This document shows positions 1 to 49,873 of a stretch of 49,873 nt of DNA, in pieces. A program made the position numbers and the translations under genes. Position 1 is the stretch's first letter; each line of letters starts with the position of its first letter. Source of the stretch: a virus; the IMG/VR virus record IMGVR_UViG_3300042988_000539, positions 1 through 49,873 of that record; one strand, written 5' to 3'. The notes under the pieces were generated by a model that saw only the letters and a list, made by a program, of their open reading frames with translations, searched no databases and was not told the DNA's origin.

Positions 1-222
1 GCGAAGCGCTAGACGTGCCACGCATGACGCGTGCTCTTGGCGGTACTGCGGCAACGTTCGCAGGATGGCTGTACCTTAAATCCAAAGGTATCGAAATCCA
101 CGGTGCTGCGCGTACTACAGAAGATCGCGGAAAGCGAAAGGGGCTTGGTGTTCCGCAGGGAACGTACCTTAAATTCAAGGACGGAACGACACGTAGAGCT
201 GACGACATCGCTCCGTTGTCGT
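1..222. repeat. Left copy of the terminal direct repeat (circular overlap)
   Basis: Bases 1-222 match 49652-49873 except at one place (A at 95, G at 49746), which is a silent GAA/GAG change. The repeat lies wholly inside the coding sequence of the largest virion gene and keeps its frame when the ends are joined. A physical packaging end inside an essential gene is less likely than an assembly overlap of a circular or circularly permuted genome, giving a unique length of about 49,651 bp. Confidence 0.93.
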
Positions 223-1088
223 ATTACTTCGCAGCGTACGCCGCTATCGATGACGCAAATCGCGCAATAGAGGAAGGCAAGCCGGTACCTGCCGCGCTGA
301 CCGAGGCGGCCAAGGACTTGGGGCGTAACGTGATATCAGGATCTGTGTTTACAGGAACGCGCGACACACTTACGGCTCTTGAAGACTGGCTCTCTGCTCC
401 CGAAGGCGAGCGCGACGTATACCCAGGTAAGTCCGAGGGTGAGCGGCTAGACCGTAATGCTGTCGTTGGATCCGCGCAGCGCAGGCTTGTTGGCGTAACC
501 ACACCACGCCTACTAAGTGAAGCGCAGCGTAAGGGCTGGGGACAGGAGAAGGACACCGCGTATCGCGCGCCACGCGGCCTGGGTGAGGAGTATAAAGCCG
601 CTATCGGGTTCGGGTTGCAGAAATCTGTGCCTGAGCAGGTCGATATTTTTGGTAAGCCTATGGAGCGCGTCGGTCTGACTGGTCCTATTGACACCATCTT
701 TGGCAAGGGCGTGCAGCCTACAGATGACCCGGCACTGAAGATGCTACAGGAGCTGGACTGGTACCCACAAGCGCCTGCCAAGACGCTGGATGGGGTACCT
801 GTTAGCCAGGATAAGAGGACAGCCTTGTTAAAAGCGGCTGGTCCTGAGCTTCACGAAGAACTCAAAGCCCTGGCTGTTGAGCCCTGGTTCCAAGAGCTTC
901 CGCGCAGTGAGAAACTAACAGAGGTCAAGAAGATCGTGGCAGAAGTCATGTCATTCCATATGCAGGACATGCGCTGGAAGATGGAAGACCAGCTCGACGC
1001 GATGTCGCCAAAGGAACGTGATGCTATGCGGTACCAGATGCGCAACAAGGACAGCGGCATCCTAGAGAAGTGGGGCCTGGACTATTGA
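3..1088 (+). CDS. C-terminal part of giant internal virion (ejection-type) protein
   Basis: This is the 3' end of the gene that begins at 46321; joined across the circle it encodes about 1,472 residues. The first full codon in frame here is at position 3, and the methionine at 15 is internal, not a start. The segment has a short hydrophobic stretch near its beginning (TFAGWLYLKSKG) and is otherwise charged and helical, ending in a Lys/Glu/Met-rich tail. Its size and position as the last late gene, behind two other Ala/Gly-rich internal-type proteins, fit an inner virion protein of a podovirus released with the DNA. I see no recognisable enzyme motif. The end overlaps the converging polymerase gene by 27 bases. 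Confidence 0.85.
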   Translation, partial: EALDVPRMTRALGGTAATFAGWLYLKSKGIEIHGAARTTEDRGKRKGLGVPQGTYLKFKDGTTRRADDIAPLSYYFAAYAAIDDANRAIEEGKPVPAALTEAAKDLGRNVISGSVFTGTRDTLTALEDWLSAPEGERDVYPGKSEGERLDRNAVVGSAQRRLVGVTTPRLLSEAQRKGWGQEKDTAYRAPRGLGEEYKAAIGFGLQKSVPEQVDIFGKPMERVGLTGPIDTIFGKGVQPTDDPALKMLQELDWYPQAPAKTLDGVPVSQDKRTALLKAAGPELHEELKALAVEPWFQELPRSEKLTEVKKIVAEVMSFHMQDMRWKMEDQLDAMSPKERDAMRYQMRNKDSGILEKWGLDY

Positions 1089-2780
1089 GTAGTCCTTTTT
1101 CGCAGACCAGTGAGTCGAACTGATAGCAGCGTTAGCGAAGATCGGAACACGGAACTGAGTATGATCTTCAATCAAACGAACAATGTCTGGGACGAGACGC
1201 TCTTCACTGTCATGCAGGTCAAAGATGAATTCATCGTGGATGACGTTGATCATACACGAACGAAGATCATGACTACGCTGGAACTCGTAGACGCGTGACA
1301 TCGACGTCTTGAACACGTTAGCACTGCAGCCCTGGATGAGGTAGTTCACGGCTCTATACGCCTTATCCCGCTCGCAGTAATACTTCCTTCCGAACGTATC
1401 GAACACATACCCGTGCTCGCACACGACTCCCTGAACACGCCATATGAACTCCTGCAACATCGGGTACGCCCCAAAGTAGTCCCGTTTGAACTGCTTGACC
1501 TGCTCTAGTGTGAACTCAGCCCCAGGTAGCGCCTTGTTCAGCGTGCGCAGGAGCTGCTTGGCACCCGCCCCGTAGATGGTCGCGAAGTTCAGTGTCTTGG
1601 CTATGGTTCTATACTTCTTTTCGCGTGATCCAAACATCCGCTCTGCAGTAGCTGCGTGTAGATCGCCCTCTCGTGTTGCGAGCGCATCGAGCATTGCGGG
1701 TTCTTTACAATAGTGGGCCAATATTCTAAGCTCGATTTGTGACAGATCCACGAGCAGGAGTTTCCATCCATCTCCGCGAGATATAAACCCGTTGCGGATA
1801 TCCACAAGACCACCTGACCGAGGGATGTTCTGGAGGTTGGGTTGAGAACTAGACATGCGTCCTGTCCTGGCTCCAACTTGATTGAGTGAAGCATGGATAC
1901 GGTCCTCCTTGTCCAGCTTGGTGAGCATAGGCTGAAGGTATGTGCTGTTCATCTTGACAGCTTCGCGGTATTCAAGAATGAGCTCAACGACAGGGTGCGG
2001 GTACTCCAGCAAAGCCGTTTCGTCAAGCCTTGGGTTGCCTTTTTCTGTGAACTTCTTGCACTCGAATTTGCAGGTATCGAACAGGAACACGCTGATCTCA
2101 GCGTCGCTGGCCAGGTTCTCTATACCGAACTGTTCCCGTGCCTGCTGTGCCAGGGCGGTGGCTATCGCAGCAGTCCGCTCTGCTTCACGCTGCGCGAACT
2201 CCTTATCAACCTTCATGCCACGCCGTACGATGTCAATGACCACAGGCAGCGTGCGCATCTCGAGCTGATACACAGGGTCTTCGAGCAAGCCGTGCTTCTG
2301 GTAGTACTGGAACAGCGACATGGTCATCTCAACGTCCGCCTTTGCGTATGGCTCCATGATCTCGCGCGGAACCATGATGTACTTGCGTCCATCCCGGGCA
2401 CGTTGCCCGTTCGCCATGAACCACTCCTCAAGGCGCTGCTCTTCGATGTTCTCACGATCAAGGTACTTCTTAGCCAGGGCTTTTAGTCCCTTGCTAGGCT
2501 CGTCGCAGTGGTGCACGTGTGCCATGATCATGGTATCGTGCACCTTGCCCGATGGGCGCAGGTTGTAGGCATCCAGGAACGGTAGGTCGAAGGCGATGTT
2601 GTGTCCGACCCATTCATTGGAAGGGTCAGCCAGTAGAGCGAGCAGTTCTGGCGCGCCTTCGGTCATGATATCCCTGTAGTGCGCGTTACCTGCCTCGTCA
2701 CACCACTGCACGCTGAAGGCGAAGTCGCCAAGGTGCACGTTCAGTCCGGTCGTTTCGACGTCTAGGCTGTAGAACGGCAT
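1062..2780 (-). CDS. Family A DNA polymerase with 3'-5' exonuclease
   Basis: Replicative phage DNA polymerase, 572 residues. The proofreading domain shows Exo I (D7-x-E9, LDVETTG), Exo II (HNIAFDLPF, D65) and Exo III (YAKAD, D149). The polymerase domain shows motif A (D345 in VDLSQIELR; Leu replaces the usual Tyr of DYSQIE), motif B (R391, K395, F399, Y403-G404) and motif C (H515-D516-E517). The residue equivalent to E. coli Pol I F762 is Phe, as in Pol I itself and unlike T7 (Tyr). There is no 5'-nuclease domain, as usual for phage enzymes. The ATG shares one base with the stop of the upstream MCM gene (TAATG), so translation is probably coupled. Last gene of the leftward replication block. 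Confidence 0.97.
   Translation of the reverse strand: MPFYSLDVETTGLNVHLGDFAFSVQWCDEAGNAHYRDIMTEGAPELLALLADPSNEWVGHNIAFDLPFLDAYNLRPSGKVHDTMIMAHVHHCDEPSKGLKALAKKYLDRENIEEQRLEEWFMANGQRARDGRKYIMVPREIMEPYAKADVEMTMSLFQYYQKHGLLEDPVYQLEMRTLPVVIDIVRRGMKVDKEFAQREAERTAAIATALAQQAREQFGIENLASDAEISVFLFDTCKFECKKFTEKGNPRLDETALLEYPHPVVELILEYREAVKMNSTYLQPMLTKLDKEDRIHASLNQVGARTGRMSSSQPNLQNIPRSGGLVDIRNGFISRGDGWKLLLVDLSQIELRILAHYCKEPAMLDALATREGDLHAATAERMFGSREKKYRTIAKTLNFATIYGAGAKQLLRTLNKALPGAEFTLEQVKQFKRDYFGAYPMLQEFIWRVQGVVCEHGYVFDTFGRKYYCERDKAYRAVNYLIQGCSANVFKTSMSRVYEFQRSHDLRSCMINVIHDEFIFDLHDSEERLVPDIVRLIEDHTQFRVPIFANAAISSTHWSAKKDYSIVQAPLL
1079..1100 (+). terminator. Rho-independent terminator of the late operon
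   Basis: GGACTA (1079-1084) and TAGTCC (1090-1095) form a 6-bp stem with a 5-base loop, followed directly by five T (1096-1100). The hairpin overlaps the stop codon of the giant virion gene (1086-1088) and lies just beyond the stop of the converging polymerase gene. It is oriented to stop rightward late transcription; the other strand has no T-run. Confidence 0.75.
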
Positions 2781-4075
2781 TAAAATTCCCTTTCTTCCTT
2801 GACATATGGTTTCTTTGAGTGTTCGCTTAACATCGAGGTGAACTCGGGTGTCTTGGAATAGTAGTTTCCCTTGATCTTCTTGATGGCATTGTTGGTGTAG
2901 AGTGTTGCGATGTGCGTCTTAGCTTCATCCGTGGATATGCCCATGGTTTCTTCCAAGTCTCGAAGCTGAAACGCGGACATATCAAGCAGCTTCACGCAGC
3001 CGTTACGTCCTAGGCGCTTCATGAATGCGATGACCTTGGAAGAATCCTCGATCTTCTCGCCGAGCATATGGTTCGCAGACCATGTGTCGAAGCCGAAGTA
3101 CCTGGATGAGTACACCCTGTCCAGGTACTGCGCTATGTAGTGCACGTGCTCCGGCAGGACGGTTAGGTTTACGCCATCAGGCGTGCTGTACAGCCTGCCT
3201 GCAAGGGCGGTTGCCATACGTGCCATCTTAATACGCTGTTCTGCAGCACTAACGAGGGTAAAGTCAGAGCTGAATTTCTTGGAGAGGTTTTCTGATGTGT
3301 CGTAGCACGCGTCCTGTGTCGCGCGTGACAGGTCGATCTCTTTCGGTTCCCGTGTCCAGCACCACAGCACCAGATCACGACATAGTTCTTGTGTGAACAC
3401 ATGCGGTATGCGAACGCCACGTGCAGCGCGTAGACTGCTCATCGGCACGTCATCCTTCGACACGATGATCGCCATGTCGAAGCGTGCCACGTCCTCCGGG
3501 CCGGGGAACAGGGTCTTGATGATCTCGACCCCGCTGGAGAACTGGTTGACGGTGCGTCCTTCGCGCGGGTTGGACAGCCAGATGATGCGTGTCCTGGCTT
3601 CCGTCCGCTGGTTGCGTATCTTCTCTATGGTAGCTTCGCCAGATGACCTGATGCTAGACAGCTGTGCGATGTCCTTCGGGTCAAGGCCAGACGCCTCATC
3701 CAAGATGACCAGACGCCGGTTGTTCTGAGGCAGCTTGCCCCATGTGATGCCCCACTTGTTCTGGACCTGCTGTTCTACACCACCGACCAGACCAGCAACA
3801 GACATGCACTCGCCCTGTGCCATGACCCCGACACCGTAGTGCATCATGAGCGCTTCGGCGCACTGCGTCTTGCCAACGCGTGTATCGCCTGCGATGAGGA
3901 CCTCAGGGTAGCCCTTTCGCAGCTCCTTGCCATCGAACACGAACGATATCGGCGAGTGATACACAAGGTCTACGGCTAGATGCAGGTCGCGCCGGCCGTA
4001 GATCCTGGTGACGTTGCTCTCCAGGTCTGCGTAGATCTTGTCTAGTTGGTTGCTGATACTGTCGACGCTTGACAT
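2780..4075 (-). CDS. MCM-type AAA+ ATPase, probable replicative helicase motor
   Basis: 431 residues. Walker A is GDTRVGKT (63-70), followed by SVAGLVGGV, which resembles the conserved Ser-Ala-Gly-Leu element of MCM proteins. Walker B is LVILDEA (122-128), then an E-x-KIRNQRTEARTRII segment and sensor 1 in LSNPREGR (N169), again in MCM order. ARFD (197-200) matches the MCM arginine finger (SRFD). The C-terminal 90 residues look like a winged-helix domain. The usual MCM N-terminal OB/zinc region is absent: only about 55 residues precede the ATPase core. The upstream primase carries a Cys-containing extension that could supply it. The gene overlaps the primase by 34 bases and precedes the polymerase. 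No DnaB-type helicase is seen, so this is the likely fork helicase. Archaeal/eukaryotic-type MCM is uncommon in phages. Confidence 0.82.
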   Translation of the reverse strand: MSSVDSISNQLDKIYADLESNVTRIYGRRDLHLAVDLVYHSPISFVFDGKELRKGYPEVLIAGDTRVGKTQCAEALMMHYGVGVMAQGECMSVAGLVGGVEQQVQNKWGITWGKLPQNNRRLVILDEASGLDPKDIAQLSSIRSSGEATIEKIRNQRTEARTRIIWLSNPREGRTVNQFSSGVEIIKTLFPGPEDVARFDMAIIVSKDDVPMSSLRAARGVRIPHVFTQELCRDLVLWCWTREPKEIDLSRATQDACYDTSENLSKKFSSDFTLVSAAEQRIKMARMATALAGRLYSTPDGVNLTVLPEHVHYIAQYLDRVYSSRYFGFDTWSANHMLGEKIEDSSKVIAFMKRLGRNGCVKLLDMSAFQLRDLEETMGISTDEAKTHIATLYTNNAIKKIKGNYYSKTPEFTSMLSEHSKKPYVKEEREF

Positions 4076-5670
4076 GGTTGGAACACCTTTAGTTTTTCCT
4101 TCATTTCGTCGGACAACTCGAACTCATCTATAGAGGCTTTGTCTTTTTCTATCTTGTTGCAGATCACCTCCATCTGCTGGGTGTCTGGGTGCGGTAGGAC
4201 CACAGCTTCGACGACGTAGTCCTCGTTGGATATGGCCGGCTCCGAGAACGACCATGCCTTCTGCTGGATGTACGTGTGGCGTGTCTTGTGTCGTTCCAGC
4301 GCAGGGATGAGGACGATCGGGTACATGTACTGATTCTTTAGGATGTCTGCCTTGATCTTTGGGCACTTCTCAGGCAGGTCGAAGATGCGGGCAAGCACGC
4401 GCTTCTGGTCCTGTGCGTTGGTGTCTATGAGCTGTAGGATCTCCTGATAGTCGGGCTTCAGCAGCAGGTGGAACGAGCCCTCGTTGAAGTACATCGGGCA
4501 GTACGAGCACTGGTCGCCCCAGCTCCGCTCGCAGTGCAGCTTGACCTCTTGCGGTACGATATAGGTCAGCTCCTGCAGGGTGTTGATGGCGCGCACATGC
4601 ATACGCACCCGCTTGAAGAACATCTTGTTGGGGATGATGTCCTCAAGGAACGTGTCGTGGATCTCGTCAGGTACCGGGATACGTGACCCAACCTCGACCA
4701 CGTGCGAGTCGACCATTGCAGCCATCTCGCGCATGTGGTTGGCGCTGCCGTGCAGCTTCAGGACATAGTCTGTGAAGTCTCCGTTCGGAGGCATGCCCAG
4801 TTCAGGTAAGCGTATGATCTTGACGGAACGCGCGACACGTGCCAGTACATTCGCGATGTTCTTGGCACCTTCGACACCTGCGGCATCGATGTCGTATACA
4901 ACGCGGACGTCCTTATTGTGGAAGAAGCGGATGTACTCTTTAGGCAGCACGCCGGCACCGCCGGAGAACGTGATCCCTGTCAGCCCTTCCTGGTTCGCAA
5001 GGATGCAGTCCTTCTCGCCCTCGAACAACCACAACTCCTCGGCCTCTGTGTTCGCCAGAGGCCAGAGGTAGTTGGTGTTGTGCCCAGGTACGCCCGAGTA
5101 CTTAGGTGAGCCTTTGGGCATGTAGAACTTGACGTTGTGTACAATGTCTTCGTGTATGGCAGGCAGCGTAAAGCGCGTCCCGTCTGTTCCAATCTTGAAC
5201 TTCTTAATGGTCTCGATCGTCCAACCTGTTGCTGAGTGGAGCTCCTGCAGTTTGACAGCGTCACGAAGCAAGTCTTCGTTCCACTTGTCTATCTGCTGCA
5301 TTGGGATTCCGCAATGCGTGAGCTTACGGCGCTTGTCTACCTTGGTGCCAGTGTCGTCATGCTCTTGGACCCGGGCTATGCCCATGGTCTTTAGCATCTT
5401 GGCAGCATCGTTGATAGATATGCTCTCGAACTTGGCTACGATATCACGCATACCAAATCCACGAGCATACGCATTACCTGCGGTCGTGCATCCGAAGCAG
5501 TGGCCAAGTCCTGATACCAGATTGACAGACATGGACGGATTACTATCAGAGTGGAACGGACAGTTCATCCTGAACTCCGGACCACGTGCCGTCTCTGTTG
5601 TCGCTCCAGCTGGGCAGTACTTCTTTAGCAGCGCTTCGGCGCGATCGCGATCGAAGACAAGTGCTGCCAT
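4042..5670 (-). CDS. CHC2/Toprim DNA primase with C-terminal MCM-N-like extension
   Basis: 542 residues. An N-terminal zinc finger of CHC2 type is formed by C37, H40, C58 and C61. A Toprim domain follows, with FEGEKD (E217) and YDIDAAG (D260, D262). The region from about 345 onward is not usual primase helicase: it has a beta-rich stretch, then C380, C388 and C391 (HCERSWGDQCSYC), which recalls the OB-fold/zinc ribbon N-terminal part of MCM proteins. The next gene encodes an MCM ATPase lacking exactly that part, so the two products may form one primase-helicase complex. The start ATG abuts the stop of the upstream SSB-like gene (TAAATG), whose last codons carry the ribosome-binding site. Primase assignment is firm; the extension is inference. 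Confidence 0.93.
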   Translation of the reverse strand: MAALVFDRDRAEALLKKYCPAGATTETARGPEFRMNCPFHSDSNPSMSVNLVSGLGHCFGCTTAGNAYARGFGMRDIVAKFESISINDAAKMLKTMGIARVQEHDDTGTKVDKRRKLTHCGIPMQQIDKWNEDLLRDAVKLQELHSATGWTIETIKKFKIGTDGTRFTLPAIHEDIVHNVKFYMPKGSPKYSGVPGHNTNYLWPLANTEAEELWLFEGEKDCILANQEGLTGITFSGGAGVLPKEYIRFFHNKDVRVVYDIDAAGVEGAKNIANVLARVARSVKIIRLPELGMPPNGDFTDYVLKLHGSANHMREMAAMVDSHVVEVGSRIPVPDEIHDTFLEDIIPNKMFFKRVRMHVRAINTLQELTYIVPQEVKLHCERSWGDQCSYCPMYFNEGSFHLLLKPDYQEILQLIDTNAQDQKRVLARIFDLPEKCPKIKADILKNQYMYPIVLIPALERHKTRHTYIQQKAWSFSEPAISNEDYVVEAVVLPHPDTQQMEVICNKIEKDKASIDEFELSDEMKEKLKVFQPCQASTVSATN

Positions 5671-6381
5671 TTAGAACTCCCGTTTTTCTCCTGCCTCAGG
5701 AGCTGCTGTTGTGGTATCGCCTTCGTAGTCTGTGTCGATGGTTGCCATACCCTTGACCGATGCGAACATCTCGCTCGCCTTGGACTGCTCTTCGGGTGTG
5801 GTCACCGTGTCACGTGCCACGTCAAACACATAGAACGTACCCTGATTATTGGTGCGCTGCTTGGAAGAGATGCGATACTTGTACTTCCACGCGTAACCAC
5901 TTATGGCGATGAGTGTTGCGAGCGCCTGCCCTGCAGTGTAGCTGGTGTTGCAGAACGATGCGATGAGCGGCATGTCCTGACCTTCGACCAGGCAGACCAC
6001 GTTGATATACGCAGTAGCCTGCGGCTTCTGGTCGCCGTGGAACCGCAGATCCTCAGCCACATCAGGTGTAATGTTCATCGTGCGATATACGATACCACCA
6101 CCCTGGGCGCGAGGCTTCCAACGGATGACGTTCTTGAACGCGAACACGGGTGTGATAAGGAGAGGCTGAACCAGCTCTTCCTTGGTGAGCGAGTTGACCA
6201 GCACGCCTGCCTTGTGCTTGCCTGCTGTGACTGTAGGCGACAGTGCCTGTGTGAGCTCGATGCGTGGGAGCTTCATGTCGCTCTGTCCGATGTTCTCTGC
6301 CAGCCCTAACGCACGCCCTGTGTCGATAGTTGCGGGCGGCTGTGCCTGTGCCACGATGACTTCTTTCTTCTCGTCTGCCAT
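5671..6381 (-). CDS. Candidate single-stranded DNA-binding protein
   Basis: 236 residues; not matched to a family by motif. A charged N-terminus is followed by a beta-rich core with many aromatic residues (FKNVIRWKPR, YAWKYKYRIS) and a flexible tail with an acidic patch (ATIDTDYEGD). It ends in Phe, a feature also seen in T7 gp2.5, although here the final residues are Lys-Arg-Glu-Phe rather than acidic. It lies immediately before primase, MCM ATPase and polymerase with a zero-base junction (TAAATG), so a replication-accessory role such as SSB is the best guess. A strong AGGAGG site precedes the ATG. The function is inferred from context. Confidence 0.55.
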   Translation of the reverse strand: MADEKKEVIVAQAQPPATIDTGRALGLAENIGQSDMKLPRIELTQALSPTVTAGKHKAGVLVNSLTKEELVQPLLITPVFAFKNVIRWKPRAQGGGIVYRTMNITPDVAEDLRFHGDQKPQATAYINVVCLVEGQDMPLIASFCNTSYTAGQALATLIAISGYAWKYKYRISSKQRTNNQGTFYVFDVARDTVTTPEEQSKASEMFASVKGMATIDTDYEGDTTTAAPEAGEKREF

Positions 6382-6382
6382 G

Positions 6383-6769
6383 TTACGACCTCCTGATTTG
6401 TACGTAGTTCTTAACGTGATTTGGATTCACCCCTGGTGGTGTCTCTGCACCGTTCTCGATCAGCTCCTTGCAGTAACTGTTCAGCTTCTGGGCACTGACC
6501 ATATGAGTGACATCCCACATGCTGTTCGCCATGACCCAGTCCATGAACGCTCCCTTGTCCTCGACCTTACTGAACACGCGCCGTGCCTTGATGAAGTTCA
6601 CACCATCGATCTTCTTGGAGTCAGTCCCCGTCTGCTCCATGTACATGGCCAGCTTCCAGCTCAGGTCATCGTACTGCTCGTTGAACTTCTTCAGTTCATC
6701 CTGCCGTCTGGAGATCTCGTCATCCAGTGCGAGCAGATCCCTTAACTGTTGATCAAAGTCCCCTTCCAT
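6383..6769 (-). CDS. Conserved-type phage hypothetical with N-terminal coiled coil
   Basis: 128 residues. The first about 50 residues are heptad-like and charged (SRRQDELKKFNEQYDDL). Then comes GVNFIKARRVFSKVEDKGAFMDWVM and a C-terminal ENGAETPPGVNP element before a basic end. I do not recognise a named family. I chose ATG 6769 over the GTG two codons upstream because AGGAGG then lies 5 bases away; the GTG would overlap it. It sits between the SNF2/105-codon gene pair and the SSB-like gene, so it is probably part of the replication block. Confidence 0.8.
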   Translation of the reverse strand: MEGDFDQQLRDLLALDDEISRRQDELKKFNEQYDDLSWKLAMYMEQTGTDSKKIDGVNFIKARRVFSKVEDKGAFMDWVMANSMWDVTHMVSAQKLNSYCKELIENGAETPPGVNPNHVKNYVQIRRS

Positions 6770-6778
6770 TGTCACCTC

Positions 6779-7093
6779 CTATGCTATGTAGTGTTTAGCT
6801 ATCGTCCTCGGTACGTAGTAGTTGTTCTTCGCATCGAACATAAGGATGTTCAGCGTACCGAACCTGTCGAGTCCGTGCAGCACAGCGAGCACGTTGGCCA
6901 GCACGTTTCCGCCCAGGAGCAGGTAGTCGTCCTGATCCATGTCCTTCAGTGCATCCTTCACGAGATGCGCAACACGCGACACGTTGAATATGTCCGGCAC
7001 CTGCTCGCGGAAGATAACGCGCAGTTCGCCGAACGTCCCTGCGTTGAGCGCATCACGGTTCTTCTGGTGTACAACAAAGACCTTATGTCTCAT
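6779..7093 (-). CDS. Hypothetical protein downstream of SNF2 helicase
   Basis: 104 residues from ATG 7093, which overlaps the SNF2 stop as ATGA; a GAGGA site precedes it. An earlier in-frame start at 7186 would lie deep inside the helicase gene and is rejected. Mixed alpha/beta composition with a hydrophobic centre (YLLLGGNVLANVLAVLHGL). No motif recognised. The tight coupling suggests co-production with the helicase. Confidence 0.7.
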   Translation of the reverse strand: MRHKVFVVHQKNRDALNAGTFGELRVIFREQVPDIFNVSRVAHLVKDALKDMDQDDYLLLGGNVLANVLAVLHGLDRFGTLNILMFDAKNNYYVPRTIAKHYIA

Positions 7094-8439
7094 GCCATCC
7101 TCACAAGTTCGCCGGTTAACATGGATGCCAACGACTGCTTCTTGCTCAGTGCTCGCAGCACGTGCTGGTCTACCGTGCCACGACATATCACATCAATATA
7201 CGTGCAGTTTTGCGTCTGCCCGATTCTGTGTATCCTACATTCCGCTTGCTCCCTGTCCCCGTAGCTGTAACTGTTCGACAGAAAGATGACATAGGATGCA
7301 CCGATGAGGTTGATGCCTTGCCCAGCAACGTCGAGCTGTCCAATGAATACTTGTGTATCAGGATCTGTATTAAACTTCTTAACAAGAGATATTCTTTCGT
7401 CGACAGGAACACTTCCGTTAATGCCCGTGTGCTTGATGCCTTCACGGGTAAGACGATCCTCAAGATCCGAGATCTCTTTGCGGAAGCGGCAGAACACGAC
7501 CGCTTTCTTCTGGTTTTCTTTGAGCCATTGGACGAGCCATTCTGCCTTGGGGTTCTTCTCGAACGCATGTTCTTCTCCTTTAACATCTTTGTAGAATCCT
7601 GCTGTTATCTGACTGAACCTGATGAGCCTGGTCAACACGACTGGGGCAGACACGATGGTGTCCTTGAACTGCGACACGAACTCGTCACGCAGGTCCTTGT
7701 ACATCTTCGACTGTGCTTCAGGCAGGTCAACATACGCCACCTCATACAGCCTGTCCGGCAGGTCAAGGCACTCGGCCTTGGTCTTGATCGTTGCGTACTG
7801 CTGGACACGACGCTTGAACCTGTCCATGTTGATGTACTTCAGGACCATCTTGTTCAGGAACCCGCCCATGATAGCGTACATGGCACGGAACCGGTAGTAG
7901 CTCATGCCCCAGATGTCTACACTGAGGCAGCGCATCTGGCCGAACACGTCCAGCGGGCTGTTGAGGATGGGTGTGCCAGTCATGATGATGCGGTGCGGCA
8001 CGGAGCACGCGATACGGAAGCAGGCCTTGGACTGCAGTGACTGCGGGTCCTTCAGGGCCTGGCTCTCGTCGCATATGATGCAGTTGAACCGGCGTGAGAT
8101 GAGGGCGTCCGTGATGACACGAGCGCCCTCGTAGTTGATGATGTAGATGTTGGCTGGCGCGAACAGCGCCTTCTCGCGCTTGGCACGTGACCCGACGAGC
8201 AGCTCACACGTCATGTCCGTGTGCTTCTTGATCTCGTCGTGCCAGTTCTCGATGAGCGTGGCTGGTACTACGACCAGTGTTCTGTAGGATGGGTCAGCTG
8301 CGACCCTGCGATCGATGATCTTAAGCGCAGTCAGCGTCTTTCCAAGACCTGGCTCAAAGAACAGTCCACCATAGGGCTGGTCCTTGAAGCGCTCGAAGCC
8401 TTCAGTTTGATGTTTGAATAGAGCTGTGCGTACAGCCAT
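7090..8439 (-). CDS. SNF2-family DNA helicase/translocase
   Basis: 449 residues with the complete SF2/SNF2 motif set: Q-like LFKHQTEGF, motif I EPGLGKT (29-35), motif II DESQ (124-127) and motif III MTGTP. In the second RecA lobe there are VVFCRFR, GINGSV, QLDVAGQGINL and motif VI EQAECRIHRIGQ. Such proteins move along DNA using ATP and are common in phage replication modules, often next to a VRR-NUC nuclease as here. Its first 109 bases overlap the nuclease gene in another frame. The overlap is genuine: motif Q and Walker A need that N-terminus, and an AAAGGAG site precedes the ATG inside the nuclease gene. Confidence 0.95.
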   Translation of the reverse strand: MAVRTALFKHQTEGFERFKDQPYGGLFFEPGLGKTLTALKIIDRRVAADPSYRTLVVVPATLIENWHDEIKKHTDMTCELLVGSRAKREKALFAPANIYIINYEGARVITDALISRRFNCIICDESQALKDPQSLQSKACFRIACSVPHRIIMTGTPILNSPLDVFGQMRCLSVDIWGMSYYRFRAMYAIMGGFLNKMVLKYINMDRFKRRVQQYATIKTKAECLDLPDRLYEVAYVDLPEAQSKMYKDLRDEFVSQFKDTIVSAPVVLTRLIRFSQITAGFYKDVKGEEHAFEKNPKAEWLVQWLKENQKKAVVFCRFRKEISDLEDRLTREGIKHTGINGSVPVDERISLVKKFNTDPDTQVFIGQLDVAGQGINLIGASYVIFLSNSYSYGDREQAECRIHRIGQTQNCTYIDVICRGTVDQHVLRALSKKQSLASMLTGELVRMA

Positions 8440-8762
8440 GCGACCACTCCTTTAAGGTCCCTGTCCGTGAACTCGGCGCGTTCGCCTGAGTGCCACGCAA
8501 CAAGGACGATGCGTTTTATTTTCTTATTGAGCGTGCATACGAAGGCAGCACCGCCAGCCAGAACGACGCGGGTCAGCTCGTACTCTTGTCCTTGAGACAG
8601 CTTATTCGGATGGACTTTGTTCTCGACGGAGAACGCCAGTCCTTCATAGCACCCTGTAAGATCCGGGTAACTGGCGTGGAAGCGGTCGGAAAGTTTCACG
8701 CACCACGCGCCGGACTCTTCAAGAGCCTTGCGTAACTTGCGTGAAAAGTCAGACTCGTTCAT
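8331..8762 (-). CDS. VRR-NUC (PD-(D/E)xK) nuclease
   Basis: 143 residues from ATG 8762. The PD-(D/E)xK core is visible: helix NESDFSRKLRKALEESGAW, then SYPDLTG (D34), VENK (E47, K49) and LSQGQ (Q57/Q59) followed by AGGAAFVC. This is the order of VRR-NUC nucleases that cut branched DNA or act with SNF2 helicases. An upstream TTG at 8813 would add 17 residues but lies inside the preceding gene, so ATG 8762 is preferred. The C-terminal 36 codons overlap the start of the SNF2 gene, and the 5' end overlaps the upstream gene by 14 bases. Confidence 0.85.
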   Translation of the reverse strand: MNESDFSRKLRKALEESGAWCVKLSDRFHASYPDLTGCYEGLAFSVENKVHPNKLSQGQEYELTRVVLAGGAAFVCTLNKKIKRIVLVAWHSGERAEFTDRDLKGVVAWLYAQLYSNIKLKASSASRTSPMVDCSLSQVLERR

Positions 8763-9144
8763 CTGCAGTTTTATTCCACAGTTCAAGCTTGGCTTTGTCG
8801 TGTGCCTCGGCAAGCGCGGTCAGCTCTGCGTCCGAGCGATAGATCCAGTCGCTCAGCAGGTTGACGGCGAACCCGAACTCGTCAGCCGTGATGTCCTTGC
8901 CCACCTCGTAGCGGAGGGTCGTGCCTCCAACGAAGTACAGGCGCAGCACGTCGGCAAGGTGCTTGTCATAGTCAGCAAGGTCTCGACTCTTGGGGTCAGC
9001 GCCTTCCTTAATATGGTAGCACTCAGCCTGCTGCTCGATGTGGAACGACACGAGCTGGTTCGGGTTGATACAGATGATGCTGTTCTCTTGGGTACTGATG
9101 CGGATGAAGATCGGGGATTTCTTAGCAGTAATTCTGTCAGCCAT
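8749..9144 (-). CDS. Hypothetical protein, first gene behind a sigma-70-like promoter
   Basis: 131 residues. The N-terminal half is beta-rich (SPIFIRISTQENSIICINPNQLVSF) and the C-terminal half helical with a charged end. No known motif. AGGAGG stands 9 bases before the ATG, and a TTGACA/TACACT promoter lies 37-64 bases upstream, so this gene heads the replication transcription unit. A small regulatory or replication-associated role is possible but unsupported by motif. Confidence 0.75.
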   Translation of the reverse strand: MADRITAKKSPIFIRISTQENSIICINPNQLVSFHIEQQAECYHIKEGADPKSRDLADYDKHLADVLRLYFVGGTTLRYEVGKDITADEFGFAVNLLSDWIYRSDAELTALAEAHDKAKLELWNKTADERV

Positions 9145-9158
9145 CTAGGGCCTCCTAT

Positions 9159-9446
9159 CTACTCGGTTACTATTGTGTCCAGTGTAGCACGGTCTTTCCG
9201 TTTGTCAAGCAGGGCTTCTTTATTTTTCTTCCATTTCCCTACGACACCGACGAGGGCCAGCACTTCCCAGTAATCATACATGTTACTGCGCTTGACCCTA
9301 CCACGAGGCTTGATCAACCCTTGCCTGACGTACTTCTGGAGAGTCCGCGGGCGACATCGGATCATCTTGCACGAATCGATGGTTGAAATAAAACTTGTTT
9401 GGTTTAAGGGGTCGTCTAAGGAATCCCCTATCTCGAGAGCATTCAT
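9159..9446 (-). CDS. Small helix-turn-helix (excisionase/MerR-like) protein
   Basis: 95 residues from ATG 9446, preceded by GGAGG. The centre reads as a winged HTH of the MerR/excisionase type: KMIRCRPRTLQKYVRQGLI followed by KPRGRVKRSN and a hydrophobic helix (YWEVLALVGVV). A Lys-rich tail follows. It probably binds DNA and may regulate the promoter contained in its own 3' end. It overlaps the upstream gene (9298-9654) by 149 bases in another frame, which is unusually long. Confidence 0.65.
   Translation of the reverse strand: MNALEIGDSLDDPLNQTSFISTIDSCKMIRCRPRTLQKYVRQGLIKPRGRVKRSNMYDYWEVLALVGVVGKWKKNKEALLDKRKDRATLDTIVTE
9181..9208 (-). promoter_or_regulatory. Sigma-70-like promoter for the replication genes
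   Basis: On the minus strand TTGACA (9203-9208) and TACACT (9181-9186) are separated by 16 bases. The -35 box is preceded by CCCTGC, shared with the promoter at 13151-13179, and the -10 box TACACT is identical to that of the rightward promoter at 18982-19010. It lies inside the 3' end of the upstream helix-turn-helix gene and would serve the genes from 9144 leftward. Confidence 0.7.
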
Positions 9447-9654
9447 ACCTTGCCTCCACTTTAAGGTATCGTTTGGGTACATCGTACACATCAGAGATCA
9501 GCTTGCGCACACAGATATCTTCAGGGTCGTGCCCCTTGATGTACAGGAGCGAGTGCATCCTGCCTGTGTGCATCTCTTTAACCGAGACCAAGATATACTT
9601 CTTTGTCCCCAGCAGATTGCGCAGGGCTTTTTGTAGCAGCTGGAACGGGCGCAC
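9298..9654 (-). CDS. Hypothetical protein with GTG start
   Basis: 118 residues starting at GTG 9654, where AAGGAGGG stands 4 bases upstream. A longer reading from GTG 9690 would lack that site. The N-terminal two thirds look like a folded alpha/beta protein (LVSVKEMHTGRMHSLLYIK...YLKVEARYE). The last about 50 residues overlap the HTH gene and are compositionally odd. No family recognised. Also overlaps the upstream zinc-ribbon gene by 77 bases. Confidence 0.55.
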   Translation of the reverse strand: MRPFQLLQKALRNLLGTKKYILVSVKEMHTGRMHSLLYIKGHDPEDICVRKLISDVYDVPKRYLKVEARYECSRDRGFLRRPLKPNKFYFNHRFVQDDPMSPADSPEVRQARVDQASW

Positions 9655-9763
9655 GCTTCCCTCCTTTTTTATTCCTGTAGCCACAGTCACACGCAGACGG
9701 ACGATATCCGCAGGTCTTGCAGAAGTACTGCCCGCCCCGCTTGTTAAACTTTTCCATGTCCAT
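9578..9763 (-). CDS. Small zinc-ribbon protein
   Basis: 61 residues from ATG 9763, with GGAGGG 8 bases upstream. Residues FCKTCGYRPSACDCGYR hold four Cys arranged as a compact zinc knuckle, followed by a Lys/Gly-rich basic segment and a Pro/Ala-rich tail. The tail overlaps the next gene, whose ribosome-binding site is encoded by the Lys-Lys-Gly-Gly-Lys codons. Nucleic-acid binding is likely from the finger and charge; the precise role is unknown. Confidence 0.6.
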   Translation of the reverse strand: MDMEKFNKRGGQYFCKTCGYRPSACDCGYRNKKGGKRAPVPAATKSPAQSAGDKEVYLGLG

Positions 9764-10016
9764 TCTTCCTACCCTCCTGGATCCGTGCAACGTGCTGCAG
9801 GCGCTGCTCTGGAGTCAAGTTTGCCCAGAATTTCTTCAGCGCCTGTGAGTACTTCTTCTTCTGGTACCACGTGCGCTTCTTCTTGTGATGCCACTTCTTG
9901 CCCTTGTTCGTGGCACGTTTGACCGGAGTCGGTGCTGCGTTCTGCGTGCGTGACATCGCATACACGAACTCCTTCATAGTTTCCGTCAGCCTATCGATCG
10001 ATTGTTCCAGACTCAT
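9744..10016 (-). CDS. Small basic hypothetical protein
   Basis: 90 residues. The N-terminus is amphipathic (SIDRLTETMKEFVYAM) and the middle very basic (NKGKKWHHKKKRTWYQKKK), followed by a helical LTPEQRLQHVARIQEGRK. It could bind nucleic acid. The ATG overlaps the stop of the upstream membrane glycosyltransferase gene (ATGA), and its ribosome-binding site is encoded by the last Gly-Gly-Thr-Gln codons of that gene. Confidence 0.7.
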   Translation of the reverse strand: MSLEQSIDRLTETMKEFVYAMSRTQNAAPTPVKRATNKGKKWHHKKKRTWYQKKKYSQALKKFWANLTPEQRLQHVARIQEGRKNGHGKV

Positions 10017-11290
10017 TGTGTCCCTCCTTGTTTGGTATGTTGGACTAGTTTCTTGTTGATAAACTTATGCAAGTGGTTCTCTTCAGGGTTATGCATACAC
10101 CACAGGAACCCTGCTGCCAGCGTGTAGATCTCATTCATCAGCGCCTCGTTCTGCATGCCGTGCTTGTTGAACTGCACGCCGTTCTCGTTACAGATGGACA
10201 CTGTCCAGTGGGCAACGTTCTCATTGTGTGGCTCATTGACCAGCTGCTTCCAGAAGTGCATGTAGATATTCTTATACGCGTTCATGTCCTTCATTGTCAG
10301 CACCACGTACCACGTCAAGAGCACCATGTGTGCAGCCAAGCGCAGGTCGGAGGGCAGGTGCTCAAGCGTGCCAAGCACGACCATCAGCCCGCCGATGTTG
10401 AACACAGCAGCGTACCTCTGTGCCCATAGCTGTGTCGGGTTGAGCCACATCCCGCACCACGGCAGCACAGCGACGAGAGCCAGCACGAAGCCAACGCTAC
10501 CGATGTATGACTGCAGTGCCAGTGCTCCAACTGCTATGGTCAAGAGAGCTGGACCAATGAACTCGCGCCACGTGAGCATGCGCTTGAGGTTGTCGGGAAA
10601 TTCAGCATACCCCCATATCTTTGGGTGATACATCCGCACACCAGTGGGCACGAGGAGGTCGAACCAGTACGCACCAAGCGCCTCCACCCCAGTGACCAGC
10701 TTCCACGCGTGCCACTTCTGATAGTGCTCCTCATTGACATTGACCAGCCTGCTCTGCATCCACTTCACGAGCCACGGCACAGCGCGTAGCCCAGGCAGCA
10801 GCCAGAGCAGTGCCCATGGTGTCTTGATCACAGCTGCAAGCAGGACGAACGGGAGCGCGATGGGGTGCAGTGCGATAGCGAGTGGCCAGAGCACGATGCC
10901 TGCTGGTATCCACACATACGCAGCCAGACCGAGGAGCAGGCTGAGCTGGTACCTCCTCCCATTCAACCACATTGTGAGTTGGTTATTGGCGGGATGCGCG
11001 ACCCAAAGCAAGGACAGCCAGATGTTGCCGAACGCTGCGTACAGCAGGCAGCCAATGCATGCAGTTACCAGTATCGTGAAGCCGTGGTCGAAGCGCGTGT
11101 CACGTAACAGGCCTGCTCCATACATGACACGCCACGCCTGCAGCGTGAACACCTTGCGAGGGTTGCGCCACAGGTACTCCTTTGCTTTGAAGGACATGAT
11201 CGCAGCGTTGTCGTCGTCGACTACGTACCCGTAGCGCAGGGTTCTGTAGAAGATGGCGATGGTTGCGATGACGATGATGGCGTATTGCAT
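10013..11290 (-). CDS. GT-C fold membrane glycosyltransferase-like protein (TMTC/PMT-like)
   Basis: 425 residues with about nine to ten hydrophobic segments. The first transmembrane helix is followed by YGYVVDDDNAAI (Asp25-27), matching the acidic motif that GT-C enzymes carry in their first external loop. Residues 99-115 (HPANNQ...LNGRRYQ) resemble the His-Pro...Gly-Arg element of TMTC and dolichyl-phosphate-mannose-dependent transferases. The C-terminal about 90 residues are soluble and may be cytoplasmic or TPR-like. Such enzymes use lipid-linked sugars in the membrane, so a role in altering the host surface, for example excluding other phages, is plausible but inferred. Its place among early genes, not next to tail genes, favours action on the host cell. 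Strong AAGGAG site before the ATG. Confidence 0.72.
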   Translation of the reverse strand: MQYAIIVIATIAIFYRTLRYGYVVDDDNAAIMSFKAKEYLWRNPRKVFTLQAWRVMYGAGLLRDTRFDHGFTILVTACIGCLLYAAFGNIWLSLLWVAHPANNQLTMWLNGRRYQLSLLLGLAAYVWIPAGIVLWPLAIALHPIALPFVLLAAVIKTPWALLWLLPGLRAVPWLVKWMQSRLVNVNEEHYQKWHAWKLVTGVEALGAYWFDLLVPTGVRMYHPKIWGYAEFPDNLKRMLTWREFIGPALLTIAVGALALQSYIGSVGFVLALVAVLPWCGMWLNPTQLWAQRYAAVFNIGGLMVVLGTLEHLPSDLRLAAHMVLLTWYVVLTMKDMNAYKNIYMHFWKQLVNEPHNENVAHWTVSICNENGVQFNKHGMQNEALMNEIYTLAAGFLWCMHNPEENHLHKFINKKLVQHTKQGGTQ

Positions 11291-11442
11291 TCGAGCTCCT
11301 TCTTTAGTATACGATTAACGAACTCAAGCCTTTCTAATTGTAGTATAGAGTTCGTGCCAAACCAATCATCTTGCCGTGCTATCATATCACTCTGCACGAC
11401 AGCCAGGAAATGCAACGCCTCTAAGATGTCTTGATTTGTCAT
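11221..11442 (-). CDS. Small hypothetical protein
   Basis: 73 residues. The first 50 are helical (ILEALHFLAVVQSDMIARQDDWF, LERLEFVNRILKKEL), then a Ser/Pro-rich tail. The tail lies in a 70-base overlap with the GT-C gene and may be a by-product of that overlap. GAGGAG precedes the ATG, which overlaps the upstream stop (ATGA). No function recognised. Confidence 0.65.
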   Translation of the reverse strand: MTNQDILEALHFLAVVQSDMIARQDDWFGTNSILQLERLEFVNRILKKELECNTPSSSSQPSPSSTEPCATGT

Positions 11443-11588
11443 AGGTTCTCCTCTGCAACCGGAAGCGCGTACTTCATCTCCTCACGGATGCGGAGATATT
11501 CCTTCATGTATTTCTCTTTGTTGTCCGTCTTGTAGAACTCAAGATACACAGCCTCTGCCATTTTGGTAAGTAGTTCTTCTCTTGTCAT
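11439..11588 (-). CDS. Very small helical protein
   Basis: 49 residues from ATG 11588, with AAGGAGG 5-6 bases upstream. The longer reading from 11666 lacks a good site. Entirely helical and charged (MTREELLTKMAEAVYLEFYK...). Start and stop both overlap neighbours as ATGA, so it is part of a tightly coupled string. Confidence 0.65.
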   Translation of the reverse strand: MTREELLTKMAEAVYLEFYKTDNKEKYMKEYLRIREEMKYALPVAEENL

Positions 11589-12226
11589 TTTTCCTCCTTT
11601 GACAAGGCAAGCCGGAGTTCGTCTATCATATCGGCCATCGGTGATGTGTCTGCGTATCGTATCCAATTACCGAACACGGAAAGAAATCGCTCTGCTAATG
11701 TCCGGCTGATTGTTATCGTCTCGCGCGTATCAACGGATGGCTTCGGTGCATCATTAATAGGAGAGAAATCTTCTCGGAATGGCGTAGGAGTGGGCTTTGG
11801 CTCACCACAAATAACGGGCTTGCTCATTCCGCATAAAGAACAATCATGCCGGATTGCCCCAGTCTGATTTGGGGAGAACACGGGCTTCCAATCGTGCGGA
11901 CACTCCGACACAGACGAAGGCTCTGGCTTGCATTTATGGTCAATAGCCAGTTTCAAAATTGTTTCCTCACCACAAAGACCACACTTCATAGGGTGATGCT
12001 CAAGCCTCGCAAGCCTGTCCTCAACGCTCATAATCTGGTTCAGTTGCATATCGAGCCTGGCTTCTAATCCACGAATGTCTTGAGACCTGAACTCCTCTCC
12101 CCCATCTCGCATGGCCTCAAGAACATCTCTCAGCACATCTGTCGTCACCAGACAATGCGGATACTCCTTTATCGTGTGACGCTTAACGTATTCATCCAAT
12201 CTGTCCAGACCTGATTGTATGTTCAT
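11585..12226 (-). CDS. Hypothetical protein with zinc-binding cysteine pairs
   Basis: 213 residues from ATG 12226 (GGAGGTG 5 bases upstream). A helical N-terminal half is followed by MKCGLCGEE and a CPHDW...HDCSLCGMSKPVIC segment, which could bind zinc. A Pro-rich linker and a helical C-terminus come next. No catalytic motif seen. Codon use is more A/T-rich than in the replication genes. Confidence 0.7.
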   Translation of the reverse strand: MNIQSGLDRLDEYVKRHTIKEYPHCLVTTDVLRDVLEAMRDGGEEFRSQDIRGLEARLDMQLNQIMSVEDRLARLEHHPMKCGLCGEETILKLAIDHKCKPEPSSVSECPHDWKPVFSPNQTGAIRHDCSLCGMSKPVICGEPKPTPTPFREDFSPINDAPKPSVDTRETITISRTLAERFLSVFGNWIRYADTSPMADMIDELRLALSKEEK

Positions 12227-12227
12227 A

Positions 12228-12425
12228 TCACACCTCCCACTTAACAGGCACTTCAAGCATCTCTTCCGCCTCCTCCTTGATCAACTGCATGAGCTTGATG
12301 CGCTGAAGCACGATGTTAAACTGCCGTGCCTGCAGCACGCGCCTCGCGCTCTGATACATAAGCACACTCAACGCCATCGCCAGACTGGACAGCGCCCCAC
12401 ATACGAACCCTATTGCGTATTCCAT
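12228..12425 (-). CDS. Small single-span membrane protein
   Basis: 65 residues. One N-terminal hydrophobic helix (YAIGFVCGALSSLAMALSVLMY) is followed by a basic amphipathic helix. An AGGAGGAGG site lies about 10 bases before the ATG. It overlaps the end of the SpoVG-like gene by 16 bases. It could be an early membrane-acting peptide; the role is unknown. Confidence 0.65.
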   Translation of the reverse strand: MEYAIGFVCGALSSLAMALSVLMYQSARRVLQARQFNIVLQRIKLMQLIKEEAEEMLEVPVKWEV

Positions 12426-12691
12426 ACGTCTGCCTCCTCCTTCTTTCCGTTATACTCTTCGAGCACACACTTGGCAAGCGCTTCCAAAGTATCCGCTCGC
12501 TTGCATACCACTTGGTCATACCACTTGCTGTCCTTGCCCTGCTCCCTCGGCAGGGACACGAACAGCCCCTTCGTTCCCTTCAGCACGCGAACTCCTCGTA
12601 TGATAAGTGCGTCATCCACACTCACATCTACGAACGCGCGCAAGTTGCCAGCGTCTGGCAGTCTATACATCTTTTCGCAGCGAAAATTCAT
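12410..12691 (-). CDS. spoVG: SpoVG-family nucleic-acid-binding protein
   Basis: 93 residues. The core RAFVDVSVDDALIIRGVRVLKGTKGLFVSLPRE follows the SpoVG pattern (a beta-strand, Asp-Asp, strand, then the G-L-F-V-x-x-P signature), with a C-terminal helix. SpoVG proteins bind DNA or RNA and act as pleiotropic regulators in Firmicutes and some other bacteria; copies also occur in phages. The ATG overlaps the upstream HNH gene stop (ATGA), and AAAGGAACAAA precedes it. Here it probably modulates host or phage gene expression. The gene symbol is by family resemblance. Confidence 0.85.
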   Translation of the reverse strand: MNFRCEKMYRLPDAGNLRAFVDVSVDDALIIRGVRVLKGTKGLFVSLPREQGKDSKWYDQVVCKRADTLEALAKCVLEEYNGKKEEADVWNTQ

Positions 12692-13125
12692 TTTGTTCCT
12701 TTCTTATGCTGCTCTTTATGGTGTTTTCGACACAACCAAACAACATCCAAAGGAGCATCATAGTTTTTATGGTGTTTCTCTGCTTTAGGTGCACCACAAA
12801 TTGAACACGGCTGCTTTTCGGTAATTCTATAACTAGCAATATAACGAGCGTGTTCTTCTTTCTTATGAGCTAAATAGTAAGCTCTTTTATATGCCCTTCC
12901 TTTTGCACTCGTGCGCCACGCATCTTTTCTAGCTTTTCCTAATGCGCTACTATTATGTTTTTTTCGTAATGCCTGCCCTTTTGGACTACTAAAAAACTTC
13001 CTTTGGCATTCTTTAGCCGCCTTAGTCTTTCTGTACTTTTTCAAGTACGCTTGTCCCGCCGCTGTTGCCCTGTATCGCGCCATTCGTATTCTTGCCTTGT
13101 CTCTCAGCTCCTTCATTGTTAACAT
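12688..13125 (-). CDS. HNH-type zinc-finger endonuclease-like protein
   Basis: 145 residues. A very basic N-terminal region is built of repeated Arg/Lys/Tyr-rich helices (GQAYLKKYRKTKAAK, GRAYKRAYYLAHKKEE). A C-terminal treble-clef follows: CSICG...KHHKNYDAPLDVVWLCRKHHKEQH. The same Cys/His spacing occurs in the protein at 27704-28099, so the two are related. Such proteins are free-standing homing-type nucleases or DNA-binding proteins. The gene starts right behind a strong promoter (13151-13179), and AAAGGAGG stands 6 bases before the ATG. Confidence 0.8.
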   Translation of the reverse strand: MLTMKELRDKARIRMARYRATAAGQAYLKKYRKTKAAKECQRKFFSSPKGQALRKKHNSSALGKARKDAWRTSAKGRAYKRAYYLAHKKEEHARYIASYRITEKQPCSICGAPKAEKHHKNYDAPLDVVWLCRKHHKEQHKKGTK

Positions 13126-13146
13126 GCTGACCTCCTTTGTAGGTGC

Positions 13147-13212
13147 TTACATGTTAACAGACAAGATGTAACGTGTCAAGCAGGGTAATCCTTGTATCGG
13201 ACCACGCAGCAT
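13147..13212 (-). CDS. Possible 21-residue microprotein
   Basis: An ATG at 13212 follows AAGGAGG by 5 bases and directly succeeds the stop of the upstream gene. It opens 21 codons (MLRGPIQGLPCLTRYILSVN...) ending in TAA. The leftward promoter lies inside it. The ribosome-binding site is as good as that of real neighbours, but the short product has no recognisable feature, so it may equally be a coupling leader. Confidence 0.35.
   Translation of the reverse strand: MLRGPIQGLPCLTRYILSVNM
13151..13179 (-). promoter_or_regulatory. Sigma-70-like promoter, leftward
   Basis: Minus-strand TTGACA (13174-13179) and TAACAT (13151-13156) are 17 bases apart. The sequence CCCTGCTTGACA is shared with the promoter at 9181-9208. 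A start about 7 bases past the -10 box would give a leader of roughly 20 bases before the HNH gene at 13125. Confidence 0.7.
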
Positions 13213-13223
13213 CACGTCCTCCT

Positions 13224-13763
13224 TTAGATCACTGCGAACTCTTGGTTCACGAGTGTTGTCCACTGCTGACCGGGCTCATCCGGCCACACGTTATGCACAA
13301 TAGACGCAAGCTGTGGTGACTTCACCTTGTAGAGCGTGCTCTGTCCATTGTGTATCTCTCTCACCTGTGTGCAATACGCCTCAAGCGCATTGTTCCACGA
13401 CCAGCGTGAGCTTGATGCGAACAGCCTGCCGACGTTGCTCTTCACCCATAGCGTGCCGTCCGGCATGGACTGACCGACGAGCGTGTCTGTAGCATTGATG
13501 CGCTCCTTCGCTGTGTCTGTGTCGTTGCCTGCGATGTGCAGCTCGATGATGGAGTATGTCAGTCCACTCTGTCCCGTGACCCACTTCTCAGACACACGCA
13601 GGTCATAGTCATAATACGGATGAGCATACAGCCTGAAGCTATAGCTCGTGTTCAGCCTGCGCTGTATGAAGTAGCGCACGGCGAGGTTGTAGAGCGCCTT
13701 GCTGCGGACGAACGCTGTTGCGCGTGTGTCCTCCAGCGTGCAGGCGTGATACCTAGTAGCCAT
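13224..13763 (-). CDS. Unknown protein at the end of the ubiquitin-like cassette
   Basis: 179 residues from ATG 13763 (GAGGAG upstream); it overlaps the JAB gene by 11 bases. A helical N-terminus (TRATAFVRSKALYNLAVRYFIQRRL) is followed by a beta-rich, Tyr/Trp/Ser-rich body (SFRLYAHPYYDYDLRVSEKWV, PDGTLWVKSN, SSRWSWNNALEAYC). I do not recognise a family. The PDGTLWV...WSWNNAL...C part vaguely recalls the second half of E2 folds, but the active-site Cys is not where it should be. Given the tight linkage to E1 and JAB genes, it may be a target, adaptor or extra enzyme of that system. Confidence 0.75.
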   Translation of the reverse strand: MATRYHACTLEDTRATAFVRSKALYNLAVRYFIQRRLNTSYSFRLYAHPYYDYDLRVSEKWVTGQSGLTYSIIELHIAGNDTDTAKERINATDTLVGQSMPDGTLWVKSNVGRLFASSSRWSWNNALEAYCTQVREIHNGQSTLYKVKSPQLASIVHNVWPDEPGQQWTTLVNQEFAVI

Positions 13764-14418
13764 AGTGCATCTCCTCTCTGATGGTGCGTCCAACGTAGTC
13801 CTCATCCCATGATGGCAGGGGCTTGCGCTCATCTCTGAACCTGCTGAGCGGTGCGCGTTCCTGCCACGAGGTTCCTGCGTATTCCATCTTCTTGATGTTG
13901 TCGATGCCAACAACGTCAGCATCCACAGCAGGCTCGCCAACGTCCACCTTGAGCTTGCCTATCCCGACACGACCGCAGGGTAGAGTGACCTTGCTCGCAC
14001 CGAGTAGCTCGAGCTTGTTGTTGACCACGACATGGTGGTCAATGAGGGACATAACTGCGTCCTTGATGTCTGTCGTGCTGAAGAACACGCCCATCCCCGA
14101 GTGGCTGTGTATGCCAGCGACCACGTGGTGCTCCTCGATGAACTCTTTCGTTATCGCATCGTCGTTGATGACCGCGCCACGTGACACGCGCTGCTTCGGG
14201 ATGATGTAGCCTGTGACCACGATGCCGGAGGGCAGCACCTCGCCTGTGAGGAGTGCCTGCCACTCATACTCGACCTTGTTGCAGAGGGTTTTGATGACCT
14301 CCCACACAGGGCGGGTGATGATGATGCGTCCGCCGTCCTGCGCTTCAAGGTGTGAGCACTTGTCTGCACAGGCTGTCCCGGTGACCTCCCAACTTTCATG
14401 CGAGCCTGTTTGTTCCAT
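13753..14418 (-). CDS. JAMM/JAB-domain metallo-isopeptidase
   Basis: 221 residues from ATG 14418 (AAGGAGG 6 bases upstream). The JAMM zinc motif is complete: a Glu on the first helix (E52 in VEYEWQALLTGE) and H104-S-H106 followed by seven residues and S114-x-x-D117 (HSHSGMGVFFSTTD). JAMM peptidases remove ubiquitin-like proteins or process their tails. The partial pattern HSHxxMGxFFSxTD resembles the bacterial JAB proteins found beside ThiF in PRTRC-type and Bil-type clusters. It is not a tail-assembly JAB/NlpC protein, since there is no NlpC domain and no tail gene nearby. It overlaps the E1 gene by 23 bases, implying coupled production. Confidence 0.88.
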   Translation of the reverse strand: MEQTGSHESWEVTGTACADKCSHLEAQDGGRIIITRPVWEVIKTLCNKVEYEWQALLTGEVLPSGIVVTGYIIPKQRVSRGAVINDDAITKEFIEEHHVVAGIHSHSGMGVFFSTTDIKDAVMSLIDHHVVVNNKLELLGASKVTLPCGRVGIGKLKVDVGEPAVDADVVGIDNIKKMEYAGTSWQERAPLSRFRDERKPLPSWDEDYVGRTIREEMHYGY

Positions 14419-15091
14419 GCGTGCCTCCTTCGTTGACGAGCCGTTCAATGTCGATGTTCACATCATGTGACACGCCACGCCCTTGAGCCACGATGCCTAT
14501 GGCTGCAGCGAGTGCGCTTGTCACAGCGTTGGCGTGTGTCGTTGTGTAGCCAGGGCGATAGTCATCTGGCAGCCAGACGGACATGTTCCTATACGCGCCG
14601 ATCGTCCACTTGTCATAGCCTGACTTCCTATACAGCCCTGTCCTGCGTGCGCTGTGCATGTAGGAGTAGAGCGCCTGCTGTATAGTGGCATCATCTGTGC
14701 AGTCCCAGACCATCGTGTCTGACGGCAGCGCCTCCATGAACGGGCGCACGAGCAGGTCGGTCAGGTGCTGCGGGTGGCAGGTGACCTTGATGCATGGGCG
14801 GAGCAGGCGGAGCTGCTTCTTCAGTGCGTGCACCTTCAAGTCGCCACGCCAGCGCAGTGGCACGGGCAGCCTGTTGAGGTTGGTGGGCTCGAGCCTGTCG
14901 CCATCCACGAGGACGAGTTCTGTGGCACCGAGCATGGCAAGGAACGTTGCGAGCCACCAGCCCACACCGCCGCAGCCCACGATGAGCTGTGGGTTGTCGT
15001 TGATGGTGAGTGCTCCCATGTCCTGCATCATCGCCTCCTGTCTGCTGTAGTCCACGAGGTCGGTGACGCTGTTGTGTTCATCTGTCATCAT
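14396..15091 (-). CDS. ThiF/E1-like adenylyltransferase
   Basis: 231 residues. The nucleotide-binding motif LIVGCGGVGWW (GxGxxG at 39-44) and the strand LVLVDGDRLEPTNLNR (D63, D65, N71, N73, R74) are diagnostic of the ThiF/MoeB/E1 superfamily. WDCTDDATIQQ (D130-C-T-D133) matches the conserved D-C-x-D element after the second Rossmann half. These enzymes adenylate the C-terminus of a ubiquitin-like protein. The CxxC zinc pairs of MoeB are absent, as in short operon-linked forms. Translation is coupled to the upstream gene (ATGA). Within a cluster with JAB and a possible E2, its role is best read as activation of a protein modifier, not cofactor synthesis. Confidence 0.92.
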   Translation of the reverse strand: MMTDEHNSVTDLVDYSRQEAMMQDMGALTINDNPQLIVGCGGVGWWLATFLAMLGATELVLVDGDRLEPTNLNRLPVPLRWRGDLKVHALKKQLRLLRPCIKVTCHPQHLTDLLVRPFMEALPSDTMVWDCTDDATIQQALYSYMHSARRTGLYRKSGYDKWTIGAYRNMSVWLPDDYRPGYTTTHANAVTSALAAAIGIVAQGRGVSHDVNIDIERLVNEGGTHGTNRLA

Positions 15092-15870
15092 GACACCCTC
15101 CAGTCCGCTGTTGCGCTCACGACGCGCAAGTCTTCGATGCCTGCAGCGTTGTTGAAGTATTGTGTGAACGGCAGACCTCTGTGCTGCCCTGCGCCGAAGC
15201 TATCGCAGTTGATGCGATTGATGTTCTCCTTGAACTCCGGATGCAGCCAGAAGTCCCGTCCTCCAGCCCGTCCTGTGCACAGCTTGTGCCACTGGGCAGA
15301 GCCGTTCTGGAACGCTCGTGACAGGGTGTGGAAGCTTGAGTGTGTCATGTAGACGCTGTCCCCGTGCAGTGTGAACAGGCACGGCTCTGCGAGTGCTGCG
15401 GGCAGACCCCGCAAGCGGAACGTGACACGTGTCATGCTGTCATCGCCACTGAACGTGTCCAGCCCTTCTCCGAGTGACGCGACCTGTTCACGTGTCAGCT
15501 TGGCACGCAGCCCGTGGAGCGAGCAGTCGACCACGGACGGCAGCAGCACGGCGCTCCTCACGGGGCACAGGGTGCTGTTCAGGACGACGAGTGGCTGGCT
15601 GTGGCGCTCTGTTGGCACGGCTACGGAGCCAGCCGAGAGCTCCTGCATGATGCGTGTGTGCTCCTCGTTGCTCATCATGTTCGCTGTGCGGACGAGGTCT
15701 TGCTGCAAGGCTGTCACGGCACGCGCCACACGTCGTTCTTGCGTCGAACGTATGGTCTCGATTGTGTCCGTGAGTGTTGGCAGCGCTGTCTCTGTCAATG
15801 TGTACGTCTTCCCCCCGAGGCGCAAGAAGTGGAAGTCATCCCTCAAGGCGGTGCTTGTGTCTACCTCCAT
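15088..15870 (-). CDS. E2-like candidate (PRTRC protein B-like position)
   Basis: 260 residues. The first 80 residues are helical; the rest is beta-rich. The segment HKLCTGRAGGRDFW (Cys198) followed by F-x-x-N-I-N-x-x-N-C-D-S is reminiscent of the Cys-x-Gly...Trp arrangement of the E2-like PRTRC protein B family, and THSSFHTL lies upstream. I cannot show the E2 fold by eye, so this is an inference from the Cys motif and from the gene order (small protein, this gene, E1, JAB). Cys222 is an alternative active residue. AAAGGAG precedes the ATG; an intercistronic hairpin separates it from the small upstream gene. Confidence 0.55.
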   Translation of the reverse strand: MEVDTSTALRDDFHFLRLGGKTYTLTETALPTLTDTIETIRSTQERRVARAVTALQQDLVRTANMMSNEEHTRIMQELSAGSVAVPTERHSQPLVVLNSTLCPVRSAVLLPSVVDCSLHGLRAKLTREQVASLGEGLDTFSGDDSMTRVTFRLRGLPAALAEPCLFTLHGDSVYMTHSSFHTLSRAFQNGSAQWHKLCTGRAGGRDFWLHPEFKENINRINCDSFGAGQHRGLPFTQYFNNAAGIEDLRVVSATADWRVS

Positions 15871-15891
15871 AGGGCTCCTTTCCCAAGTGGA

Positions 15892-15919
15892 GGGGTGCGG
15901 AGCGTGTGCCCCGCACCCC
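15892..15919. other. Intercistronic hairpin between small modifier candidate and E2-like gene
   Basis: GGGGTGCGG (15892-15900) and CCGCACCCC (15911-15919) form a perfect 9-bp GC-rich stem with a 10-base loop. There is no T-run, so it is not a standard terminator. In the leftward transcript it stands 3' of the small gene and could stabilise its RNA or reduce read-through, giving more of the small protein than of the enzymes. Confidence 0.65.
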
Positions 15920-15930
15920 GTGTTCAGTGG

Positions 15931-16131
15931 TTACGCCTGATTCAGCACGGAGCTGATGGTGACCTTGGACATGTCGACCATGTCCGGCAGGGTCGCAGGG
16001 CTGTCAACCAAAGTGCCGTCATAGTGCACCTTAAAGCTGCCCTTGTACCCCTGCTCGACAGCCTTGGCTTTGATAGCCTCGATGGCTGCAGCGCGTGTGA
16101 TGCTCGGCGTTCCGGTTGTCCATGGACTCAT
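15931..16131 (-). CDS. Small protein, candidate ubiquitin-like modifier
   Basis: 66 residues with AGGAGG 6 bases before the ATG. A helix (RAAAIEAIKAKAVEQGY) precedes two strands (SFKVHYDGTLV and KVTISSVLNQA). Size and position match the small ubiquitin-like protein C of PRTRC-type clusters, which lies beside E2-, E1- and JAB-type genes. Against this, the C-terminus is Asn-Gln-Ala with no Gly-Gly, and the secondary-structure order is not an obvious beta-grasp. If it is the modifier, the C-terminus would have to be conjugated unusually. The gene is real; the role is tentative. Confidence 0.7.
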   Translation of the reverse strand: MSPWTTGTPSITRAAAIEAIKAKAVEQGYKGSFKVHYDGTLVDSPATLPDMVDMSKVTISSVLNQA

Positions 16132-16514
16132 TTCCCACCTCCTGTTTGTGTTGGTTTATGTTCCATATACGTTGGGACGTCTGCTCCGCAGTCAAGACAC
16201 GTGCGTCGTCCTGTGCAAGGCACCTCGCCCTCGTACCTGGTTCGTTTATGACTACACTTACTCTTGGCATCCCACGAGGCTTGTTCCTCGCAGGCTTCTG
16301 CCAGCTGATCCAACTCATCGACCTCATCGATGAGGTCTTGTAGCTCGAGGACGAGGAGCCCTGCGTTCTCTACGAGCTCGGCGCGTTCATACGCAGCCAG
16401 TTCTGCGAGCTTCTTGGTATTGAGCCTGTTGCCCAGCTCACGGAGCTCAAGGAGCTGGCAGTCCCAGAACCAATACGTGCCACTCATTTCGATGACTGGG
16501 TAGACGTTCTCCAT
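16128..16514 (-). CDS. Hypothetical helical protein with C-terminal zinc ribbon
   Basis: 128 residues from ATG 16514, four bases inside the end of the upstream gene's reach. The middle is a long Leu/Glu-rich helix (LAELAAYERAELVENAGLLVLELQDLIDEV), followed by KCSHKR...CTGRRTCLDCGAD, four Cys fit for one zinc. The terminal Gly-Gly-Gly-Lys is produced by the ribosome-binding site of the next gene (ATGA overlap), so it should not be read as a ubiquitin-type tail. Confidence 0.7.
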   Translation of the reverse strand: MENVYPVIEMSGTYWFWDCQLLELRELGNRLNTKKLAELAAYERAELVENAGLLVLELQDLIDEVDELDQLAEACEEQASWDAKSKCSHKRTRYEGEVPCTGRRTCLDCGADVPTYMEHKPTQTGGGK

Positions 16515-16515
16515 G

Positions 16516-17076
16516 TCACACCTCCCAGATGTCCCTGGAGGCGAGCACCTGTTGCATCGCCAGAGGGTTATTCTCAAGGTTGCGTATGTTCCTCGTCTGG
16601 TTGCATATGCAGTCATTCTGTGACCCGTTCCCAACGCACCAGCCGTAGGCGTAGCCTCTCCTGCCTGTGCTGGGTGTTGAGCCGGACTGCGCGTTCTGGA
16701 GCAGGAACACCGTGCCACGCTCCACGCAGACCTCACACAGCACGTTCTTATGCGCAGCAAAGTCCACCACGACACGCATCCCGTCACGCCACTGGTAGTC
16801 GAACGTGCTTGCTTCTGCGGGCTCTGGCACTGCCTCCTCCTCGCCCTCTACGTATGGCAGAAGGTCTTCGTAGCGCTCTATCTCCTCCTCACACTCTGGG
16901 CAGTAGAACTGATACGTGTCCTCGTCCGTGTAGAGCTCATCATCACTCGACTCGAAGTCCGTGTAGCCATCTTCCGAGATGTACGCCACGCCAAACTGCC
17001 TGCCTGCCACACGCACCTTGTAGTCAACGTGGTCGATGACGTCGTTGCAGTGCGGGCACTTCTTCCTTACACTCAT
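16516..17076 (-). CDS. Zinc-ribbon protein heading the ubiquitin-like cassette
   Basis: 186 residues from ATG 17076. The N-terminal CPHC (residues 7-10) pairs with CPEC after an acidic, Asp/Glu/Tyr-rich stretch (DGYTDFESSDDELYTDED), and a further CEVC follows at mid-length. The C-terminal third is Gly/Asn-rich. A treble-clef or rubredoxin-like zinc fold is plausible; whether it works as an E3-like adaptor is untested. Its leader AAGGGGGTGTGAT resembles those of the genes at 17628 and 12226. Confidence 0.7.
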   Translation of the reverse strand: MSVRKKCPHCNDVIDHVDYKVRVAGRQFGVAYISEDGYTDFESSDDELYTDEDTYQFYCPECEEEIERYEDLLPYVEGEEEAVPEPAEASTFDYQWRDGMRVVVDFAAHKNVLCEVCVERGTVFLLQNAQSGSTPSTGRRGYAYGWCVGNGSQNDCICNQTRNIRNLENNPLAMQQVLASRDIWEV

Positions 17077-17414
17077 ATCACACCCCCTTATGGTTGATTG
17101 TTGCACGTTGCCCCTTGGTGAGGGGGTGCCCTGCCCGTGTGCGGGCGGTCAGGTGGCGACACACGGGACAGGGCGGTGGGACGTTTAGATGGTGGTGCTA
17201 TGCACCTCGCCCTTGAACTGGTCAGACACTTGGTAAAATGCTACCAAGCGTCCTAAACGATATATCGCACGCTCTTGAATCCGGGGGCGCCCCCTCAAGA
17301 GCGTGGCTGACTGGCACGTGTCACGCCACACGCCTTGCACAGCATGGCTGGGAGGGGCTGGGCAGGCGCCACGCTATCCTGCTTCCCCGGTGGCACATCG
17401 CCCCTCACGCAGCC
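17077..17414. other. Noncoding leader with three hairpins
   Basis: No convincing gene lies here. Three inverted repeats are clear. CCCTGCCCGTGT (17129-17140) pairs with 17161-17173, with one bulged A. CTTGGTA (17229-17235) pairs with TACCAAG (17242-17248) around a 6-base loop. CACGCTCTTGA (17268-17278) pairs with TCAAGAGCGTG (17295-17305), and its loop contains the perfect palindrome GGGGGCGCCCCC (17283-17294). None is followed by a T-run. They lie upstream of the zinc-ribbon gene in the leftward transcript and may be regulatory RNA, binding sites or part of an origin. Confidence 0.7.
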
Positions 17415-17498
17415 TTAGCAATCGCAATCCACGTTCGTGCACTCACCACCCGGCGTGCACGGCGCTCCGCAGACTGGACATTGTGTCGGTGTATACAT
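17415..17498 (-). CDS. 27-residue cysteine-rich microprotein
   Basis: ATG 17498 follows AAGGAGGGG by 3 bases and opens 27 codons ending in TAA. The product contains six Cys (QCPVCGAPCTPGGEC and CDC at the end), enough for a zinc knuckle. The ribosome-binding site overlaps the stop of the preceding 39-residue gene. The dense Cys pattern and strong site argue for a real gene despite its size; its function is unknown. Confidence 0.55.
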   Translation of the reverse strand: MYTPTQCPVCGAPCTPGGECTNVDCDC

Positions 17499-17508
17499 CG
17501 TCCCCTCC

Positions 17509-17628
17509 TTACGCATGATGGTTCACGCCGAACTGCGCCAGCAGGTCTGCCAGCACCCACACCACACCCTGCAACACATACATCTCACCATTCTTGATCT
17601 TGTAACGCATTCCGTTGCATACTTTCAT
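17509..17628 (-). CDS. 39-residue small protein
   Basis: Starts at ATG 17628 behind GAGGGGGTGTGTG, a leader like that of the gene at 17076. The N-terminus is basic (KVCNGMRYKIKNGEM), followed by a hydrophobic helix (YVLQGVVWVLADLLAQFGV). It may be membrane-associated. It is the first gene downstream of the hammerhead ribozyme, so its mRNA would begin at the ribozyme's cleavage site. Confidence 0.55.
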   Translation of the reverse strand: MKVCNGMRYKIKNGEMYVLQGVVWVLADLLAQFGVNHHA

Positions 17629-17719
17629 CACACACCCCCTCATTGTAGCCGTTGACGTTAGACTTCGGACATTAGACGTGACACGCGCCACGCCTCCTCA
17701 TTCCACACGCTCGCATCCT

Positions 17720-17771
17720 TCCGTTTCGGACTACATAGTCCTCATCAGTATAGATATAATCTATATACGGA
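17720..17771 (-). ncRNA. Type III hammerhead ribozyme
   Basis: The minus-strand RNA has every core element in order. Stem III 5' strand UCCG (17771-17768) is followed by the cleavage triplet GUA (17768-17766). Stem I is UAUAGAU/AUCUAUA (17765-17759 and 17755-17749, loop UAU). Core CUGAUGA (17748-17742) comes next, then stem II GGACU/AGUCC (17741-17737, 17732-17728, loop AUGU). GAAA (17727-17724) and stem III 3' strand CGGA (17723-17720) complete it. Predicted self-cleavage is between 17766 and 17765. It lies between two small genes, so it would split the leftward leader transcript and leave a 5'-hydroxyl on the downstream RNA. No other copy was noticed in the window. Confidence 0.88.
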
Positions 17772-17784
17772 CGCTCTGCAAGGC

Positions 17785-17961
17785 TTACGCTGGCAATAAC
17801 TCGAATTCCGTGACCTTGTGTAATTCTGTTATCTTATAATCAGTTAAGAACCGCCTCATATCGCCAAGATATCCAAGCGCCTCACGCTTATTATCGCAAG
17901 TAATTTCTTGATACTCATTATGCTTCACGCATTTATATTTCAGTCTGTATCCGATAATCAT
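17785..17961 (-). CDS. Small hypothetical protein
   Basis: 58 residues from ATG 17961 (GGGGGAT upstream). Alpha/beta pattern with two strands at the start (IIGYRLKYKCVKHNEYQEITC) and a helix (KREALGYLGDMRRFLTDY). The product looks globular. Codons are A/T-rich. It ends 14 bases before the ribozyme. Confidence 0.6.
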   Translation of the reverse strand: MIIGYRLKYKCVKHNEYQEITCDNKREALGYLGDMRRFLTDYKITELHKVTEFELLPA

Positions 17962-17980
17962 ATATCCCCCATTCAAGTTA

Positions 17981-18018
17981 TATATAGGGGCGTTCCACGC
18001 AAGCAACGCCCCTATATA
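17981..18018. repeat. Perfect 14-bp inverted repeat
   Basis: TATATAGGGGCGTT (17981-17994) and its exact complement (18005-18018) flank a 10-base spacer. It fills the gap between two small genes and touches the stop of the upstream one. There is no T-run, so it is more likely an mRNA-end hairpin, processing site or operator than an intrinsic terminator. Confidence 0.75.
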
Positions 18019-18019
18019 G

Positions 18020-18277
18020 TTATCCGATTAATTCAAAGTCGCTATCGGCGGAACTGGAACTTGCAGGCGGATAAATTGTAAACTTAATAGCCAGCGACCC
18101 GTCGCCGATTTTTTGCCCGCCGAACTTGCTCCCGACTTGCGCATACTTAACAAAGACCTTTTCAATACCATTTTTGTCTTTGTATTTTTCTTCCACGCGC
18201 TTAAGCGGTATCTTGATATTAAGATAATCGCCTGCGACTGGTAGACCCACTCCACTCCACACTTTTCCTGTAGCCAT
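18020..18277 (-). CDS. Small beta-rich hypothetical protein
   Basis: 85 residues from ATG 18277 (GAGGTG 4 bases upstream). Strands such as GDYLNIKIPLKRVEEKY, IEKVFVKYAQVG and LAIKFTIYPPA suggest a small beta-barrel, with a Ser-rich acidic tail (SSSSADSDFELIG). An SSB-like acidic tail is suggestive but the family is unknown. Probably the first gene of the leftward transcripts from the control region. Confidence 0.65.
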   Translation of the reverse strand: MATGKVWSGVGLPVAGDYLNIKIPLKRVEEKYKDKNGIEKVFVKYAQVGSKFGGQKIGDGSLAIKFTIYPPASSSSADSDFELIG

Positions 18278-18560
18278 AAAGCACCTCTTTCGTTGTGCGC
18301 ATATATAAATGCGCCGTTTTCGGTTTTGCCGTTCCTTCCGGCTTCGGTTCAAGCATAGCACCGCCGAAGCCGAAGCGCAAGTTTTCGATAAACGCTTGCC
18401 GTGAAACGACTTGCGACAAAATGAAGCCGTCTGCCGTCGGGACAGCGACGACCTTAAAATAATATAAGTATCTGAGGGGATTGGGGATGCGTATAAATAG
18501 GCGCGCGACACGCGCCATTTATCGGTCGCTGGAGAGAACCTGCGGATTTTCTGATACGAA

Positions 18561-18630
18561 GTATATATATTATTAGTTAGCATAGCTAAGTATTATATAT
18601 ATATATATTTTTTGTTTTATTTATGATTAG
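18561..18630. other. AT-rich tract with palindrome (possible unwinding element)
   Basis: About 70 bases almost wholly A/T, including a long TA alternation and a T-rich end. TTAGC (18577-18581) and GCTAA (18585-18589) form a palindrome around ATA, with further imperfect pairing outward. Such tracts next to iterons often melt first at replication origins. No assay is possible here. Confidence 0.5.
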
Positions 18631-18830
18631 TTCTTGTAGTTGTAGTCAAAAGGGCGAATTGTTCGCAGTTTTCCCGTCGGCGAAAAGCCGCAAGTCTTTG
18701 TGCCGGAACGACTTCCGAAGCCGTGCTTCCTATAATTAATATTATGTAAACTACGCGACCCCCACCTGTTGAACGCCTCAAATCGACCCCACAACGCGCG
18801 TATAGGACCGATCTCATTAAAAACTTCGTG

Positions 18831-18940
18831 CACAAACGTGTCACGTGCATAGCACAAACGTGTCTCGCCCATGCCACAAACGTGTGTCCGCCGCACCACA
18901 AACGTGTCACGTGCCAAGCACATTCGTTGTCTCTACGGAC
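18831..18940. repeat. Five 22-bp iterons
   Basis: CACAAACGTGT begins at 18831, 18853, 18875 and 18897, exactly 22 bases apart, and a degenerate fifth copy (CACATTCGTTGT) begins at 18919. A related CACAAATGT lies between the -35 and -10 boxes of the rightward promoter (18996). The 22-bp period equals two DNA turns, so a protein would bind all copies on one face. Likely ligands are a replication initiator or the ribbon-helix-helix protein encoded next. Confidence 0.9.
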
Positions 18941-18981
18941 ACTTTCGGTTATCGTATGTGAAAGAAAAGTTGTCATTTTTC

Positions 18982-19010
18982 TTGACACTTTTGTGCACAA
19001 ATGTTACACT
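18982..19010 (+). promoter_or_regulatory. Sigma-70-like promoter for late/packaging genes
   Basis: TTGACA (18982-18987) and TACACT (19005-19010) are 17 bases apart. An iteron-like CACAAATGT sits inside the spacer, so the promoter is probably repressed or activated by the iteron-binding protein. The predicted leader to ATG 19053 is about 36 bases. Confidence 0.78.
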
Positions 19011-19052
19011 TGTGTTGCATGTCGCGGGAAACTACAATAATCGAGGTGTTTT

Positions 19053-19511
19053 ATGGGTAATATAAAGATGAAGCGTGTCGTGTTCACCGTGCCGCAGGAG
19101 GACTACGACCAGTTCTCCAGGATCGCTGCGATCAATGGGGACTACAAAGCGTCCTTGGTCTTGCGTAAGGCGGTTCTAGCCTATAAGGATGGCGCGCTGT
19201 GGTTCGACCGGTTCACGCCGCGCGTGCGTGGGCAGGCGTCTAGCGAGGCTAGCAAGCCGGGCAAAGGCACTCCGCATACGGAGAAGAAGCCTGTGGACCT
19301 GACCCAGCAGCCTGTGCTGTATGTGTCCCCATCTGGGATCAAGCTCTACAAGATGCCTAATAAGAGTAGGGAGGAGTGCACAGAGGAGAACCCGTACTAC
19401 CTGCTGCCGGATGGGGAGCCGGACTTCAACGAGACCAAGATGCCGTGGTACCAGGCCGAGCTGGCGAAGCAGCAGAGTGTGACGGATGACGCGGCGGAGG
19501 AGGCGGTATGA
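19053..19511 (+). CDS. Ribbon-helix-helix-like DNA-binding protein
   Basis: 152 residues. The N-terminal about 45 residues read as a ribbon-helix-helix fold: strand MKRVVFTVP, helix QEDYDQFSRIAAI, turn NGDY, helix KASLVLRKAVLAY. The remainder is polar and probably unfolded, ending acidic. RHH proteins bind repeated operators as dimers. This gene lies directly behind the promoter and 22-bp iterons, so self-regulation or origin binding is likely. GAGGTG precedes the ATG. It overlaps the terminase small-subunit gene (ATGA), so a packaging-regulator role is also possible. Confidence 0.65.
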   Translation: MGNIKMKRVVFTVPQEDYDQFSRIAAINGDYKASLVLRKAVLAYKDGALWFDRFTPRVRGQASSEASKPGKGTPHTEKKPVDLTQQPVLYVSPSGIKLYKMPNKSREECTEENPYYLLPDGEPDFNETKMPWYQAELAKQQSVTDDAAEEAV

Positions 19512-19864
19512 CGAAGCGCGAGCTGTATGACAGGTACGTAGCGTTCCGGGGCGACCCGTCCAACGACGAGACGACCGATGGGCAGTTCGTGGCGCAGATC
19601 GGGCTGTCGCCGGCTGCGGTTGACGTGCTGCGTGCCTCGAGCGAGACCGCCGACAGGGTGCTGATCGAGCGCAGGAAGCGGATGGCGAAGCACCTGCAGG
19701 AGGTGGACGACGGGCTGCTCAAGAAGGCGAAGGCGGGGGACACGCGGGCGGCTTCCCTAGTATATGCCCGGTTCGAGGGATGGACGCCGAAGGTTGAGGA
19801 GACGAACGCGAAGACGGCAGGCGGAGCGAAGACGCTCGCGGACCTGATCGCGGAACACGGATAA
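19508..19864 (+). CDS. Terminase small subunit-like protein
   Basis: 118 residues. An N-terminal helix-turn-helix-like region (TDGQFVAQIGLSPAAVDVLRAS) is followed by a long helix (VLIERRKRMAKHLQEVDDGLLKKAKAGDTRAASLVYARFEGW). This is the layout of small terminase subunits that recognise packaging DNA. GGAGGAGG precedes the ATG. The large subunit follows after two small genes. Confidence 0.7.
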   Translation: MTKRELYDRYVAFRGDPSNDETTDGQFVAQIGLSPAAVDVLRASSETADRVLIERRKRMAKHLQEVDDGLLKKAKAGDTRAASLVYARFEGWTPKVEETNAKTAGGAKTLADLIAEHG

Positions 19865-19873
19865 GGAGGCTGT

Positions 19874-20080
19874 ATGGCTACTGATTATTACACGGCGGCG
19901 GATGTGCTGGCGGCACGCTCAGATTGGACATTAACGACAACAACCCCAGGCGCAGGTGGGTACTATTGGCTTGATAGCCTCGGGACCCTACAGGGGCCGC
20001 AACAGGCTGTAGAAGACCCTGACCTGGACTGGGCGGACGAGGTACGGCTCAAGTACCCTGTGAAAGCGAGGCACGCATGA
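19874..20080 (+). CDS. Small hypothetical protein
   Basis: 68 residues; AAGGAGG lies 7 bases before the ATG. Tyr/Trp/Thr-rich with a helical start (AADVLAAR) and beta-type centre. No family recognised. Lies between the terminase subunit genes. Confidence 0.65.
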   Translation: MATDYYTAADVLAARSDWTLTTTTPGAGGYYWLDSLGTLQGPQQAVEDPDLDWADEVRLKYPVKARHA

Positions 20081-20268
20081 CGCAGCAGTGCAGGGAGGAC
20101 ATGAACGCCGTCTGTAGCAAGATGAGCGACCACTTCAAGGACTGGGCCATCGTAGCCGTAACGCCCTCCGACGAGCTGGTGTGGCACGTGACAAGCAAGG
20201 CGGCCGCCATAGGGCTCTGCCAGTTCATGATGGACAACTGCCGCAAGGAGCTCGCTGATGACGCATGA
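20077..20268 (+). CDS. Small hypothetical protein
   Basis: 63 residues. A helical start (DMNAVCSKMSDHFK), then strands (WAIVAVTPSDELVWHVTS) and a final helix. It overlaps both neighbours (ATGA at the start, 11 bases into the large terminase). No family recognised. Confidence 0.65.
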   Translation: MTQQCREDMNAVCSKMSDHFKDWAIVAVTPSDELVWHVTSKAAAIGLCQFMMDNCRKELADDA

Positions 20269-21670
20269 TGAGAAGGCGTTCGTGGAGAAGTGCCAGGACC
20301 CGGTGTTCTTCTGCAATAAGGTGCTGGGTGTAGACCCGTGGCGCAAGCAGCGGGAGATCCTGTACAGCGTCAGGGACAACCCGAACACGATCGTCGTGTC
20401 CTGCAACGCCGGCGGGAAGAGCTTCGTGTCAGCCTGCTGCCTGCTCTGGTGGCTCTACGGACGCAAGGACTCGCTCGTCCTGACTACAGCCCCTACGTAC
20501 AGACAGGTCATGAGCGTGCTGTGGGGCGAGGTGAGCCGCCTGCACCAGTATGCGAAAGTGCCGCTGGGTGGCGACCTGACCAGCGGGAAGCTGCAGCTGG
20601 GGCCGAAGTGGTACGCGCTGGGGCTCCCGTCATCAGAAGAGGTCAGGTTCCAAGGCTACCACGCAGAGAACATCCTCATCATCTTCGATGAGGCCGCCGG
20701 CATCGAGCCGCACATCTACACAGCCGCGCAAGGCAACCTGACAAGTCAGAACTCTCGCTTCCTGCTGATCGGGAACCCGACATCTCCGTCGGGGATGTTC
20801 TACGAGTATAGCAAGAACCCGAACTGGCACAAGATCGAGATCTCCGCCTTTGACTCGCCAGCCATCACCGAGCCGGACAAGTACCCGTACCTTGTCAATA
20901 TGAAGTGGATCAAGGAACGTGAGGAGGAGTGGAGCGTAGGTAGCCCTATGTACCAGGCGCGCGTGCTGGGGAAATTCCCGGAGGAGGGTGAGGACACGCT
21001 CATACCACTCTCCTGGCTAGACGCTGCCGTGAAACGCTACCAGGACCGCGCCAACAAGGACCTCCTGGTCAGTGACCACCTGTACCTGGGCGTCGACGTG
21101 GCACGGTTCGGGAACGACAAGAGCGTGTGCGTCCCGTACCAGCCCAATAAGGTCCTGCCCCTGAAGAAGCTGATCGGGAAGGACACGATCGCCGTCAACC
21201 ACATGGTCAATCAGGAGGCCATAGCAGCAGGCAACAAGCTGACCCAGATCACCGTCGACGACACCGGCGTTGGAGGAGGCGTCACGGACCACTTGCGCCA
21301 CCAGTCGTACCCGGTCATCGCTGTCAACTTTGCGCAGCAGGCGTGCAACAAGCGGTTCTTCAAGAAGCTGAAGGATGAGATCGCATGGAACGCGCGTGAG
21401 GTGTTCCGGGCAGGGGAGATCGCCATACCGCCTGACGACGAGCTCATCAGCCAGACCGCGTCCATCAAATATAAGGTAGACCAGGCGACCGGGCTGATCG
21501 AGATCGAGCCGAAGGAGACGGCCAAGAAGCGCGGGTTGAAGAGCCCTGACTGCTTCTGGGCGCTGTGCCTGGCCCTGTGGGGCTGCCGGCGCATGCGCGT
21601 TGCTCCGTCGATACATCGGACCATCGGCTCGCAAGAACGCAAGCAGAAGCGCGACAGGGTGTGGTACTAA
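20258..21670 (+). CDS. Terminase large subunit
   Basis: 470 residues. ATPase: a divergent Walker A SCNAGGKS (48-54), TTAPTYRQV, and Walker B IIFDEA (141-146) with coupling motif IGNPTSPSG. Nuclease: LGVDVARFGND, VDDTGVGGG and a C-terminal KSPDCFWALCLAL supply the three acidic sites of the RNase H-like fold. The enzyme cuts concatemers and pumps DNA into the prohead through the portal. The P-loop lacks the usual Arg and has Asn-Ala-Gly-Gly, as in several podovirus-like terminases. Confidence 0.96.
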   Translation: MTHDEKAFVEKCQDPVFFCNKVLGVDPWRKQREILYSVRDNPNTIVVSCNAGGKSFVSACCLLWWLYGRKDSLVLTTAPTYRQVMSVLWGEVSRLHQYAKVPLGGDLTSGKLQLGPKWYALGLPSSEEVRFQGYHAENILIIFDEAAGIEPHIYTAAQGNLTSQNSRFLLIGNPTSPSGMFYEYSKNPNWHKIEISAFDSPAITEPDKYPYLVNMKWIKEREEEWSVGSPMYQARVLGKFPEEGEDTLIPLSWLDAAVKRYQDRANKDLLVSDHLYLGVDVARFGNDKSVCVPYQPNKVLPLKKLIGKDTIAVNHMVNQEAIAAGNKLTQITVDDTGVGGGVTDHLRHQSYPVIAVNFAQQACNKRFFKKLKDEIAWNAREVFRAGEIAIPPDDELISQTASIKYKVDQATGLIEIEPKETAKKRGLKSPDCFWALCLALWGCRRMRVAPSIHRTIGSQERKQKRDRVWY

Positions 21671-21688
21671 AAATTAAGCGAAACATCC

Positions 21689-21716
21689 TTGACAGGAATG
21701 TCCAATCTGTTACTCT
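21689..21716 (+). promoter_or_regulatory. Sigma-70-like promoter upstream of basic microprotein and portal genes
   Basis: TTGACA (21689-21694) and TACTCT (21711-21716) are 16 bases apart. The predicted RNA would begin about 30 bases before the 16-codon gene at 21756 and meet the terminator at 21813-21848. Confidence 0.6.
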
Positions 21717-21755
21717 GGACATTAGGGCGTAGTGTGTTCAAACTAAGGAGGCACT

Positions 21756-21806
21756 ATGGGTTGTGGTATGAAGAAGGCCAAGGGGCAAAGAGGCAAACGG
21801 AAATAG
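21756..21806 (+). CDS. 16-residue basic microprotein
   Basis: ATG 21756 follows AAGGAGG by 5 bases and encodes MGCGMKKAKGQRGKRK before TAG. Nine of sixteen residues are Lys, Arg, Gln or Cys, with a net charge near +8. It has its own promoter and terminator, so it is expressed as a discrete short transcript. A nucleic-acid or capsid-interior binding peptide is possible; the transcript itself could also be the functional product. Confidence 0.6.
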   Translation: MGCGMKKAKGQRGKRK

Positions 21807-21812
21807 TTGGAT

Positions 21813-21848
21813 CCCCGCTGGTGCGTAGCGCTGGCGGGGTTTTCTTTT
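21813..21848 (+). terminator. Rho-independent terminator
   Basis: CCCCGC (21813-21818) and GCGGGG (21834-21839) form the stem base, with additional pairing in the 15-base loop, followed by a T-rich run (21840-21848). It ends the microprotein transcript and abuts the start codon at 21849, so late genes need read-through or antitermination here. Confidence 0.75.
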
Positions 21849-22322
21849 ATGGGCAAAGAGCCTTCAGAAAAAGTTCGTCGAGTTCAGCAGGGGCTTAATG
21901 TGACCGCCGACGGGCAATATGGTCCCGTGACGCGCGGGGCACTGATGGAACAGTTTAGAGGCCCGATGGCTGAAGCTGTGAAGTTTGCAGAGAATAACAA
22001 GAAGAATCACGGTGTGTTGAGTGTCAAGACAACCAACCCCACGCGTGTTGTGAACACAAGTGTCACAAACAATCTTGATCGGTTCATGCGCGGGCAAGCC
22101 TCTAATGAGAACTGGGACAATTCCGGCACACCTAGGTTTGTAGATTTCATGCAACAGCGCTGGGCTCCTATTGGCGCCGAGAACGATCCTAAGAATCTGA
22201 ACGCTAACTGGGCGCCGAATGTTCGCTTCTACTTACAGCAGCAGTATCCCGAGCAGTATGAAAAGTGGCGCGCGATGCAGCTTGTGCGGAAACCGCTTGA
22301 ACAATTTGGAGCCGTTGTATGA
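21849..22322 (+). CDS. Virion-associated protein with peptidoglycan-binding-like N-terminus
   Basis: 157 residues from ATG 21849. EKVRRVQQGLNVTADGQYGPVTRGALMEQF matches the PG_binding_1 pattern (a Val/Gln helix, D-G-x-x-G-P-x-T, a final helix) in shortened form. The C-terminal half (NNLDRFMRGQ, GTPRFVDFMQQRWAPIGAENDP, NANWAPNVRFYLQQQYP) resembles a structural or cell-wall-acting domain I cannot name. There is no clear ribosome-binding site other than the terminator's GGGG 9 bases away. The in-frame TTG at 21807 is a poorer start. It overlaps the portal gene by 4 bases. Confidence 0.7.
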   Translation: MGKEPSEKVRRVQQGLNVTADGQYGPVTRGALMEQFRGPMAEAVKFAENNKKNHGVLSVKTTNPTRVVNTSVTNNLDRFMRGQASNENWDNSGTPRFVDFMQQRWAPIGAENDPKNLNANWAPNVRFYLQQQYPEQYEKWRAMQLVRKPLEQFGAVV

Positions 22323-24580
22323 ATCGTGAAATTAAAGATACGACCCTAACCGCTGGCTCTGCAGAGTCGGCCACCCCCAAGAGTGAGCAGCAGGTCCCCC
22401 TTAACCCGCTGCTCTTGAACTTGACCTCGGTGCAGCAAGCCGAGTTGACTGCTATTATCCTCGAAGATTTCCGTAATTCCAAAGAAGCTCGCGAGAAGAA
22501 GACGTGGGGCATGACGCGTGAGAAGACGCAGTACACCTTCGACGAGAAGATGGCGGAGCTGTACAAGCTCTACGAGGGTGATGACGAGACACGGCCAGAG
22601 CCGTGGATGTGCTCGCGCAGCTTGAAGATCGCGCAGGCTATCGTCGAGATGGCTGTCGCCAGGATCTTTCCGATGGTGTTCAATGAGGACACGCTTCGCT
22701 GGAAGCCTGTTCGCTGGACGAACAAGCAGTACACCATGCTGGTCAATCGGATGATGTTCTGGGTCTTGATGGTGTGGATGAAGGTGCGGCACGATTCACT
22801 GATGTATGTCAGGAACGCTGCGATGACCGGCTCCGTCTGCGCTGAGGCGTGGTGGGAGCGGAAGAAATTTGATATGGATGAGACTGAACAGGTCGCCATG
22901 GTTGACGAGTTCGGCCAGCAGATGATGGATATGGCTGGACAGCCTATGTCGATCGAACAGCGGATGCTTCGCGTGCGTGAAATGCCGCGCATCCGCCTCA
23001 TCCCTGTAACCAAGCTGTACACTCAGCCGGGCGCGAAGAACGTGCATGATGACTCGGTGATCGTACAGGAAGAGTTTACGTTCCGCGAGTTGGAGACCAT
23101 GCAGAAGGACGGGCTTGCTGTGAACGTTACGGACAAGCTGCTGGACGAGGTCGACAATAGGATCTCCAAAGAATCCGGGCTTACATTAGAGAAGGCGGAG
23201 AACGTTGCAGATTTTAACGCCAAGCGCAGGAACATGCCGATCTCGTGCTTACGTTGGTTCGGGCTGTACGATGCGGATGGCGATGGGTTCGATGAAGAGA
23301 TCGTGGCGCTGGTTGCGGAGAACGAGGAGATATTCCTGCGCGCGTACAAGCTTGCGAAGATCTCGCGGACAGGCAAACGGCCGCTTGTGTTCAAGACGTT
23401 CATCGATCGCATTGGCGACAAGCTTCTGGGCATCGGGCTGCTGGAACAGGTGAAGCCTCTAGCTGAAGAGATCGACGCGTGCTTCAGACAGCTGACAGAT
23501 GCGAACACACTTAGCGTTATGAAGTGGGGCTTCTATGATCCGAACGGCGATTATGATCCCGATGAGCATGTGGCTAAGCCTCGCGCGATGTACCCTGTCA
23601 GCAATCCGCAGAACAATGTGTATTTCCCTGAGATGCAGATCCCGATCGAGCGCTTGCTGAACGCCATCAGGCTCGTGCTTGAATTTATCGAGCGCCTGAC
23701 TGCGGCATCCAGCTACGTGATGGGCAAGGAATCTGACATTGGCGGAGGCTCTGGCACAGCGACGAGAACAAACGCGATCATGTCGTCAGCAGATACCAGG
23801 TTCAACCTTGCGGCTACGAACCTTCGCGAAGGTCTGGCCGAGCTGTTCACGGATATCTTCAATCTGTGCTCGATGAACATGCCTGAAGGACTCGAGGAGA
23901 AGATCCTTGGAGAAGATGGCGAGAAAGTGTTCCCTGATTCCGAGTCAATGCAGGCGTCATTAGCGCTCGAGATGGAAGCGTATCTGATGCAGCCGGCCGA
24001 CCTTGGCGATTCGAATACGCGCAGACAGCTGGCATCGCTGCTCTACGACAAGCTTATTCTTGGTGGCAACCCGCTTGTCATCAATGACCAGAACAGGATC
24101 TGGTTCGGAACGGCTAATCTTCTGCAAGCATATGGTGAAGAGCCGTCTGAGTGGATCGGCAAGCCGGGCAGCGTGAAGCCGAGCAATGATCCTGTGGATG
24201 AGCACACGATGATCCGTGACGGGCGCTACGTTCCCGTCGAGCCACAGGAAAATCACATGGAGCACATCATGGAGCACGAGGCCGAGATCACCGGCCCCAA
24301 CGTGCTGCTGTGGCCTCCGGACAGAACGCAATATTTGAAAGCGCACATCGAGGAACACAAGCAGATGATCGCGCGTGTCATGATGATGATGTCACAACAG
24401 AAGGACACAATGTCACAGAAAGGAGGTGCGGATGAAGCAGGACCTGAATCCGGAGCAGCGCGGGCTACTCGAGGAGGATCTGCGCTTGTTGGAGGCCAAC
24501 CAGACATTTCAGTTGCTCCTAACCAAGCTACGGGAACTCCAGAGCAGCAAACGTCAGGCGCAGCGGGCGGCCGCATGTAA
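22319..24580 (+). CDS. Portal protein
   Basis: 753 residues, the size of podovirus portals (P22 gp1 is similar in length). Features include RPEPWMCSRSLKIAQAIVEMAVARIFPMVF near the start, an aromatic-rich helix (MMFWVLMVWMKVRHDSL), and a central YDADGDGFDEEIVALV beta element. A stretch follows with IGLLEQVKPLAEEIDACFRQLTDA (stem-type helix). A Met/Gln-rich helix and a Gly/Ala/Ser/Thr tail end the protein. It follows the terminase and precedes the scaffold, as expected. The last 149 bases also encode another protein in a different frame. Confidence 0.9.
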   Translation: MNREIKDTTLTAGSAESATPKSEQQVPLNPLLLNLTSVQQAELTAIILEDFRNSKEAREKKTWGMTREKTQYTFDEKMAELYKLYEGDDETRPEPWMCSRSLKIAQAIVEMAVARIFPMVFNEDTLRWKPVRWTNKQYTMLVNRMMFWVLMVWMKVRHDSLMYVRNAAMTGSVCAEAWWERKKFDMDETEQVAMVDEFGQQMMDMAGQPMSIEQRMLRVREMPRIRLIPVTKLYTQPGAKNVHDDSVIVQEEFTFRELETMQKDGLAVNVTDKLLDEVDNRISKESGLTLEKAENVADFNAKRRNMPISCLRWFGLYDADGDGFDEEIVALVAENEEIFLRAYKLAKISRTGKRPLVFKTFIDRIGDKLLGIGLLEQVKPLAEEIDACFRQLTDANTLSVMKWGFYDPNGDYDPDEHVAKPRAMYPVSNPQNNVYFPEMQIPIERLLNAIRLVLEFIERLTAASSYVMGKESDIGGGSGTATRTNAIMSSADTRFNLAATNLREGLAELFTDIFNLCSMNMPEGLEEKILGEDGEKVFPDSESMQASLALEMEAYLMQPADLGDSNTRRQLASLLYDKLILGGNPLVINDQNRIWFGTANLLQAYGEEPSEWIGKPGSVKPSNDPVDEHTMIRDGRYVPVEPQENHMEHIMEHEAEITGPNVLLWPPDRTQYLKAHIEEHKQMIARVMMMMSQQKDTMSQKGGADEAGPESGAARATRGGSALVGGQPDISVAPNQATGTPEQQTSGAAGGRM

Positions 24581-24707
24581 GGCGGAATCGACCGAGGTGT
24601 TCGGACTGGAGCGCGAGATTACCGGACTAGAGCAGACAGAGAACATAATCAAGTCGCTGTATAAGCGGCTCGAACAAACAGCCGACAGAAGTCGGATAAA
24701 GTACTAG
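24432..24707 (+). CDS. Coiled-coil protein overprinted on the portal 3' end
   Basis: 91 residues from ATG 24432, preceded by AAAGGAGGTG. A heptad-like Leu/Glu/Gln pattern runs through most of it (GLLEEDLRLLEANQTFQLLLTKLRELQ, LEREITGLEQTENIIKSLYKRLEQ). The first half overlaps the low-complexity portal tail by 149 bases. It could be a head-assembly chaperone or minor head protein. The strong ribosome-binding site and length past the portal stop make it a real gene. Confidence 0.75.
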   Translation: MKQDLNPEQRGLLEEDLRLLEANQTFQLLLTKLRELQSSKRQAQRAAACKAESTEVFGLEREITGLEQTENIIKSLYKRLEQTADRSRIKY

Positions 24708-24716
24708 GAGGTAAGT

Positions 24717-25580
24717 ATGGACCCGAAAGTAACACCGGGCTCCGATGAAGAGCTGCTGAAGCCAGCAGCCGGAGCAGAGAGTCAGGATGAACTTGAGGTT
24801 GATCTTGATGAAACTCCTGCAAAACCTGCAGGAGACCAGACCCTGGACCTGGATCAGGTCGAGGACGACGAGAAAGAGTTCAAGCGTCTGGATCCGAAGG
24901 CGTTCGCAGCGATGCGGCGCGAGAAGGATGAGTACAAGCGCAAGGCTGCCGAGCTCGAAAAGAAGTACAAAGAGTTCTCTAGCCGACCCGTGCAGGCCGC
25001 ACCTCAGTACACGCCTGCGCCAACGCAGCCTCGGGAGAGCATCAATGGAGTCCCTGTTCCGCAGACCAAAGAGGAGTGGGATAACCTGGCGCGCCAGGAT
25101 TGGCAACTTGCCGTTGACATGCGCTCCATCATTAACTCGCGTAGGATCACAGCAGAAGCAAAGAGCGCACAGGAAGGGCTGAAGACCCTTGAAGACGCGA
25201 AGCAGAAAGTTCTCGACAAGTATCCGGATCTCGGTGACGTATCGTCAGAGAAGTCTCAGATTTATCTGAGAATCCTTGACAGGCATCCGGAATACCTTAC
25301 ACTTCCTAAAGGACCCATCTACGCCATGAGAGACATGGAGGATGAGATGGAATCCCTGGGAATGCTCTCTGACAAGAAGAGTTCGAAGACCCAGACTGAG
25401 GCTGTTCGTACAAGCAGAGCTGCTCTGACAGCTCCTGGTAAGTTCGTCGAGAAGGCGGGACGTACGGTTACGCTGACTAAAGATGAGCTCGAGTTCTGCG
25501 AAGGGCAGGGCTTGGATCCCAAGGAGTTCGCAAAGAAAAAGCACGAGCAGGAGATGCTTAAGAAAGGAGCCCAGTTATGA
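24717..25580 (+). CDS. Capsid scaffolding protein
   Basis: 287 residues, acidic and helical: an Asp/Glu-rich N-terminus (DELEVDLDETPAK, LDLDQVEDDEKEF), a coiled-coil region (MRREKDEYKRKAAELEKKYKEF), a Pro/Gln linker and a Lys-rich helical C-terminus. This composition and its position between portal and major capsid genes are typical of podovirus scaffolds. AGGAGGT precedes the ATG. Confidence 0.85.
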   Translation: MDPKVTPGSDEELLKPAAGAESQDELEVDLDETPAKPAGDQTLDLDQVEDDEKEFKRLDPKAFAAMRREKDEYKRKAAELEKKYKEFSSRPVQAAPQYTPAPTQPRESINGVPVPQTKEEWDNLARQDWQLAVDMRSIINSRRITAEAKSAQEGLKTLEDAKQKVLDKYPDLGDVSSEKSQIYLRILDRHPEYLTLPKGPIYAMRDMEDEMESLGMLSDKKSSKTQTEAVRTSRAALTAPGKFVEKAGRTVTLTKDELEFCEGQGLDPKEFAKKKHEQEMLKKGAQL

Positions 25581-26110
25581 GTCCAGAACCTAAGAAAATT
25601 TCCCGGGAGGACACCCCCACATCAGGTGTTGCGCCTTCGGAAAGCGCACCGGTTCGCGTGTTGTCGTCAGACGACTCCATGGTTGCAGACCTTATAAAGG
25701 AGCAGCCGGACCTGGAGAAGATCAAAGAGATCGCCAGTGTCGTTACGCACAAGCAACCAGACCTCTTGGAGCTTCCAGAAGAATGTGCTGCTCTGCATAA
25801 GAAGCAGTACCGCTTCGCATGGCTGACAAAAGGCAGAGACCTGTCAGCAACGTTGAGGAGCAATGGGTGGATCTTATGCAACCGGACGAACTCGCCGTTC
25901 ATTAAGACGTCTCGCTTTGGGGCGCATGGAGCGGTGGAACAGGCTGGGATGCTATTGGCGTTTCAGCCGGAGAATCTTTGGCAGGCTCGACAGAAGGGCT
26001 TCTCTGATGCCAGCGCGGCTCGCGTGAAGCATTATACGAAGGACATCTACGAGCATGGCAAAGACGATCCGATCCACTTCTACAAGCCTGAAGAGAAAGA
26101 CGACGAGTGA
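25577..26110 (+). CDS. Head-region hypothetical protein
   Basis: 177 residues; ATGA overlap with the scaffold. A disordered N-terminus is followed by KKQYRFAWLTKGRDLSATLRSNGWILCNRTN and GAVEQAGMLLAFQPENLWQARQKG, then a charged tail. It resembles small proteins encoded beside capsid genes in several phages, with no defined function. A head-maturation or packaging-accessory role is possible. Confidence 0.75.
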   Translation: MSPEPKKISREDTPTSGVAPSESAPVRVLSSDDSMVADLIKEQPDLEKIKEIASVVTHKQPDLLELPEECAALHKKQYRFAWLTKGRDLSATLRSNGWILCNRTNSPFIKTSRFGAHGAVEQAGMLLAFQPENLWQARQKGFSDASAARVKHYTKDIYEHGKDDPIHFYKPEEKDDE

Positions 26111-26161
26111 GTGGTAGGCCGTCCGTAGGTCAATAAAGTTAATTAAATCAGGAGGTAGGCA

Positions 26162-26716
26162 ATGGCTAACATCGACTTTCCTCGCGGCTTGCAGCCGTGG
26201 AAGAAGTTAGAGCAGGCCAACTACTATACCGTCGCATCGGACTACGGAACGGCTGTTTACATCGGCGATCCTGTGATCGCTTCTGGAACAAACCGCAACG
26301 TGACCCTTGCGACTGCCGGTACAGGCAATAAGGTTCTCGGGGCCGTTATTGGTGTTTATGACACCAATATGCTCCCGCTGAGCTATCTGCCTGCGTCTAC
26401 TGGCGGGTATGTGTTGGTCGCAGATCATCCGGATCAGGTGTTCGTGGCGCAGGGAGATGGCGCGGTTTCGTACCTCGACATCAACGATTGCAACGGGAAC
26501 ATCAATCTGGTCTCGGGCACGGGCAGTTCCGTGAATTATCGTTCTGGCTGGGAACTCGACGATTCTGATACTGGCGGAAACACCGCTGGCGACCAGATCC
26601 GTCTGATCAAACCGGTCCAGTCCGCTGATAACACGGTCGGTATCGCGAACTGTCTGTGGGAGTGCAAGATTAACAACCATCAGGCGCTGCAGGGTATCGT
26701 CGGCGCTGGCGTCTAA
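26162..26716 (+). CDS. Head decoration/stabilisation-like protein
   Basis: 184 residues of Gly/Thr/Asn/Val-rich beta structure (MANIDFPRGLQPWKKL...YIGDPVIASG...VLGAVIGVYDT...GGYVLVADHPDQVFVAQGDG). Such short beta proteins directly before the major capsid gene often decorate the capsid. AGGAGG lies 7 bases before the ATG. Confidence 0.7.
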   Translation: MANIDFPRGLQPWKKLEQANYYTVASDYGTAVYIGDPVIASGTNRNVTLATAGTGNKVLGAVIGVYDTNMLPLSYLPASTGGYVLVADHPDQVFVAQGDGAVSYLDINDCNGNINLVSGTGSSVNYRSGWELDDSDTGGNTAGDQIRLIKPVQSADNTVGIANCLWECKINNHQALQGIVGAGV

Positions 26717-26730
26717 CAGGAGGGACTGAC

Positions 26731-27621
26731 ATGAATAGATCAACATTCAGCAAGTCCGTCGTTCCTGGTTTGTTCGCTTTCATGGAGAATGCCTTCAAAG
26801 AGAGGCAGACCTTCTACGACAAGATCACTCAGGTCAAGTCGTCCAAGCGGGCATACGAGGAGTCGGCGTACTATGCAGGGCTCGGGCTGTTCCCCGAGAA
26901 GCCTGAGGGTGAAGCCATCGGTTACGATGAGTTCATCCAGGGTCCTACCAAGCGGTGGGCTCACAAGACATACGGGCTTGGCGTCCGCATCACTGAGGAA
27001 ATGATCGAGGATAGCCTCTATCCCGATGTTCCGACTGAGATGGGCGACATGTCCAAAGCGCTCGGTCGTTCCGCGCGCGAGACGATGGAAGTGCTTGTTC
27101 ACGACGTGTTCAACGGCACCACGAAGACTGCCGGAGACGCTGTCGCGATCTTCAGTTCTTCTCATACTCGTCTCGGCGGCGGTACGTGGAGCAATGATGC
27201 GGCTGTTCCGGCTTCGCTGTCGGTCACGTCGCTTCGCTCTGCGATCCAGGCGCTTGAAAACACAACGACTGATCGGTCGTTGCAGCAGGTGATCAAGCCC
27301 AGCAAGCTGCTCGTTCCCCCGGCCCTTGAGTGGACGGCTCGCGAGCTGCTGAACTCGGCCTATGATCCTGAGACCGGCAACAACTCGATCAATCCGTTGC
27401 AGACCAGGAATCTCCAGTTGGTCGTTGATCCTTTCCTGACGAGCTCGACTGCGTGGTTCTTGATCGCGGATCAGAATCCTATTATCTGCTTTATGCGTAG
27501 GAAACCTGAATTTAAGAGCGATGGAGATTTTGAAACGGGAGACGCCCGCTTCAAGTCCACGTTCCGTATGAGCTGCGAGGTTAATTCTCCTCTTGGGCTC
27601 TATAGAAATTCGGGCGCATAG
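26731..27621 (+). CDS. Major capsid protein (HK97-fold type)
   Basis: 296 residues. The order of a long N-terminal helix (GLFAFMENAFKERQTFYDKI), the Ala/Tyr-rich E-loop-like stretch (ESAYYAGLGLFPEKPEGEAIGYDEF), the spine helix (MSKALGRSARETMEVLVHDVFNG) and a C-terminal beta region with KFWF-like ICFMRRKPEFKSDGDFETGD fits HK97-type or Mu gpT-like capsids. Its position after scaffold and decoration-like genes is standard. No mature N-terminal cleavage site could be identified by eye. Confidence 0.88.
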   Translation: MNRSTFSKSVVPGLFAFMENAFKERQTFYDKITQVKSSKRAYEESAYYAGLGLFPEKPEGEAIGYDEFIQGPTKRWAHKTYGLGVRITEEMIEDSLYPDVPTEMGDMSKALGRSARETMEVLVHDVFNGTTKTAGDAVAIFSSSHTRLGGGTWSNDAAVPASLSVTSLRSAIQALENTTTDRSLQQVIKPSKLLVPPALEWTARELLNSAYDPETGNNSINPLQTRNLQLVVDPFLTSSTAWFLIADQNPIICFMRRKPEFKSDGDFETGDARFKSTFRMSCEVNSPLGLYRNSGA

Positions 27622-27635
27622 TAGGACAACTTGTG

Positions 27636-27698
27636 ATAGTGGCGGGGGGCGCGGGTCTCCCCAGGCTGCAAACCTCGCCACTATTATAACCTGGGGAG
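27636..27698 (+). promoter_or_regulatory. Pseudoknot-type RNA element hiding the HNH ribosome-binding site
   Basis: Two perfect 9-bp stems are interleaved. ATAGTGGCG (27636-27644) pairs with CGCCACTAT (27676-27684), and CTCCCCAGG (27657-27665) pairs with CCTGGGGAG (27690-27698). The second stem covers GGGGAGG, the ribosome-binding site of the GTG at 27704. The arrangement is H-type pseudoknot or two mutually exclusive hairpins, and should limit translation of the HNH gene from the abundant capsid mRNA. Confidence 0.65.
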
Positions 27699-27703
27699 GT
27701 TAT

Positions 27704-28099
27704 GTGGAAGACGCAGAACGTAGAGAGTACTTTAGGAAGTATTATCTTAAGAATCGTGAGCGTATAAAAGCGGCTACACGCTTAAGGTATCAAGAACATC
27801 GAGAAGAAGCTGTTCTTTATAACGTAGAGTACCGCAGGAGACCATACGCTAAGAGAGCTCGCACAGAATTTCAGCGCAGGCAGCGTGTAATACATGCTGT
27901 TAAGTTCCGAGCGCGAAAAATCTTATTGCGCGCCGTTACTGCAGGGAAGATCGAACGTAATGCTTGCGAAGTCTGCGGTAGCTTAGATGTCCACGGACAT
28001 CATGAAGATTACACACAGCCGCTGAAAGTTCGGTGGTTGTGTCCAGAGCATCATCGAGATGCTCACAATCGTGTGCCGCTCATAAAGAGCGGTGCCTAA
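27704..28099 (+). CDS. HNH endonuclease-like protein inserted after the capsid gene
   Basis: 131 residues from GTG 27704, with GGAGG 4 bases upstream. A basic Arg/Tyr-rich N-terminus (REYFRKYYLKNRERIKAATRLRYQEHREE) precedes a treble-clef CEVCGSLDVHGHHEDYTQPLKVRWLCPEHHRDAH, the same pattern as the protein at 12688-13125. Free-standing HNH genes between structural genes are typical homing elements. The open frame extends upstream into the capsid gene but that part has no plausible start. Confidence 0.82.
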   Translation: MEDAERREYFRKYYLKNRERIKAATRLRYQEHREEAVLYNVEYRRRPYAKRARTEFQRRQRVIHAVKFRARKILLRAVTAGKIERNACEVCGSLDVHGHHEDYTQPLKVRWLCPEHHRDAHNRVPLIKSGA

Positions 28100-28116
28100 A
28101 CATGAAAGGTGCACGT

Positions 28117-28527
28117 ATGGCTTACACAAGATTTAAAGGTTTGTCAGTCACATCTTCTGGCTACGCCGTCGGGGCAAAGGGCTCCGAAGCAGAAGTTATC
28201 AACATCTCTGGTGTTATTAAGGGTAAGGTCTATGCAGTGAGCTCGACGACTGCGACTACGTTAGCCATTGATCCTACAGTGGCGAATTTAATTACTAAGA
28301 CGACATCGACAGACGTTACTGTTACTGCAACATCTGCTCCTGCTGGGCAGCCGCTGGCGCTGATCATCACTGCGTCTGGAACTAGTTCTAGGACGCTTAC
28401 GTTCAGTACTGGGTTCACGACGACGGGTACGCTAGCGACGGGAACTGTTGACGCAAAGGTGTTTGTTATGTCGTTTATTGGAAACGGCACAAACATGGTC
28501 GAGGTCTCTCGTACGACTGCGATGTAA
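28117..28527 (+). CDS. Small Thr/Ser-rich virion protein
   Basis: 136 residues from ATG 28117 (AAAGGTG upstream). Beta-strand composition with Thr/Ser/Val repeats (TTATTLAIDPTVANLITKTTSTDVTVTATS). Likely a capsid decoration or head fibre protein. No specific family seen. Confidence 0.7.
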   Translation: MAYTRFKGLSVTSSGYAVGAKGSEAEVINISGVIKGKVYAVSSTTATTLAIDPTVANLITKTTSTDVTVTATSAPAGQPLALIITASGTSSRTLTFSTGFTTTGTLATGTVDAKVFVMSFIGNGTNMVEVSRTTAM

Positions 28528-28537
28528 GTGAGGACTT

Positions 28538-29065
28538 ATGGCAACCAAGAGCTCCCGTGAGCTGTACACATGCGATCGTTGCGGAGTTGATTATCTCCGT
28601 AGCAAGCTGCGTAAGCAGCGGGGGCTCTTGGTATGCTCAGGATGTTACGACGACTGGGATCCGAAGCCAAAGTATCCGGACTGGGGCTCTGCGCGAAGCG
28701 ACAGCACGTCGGTGACGCCTGTTAATGCGCATGTCGTGTTCTCGGTGTCTGCTAGCGGTATAGCGTCGGCGGCACAATCGTACACACATGAGCGCGACGG
28801 AGCATCTCGTGCATTCCTCATGTTCGTACAAGGCGACGGCGGAGCGGTGACAGTCACAGGCAACCCTGCTATCGGGGCGGGAACGGATAAAGACAGGCTG
28901 ACGCTTGTCGGACAGTCCGATACAAATACACTCACCTTTACCAGCGGTAACGGGCTTTCGCTCAGCGGAGGCGCGGCGTTCACGCTTGGCGCAGAAGACA
29001 CACTTCAACTCTCATACGATAGCGGGGCCAGCGTCTGGCGTGAGACCTCGCGGTCAGTCTACTAA
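28538..29065 (+). CDS. Virion protein with N-terminal zinc ribbon and beta domain
   Basis: 175 residues. YTCDRCGVDYLRSKLRKQRGLLVCSGCYDDWDP forms a four-Cys ribbon of the type seen in phage structural proteins, followed after a linker by a Gly/Thr/Ser-rich beta domain (VTVTGNPAIGAGTDKDRLTLVGQ). It may be a head or tail decoration with an adaptor finger. AGGAC-type site before the ATG. Confidence 0.75.
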   Translation: MATKSSRELYTCDRCGVDYLRSKLRKQRGLLVCSGCYDDWDPKPKYPDWGSARSDSTSVTPVNAHVVFSVSASGIASAAQSYTHERDGASRAFLMFVQGDGGAVTVTGNPAIGAGTDKDRLTLVGQSDTNTLTFTSGNGLSLSGGAAFTLGAEDTLQLSYDSGASVWRETSRSVY

Positions 29066-29077
29066 ACAGGAGGATTT

Positions 29078-29425
29078 ATGCCAGTTATTGTAAGGTCTTG
29101 CAAAGTTTTTAACGCCGAGGTGTTGACGTCTTCTGGCGTTGCGACATCTCAGGCTATCCCGATCGACGCTGCGGAATCTCTCGCATTGCATTTGACTGGG
29201 ATCGATGGTGTGTCTCCAGATGTCTCCTTTACGTACACGTTAAGCGCTGATGGGAGTACGTTCATTGCTCCGCAGTCTCCTGTCACGATCGGCGCAAACA
29301 AGTCCGCAGCAGACATCATGGACTTTGCGCCTGAGTGCGCACGAGAGATCAAGATTCTAGCTACGAACAATGTCACAACCAACGTGACCCTGACTGCGTA
29401 CCTCTGCGTGCAGGATCTGTCATAA
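29078..29425 (+). CDS. Small beta-rich virion protein
   Basis: 115 residues, AGGAGG 6 bases before the ATG. Ig-like or decoration-like strands (VSFTYTLSADGSTFI, REIKILATNNVTTNVTLTAYLCV). Position in the structural row suggests a head or tail accessory. Confidence 0.7.
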   Translation: MPVIVRSCKVFNAEVLTSSGVATSQAIPIDAAESLALHLTGIDGVSPDVSFTYTLSADGSTFIAPQSPVTIGANKSAADIMDFAPECAREIKILATNNVTTNVTLTAYLCVQDLS

Positions 29426-29434
29426 GGAGGCTGT

Positions 29435-29956
29435 ATGGGTTTCGCAAAAGGTCAGGACCAGGTAGCAGACACAAAAAATGTGTCTGTGAAGCACACAGAA
29501 TACATCATTGAGAAGCCTGTGATCAAGGAAATTCCAGTCGTCATTGAGCGCCCTGTGTATACAGAGGTCCAGGTCACACATGCGCGCGTCGTTGAGACGC
29601 CTGTTAATGTTGAGGTCCCGCGTGTTGTGTACAAGGACGTAGAAGTTCTTCGCCCTGTCTTCAAGGATGTGGTCATCGAGCGTCCTGTATATAGAGACAT
29701 TCAGGTCGAGCGCGCATCGTTTCGTGATGTAACGCGTGAGATCGTGCATACGGTCCCGAAATTCGTCGAAGATGTTCAGAAGGTCCGCGTTGAGCGCGTT
29801 GAGCTCGTCGAACGCCAGAAGTTTATCGATGTTCCTGTCATAACAAACAGAACTGTCTATATTGACAAGCCCATCATTCGCGAGAAGATCGTTGAACTCT
29901 CAAAGCATCGCTTCACATGCGCTAAATGTGGGCATGTTCATGAGGAACAGGCGTAA
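29435..29956 (+). CDS. Alveolin-like Val/Pro/Glu repeat protein with zinc ribbon
   Basis: 173 residues. Residues about 18-155 are almost wholly short repeats of the form hydrophobic-Glu/Lys/Arg-x-Pro-Val-Tyr/Ile (EKPVIKEIPVVIERPVYTE, RPVFKDVVIERPVYRDIQVE), about 12 residues per unit. This resembles the VPV repeats of alveolins, the cytoskeletal proteins of alveolate protists. The protein ends in CAKCGHVHEEQ, half of a zinc ribbon. An extended beta filament or a rigid virion fibre is plausible. No phage function is known to me. AAGGAGG precedes the ATG. Confidence 0.75.
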   Translation: MGFAKGQDQVADTKNVSVKHTEYIIEKPVIKEIPVVIERPVYTEVQVTHARVVETPVNVEVPRVVYKDVEVLRPVFKDVVIERPVYRDIQVERASFRDVTREIVHTVPKFVEDVQKVRVERVELVERQKFIDVPVITNRTVYIDKPIIREKIVELSKHRFTCAKCGHVHEEQA

Positions 29957-30258
29957 TGCTCCAGCAAACGCAGGGCGTACAGATACACGGACGCGACCAG
30001 CATGACTTTGCTACGTTAACGGACGACGGAGCGCAGCAGCGCCTGGACGTCCAGGTTAAAGGCGAAGTCAATGTCATCGGCTCGCTGATCCCGGATGACT
30101 ACGACTACATGGCGCTGACCTATGTGGCTGCTGGCGATGGAGTCGGTAAGATCCAGACCGTGACATATAAGACGGGCGGTTCTGGTGGTACTACAGTAGC
30201 CGTCCTTACGCTCACCTACAATTCCGACGACAAAGTTGCAACCGTGACGAGGAGCTGA
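29956..30258 (+). CDS. Small virion protein
   Basis: 100 residues; TAATG junction with the repeat protein. Beta-rich with KIQTVTYKTGGSGGTTVAVLTLTYNSDDKVATVTRS, a pattern common in small tail-associated proteins. Function unknown. Confidence 0.65.
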   Translation: MLQQTQGVQIHGRDQHDFATLTDDGAQQRLDVQVKGEVNVIGSLIPDDYDYMALTYVAAGDGVGKIQTVTYKTGGSGGTTVAVLTLTYNSDDKVATVTRS

Positions 30259-31661
30259 TGGCTGAAACAGTCAAAGCCTTCCCAACAGACCTGCCGGTAG
30301 ATGTGGTTGACGCGGTCGATCTGGCCGCTGCCTTGGTCCCCTACGCCAAACTCGACGGCACGAACCAGCGGTTCACGGATGATATTGGTGTGGATGGGGG
30401 AACTAACGCATCCGTATCGACGAACTCTGTTCCTGCGGCTATTGGTGGGAACGACGCATATACCGTCCTTCTTCTTAAGATGGATACTGTCGGAACCGTG
30501 TTCACCGATAGTTCATCTTCAGCGAAGGCGATGACGACAGTTGGTGGGGCAAGTCAGGTTGCGACAAAGAGTAAGTTCGGTGGCGTGTCTGGATACTTTG
30601 ATGGGGCTGGAGATTATCTAACGACGCCAAACAGCACGGATTGGGCGTTCGGGACAGGTGACTGGACGATTGACTACTGGGCGTGGATGACGGACTTTAC
30701 CCAGCAGTTAAGGATTATCTCTAAGAAAGATACTGCCACTCCGTTCTTTTATCATCGTGTGTCTGGTGCGATTTACATGGATTATACGGGTGGAAATCCG
30801 GTAAATATAGCAGACCTTACCGCCGGACAGTTCCCTTCAAACAGCAACTGGCATCACTTTGCCTATGTAAAATATGGAAGCACGGTTACAAGATATGTCG
30901 ATGGTGTAGCGATTGGATCATGCACTGGCGTTACAGGCTCGATGACGACATCGACAAATATCTTGACGTTGTTTGCTTCATCTGTTGGGACGGCTGGATT
31001 CAGCGGATACATTGACGAGTTTAGAATCTCGAAAGGTATCGCAAGGTGGACTGCTGACTTCACACCACCGACACAAGAGTATGATACTGGAACATCTACA
31101 AAGGGATACCCTCAGTTTGTCCTTGAGAAGAACGGCACGCAGACCGCAAAGTTTTGGACTGACGGAAACGCTTCTGACGCAATCAAGATAGACGACGCAA
31201 CAGGCACACGGGTCACGATAGCGCAGACGACAGGGAATGTCACGCTGGCTGGCTCTGTCCAAGCCACAGATGCCACGCTAACAAATCTGACAGCATCCCA
31301 GATCCTTTCCACAGACGCAAACAAGAAACTGACATCTCTTGCTGTTGCGACGTATCCGAGCCTTGCAGAGCTTGCTTACGTCAAGGGCGTTACCTCTGCC
31401 GTTCAGACGCAGTTGGATGCGAGGCTAAAACTTGACCAAGCAACACCACAGGAGATTATCAATGGTTATCCTATTAACGCCTCTGAGCCAGAGTTCACCT
31501 ATACGGCAGGGGTGTTGACGCGGGTAGATTATCCAAGTGGGTTTTATAAGGTTCTTGCGTACAACGTGGATGGAACTTTGAACACCATAACTTATAGCAA
31601 CGGCACGGTCAAGACAATGAATTGGGATGCCGGACTTCTGGAAAGCATAGGGGTAGCGTAA
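30258..31661 (+). CDS. LamG/concanavalin-like domain virion protein
   Basis: 467 residues. Residues about 75-275 form a LamG-type jelly roll (YFDGAGDYLTTPNSTDWAFG, WTIDYWAWM, NWHHFAYVK, YVDGVAIG, FSGYIDEFRISKGIARW), a carbohydrate- or cell-surface-binding fold. The C-terminal part carries LDQATPQEIINGYP and a short fibre-like region. LDQxTPQ recurs in the fibre protein at 34421, suggesting a common attachment module. A host-recognition role is likely. Confidence 0.8.
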   Translation: MAETVKAFPTDLPVDVVDAVDLAAALVPYAKLDGTNQRFTDDIGVDGGTNASVSTNSVPAAIGGNDAYTVLLLKMDTVGTVFTDSSSSAKAMTTVGGASQVATKSKFGGVSGYFDGAGDYLTTPNSTDWAFGTGDWTIDYWAWMTDFTQQLRIISKKDTATPFFYHRVSGAIYMDYTGGNPVNIADLTAGQFPSNSNWHHFAYVKYGSTVTRYVDGVAIGSCTGVTGSMTTSTNILTLFASSVGTAGFSGYIDEFRISKGIARWTADFTPPTQEYDTGTSTKGYPQFVLEKNGTQTAKFWTDGNASDAIKIDDATGTRVTIAQTTGNVTLAGSVQATDATLTNLTASQILSTDANKKLTSLAVATYPSLAELAYVKGVTSAVQTQLDARLKLDQATPQEIINGYPINASEPEFTYTAGVLTRVDYPSGFYKVLAYNVDGTLNTITYSNGTVKTMNWDAGLLESIGVA

Positions 31662-31903
31662 TGACAACATTCAATATATCAAATACGATTGTAGACCCAG
31701 AGAACAAAGATGGGATTATTGTTTTCTACTCCTTCAGTAATGGAAACGTGTGGTCTAATCGGTTTCCCATGTCAACAACTTTCGCTGAAATCATGGCATG
31801 GGGTAACTCCAAGTGTGAATTTATCGAGAGCATCGTTCTAGAGAGACAGCGCATAGTAGAATCTATCAACGAACAGGCGGAACATGGCGACGATAGTCTC
31901 TGA
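31661..31903 (+). CDS. Small hypothetical protein
   Basis: 80 residues starting at a TAATG junction. Beta start and helical end (CEFIESIVLERQRIVESINEQAE). It overlaps the tail-spike gene by 20 bases. No family recognised. Confidence 0.65.
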   Translation: MTTFNISNTIVDPENKDGIIVFYSFSNGNVWSNRFPMSTTFAEIMAWGNSKCEFIESIVLERQRIVESINEQAEHGDDSL

Positions 31904-34421
31904 TTCAACAAATGCGTCTTATGACGGGAACCTTTCTAAGGTCAACGGCTTTTACCGTGCTGAAGCCGTACAGACAGGTCTTGGGCCTGCGGCTTCTGTT
32001 GATGCTTTAACGACAGAGCGTTTCATCAACGTCACATTCTCAAATGCCGGGAATCTCAAGGGGATTATGGTTTATCTGTACTCATCGTCTATTCAAAACG
32101 ATAGATCGGTGGTGTGCGAGCTTCAGCAATTTACTGGAAGCTGGGCCACAGTCGAAACTGTCACTCTCACTGCCGCACAAGTCTGTCCAGAGTACACAGA
32201 CGATTATGCCTTAGCGGCTGATCACATAGTTCCTTTCAAGTTTGCAGGGACAACCGCTGTTACGACAGCAGGAAGTACTTGGAGGTTCAGGTTCACGCAG
32301 ACCGGAGGAACAGTAGGGACCGTTTCTCTTGTTCGCACCGCAACCGCAGGAGCTTATCAGTATGCCGCATGGTGCGATAACGCTGTCTCCCATAATGATA
32401 ATGACGTTCTGATAGTTGTTGACCAGGTAGTGATTGATAAGACAGCGACCTGTGGAAGTGGTGGGAATGCGGCGATTATTGTTTGCAGGAATACCGACAC
32501 ATCGGAAGCAAATATCTGTAATCTTAAGTGGTCTCCTACCCCTGTTGCCTCTTATACGCTAACTCTTGGCGGGTTCATTTACATTTCTGCCTATGGTGGG
32601 TTTCGCATTGGAACTTCTACGGTAAGGATTCCGTACGCTCAGAAGGCGATAGTGTATTTCAACGGGGCTTATGCAATATCCTCGCCTCGCCCTGTTTCTG
32701 GAGGTACGGTAACGAGTGCGAAAATGTCTGTCATCTGCTACGGAGAGAGGATCAAGACGTATACCGAACTTGCGGCTGATGCCAATAACGGGCAGAAGAA
32801 TATCGTCACGACAGAATCAACTGGATGGGCGATTGGTGATAAAATCTTCATTGGGAAGCAGAACGTTAAAGGCGTCGGTGACGTAGCTGAATACACAATT
32901 GACACTATTTCAGGGACGGACATTGCCGTAACTGCTAATATTGCAACGAATGTCAGGAAAGCAGGAGCAACGGTTGTCAGGCTCGACGGTTCTATCTACT
33001 TTGATTCAGCGGACTTTGCAACTACCGTCTTAGTGAACACGATTCATTGGGTGTTTGATGGTTGCTATATTTCCAAGCAGAGAAACTCCGTTACGACGCT
33101 TTCCTATGCGGATTCTCCGCTATCGACAGCAATGCTCTATACCCACAGCGTTATCCGTGCAGATGCCGCATCTTTTCACCAATTCGTTCTCCAGCCATCA
33201 GGATTTACCGCGTATGAGTGCGTGTTTGTGAGAACGGGTCTTATCCAGATGGCTACATATTTTGTTTCAAGCCCAGCTTCTTACAGAAGCGGAAACATCA
33301 GCATTACGAATTGTCGTTTTCTCTCAATGGGATACGGGAATTTCACATCGAATACGACGATGCAGAGTGCGAAAGTAACTTACTCGAATAACACGCATGA
33401 AAACATAATCATTAATATCGCCGCCGGTGCTGTTGTTTTTGGGGTAGATTCAGTATTTAATGACAACACTTTCTGGGGCGGACCAGCATTTTCTGCGTCC
33501 TATTGCTACTGCCTAAAGTTTGGTTTAGCTGTAAATCCAACGGTGCTTAGAAACTATTTTGATAATTGCGGATACGCCATGCAAGCGGGCTCATTTCCCT
33601 GCATTAGTGCGGTAGCAGAAGATTGCGTATTCGGGGCAGAAACAGCAAACACTGTTGACCTGACATGGAACACCGGAAACTATACCCAGCTTCTTGTAAA
33701 AAGCCCTACTGGGAATTTGACAATTGACACATCGGAATCTGCGTTCTTTCCTATTGGTGCATATTTGAAGATTACGGATTATAACGATACCACTGACGAT
33801 GATAGAGGCTACTACCCATTTGGTGAGATGTTCAGAACAAAGGCTTCGCTTTCTGATACCACGGTACATACTACTGGCGGTTCTGCAATCAGGCTAAAGC
33901 CAACGTACGTTACAGAATCGTTTTATTGGGAGCAGAAAGTCCCGACTGGAAACATCCAGAACAAAGACATGATGGTCGGAGTTTGGTGCAAGATCAATAA
34001 TGCAGCATATTACGCAGGAACACATACGATGCCGCGGATAACGGTGGACTATGACGATGGCACAACGGTCTATGGCGAGGCGGCACAGTCAACAGACTGG
34101 CAATTCCTGTTTGTCCCGTTTAAGCCTATCACGACATTTGGTCAGATAAAAGTGCGGCTATCTGGTCTTACCGATGCGACAAGCACAAACGCCTATATCT
34201 ACTTTGATGATATGTCTGTTCTCTATCCTGCCGGATATACACTGTCTCTTGGCTCAATGGACTTATGGGCAGAGGCAGAGCCAGTAACACCGTCTATCAG
34301 CACGTCAATATCGGCTCTTGACGTGTGGGCGGCAGACACGACAATCTTTGGAACAGACACTGTTGGCGATAAGGTTAACTCAATTAAGAAGGACACGGGG
34401 CTTATCCCTGCGTTACTCTAA
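31884..34421 (+). CDS. Large tail spike/appendage protein
   Basis: 845 residues, Thr/Ser/Gly-rich beta structure. The middle has many short strands with N-x-x-F and polar stacks (NITNCRFLSMG, NNTHENIIINIAAGAVVFGVDSVFNDNTFWGG, NPTVLRNYFDNCGYAMQAG), suggesting a parallel beta-helix as in spikes that bind or cut surface glycans. A jelly-roll-like C-terminal part ends in a repetitive DLWAEAEPVTPS region. No catalytic pair could be confirmed. Codons are more A/T-rich than in head genes, in line with horizontal exchange of host-range genes. Confidence 0.75.
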   Translation: MATIVSDSTNASYDGNLSKVNGFYRAEAVQTGLGPAASVDALTTERFINVTFSNAGNLKGIMVYLYSSSIQNDRSVVCELQQFTGSWATVETVTLTAAQVCPEYTDDYALAADHIVPFKFAGTTAVTTAGSTWRFRFTQTGGTVGTVSLVRTATAGAYQYAAWCDNAVSHNDNDVLIVVDQVVIDKTATCGSGGNAAIIVCRNTDTSEANICNLKWSPTPVASYTLTLGGFIYISAYGGFRIGTSTVRIPYAQKAIVYFNGAYAISSPRPVSGGTVTSAKMSVICYGERIKTYTELAADANNGQKNIVTTESTGWAIGDKIFIGKQNVKGVGDVAEYTIDTISGTDIAVTANIATNVRKAGATVVRLDGSIYFDSADFATTVLVNTIHWVFDGCYISKQRNSVTTLSYADSPLSTAMLYTHSVIRADAASFHQFVLQPSGFTAYECVFVRTGLIQMATYFVSSPASYRSGNISITNCRFLSMGYGNFTSNTTMQSAKVTYSNNTHENIIINIAAGAVVFGVDSVFNDNTFWGGPAFSASYCYCLKFGLAVNPTVLRNYFDNCGYAMQAGSFPCISAVAEDCVFGAETANTVDLTWNTGNYTQLLVKSPTGNLTIDTSESAFFPIGAYLKITDYNDTTDDDRGYYPFGEMFRTKASLSDTTVHTTGGSAIRLKPTYVTESFYWEQKVPTGNIQNKDMMVGVWCKINNAAYYAGTHTMPRITVDYDDGTTVYGEAAQSTDWQFLFVPFKPITTFGQIKVRLSGLTDATSTNAYIYFDDMSVLYPAGYTLSLGSMDLWAEAEPVTPSISTSISALDVWAADTTIFGTDTVGDKVNSIKKDTGLIPALL

Positions 34422-35983
34422 TGCCAGATAATGTCATAACGTCAGTTGTAAATACTCCATCCGCAGAGATAGCTAGCAAGACATTTGTCGCGGCTACTTA
34501 TGCTCCGATTTCAGAGCCGCTGTCATTGCATCTCGACCAGACCACGCCACAGACGATATTCAATGGTGCAGAAAACACTCTTAAATTTGACGCGGCTCAG
34601 TTGACAATCAGTCAGCCGACGGACACTTACCCTTATTTTGGCGTATCCGTTTCAAGTAATAACCCGTCTGCGGATTTGTTCTATGGTCTGACAACCGCCG
34701 GTTCTGTTGCCTACCCGGCAACAACACAGTTGTATTCTACAGCTGACGACTCGTATGCTCCTTATACGTCAGGCGTGTTCACGACAGACCCTCGTGGCCT
34801 TGCGTTCTCTGCCACGGCCGGGAAGGTAATGTTTCAAGCTGCTGGCGCAACGAGAATGACGATTGAGACAACTGGTTATGTTGGTATAGGAGTTCTTCTT
34901 CCGGCCTGTCTCCTTGATGTTACAAGCACAACGTCACCAGCAGCCCAGGGTATTCTGACGACTCAGGTAGCGAACCAAGACGGTTCACAGCAGACATCCG
35001 AGATATGGGACTATAACGATTCTGGATACGGTTCTTGGGGTGCGTTCACGATGTATGGCGGGAACGGCTCAGGAGACACATACCGTGCCGGTGAGATAAA
35101 CTTCAAGAATAGGAATCTTGGAGGTGACCAGAAGGTGTTTTCGCTAATATGCGAGCCTTTGACCGGGAACTCTGGGAAACTTGCGTTCTATACTCCGTTC
35201 TCCAAGATCATGACCGTTTGTCCTGGATATGTGGCGTTTGGGACAGCAGATACTGACGACGGTTCCGGGTCAGTATTGCAGTCAAAGGGTGATGCTTCCA
35301 TAACGTATACGAATGACGCAGACAGAGTTCGGTTAAGATTAAATAACGAGTCCTATACAAATCAGTCTGCGTCTATCCTGTGGAAAGGAAATCTTACCGG
35401 GGATTACGACGAGGACAATATTTGGGAACTCGGGACAGATTACGACATGAACCAAGGCGGGGATTTCTTCCTGTATGACCATGTGAACTCTGCAAAGAAA
35501 ATCCTTATCAACAACTCTGGGCAGATTGCGTTCAATGGCTATTGCCTTTTCGGCTCAGATAACTTCTCGACATATCTCTCAGACACAAACTGGCCCATCC
35601 ACTTCGTTAGGACATCAGATTGGGGCTCTGGAAGCACACAGTATATTGCACGATTCTCCACCACAAGTTCTACGCAAGGGCAGATGTGGGTCTCAAACTC
35701 CGATGGTTCGAGGGGTTTTCAACTCGGATTCAGTTCAACGGATGAAGCCGTTACGATACAGAACTCTGCGAATAATGCAACTGGTAACTGTAAGATTCTT
35801 GACGGGCAGGGTGGGTATGGTTTCTTATGGGCACAGGATTATAGGGCAGAGGCGGCAGGAGCGTATTATTTTGGTGCGGACACTTCTGACGGTTCTTGGA
35901 GAATAACAAGAAGTGGGAATAATTTAGTCATTCAGAGAAGGGAGTCTGGGAACTGGGTAACCAAGTCCACCATTTCAGCATGA
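34421..35983 (+). CDS. Tail fibre protein
   Basis: 520 residues; TAATG junction with the spike gene. The N-terminal LHLDQTTPQTIFNG matches the LDQATPQ segment of the LamG protein. Gly/Ser/Thr-rich beta repeats follow (GVGIVL-type linkers, SNNPSADLFYG, RITRSGNNLVIQRRESG at the end). No chaperone peptidase or deubiquitinase-like end was seen. Likely part of the adhesion apparatus. Confidence 0.75.
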   Translation: MPDNVITSVVNTPSAEIASKTFVAATYAPISEPLSLHLDQTTPQTIFNGAENTLKFDAAQLTISQPTDTYPYFGVSVSSNNPSADLFYGLTTAGSVAYPATTQLYSTADDSYAPYTSGVFTTDPRGLAFSATAGKVMFQAAGATRMTIETTGYVGIGVLLPACLLDVTSTTSPAAQGILTTQVANQDGSQQTSEIWDYNDSGYGSWGAFTMYGGNGSGDTYRAGEINFKNRNLGGDQKVFSLICEPLTGNSGKLAFYTPFSKIMTVCPGYVAFGTADTDDGSGSVLQSKGDASITYTNDADRVRLRLNNESYTNQSASILWKGNLTGDYDEDNIWELGTDYDMNQGGDFFLYDHVNSAKKILINNSGQIAFNGYCLFGSDNFSTYLSDTNWPIHFVRTSDWGSGSTQYIARFSTTSSTQGQMWVSNSDGSRGFQLGFSSTDEAVTIQNSANNATGNCKILDGQGGYGFLWAQDYRAEAAGAYYFGADTSDGSWRITRSGNNLVIQRRESGNWVTKSTISA

Positions 35984-36774
35984 ACACATTAGCCTGTCCA
36001 TTCATCAAGCGTAGCAAGACAATCCACAAGTTATGGCTTGAGTCGTTCAAGCGTCTTGAGCTTGACAGGTCGGAGTTCCGTCTTGTGATGCTTGACCTTG
36101 CGGCTGACCAAGAGATTACCGCCATGATGAAGGCCGGTATCGGTGAAGGATGGGCAGAGGTTGTTTATCTCGACAATCCACCGAAGCAGTATGCGAACGT
36201 GGCTGATGCCATCGGGTGCAAGGACGAGAGGTTCCTTGACAGAAGGAAGTGCATAGCCGAGACAATGGCGTTGCTGAATCAGAACCGCGTTGGAAACCTT
36301 GTGATATGGGAGGACGACATCATTGTTCCTCCGACAGCGTATAAAGAGCTTGTGAAGTTCCTTGCGTTCCCGGAGGTGCTTGCCGTAACCGGAGTGCAGT
36401 ATTCCCGGAACGACAAGTGGCCAATGCTCATGGTCTGGGACTGGGTAGAAAATAAAGAAAAGACGAAGATTACTCCGTATCCTCGCAAGCACGAAATGGA
36501 GAAGAACCGCGGCTTTGAGTTCGTTGGGGCAACTGCGACTGGGTTCATTATCATCAAGGAGGAGTTCATCAAGACGCATGAGTATTCAACAGATGGAATA
36601 TATGGTCAGGATGTCTGCCTTGGTAAGCACATCAACGAGACCGGTAAGCTCCTCCTGTCGTGGGAGCATAAGTTCCCGCATATCGGGATAAAGCCGGACT
36701 CGAACAGGCTGAAGATATACAAGACAAACAATTGCAAGGTTGAGGTTTTAGATGAGTATGGAACTGCACTATAA
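35980..36774 (+). CDS. GT-A type glycosyltransferase
   Basis: 264 residues. NLVIWEDDIIVPPTAYKELVKFL places an E-D-D acidic cluster after a strand, typical of the DxD-like metal site of GT-A enzymes, and FEFVGATATGFIIIKEEF resembles their acceptor-side G-x-x-x-F element. It lies between fibre and methyltransferase genes, so it may glycosylate virion proteins or a host surface polymer. It overlaps both neighbours by a few bases. Confidence 0.7.
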   Translation: MNTLACPFIKRSKTIHKLWLESFKRLELDRSEFRLVMLDLAADQEITAMMKAGIGEGWAEVVYLDNPPKQYANVADAIGCKDERFLDRRKCIAETMALLNQNRVGNLVIWEDDIIVPPTAYKELVKFLAFPEVLAVTGVQYSRNDKWPMLMVWDWVENKEKTKITPYPRKHEMEKNRGFEFVGATATGFIIIKEEFIKTHEYSTDGIYGQDVCLGKHINETGKLLLSWEHKFPHIGIKPDSNRLKIYKTNNCKVEVLDEYGTAL

Positions 36775-37312
36775 GAATATCCTCGGTGGGCTGACAGACA
36801 ACGAGGCCGTCGTCCTGAATGATGCCGCCGAGGCTGCTCCGGTTAAGCGGTTCCTTGAGGTCGGGACATTCTGCGGTCGGTCTGCATCTGTACTCGCACA
36901 TCATGCCGAAACGCTTGTGTGTATCGACCTGTTCTGTAAGAACCAACACTTCTGGGGCCAAGATATTATCATCAAGGACACGCACCAGACGTTCTGGGAC
37001 AACCTGGGGAACATTGGGCTTGCCAAGAAGGCCATTACATTGAAGGGGAACTCAAAAGACATCCTGCCGACACTTGGTGGCAGGTTTGGTCTCATCTATA
37101 TTGACGGTGGGCATACGATGGCTGACGTCCTTCCAACGGCTATTTGGGCGTGGGAGCATCTGTTCGATGGCGGGATGCTTTGCTTTCATGATTACGAGAA
37201 CAAGAGCTGGCCTGACGTTGCGACAGTCGTTGACTGTCTTATGAGCAAGTGGAAGGTTAAGCCAATGGCAAGATCCGGGATGATGCTAACAATAAAAAAG
37301 GAGATAGTATGA
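36752..37312 (+). CDS. Class I SAM-dependent methyltransferase (MTase_24-like)
   Basis: 186 residues. KRFLEVGTFCGRSASVLA is the SAM-binding motif I (E-x-G-x-x-x-G), VCIDLF motif II, and GLIYIDGGHTMADVLPTAIWAWEHLFDGGMLCFHDYEN contains the D-G-x-H signature of the O-methyltransferase family that includes sugar methylases. Coupled to the glycosyltransferase, it may methylate the same glycan. Confidence 0.85.
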   Translation: MSMELHYKNILGGLTDNEAVVLNDAAEAAPVKRFLEVGTFCGRSASVLAHHAETLVCIDLFCKNQHFWGQDIIIKDTHQTFWDNLGNIGLAKKAITLKGNSKDILPTLGGRFGLIYIDGGHTMADVLPTAIWAWEHLFDGGMLCFHDYENKSWPDVATVVDCLMSKWKVKPMARSGMMLTIKKEIV

Positions 37313-37440
37313 CACCAGAGCAAGCGTTCGGTTTACTGGCCCAAGTAGTAGCGCAGACGAGAGCATTACCGCAGGAAGTTGATGCCATGCGTGAGGCATT
37401 GAGAGTCCTGAAACCGAGGGAAAACAAGCCTGATGCTTGA
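37309..37440 (+). CDS. 43-residue small helical protein
   Basis: Starts at an ATGA overlap with the methyltransferase stop; AAGGAG lies 7-8 bases upstream. MTPEQAFGLLAQVVAQ and VDAMREALRVLKPREN form two helices. Typical of small phage proteins encoded before lysis genes. Role unknown. Confidence 0.65.
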   Translation: MTPEQAFGLLAQVVAQTRALPQEVDAMREALRVLKPRENKPDA

Positions 37441-37657
37441 TTACTGGCCTGATGGCAAGATTGACTGTAAAGACTATGCGATACACAACTCAATCGAGGC
37501 AGAAAGACATGGGTATAAACCGAGGTGGCTGGTCAGTTCTAATCATGTCGTCGTGGCTTTTGATGCTGGCGGCCACACATTCATTCTCGATGGACAGAGG
37601 ATGTTTAGGCTCCCTAAAGGACTGCTCCGAGGCCATACCGAGAAGGGAAGCCGTTAA
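37433..37657 (+). CDS. Mini transglutaminase/BTLCP-like cysteine peptidase fold
   Basis: 74 residues. DCKDYAIHNSIEAERHGY, NHVVVAFDAGGHTFILDGQ place Cys, His and Asp in the order and spacing of the transglutaminase-like (BTLCP) catalytic triad, on a minimal fold. The family includes proteases and amidases; here it might act on cell wall or phage proteins. The frame is largely overlapped by the secreted-type gene at 37509. Confidence 0.6.
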   Translation: MLDYWPDGKIDCKDYAIHNSIEAERHGYKPRWLVSSNHVVVAFDAGGHTFILDGQRMFRLPKGLLRGHTEKGSR

Positions 37658-37784
37658 GGTTGTTATCAGCGATATTGATAAGCCGACGGTCGTAACGGCC
37701 CAGATAGAATCAGAGGTGGCAACGGAGATGGTCACCGAGGTCAAATGCGTCGAGGAAGGCGATACAATAACCTGTGGATGGTAA
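37509..37784 (+). CDS. Secreted/periplasmic-type small protein, overprinted
   Basis: 91 residues from ATG 37509. MGINRGGWSVLIMSSWLLMLAATHS looks like a Sec signal peptide, followed by a Cys-bearing domain (KDCSEA, VKCVEEGDTITCGW). The first 149 bases share DNA with the peptidase-like gene in another frame; the rest is unique and protein-like. In a lysis-type region it could be an outer spanin-like or other periplasmic factor, but no lipobox is clear. The exact start is uncertain (37545 is an alternative). Confidence 0.5.
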   Translation: MGINRGGWSVLIMSSWLLMLAATHSFSMDRGCLGSLKDCSEAIPRREAVKVVISDIDKPTVVTAQIESEVATEMVTEVKCVEEGDTITCGW

Positions 37785-37786
37785 TT

Positions 37787-38119
37787 ATGGATGGTAAATG
37801 CCCATATCATGACGATTTGGCGAGAGAGGTATCCGAGATATGCAAAAGAGTCGAGGGTCTACCTCTTCTCCAGAAGGACATGGAGTATCTCAGACGTGAC
37901 GTAGAGACTATTCTTGCAAGGTTCTCAAGTCATGTAAACGAGGCTGAAAAAGAAGGCGGATGGCATCAGCGTATGTTGATTGCCGAGAACGCCATCAGCA
38001 ATCTTCAGACATATCAGAAGTGGTGGGCATTGGGAGCTGGCGTTGTAGGCGGTCTGATTGGCGCGGCGGCTCCGAACGCTGTTAGAGGGATCGCTTCAAT
38101 GCTAGGGATAACCTCATGA
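37787..38119 (+). CDS. XhlA-like holin-associated membrane protein
   Basis: 110 residues from ATG 37787. The N-terminal coiled coil (LPLLQKDMEYLRRDVETILARFSSHVNE) is followed by one membrane helix (WWALGAGVVGGLIGAAAPNAV), the layout of haemolysin XhlA-type lysis accessories. It stands in a run of small membrane proteins. Assignment by architecture only. Confidence 0.65.
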   Translation: MDGKCPYHDDLAREVSEICKRVEGLPLLQKDMEYLRRDVETILARFSSHVNEAEKEGGWHQRMLIAENAISNLQTYQKWWALGAGVVGGLIGAAAPNAVRGIASMLGITS

Positions 38120-38307
38120 CAAAACACGCCATCATTAAAGAGCTTGTCCGCATCGAACGAACGCTCCTTAAGGCAAAAGAGTTTTCTGGGCATGGCGAGT
38201 GCGACAGGCTCATCTGTGAGGCAATAGCGAAATTAGTCGAGGTCGGACAGAAGATGTATCCTGACCTCGTTAAGTTAAAGAGCAAATACGCAGACCCAAC
38301 AATGTAA
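38116..38307 (+). CDS. Small helical hypothetical protein
   Basis: 63 residues, ATGA overlap. Two amphipathic helices (AIIKELVRIERTLLKAKEF, CDRLICEAIAKLVEVGQKMY). No known motif. Lies in the lysis-type cluster. Confidence 0.65.
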   Translation: MTKHAIIKELVRIERTLLKAKEFSGHGECDRLICEAIAKLVEVGQKMYPDLVKLKSKYADPTM

Positions 38308-38319
38308 AAGGAGAATAAT

Positions 38320-38478
38320 ATGGAATGGCTTACTCAGAACTGGGTTCAGATCATCGCGGCGTTGTACGCCCTTGAGTGTCTGTTGTCGATCATCGCTCCT
38401 ATGACACCGTGGAAGTTTGACGACAACATCGCTGGGTGGTTCAGCAAAATCCTTAAACAGTTTTTCCCGAAGAAATGA
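38320..38478 (+). CDS. Small single-span membrane protein (holin-like candidate)
   Basis: 52 residues; AAAAGGAG precedes the ATG. One hydrophobic helix (WVQIIAALYALECLLSIIAP) then a charged amphipathic end (GWFSKILKQFFPKK). Size, topology and place fit a small holin or accessory. Confidence 0.65.
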   Translation: MEWLTQNWVQIIAALYALECLLSIIAPMTPWKFDDNIAGWFSKILKQFFPKK

Positions 38479-38711
38479 AACAACTCCTCCTCTACTTAGG
38501 GTCGGTCTTGAAGATCGGGGAAGCCCTTTCCGTATGGGCTGACCCTAAGAGGAGAGAGGTTGTCAAACTGCGCCTGGCGATAGAGGCCGCAGAGAACCTG
38601 TTTCAGATCCGGAACAATGAGGGTGTGTACAAAGCAATGCCTCCCGCCAAGGTCGGTAAGTACTTGGTTCACTGGACAAAGCGCTGGGAAGCGTTTAAGG
38701 ATGGCGTATGA
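38475..38711 (+). CDS. Small hypothetical protein
   Basis: 78 residues, ATGA overlaps at both ends. Hydrophobic first 20 residues (QLLLYLGSVLKIGEALSVWA), then a basic helical body (RREVVKLRLAIEAAENLF). Possibly membrane-associated; role unknown. Confidence 0.65.
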   Translation: MKQLLLYLGSVLKIGEALSVWADPKRREVVKLRLAIEAAENLFQIRNNEGVYKAMPPAKVGKYLVHWTKRWEAFKDGV

Positions 38712-39145
38712 CGATACTTATCTGGGCGTGCCTTACGGCTCTGAGTGCGGTGTTGTATCACCTTGGAGGAACAACGGGTTACAACACAAAATTTCGTGAT
38801 TTTGGCTGTGCAATCTGCGCGGCTGTGGTACTATGGTTATTTGGAGGGTGGCACTGGTCATTATTGCTGACTGCTGTCCTCATGTTCGGAGCGCTTACGC
38901 AATACTGGAAGAAGAAAGGGCAGAGTGCTAAGTGGTATCATTGGTACGTAACAGGACTGATGTACGGCGTAAGCACCCTGCCCTTCTGTTTTTATCAGGG
39001 CCTCATACCGCAGTTCATTGCGTACACCTCGACGCTGGCGATCGCGACTGCGCTATGGTCCGAGGCGTTCGATGATGTCGTATGGGAAGAGTGCGGCAGA
39101 GGCGCGCTGCTTGTAGGTCTACTCATCGTGTTTCTGTGGAGGTAA
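38708..39145 (+). CDS. Polytopic membrane protein (holin-like candidate)
   Basis: 145 residues with about four membrane helices (LIWACLTALSAVLYHL, FGCAICAAVVLWLFGGWHWSLLLTAVLMFGAL, VTGLMYGVSTLPFCFYQGLI, GALLVGLLIVFLW). In the small lysis-type cluster it may be a holin or regulator. A short basic loop (YWKKKGQSAKWYHWY) separates the halves. Confidence 0.65.
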   Translation: MTILIWACLTALSAVLYHLGGTTGYNTKFRDFGCAICAAVVLWLFGGWHWSLLLTAVLMFGALTQYWKKKGQSAKWYHWYVTGLMYGVSTLPFCFYQGLIPQFIAYTSTLAIATALWSEAFDDVVWEECGRGALLVGLLIVFLWR

Positions 39146-39146
39146 C

Positions 39147-40238
39147 ATGGCCGGAATAACGTGGACAAAAAAGTTCTCCAGCGCGGATGACAGATCGCTT
39201 CTATTCGGATCGCAGCTCGGCACGGTGCAGGACGACGTTGCGGCTGCGTTCCTTGGCGCGGGCTCATTTGTGACTACTGACGTCACTGTGAAGACCGCGT
39301 CCTACTCTGCAGTGTCCGCTGACGCAGGTAAGTACATTGTTATGAACGGCACGACTGGGATCACGCTGACGTTGCCGGACATCTCGGGGGACGAGGTGTT
39401 CATGATCAAGAACGTTGGGCTCGGCAACCTTGTGCTCGCGTGTGACGGGTCAGACACGCTTGAGAGCGCCACTGGCATTGCGGTCAATCAGGGCCTGATC
39501 CTGGTTGGCGACGGCTCTGCGAACGTGTGGCGGATCATGGCGAACACATCAGACGATAGCGATGTTGACCTGACCACTGGCGTCACGGGAGTACTCCCGA
39601 TCGCGAACGGAGGCACTGGCCAGTCGTCTACGTCGAACGCGATCAACGCACTGCTTCCGGCACAGGGTTCCGCGAACGGGAAGTATCTTACCTCAAATGG
39701 AAGTGCTTGTAGTTGGGGTTCGATAACTACGCCCGCTTTGCGGTACGTTAGTACTACAACATTCAGTAATGAGCAGACGAAGACTATCACTGGACTTACC
39801 CCGGCAACGAAGAACTATCTTATTGTCTTTTCGTTGGCGGATTATGAGCTAAACAATCCAATGCAAGCACGTTTCGGGTTTCTGGATAGTTCAGGAAATG
39901 CTGTAGCTGCATCTTGGGGAATTTATATCATAGGAGCAACGGCAGTTGCTGGAGCTGGCGAAGCGTCTCTTATGGGTACATCTTACATGGACACCGCATA
40001 TTCTGTGCAAGGAACGCTTCGTTTTGGCGCTGGCATTGCCAAGTATCAACCAACCTATGTTGTATATGCTCAATACGACTGTACTGTTGTTCAGGCCGAA
40101 AGCTCACAAAATAAGGCTTATTTACTACACGGGGCAGGAGTATCCAGCACCGATGCTTCTGCAATAGATAGGATATATTTTTATACTGGGAACGGTTCCA
40201 ACGGAACAATTGTATTGTATGAATATGCAACGTCTTAA
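39147..40238 (+). CDS. Tail fibre protein with GTGQS hinge
   Basis: 363 residues. The N-terminal half is a beta-domain (GKYIVMNGTTGITLTLPD), and GVLPIANGGTGQSSTSNAINALLP is the GGTGQS hinge found in many phage fibres. The C-terminal half (from about 190) is Tyr/Ser/Thr-rich with A/T-richer codons, as expected for an exchangeable receptor-binding tip. GGAGGT precedes the ATG. Confidence 0.8.
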   Translation: MAGITWTKKFSSADDRSLLFGSQLGTVQDDVAAAFLGAGSFVTTDVTVKTASYSAVSADAGKYIVMNGTTGITLTLPDISGDEVFMIKNVGLGNLVLACDGSDTLESATGIAVNQGLILVGDGSANVWRIMANTSDDSDVDLTTGVTGVLPIANGGTGQSSTSNAINALLPAQGSANGKYLTSNGSACSWGSITTPALRYVSTTTFSNEQTKTITGLTPATKNYLIVFSLADYELNNPMQARFGFLDSSGNAVAASWGIYIIGATAVAGAGEASLMGTSYMDTAYSVQGTLRFGAGIAKYQPTYVVYAQYDCTVVQAESSQNKAYLLHGAGVSSTDASAIDRIYFYTGNGSNGTIVLYEYATS

Positions 40239-40256
40239 GTGTAACGGGAGACTGAC

Positions 40257-41387
40257 ATGTCCGTAAATCTCACAACTGGAATCATCCCTTTCACGGAGCT
40301 CTTCGAGCGCGTCATGACGACCGCGCGTATGGACTCGTTCAATAACGAGGACTACGCCAAGGGTCTAGTGAACGACTGCTACACGCGCGACCTGCCCCGC
40401 TTGAACGACTGGGGGCCGATCACAACGGACAGTTACCTGGCGATGACGGCGTGCTACACGACAGGCACCGTGTCTGTCGCGGCTGGCGGGACAGCGGTCA
40501 CGGGCGTCGGTACGGTCTGGACGAGCGGCATGACTGCGGCGAACGGCTGGAAGATCAAGTTTGCTGGGAACGACAACATCTATTCTTTCACATACGCTTC
40601 AGGCACAACGGCAACGATATCTCCGGCGTTGTCGGGAGCAACGGCCATATCCGGAGGCTCTTACTCGCTCTTCCAGGACGAGTACCAGCTGGCATCAGAT
40701 TTCAACCGCTTGCTGCGTAACGGCTCCATCTACGTGACCACAGGCGGGCGGCAGCAGGGCGACCCGATCAAGGAGCTCGCGCGTGACGGGTTCCGTGAGG
40801 ATTACACGCCAGAGCCGTCTGACCCGATCCGTCGTTGCATGCTGACCCGCGTCCATGCGACGACCGGCTACCAGATGCTGCAGGTCAATCCGCCTCCGAA
40901 GACGGCCAAGGTGTACCCATACGAGTACATCAAGACATACGCTCCCATGAAGGAGTACACGACAGGCACTGTGGCGACAACGCAGGGCAGTGCGGACATC
41001 GTTGGCACCGGTACAAGCTGGTCAACGAACGTTTCGGCTGGGATGTACTTCCGTGTGGATGCTGTGGGCAAGGGCGACTCGTCGAAATGGTACCAAGTGT
41101 CGACTGTCACGAGCTCAACGCAGATCACGCTGTCCTCTGTGTACGAAGATTCTGCAGAATCCGGCGCTGAGTACACGATCTGCTCTGCTCCGACTGCGTT
41201 TCCATCGAAATTCCACCAGTTTATCCTCTATGATTCGGTCTTGAAGGCTGTTGCCGCGCAGGATGACCCGAACACGGAGATGATCCTGACCTCGAGGAAC
41301 GATATTCTGAACGGTCTCTACAAAGATTACAAGGGACGCAGGACAAACCAGCAATATTCAGCGGACGACGACGGCATCAGGAGCTAA
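40257..41387 (+). CDS. Head-tail adaptor/tail tube-type virion protein with repeated beta domain
   Basis: 376 residues. The body (PFTELFERVMTTARMDSFNNEDYAKGLVNDCYTRDLPRL and the C-terminal FHQFILYDSVLKAVAAQDD) is helical like podovirus adaptors. Two inserted beta modules share TTGTV...G-T-x-W-T/S...Y-x-V/F and look like an internal duplication (about 72-140 and 238-300). Fits a portal-adjacent connector. Confidence 0.75.
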   Translation: MSVNLTTGIIPFTELFERVMTTARMDSFNNEDYAKGLVNDCYTRDLPRLNDWGPITTDSYLAMTACYTTGTVSVAAGGTAVTGVGTVWTSGMTAANGWKIKFAGNDNIYSFTYASGTTATISPALSGATAISGGSYSLFQDEYQLASDFNRLLRNGSIYVTTGGRQQGDPIKELARDGFREDYTPEPSDPIRRCMLTRVHATTGYQMLQVNPPPKTAKVYPYEYIKTYAPMKEYTTGTVATTQGSADIVGTGTSWSTNVSAGMYFRVDAVGKGDSSKWYQVSTVTSSTQITLSSVYEDSAESGAEYTICSAPTAFPSKFHQFILYDSVLKAVAAQDDPNTEMILTSRNDILNGLYKDYKGRRTNQQYSADDDGIRS

Positions 41388-41388
41388 A

Positions 41389-42933
41389 ATGGCGCTTGGA
41401 AAGTCTATAACGACGTTCACAGTCGACGATTGCAAGTCCGGCGTTAACTACGCCTTCGACATCACCTCCCTTACAGCAGATCAGACGCCAAATTCCATGG
41501 ATGTGGAATTCGTCCAGGGTGGCTGGCGCAAGCGGTTCGGCCGTGAGGCGCTAAATAGCACTGTTGGTGCTGGTGCTGTAGGGCACAGCGCTGTTGACTT
41601 CGGTGTTGTGTCTGGGACGCATAAGCAGGTGATCCATTTCGGGACAAATGTCTACGCTATGGACGACATGGACGGAACGCTGACCTCCATACGTGCGAGC
41701 GCGCCTAACGAGAGGTCGTTCAACGCTAAGGTGAAGGCGTACGTCATCCAGAGTTACGATGACAACAGCGCTCCGTACTACTGGGACGGTTCCGCTGCTG
41801 CGATGGCTGTGGTTTCAGCCTCTGCCCCTGGGTTCAAGCGCGCGATCGAGTTCCAGGGCTACCTGATGGCCATGAACACGAGTGCCAACCCGATGCGCGT
41901 GTATTATGAAGACATCAACACGATGATCGGCGGTACGTTCGCGAACTATTTCACGCTTACGCCTGCCCCGAACGACGATGAGATCTCCGATCCGTTCCTT
42001 CTTAATGGTCGCCTCTACGTTGGCAGCAAATACGCCATCTTCCGTGTCAGCTACGTCGGAGGCATCACTGTTTTCGAGTATAAGCAGGTCATTTCTGACG
42101 TTGGCATCGTTCCTGGCACGCTGCAGGTCGTTATCACCAAGGAATATGGACAGGCGGCGCTGTTTCTGGGCACGGACCAGCGTGTGTACCTGTTCGACGG
42201 AGCAAACATCAAGAGCATCTCAGACCTGTACTATGACCACAACGATTACACCGAGATCTCGCTGGACCTCATCGATCCCGTCTACAAGACCAACTCGTTC
42301 GCTGTTGTTGACACCCGTCTGCGCGTGTACCGCCTGTTCATAACGAAATATGGCGAGACCACCAACAGGTTCTCGTTCAATGTCGACCTGGACACGTTCG
42401 CTGCGTACCCGTTCCAGAACATGACGCTGTCTGACGGGGCGATGTGCTACGATGCACAGGGCAGGCAGCAGTTGGTGTGCCTTGGGTACGATGGTATCGC
42501 ATACAAGATGTTCAGTGAGACGAACACCGACGCCGGCACAGCGATCGACGACTATTGGGAGAGCCCGATCGTGACGTCGAAGGACTCCACCATCAAGCAG
42601 GGGCAGACGCTGACGCTTCACTTGAAGCCGGTGTCGCAGGACAACCTGACCGTGTACGACAAGTGCGACTACGCCAACGGCTGGCAGAAGCGCTGCGACA
42701 TACGGCTCTGCTCGAGCCGCGACAGGCTCCTGGGCACCAGCCTGGTGCTGGCGACGGGCACGTTGGGCTCGTATGTGGATGTTATCCGTGCTGCGGTGAA
42801 CGTGCCTGTGGCCTGCAACTCGTACAGGTTCAAGATCAGCTCGAACAGCGCGACCTCTCGCAGGTGGGAGCTGTTGAAGGTAGAGTACGACCAGACGGCT
42901 GTAGCCATCGGCAAGGCGGAGGCGATACGATGA
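41389..42933 (+). CDS. Tail nozzle-like beta-propeller virion protein
   Basis: 514 residues. Repeated strands of about 45 residues (VIHFGTNVYAMDDMDGTL, PYYWDGSAAAMAVV, FLLNGRLYVGSKYAIFRVSY, ALFLGTDQRVYLFDGANI, LVCLGYDGIAYKMFSET) suggest a beta-propeller as in P22 gp10 and T7 gp12 nozzle proteins. It follows the adaptor-like gene, supporting this. Confidence 0.8.
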   Translation: MALGKSITTFTVDDCKSGVNYAFDITSLTADQTPNSMDVEFVQGGWRKRFGREALNSTVGAGAVGHSAVDFGVVSGTHKQVIHFGTNVYAMDDMDGTLTSIRASAPNERSFNAKVKAYVIQSYDDNSAPYYWDGSAAAMAVVSASAPGFKRAIEFQGYLMAMNTSANPMRVYYEDINTMIGGTFANYFTLTPAPNDDEISDPFLLNGRLYVGSKYAIFRVSYVGGITVFEYKQVISDVGIVPGTLQVVITKEYGQAALFLGTDQRVYLFDGANIKSISDLYYDHNDYTEISLDLIDPVYKTNSFAVVDTRLRVYRLFITKYGETTNRFSFNVDLDTFAAYPFQNMTLSDGAMCYDAQGRQQLVCLGYDGIAYKMFSETNTDAGTAIDDYWESPIVTSKDSTIKQGQTLTLHLKPVSQDNLTVYDKCDYANGWQKRCDIRLCSSRDRLLGTSLVLATGTLGSYVDVIRAAVNVPVACNSYRFKISSNSATSRRWELLKVEYDQTAVAIGKAEAIR

Positions 42934-43166
42934 AGATCCAGGACGTTGACCTATCCAAGGAGTCGCTTCAGACACAGGAGTTCGCTGAGCAGGTCAGGTC
43001 GCTCTTGAACTCTGGCAGTATGGAGGTCGCTGTGTCGTTCGCAGCTCCGCCGTTCGCCACAGCACCGACAGAGACGAAGCTGTATCTGTCAATACTCGGG
43101 ACCCAGTACAGGCTATACATCAGTTATTTAGGAGATTGGTACTATGTTGCCCTCACGAAAGCCTAA
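42930..43166 (+). CDS. Small virion-associated protein
   Basis: 78 residues, ATGA overlap with the nozzle gene. Helical start (LSKESLQTQEFAEQVRSLLNSG) and beta end (TKLYLSILGTQYRLYISYLGDWYYVALT). It overlaps the following gene by 23 bases. Role unknown, probably structural. Confidence 0.7.
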   Translation: MKIQDVDLSKESLQTQEFAEQVRSLLNSGSMEVAVSFAAPPFATAPTETKLYLSILGTQYRLYISYLGDWYYVALTKA

Positions 43167-44517
43167 CGTCAAGGTCATACCATCAGAGCAGTTCAACCGG
43201 CTGCCGTACCCGGACGTCGACAAGTCGCTCGGGATCACGGACATGCGTAAGGGGCAGTCGTTCGTCCGCCAGACAGGGAACCCTGTGCTTGACCAGTTCA
43301 CCGTGCTGCATGAGGCGGGCGAGCAGCAGGCACCCACCAGCCCACATGAGGACGTACCAGGGCTTAGGTACTGGAAGCCGTTCAAGGGTGACTTCCGCAT
43401 AGATAAAGACGACTTTGAGCCGGATAGTTTGATCGAGAACACGATGAACTATCTGATGCCGTTGTCTAATCCGAGCTTCACACATCGCGTGTTCTCCGAG
43501 GACGTCGCTCCCTATGTTGACCAGGGGTATCGCGTTGTAGCACCGATGGCAGCAACTTTTGTTGGAGGCCCGATGGCAGGGGCTGCGATGACTACCGCGC
43601 TGCAGGCCAGGGACGCTGCTGATCAGCCGGACTCGAACCTGAATACGTCCGAGGGTTGGAAGGGTTTAGGAAAGCAGGCGGCTGTGAATTTCGGAACCGC
43701 TGCTGCGGCGAACGCGCTCAGCAACTGGGCCGCTCCGGCACAGCCAGCATCAAGCACGTCCATGAAGGCCGGGTTCGATGCTGCTCAGACCGGGCAGGCT
43801 CAGACAGCGGGTATGAACTCTTATTATATAGGAGGTAACATACCAGCACAGGCGGGTACGAACGCATCGACGGCAGGCACAACAATGCGCGCTGGGTTTA
43901 ACGCTGCAACTGCAGGTGGCACTGCGTCACCAAACTACGGCTCAGCATTGTCGCGCTTCGCGTCGTCTGGGGCAGGACAGGCGTTGAAGAAGGGCGCTGC
44001 CAAAACCGGCGAGCAGATCGTGAACCAGACGCTGACCGAGACCCTGCAGCCGTCCATGGCACAGCCGATCTCTGACAGTATCGGGACCAGCCCGCTTAGC
44101 ATTGGTGATGTGTTGTCACGATTTGGTGGTGAGGAGCTGCTCAAGAACCCAACGCTTGGCGGCCCTGCGATAACGCAGGACGACATGAACAAAATTTCTG
44201 AGCGCATCAGCGCGAACCGGCTGCTGCAGGAGCAGAGCATCCTGGATGAGTTCCGTATCGGCGGACGTGGTGGCGATTATTACGATGACCCGAACTTCAA
44301 GCGCCAGATCTCTGAGATCGGCACAAGCGCCAAGACAGCGCAGGAGCAGGCAGCCGAGCAGGCGAACGCGTATAACAAGAGCGCGGCACGCATGGCGTAC
44401 GGCGACGAGATGAAGCGCATGAACAATCTTACGGATGACCAGCTGACCAAATACATCGACTACGCTCGGACGAACCCGACGTGGCAGTACGCTAACATGT
44501 TCCAACCACTCTTATAA
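43144..44517 (+). CDS. Internal virion (ejection-type) protein
   Basis: 457 residues. After a polar N-terminus come Ala/Gly-rich stretches (VVAPMAATFVGGPMAGAAMTTAL, FGTAAAANALSNWAAPAQPAS) and a charged helical C-terminus. This composition, with amphipathic Ala/Gly helices, is typical of podovirus internal proteins that form the ejection conduit. Confidence 0.75.
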   Translation: MLPSRKPNVKVIPSEQFNRLPYPDVDKSLGITDMRKGQSFVRQTGNPVLDQFTVLHEAGEQQAPTSPHEDVPGLRYWKPFKGDFRIDKDDFEPDSLIENTMNYLMPLSNPSFTHRVFSEDVAPYVDQGYRVVAPMAATFVGGPMAGAAMTTALQARDAADQPDSNLNTSEGWKGLGKQAAVNFGTAAAANALSNWAAPAQPASSTSMKAGFDAAQTGQAQTAGMNSYYIGGNIPAQAGTNASTAGTTMRAGFNAATAGGTASPNYGSALSRFASSGAGQALKKGAAKTGEQIVNQTLTETLQPSMAQPISDSIGTSPLSIGDVLSRFGGEELLKNPTLGGPAITQDDMNKISERISANRLLQEQSILDEFRIGGRGGDYYDDPNFKRQISEIGTSAKTAQEQAAEQANAYNKSAARMAYGDEMKRMNNLTDDQLTKYIDYARTNPTWQYANMFQPLL

Positions 44518-44529
44518 AGCGAGGATACC

Positions 44530-45771
44530 ATGGGTTTTAACTTCAAGAACTGGGGCAAGAGTCTTTTGGCAGGTGCGGCGGGCGGCGCGTTGAGCAGCCA
44601 GTTCTCTGCGCTGAAGCCGTTTCAGGCAGCGATCTCGGCAGGTGCTGGCGCCTTGGCGAACAAGGACAATCGCCTGGCTGGTGCGCTGCAGGGCTTCGCT
44701 GGAGGCGGCCTAGGGTCATCTGCGCTTAGCGGTATTAAGAACTCATGGGGGAACACGAGCGGAAGCGCTCTGGACAATTTCATGTCTGGTGCCAAGACCG
44801 GCGGCACGGGCTACGTGGGTAGCATTCCCGGCTTTGGTGGGTTCGGCACGAGCAACCCGACTGGGGTGTTCTCGAAGATGCTCGCGCCCAAGACTACGGA
44901 TGTGTTCAAGTCTTCGGCATCCAACCCATACAGCATCGCAGGATCTGGAGCTGGGATCGCCAGCAACATGGCTGGAAGTACGGCTAAGCCAGCTGCAATG
45001 ACTAATCCAAGCGGGTTTAACTATGACCAATTTGCAAACCAGCTGCAGAGCACAGGAATCTCCAAGCCAACGACCTCTGGTGGTGGAGGCGCATTGAGCC
45101 GTTTCCTTGGTGGCAGCAGCGACGGGGCTAATAACACTAACTTCGGACGTATTGCAGCTGGTGCTGGTGTCGCTTCTCTTGGAAACTTATTCGCCCCACA
45201 GGTCGAGGTTCCCGACTACGGCAGTCTTCCTGGCGTGCAGGCGTATAAGGCTGCTGTCGAGGGTGGTGGCGCGGACCCTGAGGCGCGCGCTCTTGGTATG
45301 GGCGAGCTGAGGAACATCCTTAATAACCAGATTGGAGCGACACCGCAGGCTGTGCAGGACGCGGAGCAGCGCTCTGCCATGCTGCAGTACGAGAAGGACC
45401 GGCAGGCGGCTATCAATAATTGGAAGGCTGTCCGACCTGGCATCGATATCGCCAACGATAGCGACTTCCAGAAGTACATGACGGATTTCGACGCACGCTA
45501 CACGGCGGACCGTATGGCGAACGAGACGTCACGGAACTGGCAGTATTACCAGCAGCAGCAACAGCAGCGTCTCGCGGCGATGCAGACGGCGCTCAACCTG
45601 AACGCAGAGCAGATGACGTACCTGCAGAGCCTGGCGCAGCTGGAGATCGACCAGATCATGGCACAGACTGACCTCACCGCAGGCGAAGCCGCGCAGGTCA
45701 AGGAGCTCTTCGGAACAATCGGCGAGGCGGTCATGGAGTCTGGCTTGCCGCAGAACATTTACACGGTTTAA
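44530..45771 (+). CDS. Internal virion (ejection-type) protein
   Basis: 413 residues. A Gly/Ala/Ser-rich N-terminal half (LLAGAAGGALSSQF, ISAGAGALANK) and a long Gln/Ala/Glu-rich helical C-terminal half (NWQYYQQQQQQRLAAMQTALNLN). Paired with the preceding gene and the giant protein, it likely belongs to the ejectosome. Confidence 0.75.
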   Translation: MGFNFKNWGKSLLAGAAGGALSSQFSALKPFQAAISAGAGALANKDNRLAGALQGFAGGGLGSSALSGIKNSWGNTSGSALDNFMSGAKTGGTGYVGSIPGFGGFGTSNPTGVFSKMLAPKTTDVFKSSASNPYSIAGSGAGIASNMAGSTAKPAAMTNPSGFNYDQFANQLQSTGISKPTTSGGGGALSRFLGGSSDGANNTNFGRIAAGAGVASLGNLFAPQVEVPDYGSLPGVQAYKAAVEGGGADPEARALGMGELRNILNNQIGATPQAVQDAEQRSAMLQYEKDRQAAINNWKAVRPGIDIANDSDFQKYMTDFDARYTADRMANETSRNWQYYQQQQQQRLAAMQTALNLNAEQMTYLQSLAQLEIDQIMAQTDLTAGEAAQVKELFGTIGEAVMESGLPQNIYTV

Positions 45772-45780
45772 GGAGGCTAT

Positions 45781-46320
45781 ATGGCAGCGTCACCACTAAA
45801 CTTCTTCGACGTCAGCGGCGCACGGGGCGGCAGCCCTGGGAGATTCTTCCAATACGGACAGATCAACAGCCCTGCCTACGGCGTAACTGGCGCTCTGCGG
45901 AACATCCTGCAGAGAGCACGTGACCTGAGCGGCAAGCGTCAAGAGTTCGGCATGCAGCTTGCGCTACAGCGAGATAAGAACACTCCAGTCATGCCTCCAG
46001 GTGGTGAGGGGCTTGCGCCCAGTCTTGAGACACAGGTTGACCCTACGACGGGGAAGATCTTCTACACATCGAGAAGGTGGGATCCGTCAAAAGGTAACTA
46101 TGAATACTCACACTTATCACCAGTAACTCCGTTTGCAGGACCATCTGCTAAGGAGCAGGTCGAAGAGAAGCGCAATCTAAAGCGCCTTAAGGCTATGCAA
46201 GAACGCGAGCAGGGCGCATCTGTCACGCCCGTAGCACCTGTGGGTGGCGACCCCGATAAGCAACTTTTCGACACACAGTTCCAATATTTTATCGACAGCC
46301 TAAATAACCTGGAGTCGTAA
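45781..46320 (+). CDS. Virion-associated hypothetical protein
   Basis: 179 residues with AAGGAGG before the ATG. A short N-terminal SPLNFFDVSGARGG, a basic helical stretch (LRNILQRARDLSGKRQEF) and a charged C-terminus. It is directly followed (TAAATG) by the giant virion gene and is probably packaged with it. Confidence 0.65.
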   Translation: MAASPLNFFDVSGARGGSPGRFFQYGQINSPAYGVTGALRNILQRARDLSGKRQEFGMQLALQRDKNTPVMPPGGEGLAPSLETQVDPTTGKIFYTSRRWDPSKGNYEYSHLSPVTPFAGPSAKEQVEEKRNLKRLKAMQEREQGASVTPVAPVGGDPDKQLFDTQFQYFIDSLNNLES

Positions 46321-49300
46321 ATGGCCAAGCTGACACCAGAGTTGATCCAGAAGATCAACGACTTCCGCAGCAGTCCGCTCTCCAAGAAATACATGACTCC
46401 CGAGCAGGACTCCGCTCTTGTTGGCGTCATACAGAGCCGGATGAACAAGCTTCCGGCCGACGCCGACCAGATCCGCAACCCTGTAGCGAAATCCTGGAAC
46501 CTGTTTCCTGGAACTGCGGGCATGTATCAGAACGCACCAAATATTCCAGTGGCCCCGCTCACTCCGTTAACTGTAGCAGGTGATATATCCAGAGATCTAG
46601 GTGTTCTTGGCAAGACCGTCATCGAGCGCGGCATGCAGGAGCGTCCCCCGCTCCCGTTCGGCGAGCAGCTCAGGCAGAACCTGCAGTCAGACACAACACT
46701 TGGCAGCGAGGTTGCTGCGAACTACGTTCGTCCGTTCCAGGAGGAGTGGCAGCAGGCTGGGGCGACGCCAGAGCAGATGCGTGATCGCACGTTCGCGGCA
46801 CAGGCCGGGCTGGGGGCAGCTGTCGACGTGGCTCCGTTCGTGCTCGGAGGTGGTCCGAAGGCTGTGACTGGGATACTTAAAGGGTTGCCGAAGAATTTCG
46901 GAGCGCTCCGTGGAACGCTGCAGAAGCTGTTCGCAGGCCGCCCTACGAAGACGATCAACACATCTCCGGACGTGTTCGCAGGTGCCAGCGCGAAGCCGGT
47001 ATCGTCGGTTGCAGTTGCAGACATCGAAGCGCTGAAGCCCTACAGCCCACAAGTTCTCGATACCGGGAACGGTCAGCTCGGGTTCCAACAGATATTAGAT
47101 GAAGGGCTCAGCCCGGCACCAAGACCGCAGCTTCCTGGTGATGAAGCGTTCATGCAGTGGTCACAGGATATGGCTAAGTTGCGTGCGTTGCCGCGTGAGC
47201 AGCAGCTTGAACTGGACTTCAAAGCCCCAGCGACTGGCGCTTCTCCTGCGCCGCCCGCAAGACTTGCCGCACAGAAAGCGCGTATTGAAGCACTAAGGCA
47301 GAAGAGCGCAGCGCAGCCCGTAGAACGGCCTCTAGCTGCTAACGCTGAAGGGCAGTATCAGTTTCCTTTTATAGAAAAGACTTGGGGCTACGACCCTGCG
47401 GGGTTCCAACCAAAAACTCCTGATATCGCTCCGGCTCAAGTGCCACGCGATCAGGGTCAACTAGAGTTCGACTTCACCAAAGGTCCCGCTGCTCCTGCGC
47501 AAGGCCCTATGCTCGAGGGTATGGGCGGTGCGAAGCCTAAGGGTTTGAAGATATCTCTCGCCGATCTCGAGGCACGTGCTGCCAAGCCCAAGCCGGCAGC
47601 TCCCGCGAAGCTGTTCGGAGCGTGGCATCAGCGCGTGCTTGGAATGATCAACAGTTTGGACGAGGCACGGCAGGCAGGGCGTATGTCACGCGAAGAGTCC
47701 GAAGCTGTTCATAGTATTCTATACTCTGCGGATGAGCGCTTCATGAAGGGCGACGTGCAGGGCGCGGCTGAGGTGCTTGCTGGTCTGCGCGGACGTGTTG
47801 ACGACGCTTCATTTGAGAAGCTCGATGAGATGCTTCGTGTGTTTGGCGGGGCGTCGAAGCGAGCAGCGCCGTTCAAGCCGCCGAAGGGCGAGCTGGAGGC
47901 GTGGTTCCCGAAGAAAGAGCCTGCCAAACCCAAGGGGATGCAGCAGATATTCGGCCTCGAGGACGTGCCGGACGAGCTTGCTGATACCGCGGCAGAAGAA
48001 GCTATGAAAGCCATGAAGGGCAAGGCTGTCACGCCCGAGGACATCGACGCCCTGCCGTCTGTGATCGACGACATCAAGGCGATCGTCGGCGGGCTGCAGG
48101 TCAAGTCGCATGGAAAAGGTATGGGCGGTGGTAACGTGCGCTTCGTGCTGACGCCTGAGGGCAAGGCTGCTGCGCGCAGGTTCAAAGACCTGCACCTTCC
48201 GAATCTTGTTAAGCAGGCTCAAACCACAGGAAAGACCGTCGCTGAGCTCATGAAAGAGCGGTTCCCGAGTCTGTCTGCTGATGAGATCGCGTATTTCTCA
48301 TCGCTCGCAAAGACAGAAAAGATCATCGGAAATATCCGTGTGGACAGGCTGTCTACCGATGCTGCAAAGCAGGCCGTTGAAGCAAATAAAGAGTTGACTG
48401 TTCGGGATGTTGTCCCTGACCGCGTTGTGCAAAGGGCAGCAAGCGCGCCAGGCGCGAAGGAAGCCGCTGACTTTCTATCTTCAAGAGACCCACGTGATCT
48501 AGCGAACGCCGGACGCTTCACGTCAAACATGCTTGAGATGTCCGCTAAGACTGGAGATAAGGAAGCCGTCCTTGAGTATATCCGTAGTCTTAGTGCAATT
48601 AAACACGTGGAAGGCTTGATGCTGCGGCACGCAGGCGACTACCGCCTGTCAAAAGGTGCTGTTGAGAGCCTGAAAGCACGGCTTGCAAACGGCGAGTTCT
48701 TCGGAGCTGACGCTGAAGAGGTCAGCAAGGCTATCAAGGCGGCTGAGCGCATGCACCCAGGCACACTCAAGATGGTCAACGACGGCATCCATGAGTACGG
48801 CATCAATATGATGCTGTACAATACGGACACCGGCTGGCGCAACGCGCTGGGCGGAGCCATCGGAGTACTGTTGAACCCTGTAGAACGCATCGGCAACGCC
48901 GCCGGTACCTCACTGGCACGCATGCGAGGCATTAAGGACTCAGATATTAAAGGTCTGACCGAATGGCAGGAGATCTGGCCGTCTATCAAGGCTGGTGCTA
49001 AGGCAGTGCCTGGTGCTATCAAGCGTGGCGTGCAGAGTTTTGCGTATGAAACAAAGGAAGGCGCCGCTGGTGTGTACGCAATGCGTGCTAAGGCGCTTAA
49101 GCGCGACTTTAAGTCTGGTAAAATAACTAAAGAAGCCTTTGACAAGGGCCTTGTTGAGCTCCGCTCGAAGCGTGACCGGATGAGATCTACGTTCGACCTG
49201 CAAGAAACTGAAGCATCCCTTGGGTTTTCTACTAAGCGCAAACTTCGCAGCAAGAACCCTGTCCTTGATGCTGGTGGACGCCTTATTAATGCTGGTGTTG

Positions 49301-49873
49301 GTGTTGTCAAGTCGACCGACATAGCACAATCGCACGTGTTACGTGAAATGGAGCGCACAGCAGCGCTGGTGCGTAAGATGGTAGCTGCAAAACGCGCTGG
49401 TAAGACAGGCAAAGTTCGGCTAACCATGTCGGACAATATAAATATCACAAAGAACATCCTGCATTACACGATGCGGTCAGAGCTTCCCGAGTCTGTAAAG
49501 GCACTCAGCAAGTGGATCAACAGCAACGCGTTTACTGGCCTTGTGGCTCCGTTCATACGAGCACAGATCGCGCTTCCCAGGTTCGCTGTACAAAGGTCTC
49601 CGTTGATGCTGCCAAGTGTGGCGAAAAACGTGGTCCAGAGTGCTCGAGGCCGCGAAGCGCTAGACGTGCCACGCATGACGCGTGCTCTTGGCGGTACTGC
49701 GGCAACGTTCGCAGGATGGCTGTACCTTAAATCCAAAGGTATCGAGATCCACGGTGCTGCGCGTACTACAGAAGATCGCGGAAAGCGAAAGGGGCTTGGT
49801 GTTCCGCAGGGAACGTACCTTAAATTCAAGGACGGAACGACACGTAGAGCTGACGACATCGCTCCGTTGTCGT
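46321..49873 (+). CDS. N-terminal part of giant internal virion protein (continues at position 1)
   Basis: The gene starts at ATG 46321 directly after the previous stop and is open to the window end (1,184 codons); joined across the circle it runs to 1088, giving about 1,472 residues. Pro/Ala/Gln-rich linkers (around residues 245-430) separate helical blocks. A central hydrophobic patch NALGGAIGVLLNP and a Lys/Arg-rich region (YAMRAKALKRDFKSG, SKRDRMRS) follow. Such multi-segment late proteins of podoviruses are injected with DNA, and some carry muralytic domains. I find no lysozyme-type or peptidase motif. Confidence 0.85.
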   Translation, partial: MAKLTPELIQKINDFRSSPLSKKYMTPEQDSALVGVIQSRMNKLPADADQIRNPVAKSWNLFPGTAGMYQNAPNIPVAPLTPLTVAGDISRDLGVLGKTVIERGMQERPPLPFGEQLRQNLQSDTTLGSEVAANYVRPFQEEWQQAGATPEQMRDRTFAAQAGLGAAVDVAPFVLGGGPKAVTGILKGLPKNFGALRGTLQKLFAGRPTKTINTSPDVFAGASAKPVSSVAVADIEALKPYSPQVLDTGNGQLGFQQILDEGLSPAPRPQLPGDEAFMQWSQDMAKLRALPREQQLELDFKAPATGASPAPPARLAAQKARIEALRQKSAAQPVERPLAANAEGQYQFPFIEKTWGYDPAGFQPKTPDIAPAQVPRDQGQLEFDFTKGPAAPAQGPMLEGMGGAKPKGLKISLADLEARAAKPKPAAPAKLFGAWHQRVLGMINSLDEARQAGRMSREESEAVHSILYSADERFMKGDVQGAAEVLAGLRGRVDDASFEKLDEMLRVFGGASKRAAPFKPPKGELEAWFPKKEPAKPKGMQQIFGLEDVPDELADTAAEEAMKAMKGKAVTPEDIDALPSVIDDIKAIVGGLQVKSHGKGMGGGNVRFVLTPEGKAAARRFKDLHLPNLVKQAQTTGKTVAELMKERFPSLSADEIAYFSSLAKTEKIIGNIRVDRLSTDAAKQAVEANKELTVRDVVPDRVVQRAASAPGAKEAADFLSSRDPRDLANAGRFTSNMLEMSAKTGDKEAVLEYIRSLSAIKHVEGLMLRHAGDYRLSKGAVESLKARLANGEFFGADAEEVSKAIKAAERMHPGTLKMVNDGIHEYGINMMLYNTDTGWRNALGGAIGVLLNPVERIGNAAGTSLARMRGIKDSDIKGLTEWQEIWPSIKAGAKAVPGAIKRGVQSFAYETKEGAAGVYAMRAKALKRDFKSGKITKEAFDKGLVELRSKRDRMRSTFDLQETEASLGFSTKRKLRSKNPVLDAGGRLINAGVGVVKSTDIAQSHVLREMERTAALVRKMVAAKRAGKTGKVRLTMSDNINITKNILHYTMRSELPESVKALSKWINSNAFTGLVAPFIRAQIALPRFAVQRSPLMLPSVAKNVVQSARGREALDVPRMTRALGGTAATFAGWLYLKSKGIEIHGAARTTEDRGKRKGLGVPQGTYLKFKDGTTRRADDIAPLS
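49652..49873. repeat. Right copy of the terminal direct repeat
   Basis: Matches bases 1-222 with one difference (G at 49746 against A at 95). The join keeps the large virion gene in frame, so these ends are one locus of a circular map. Confidence 0.93.

Follow-up and report, generated by a model that had tools for sequence, protein, structure and literature searches.

What has been known so far of ubiquitin-like conjugation in bacteria is mostly a weapon of the host against phages, or baggage of plasmids and ICEs. The locus described here raises the question whether a phage can carry such a system for its own use. The window, that is the whole stretch of 49,873 bases analyzed here, is an IMG/VR virus record. 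Besides the cassette it encodes a DNA polymerase, a primase, a helicase, a terminase, a portal protein, a capsid protein, baseplate proteins and further tail genes. Because terminase, portal, capsid, tail and replication genes share one contig with the cassette, its phage origin is firm. A tyrosine integrase was looked for in the window and no integrase was found. The phage carrier named in the initial annotation was thereby confirmed.

All five open reading frames of the cassette were recovered on the minus strand at the positions first assigned to them (Table 1), and an SD-like sequence precedes every start. The genes had been described as overlapping. This holds for the pairs E2/E1, E1/JAB and JAB/X, whereas S and E2 are separated by a gap of 60 bp. 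For the JAB, a start at ATG 14418 (ggaggcacgcATG, with SD sequence) appears more likely than one at TTG 14448. S, the E2 candidate and X gave no match at a useful level in Pfam, NCBIfam or PHROGs. The order S-E2-E1-JAB recurs in four related contigs (L014, L015, L064 and L065), and the arrangement is therefore not due to chance. The cassette is real, conserved and phage-borne, and we consider it probable that it encodes a system of the phage for attaching and removing a ubiquitin-like modifier.

Table 1. Genes of the cassette in the window
Feature	Coordinates	Strand	Remarks
S, candidate ubiquitin-like modifier	15931..16131	-	66 aa, C-terminus ...VTISSVLNQA
E2-like candidate (E2L family)	15088..15870	-	260 aa, putative active-site Cys198 in CTG
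E1/ThiF-type adenylating enzyme	14396..15091	-	231 aa, GCGGVG
JAB/JAMM metalloprotease	13753..14418	-	221-231 aa; ORF open from TTG 14448
X, protein without assigned function	13224..13763	-	179 aa from best ATG, overlaps JAB end

Two of the five proteins belong to known families and carry the active-site motifs of these families, as the initial annotation had stated. The E1 matches Pfam ThiF (PF00899) at 2e-19, above the cut-off. It consists of one ThiF domain with the GxGGxG motif, a D-x-T-D element and the conserved R/K/Q residues. Its profile matches structures of UBA5, the SUMO E1 and ThiF, and MccB and ThiF are among the best PDB profile matches. In the JAB all five JAMM residues are present (E62, H114, H116, S124 and D127 in ORF numbering), and none of them varies across the relatives (10/10). 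The match to Pfam Prok-JAB (1e-3) lies below the cut-off, and the best NCBIfam match is PRTRC_A (TIGR03735) with an E-value of 0.019 and 14.5 bits against a cut-off of 101.8.

A D-C-x-D element had been pointed out in the E1. In the window this element reads DCTD and corresponds to the ThiF-type D-x-T-D element. We rejected its cysteine as the catalytic residue of E1, since a threonine takes its place in 4 of 13 relatives. By cysteine count the viral E1 proteins fell into two classes. The PRTRC-like (E2-D) class has one cysteine, located in the C-terminal half, that is conserved in 13 of 13 sequences, while the class of the window has none, and the window E1 itself contains no cysteine beyond residue 131. 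If conjugation takes place, S would thus have to be handed from the adenylate to the E2 with no thioester on the E1 in between, or in the form of a thiocarboxylate.

The family was opened via the JAB alignment, which yielded 48 viral loci, and a scan with the E1 alignment added L064 and L065. An E1 adjoins the JAB in most of the 48 loci. L014 and L015, both from this set, as well as L064 and L065 contain the four genes followed by another small gene, and a fifth contig, L070, is partial and covers S and E2. The window E1 reached phmmer E-values of 8e-54 to L014 and 7e-48 to L015. The small gene of the four contigs takes the position of X and is conserved among them. Homology between it and the 179-residue X of the window was considered but received no support (hhalign, 1.4%), and X thus has no proven relative. 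Compared with the window, the four contigs have TerL proteins that are 50-53% and major capsid proteins that are 67-70% identical, and in three of them the DNA polymerase is 40-44% identical. Based on these identities, the sequences place the window and the four contigs in one clade of tailed phages, although the contigs were found through the cassette itself and its presence in all members of the clade does not follow. L002, a more distant TerL relative, has no ThiF in its fragment of 44.8 kb.

Related cassettes were also found outside this clade. In T4-like viral contigs they adjoin the sliding clamp (L017, L026, L034, L041, L043, L044, L051 and L066). Weak JAB hits led to Salmonella phage Arash, to Vibrio phages D69, D181 and D148 and to an Alicyclobacillus plasmid, and the neighbourhoods of these hits encode a UBL, a Prok-E2_D protein, a JAB and a ThiF. 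The isolated phages, such as Arash and Vibrio D69, carry the PRTRC-like version of the cassette. When 50,697 phage records were searched directly by tblastn with the E1, the E2 and S, no orthologous cassette was returned; the E1 hits that were examined proved to be either flanking bacterial sequence or ThiF proteins without relation to the cassette. Viral contigs were also scanned with patterns from the single E1, E2, S or JAB of the window, which yielded nothing. Of two genome scans with the E2, the first was empty and the second gave one viral-looking contig binned as Thermoplasmata. The initial annotation had implied that the set is exceptional for a phage. It is less so, as numerous viral contigs contain similar cassettes, and so do at least four isolated phages.

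The GenBank record of phage Arash labels the E1 and E2 genes as 'structural protein'. The ORF of the Arash modifier (L012:107-307) is not annotated in its correct frame. In the Arash paper, Gp246-249 and Gp251 are listed as detected in purified particles (PMC10585845). Since numbering and coverage in the table fit the GenBank genes poorly, we treat this detection as a lead only.

S is also the first cassette gene in L014, L015, L064, L065 and L070, with 37-46% identity. The consensus of these proteins reads '..A.A...I...A...G...FKV.y.g.lv..p.dLPe.VdM..v.vSa.LdQA'. They differ only in what follows the conserved QA, which ranges from 0 to 18 residues: nothing in the window, and GR, KK, SSFKA or GVDTW... 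in the relatives. S was compared with the UBL family of the T4-like viral cassettes and matched it in hhalign (92%, E 6e-7), a score reached by 0 of 200 column shuffles. Again, the S profile of the window lineage retrieved the UBL of L066 at 8e-4. The T4-like family in turn matched ThiS at a suggestive level (E 0.0015, 17%). S aligns to the T4-like UBLs only from the helix onward and so apparently lacks the first (beta1-beta2) hairpin. The T4-like UBLs end in ...RPYEVAG plus 0-5 residues, tails as would be expected for UBLs that are processed by a JAB. The call of S as a modifier was strengthened by the conserved order and by the profile link to viral UBLs. It was weakened at the C-terminus, where the window protein ends in LNQA and lacks the glycine that a ubiquitin-like modifier should carry; QAG is found in the relatives L015, L064 and L070. 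Another modifier ending in GG or KG was sought among the ORFs of the window, and the early region offered none that convinced. In CBASS, cGAS proteins are conjugated through either Gly or Ala (PMC10097602), and a terminal alanine is therefore unusual but not prohibitive. Taken together, the sequence comparisons strongly suggest that S is a candidate ubiquitin-like modifier.

The call of the 260-residue protein as an E2 had initially rested on gene order and a weak motif, and it gained support. The motif QWHKLCTGR contains Cys198, which is invariant in the two alignments (13/13 and 14/14 sequences). H181, G200, N221, S224 and W257 are likewise invariant among the 13-14 aligned relatives, while the sequences otherwise diverge strongly (19-25% identity). 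The window protein matched the E2L family of the T4-like cassettes in hhalign (93%, E 2e-7), and 0 of 200 column shuffles reached this score. In L024 a UBL gene is followed by an E2L-E1 fusion of 594 residues and then by the JAB. The domain N-terminal to the E1 in this fusion is of the T4-like E2L type (profile match 95.5%), and the link to the window runs via the T4-like family, as the E2 profile of the window lineage did not match the fusion directly (0.1%). The fusion has the architecture of bacterial E2-E1 enzymes (Iyer 2006, PMC1779556). An identity of E2L with Pfam Prok-E2_D was rejected (hhalign 0.5%, with 13 of 200 shuffles reaching the score, and no Pfam hit). AlphaFold models of the E2 from the window (pLDDT 42, alignment of 5 sequences) and from L066 (pLDDT 65, alignment of 14 sequences) had no Foldseek match. 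Both were too poor for a fold to be assigned, and the structural check proposed in the initial annotation thus gave no confirmation of an E2 fold. The better model, that of L066, shows a helix, four strands, the Cys loop and a helix, an order compatible with an E2. From conserved order, invariant cysteine and family link we conclude that the protein is probably a transfer enzyme of the E2-like type.

We propose the following cycle for the cassette. The E1 would adenylate the C-terminus of S using ATP. S would then move from the adenylate, or from a bound acyl form, directly to Cys198 of the E2-like protein; a direct handover is proposed since a conserved catalytic cysteine is missing from E1 proteins of this class. 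The E2-like protein would attach S to lysine residues on proteins of the host or of the phage in the early phase of infection, and the JAB would trim tailed S precursors and remove S from its targets. A wider version is that several phage lineages run a ubiquitin-like code of their own, with a Cys-less E1, transfer from adenylate to E2 and a reduced beta-grasp modifier that is conjugated via Ala instead of Gly, which would amount to a minimal ubiquitin cascade kept up by viruses. This we put forward tentatively, as possible rather than probable.

An E1 without catalytic cysteine is also what adenylation-only enzymes have. The E1 could make a thiocarboxylate or an amide of S, as in ThiF-ThiS, MoeB-MoaD and MccB, and the JAB would release the product, while the 260-residue protein would be a partner enzyme and not an E2. 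The MccB and ThiF matches of the E1 and the missing glycine of S agree with such sulfur-carrier or peptide-modifying chemistry, and the E2 fold itself is one that we infer. However, no sulfurtransferase or cofactor gene was recognized among the annotated ORFs, and the protein with the invariant cysteine is always encoded between S and E1, while in the T4-like L024 it forms one polypeptide with the E1. We regard this chemistry as rather unlikely.

Alternatively, the cassette might act against host defence, with E1, E2 and JAB cleaving or sequestering a host modifier of Bil or CBASS and conjugation by the phage being secondary or absent. Borg elements carry JAMM deSAMPylases, for which deconjugation of host tags has been proposed (PMC12660748), and a JAB alone could do the same here. 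The location among early, fast-evolving genes would suit such a decoy. Yet because a JAB suffices for cleaving, the co-conserved and ordered small protein, E1 and Cys protein point to a cycle of the phage's own. Moreover, no sign was seen that S resembles BilA or CD-NTases (no family hit). Thus we find a counter-defence role unlikely. That the cassette is a captured bacterial set in decay, with the glycine lost from S and the cysteine from E1 and with strongly diverged sequences, is very unlikely, as the JAMM residues and the E2 cysteine are all invariant, frames and SD sites are intact, the set is retained across divergent contigs, and L064 and L070 show purifying selection (pN/pS 0.20 for S and 0.37 for E2).

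If conjugation by the phage is the correct reading, complete cassettes in lytic-type phages, spread over several unrelated viral lineages and differing in their E2 and modifier families, would mean that prokaryotic viruses also write ubiquitin-like marks. Similar gene sets occur in dozens of other, mostly uncultured viruses, which suggests that microbial viruses may do protein tagging of their own in the course of infection. The marked targets would become testable; the replisome beside the sliding clamp, the host RNA polymerase and the virion come into question. Whether a Cys-less E1 feeds an E2 directly bears on the evolution of the E1-E2 relay. For such tests, cultured phages with a related cassette exist in Arash and Vibrio D69.

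Iyer et al. (2006) described bacterial operon types 6a-6e and UBL/JAB proteins in the tail genes of lambda and T1, but no E1-E2-JAB-UBL set in phages (PMC1779556), and a survey of 224 jumbo phages does not mention a ubiquitin-like conjugation cassette (PMC7824862). In the literature searched, from which most subscription journals and all preprints were left out, we found neither a report of complete cassettes in phages nor a description of the T4-like ones.

The set had been likened to PRTRC clusters and to Bil operons. By the family, motif and domain tests that were run, it is neither. The PRTRC cluster, or type 6d operon, combines a UBL, an E2-D, a JAB and an E1 (PMC1779556). The same four roles are present in the window, and the JABs share IPKQ..VS..AV and HSH..M..FFS.TD. 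In contrast, the order is E2-JAB-E1 there and S-E2-E1-JAB here, the PRTRC UBL ends in GTKG and not in LNQA, the window E1 lacks the cysteine that is conserved in the viral E2-D class, and ParB-type genes are missing from the cassette. The profile search suggested earlier gave the same picture: no Prok-E2_D hit for the E2, no TIGR03738 hit for S and a JAB far below the PRTRC_A cut-off.

The Bil operon (BilABCD) likewise unites UBL, E2, JAB and E1, but in an antiphage system, whereas the window set is carried by a phage. BilD combines two adenylation domains with a Cys domain, while BilA contains two UBL domains and BilB a CEHH motif (PMC11354881). None of these hallmarks is found in the window, where the E1 of 231 residues has a single ThiF domain and S comprises 66 residues. 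CBASS type II shares the E1/E2/JAB chemistry through Cap2 and Cap3, and either Gly or Ala can be the last residue of its modifier (PMC10097602). Cap2 is an E2-E1 fusion, in contrast to the separate proteins of the window. A PADLOC scan of the cassette proteins identified no system except generic E1-E2 homology, and no CD-NTase or effector was recognized. The T4-like viral cassettes belong to a different phage lineage, no X gene was recognized in them, and their UBLs have the full beta1-beta2 region and a C-terminal AG, unlike S. They nevertheless share the gene order with the window (UBL-E2L-E1-JAB), and their E1, JAB, E2L and UBL are homologous to the window proteins.

The terminase of the window and the genes flanking the cassette are listed in the table. 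Cys-rich ORFs similar to the one preceding S (the candidate ubiquitin-like modifier) also stand before S in three other contigs carrying S of this type (L014, L064 and L070). Vir525 is a virus assigned to Methanosarcinales; the host of the window phage may be bacterial or archaeal.

Window genes outside the cassette
Feature	Position	Strand	Remark
ORF ending at S start	16128-16787	-	C-terminus Cys-rich, zinc-ribbon-like
HNH-type endonuclease gene	12688-13125	-	immediately downstream of cassette
Terminase	20258-21670	+	best annotated relative vir525 (38%)

In T4-like viral contigs, genes for a ubiquitin-like protein (UBL), E2-like candidate, E1 and JAB directly follow a sliding-clamp-like gene (L034:2309-6789, L043:2404-6768, L066:3747-7523); one of these contigs was binned as a Thermoplasmata archaeon.

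A single 594-aa viral protein (L024:4063-5847) joins a zinc-finger region, E2-like domain and E1; its gene comes after one for a UBL and before JAB. At two viral E1 and JAB loci (L018:3476-4246, L025:4334-5302), the E2-like HPHV..(G)xICxG motif was joined to several zinc-ribbon-like CxxC pairs, possibly an E2-E3 type fusion.

PRTRC-like cassettes (UBL, Prok-E2_D-type E2, JAB, E1) were observed in the isolated phages Arash (Salmonella; L012:107-4539) and D69, D181 and D148 (Vibrio; D69 locus, L013:136-4693), where the genes bear the labels hypothetical protein or structural protein. In Arash, the ORF for the UBL (66 aa, with GTKG at the C-terminus) lies in a frame other than the annotated one. 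D69 carries three ubiquitin-like domains in tandem (L013:136-927), each closed by GTKG.
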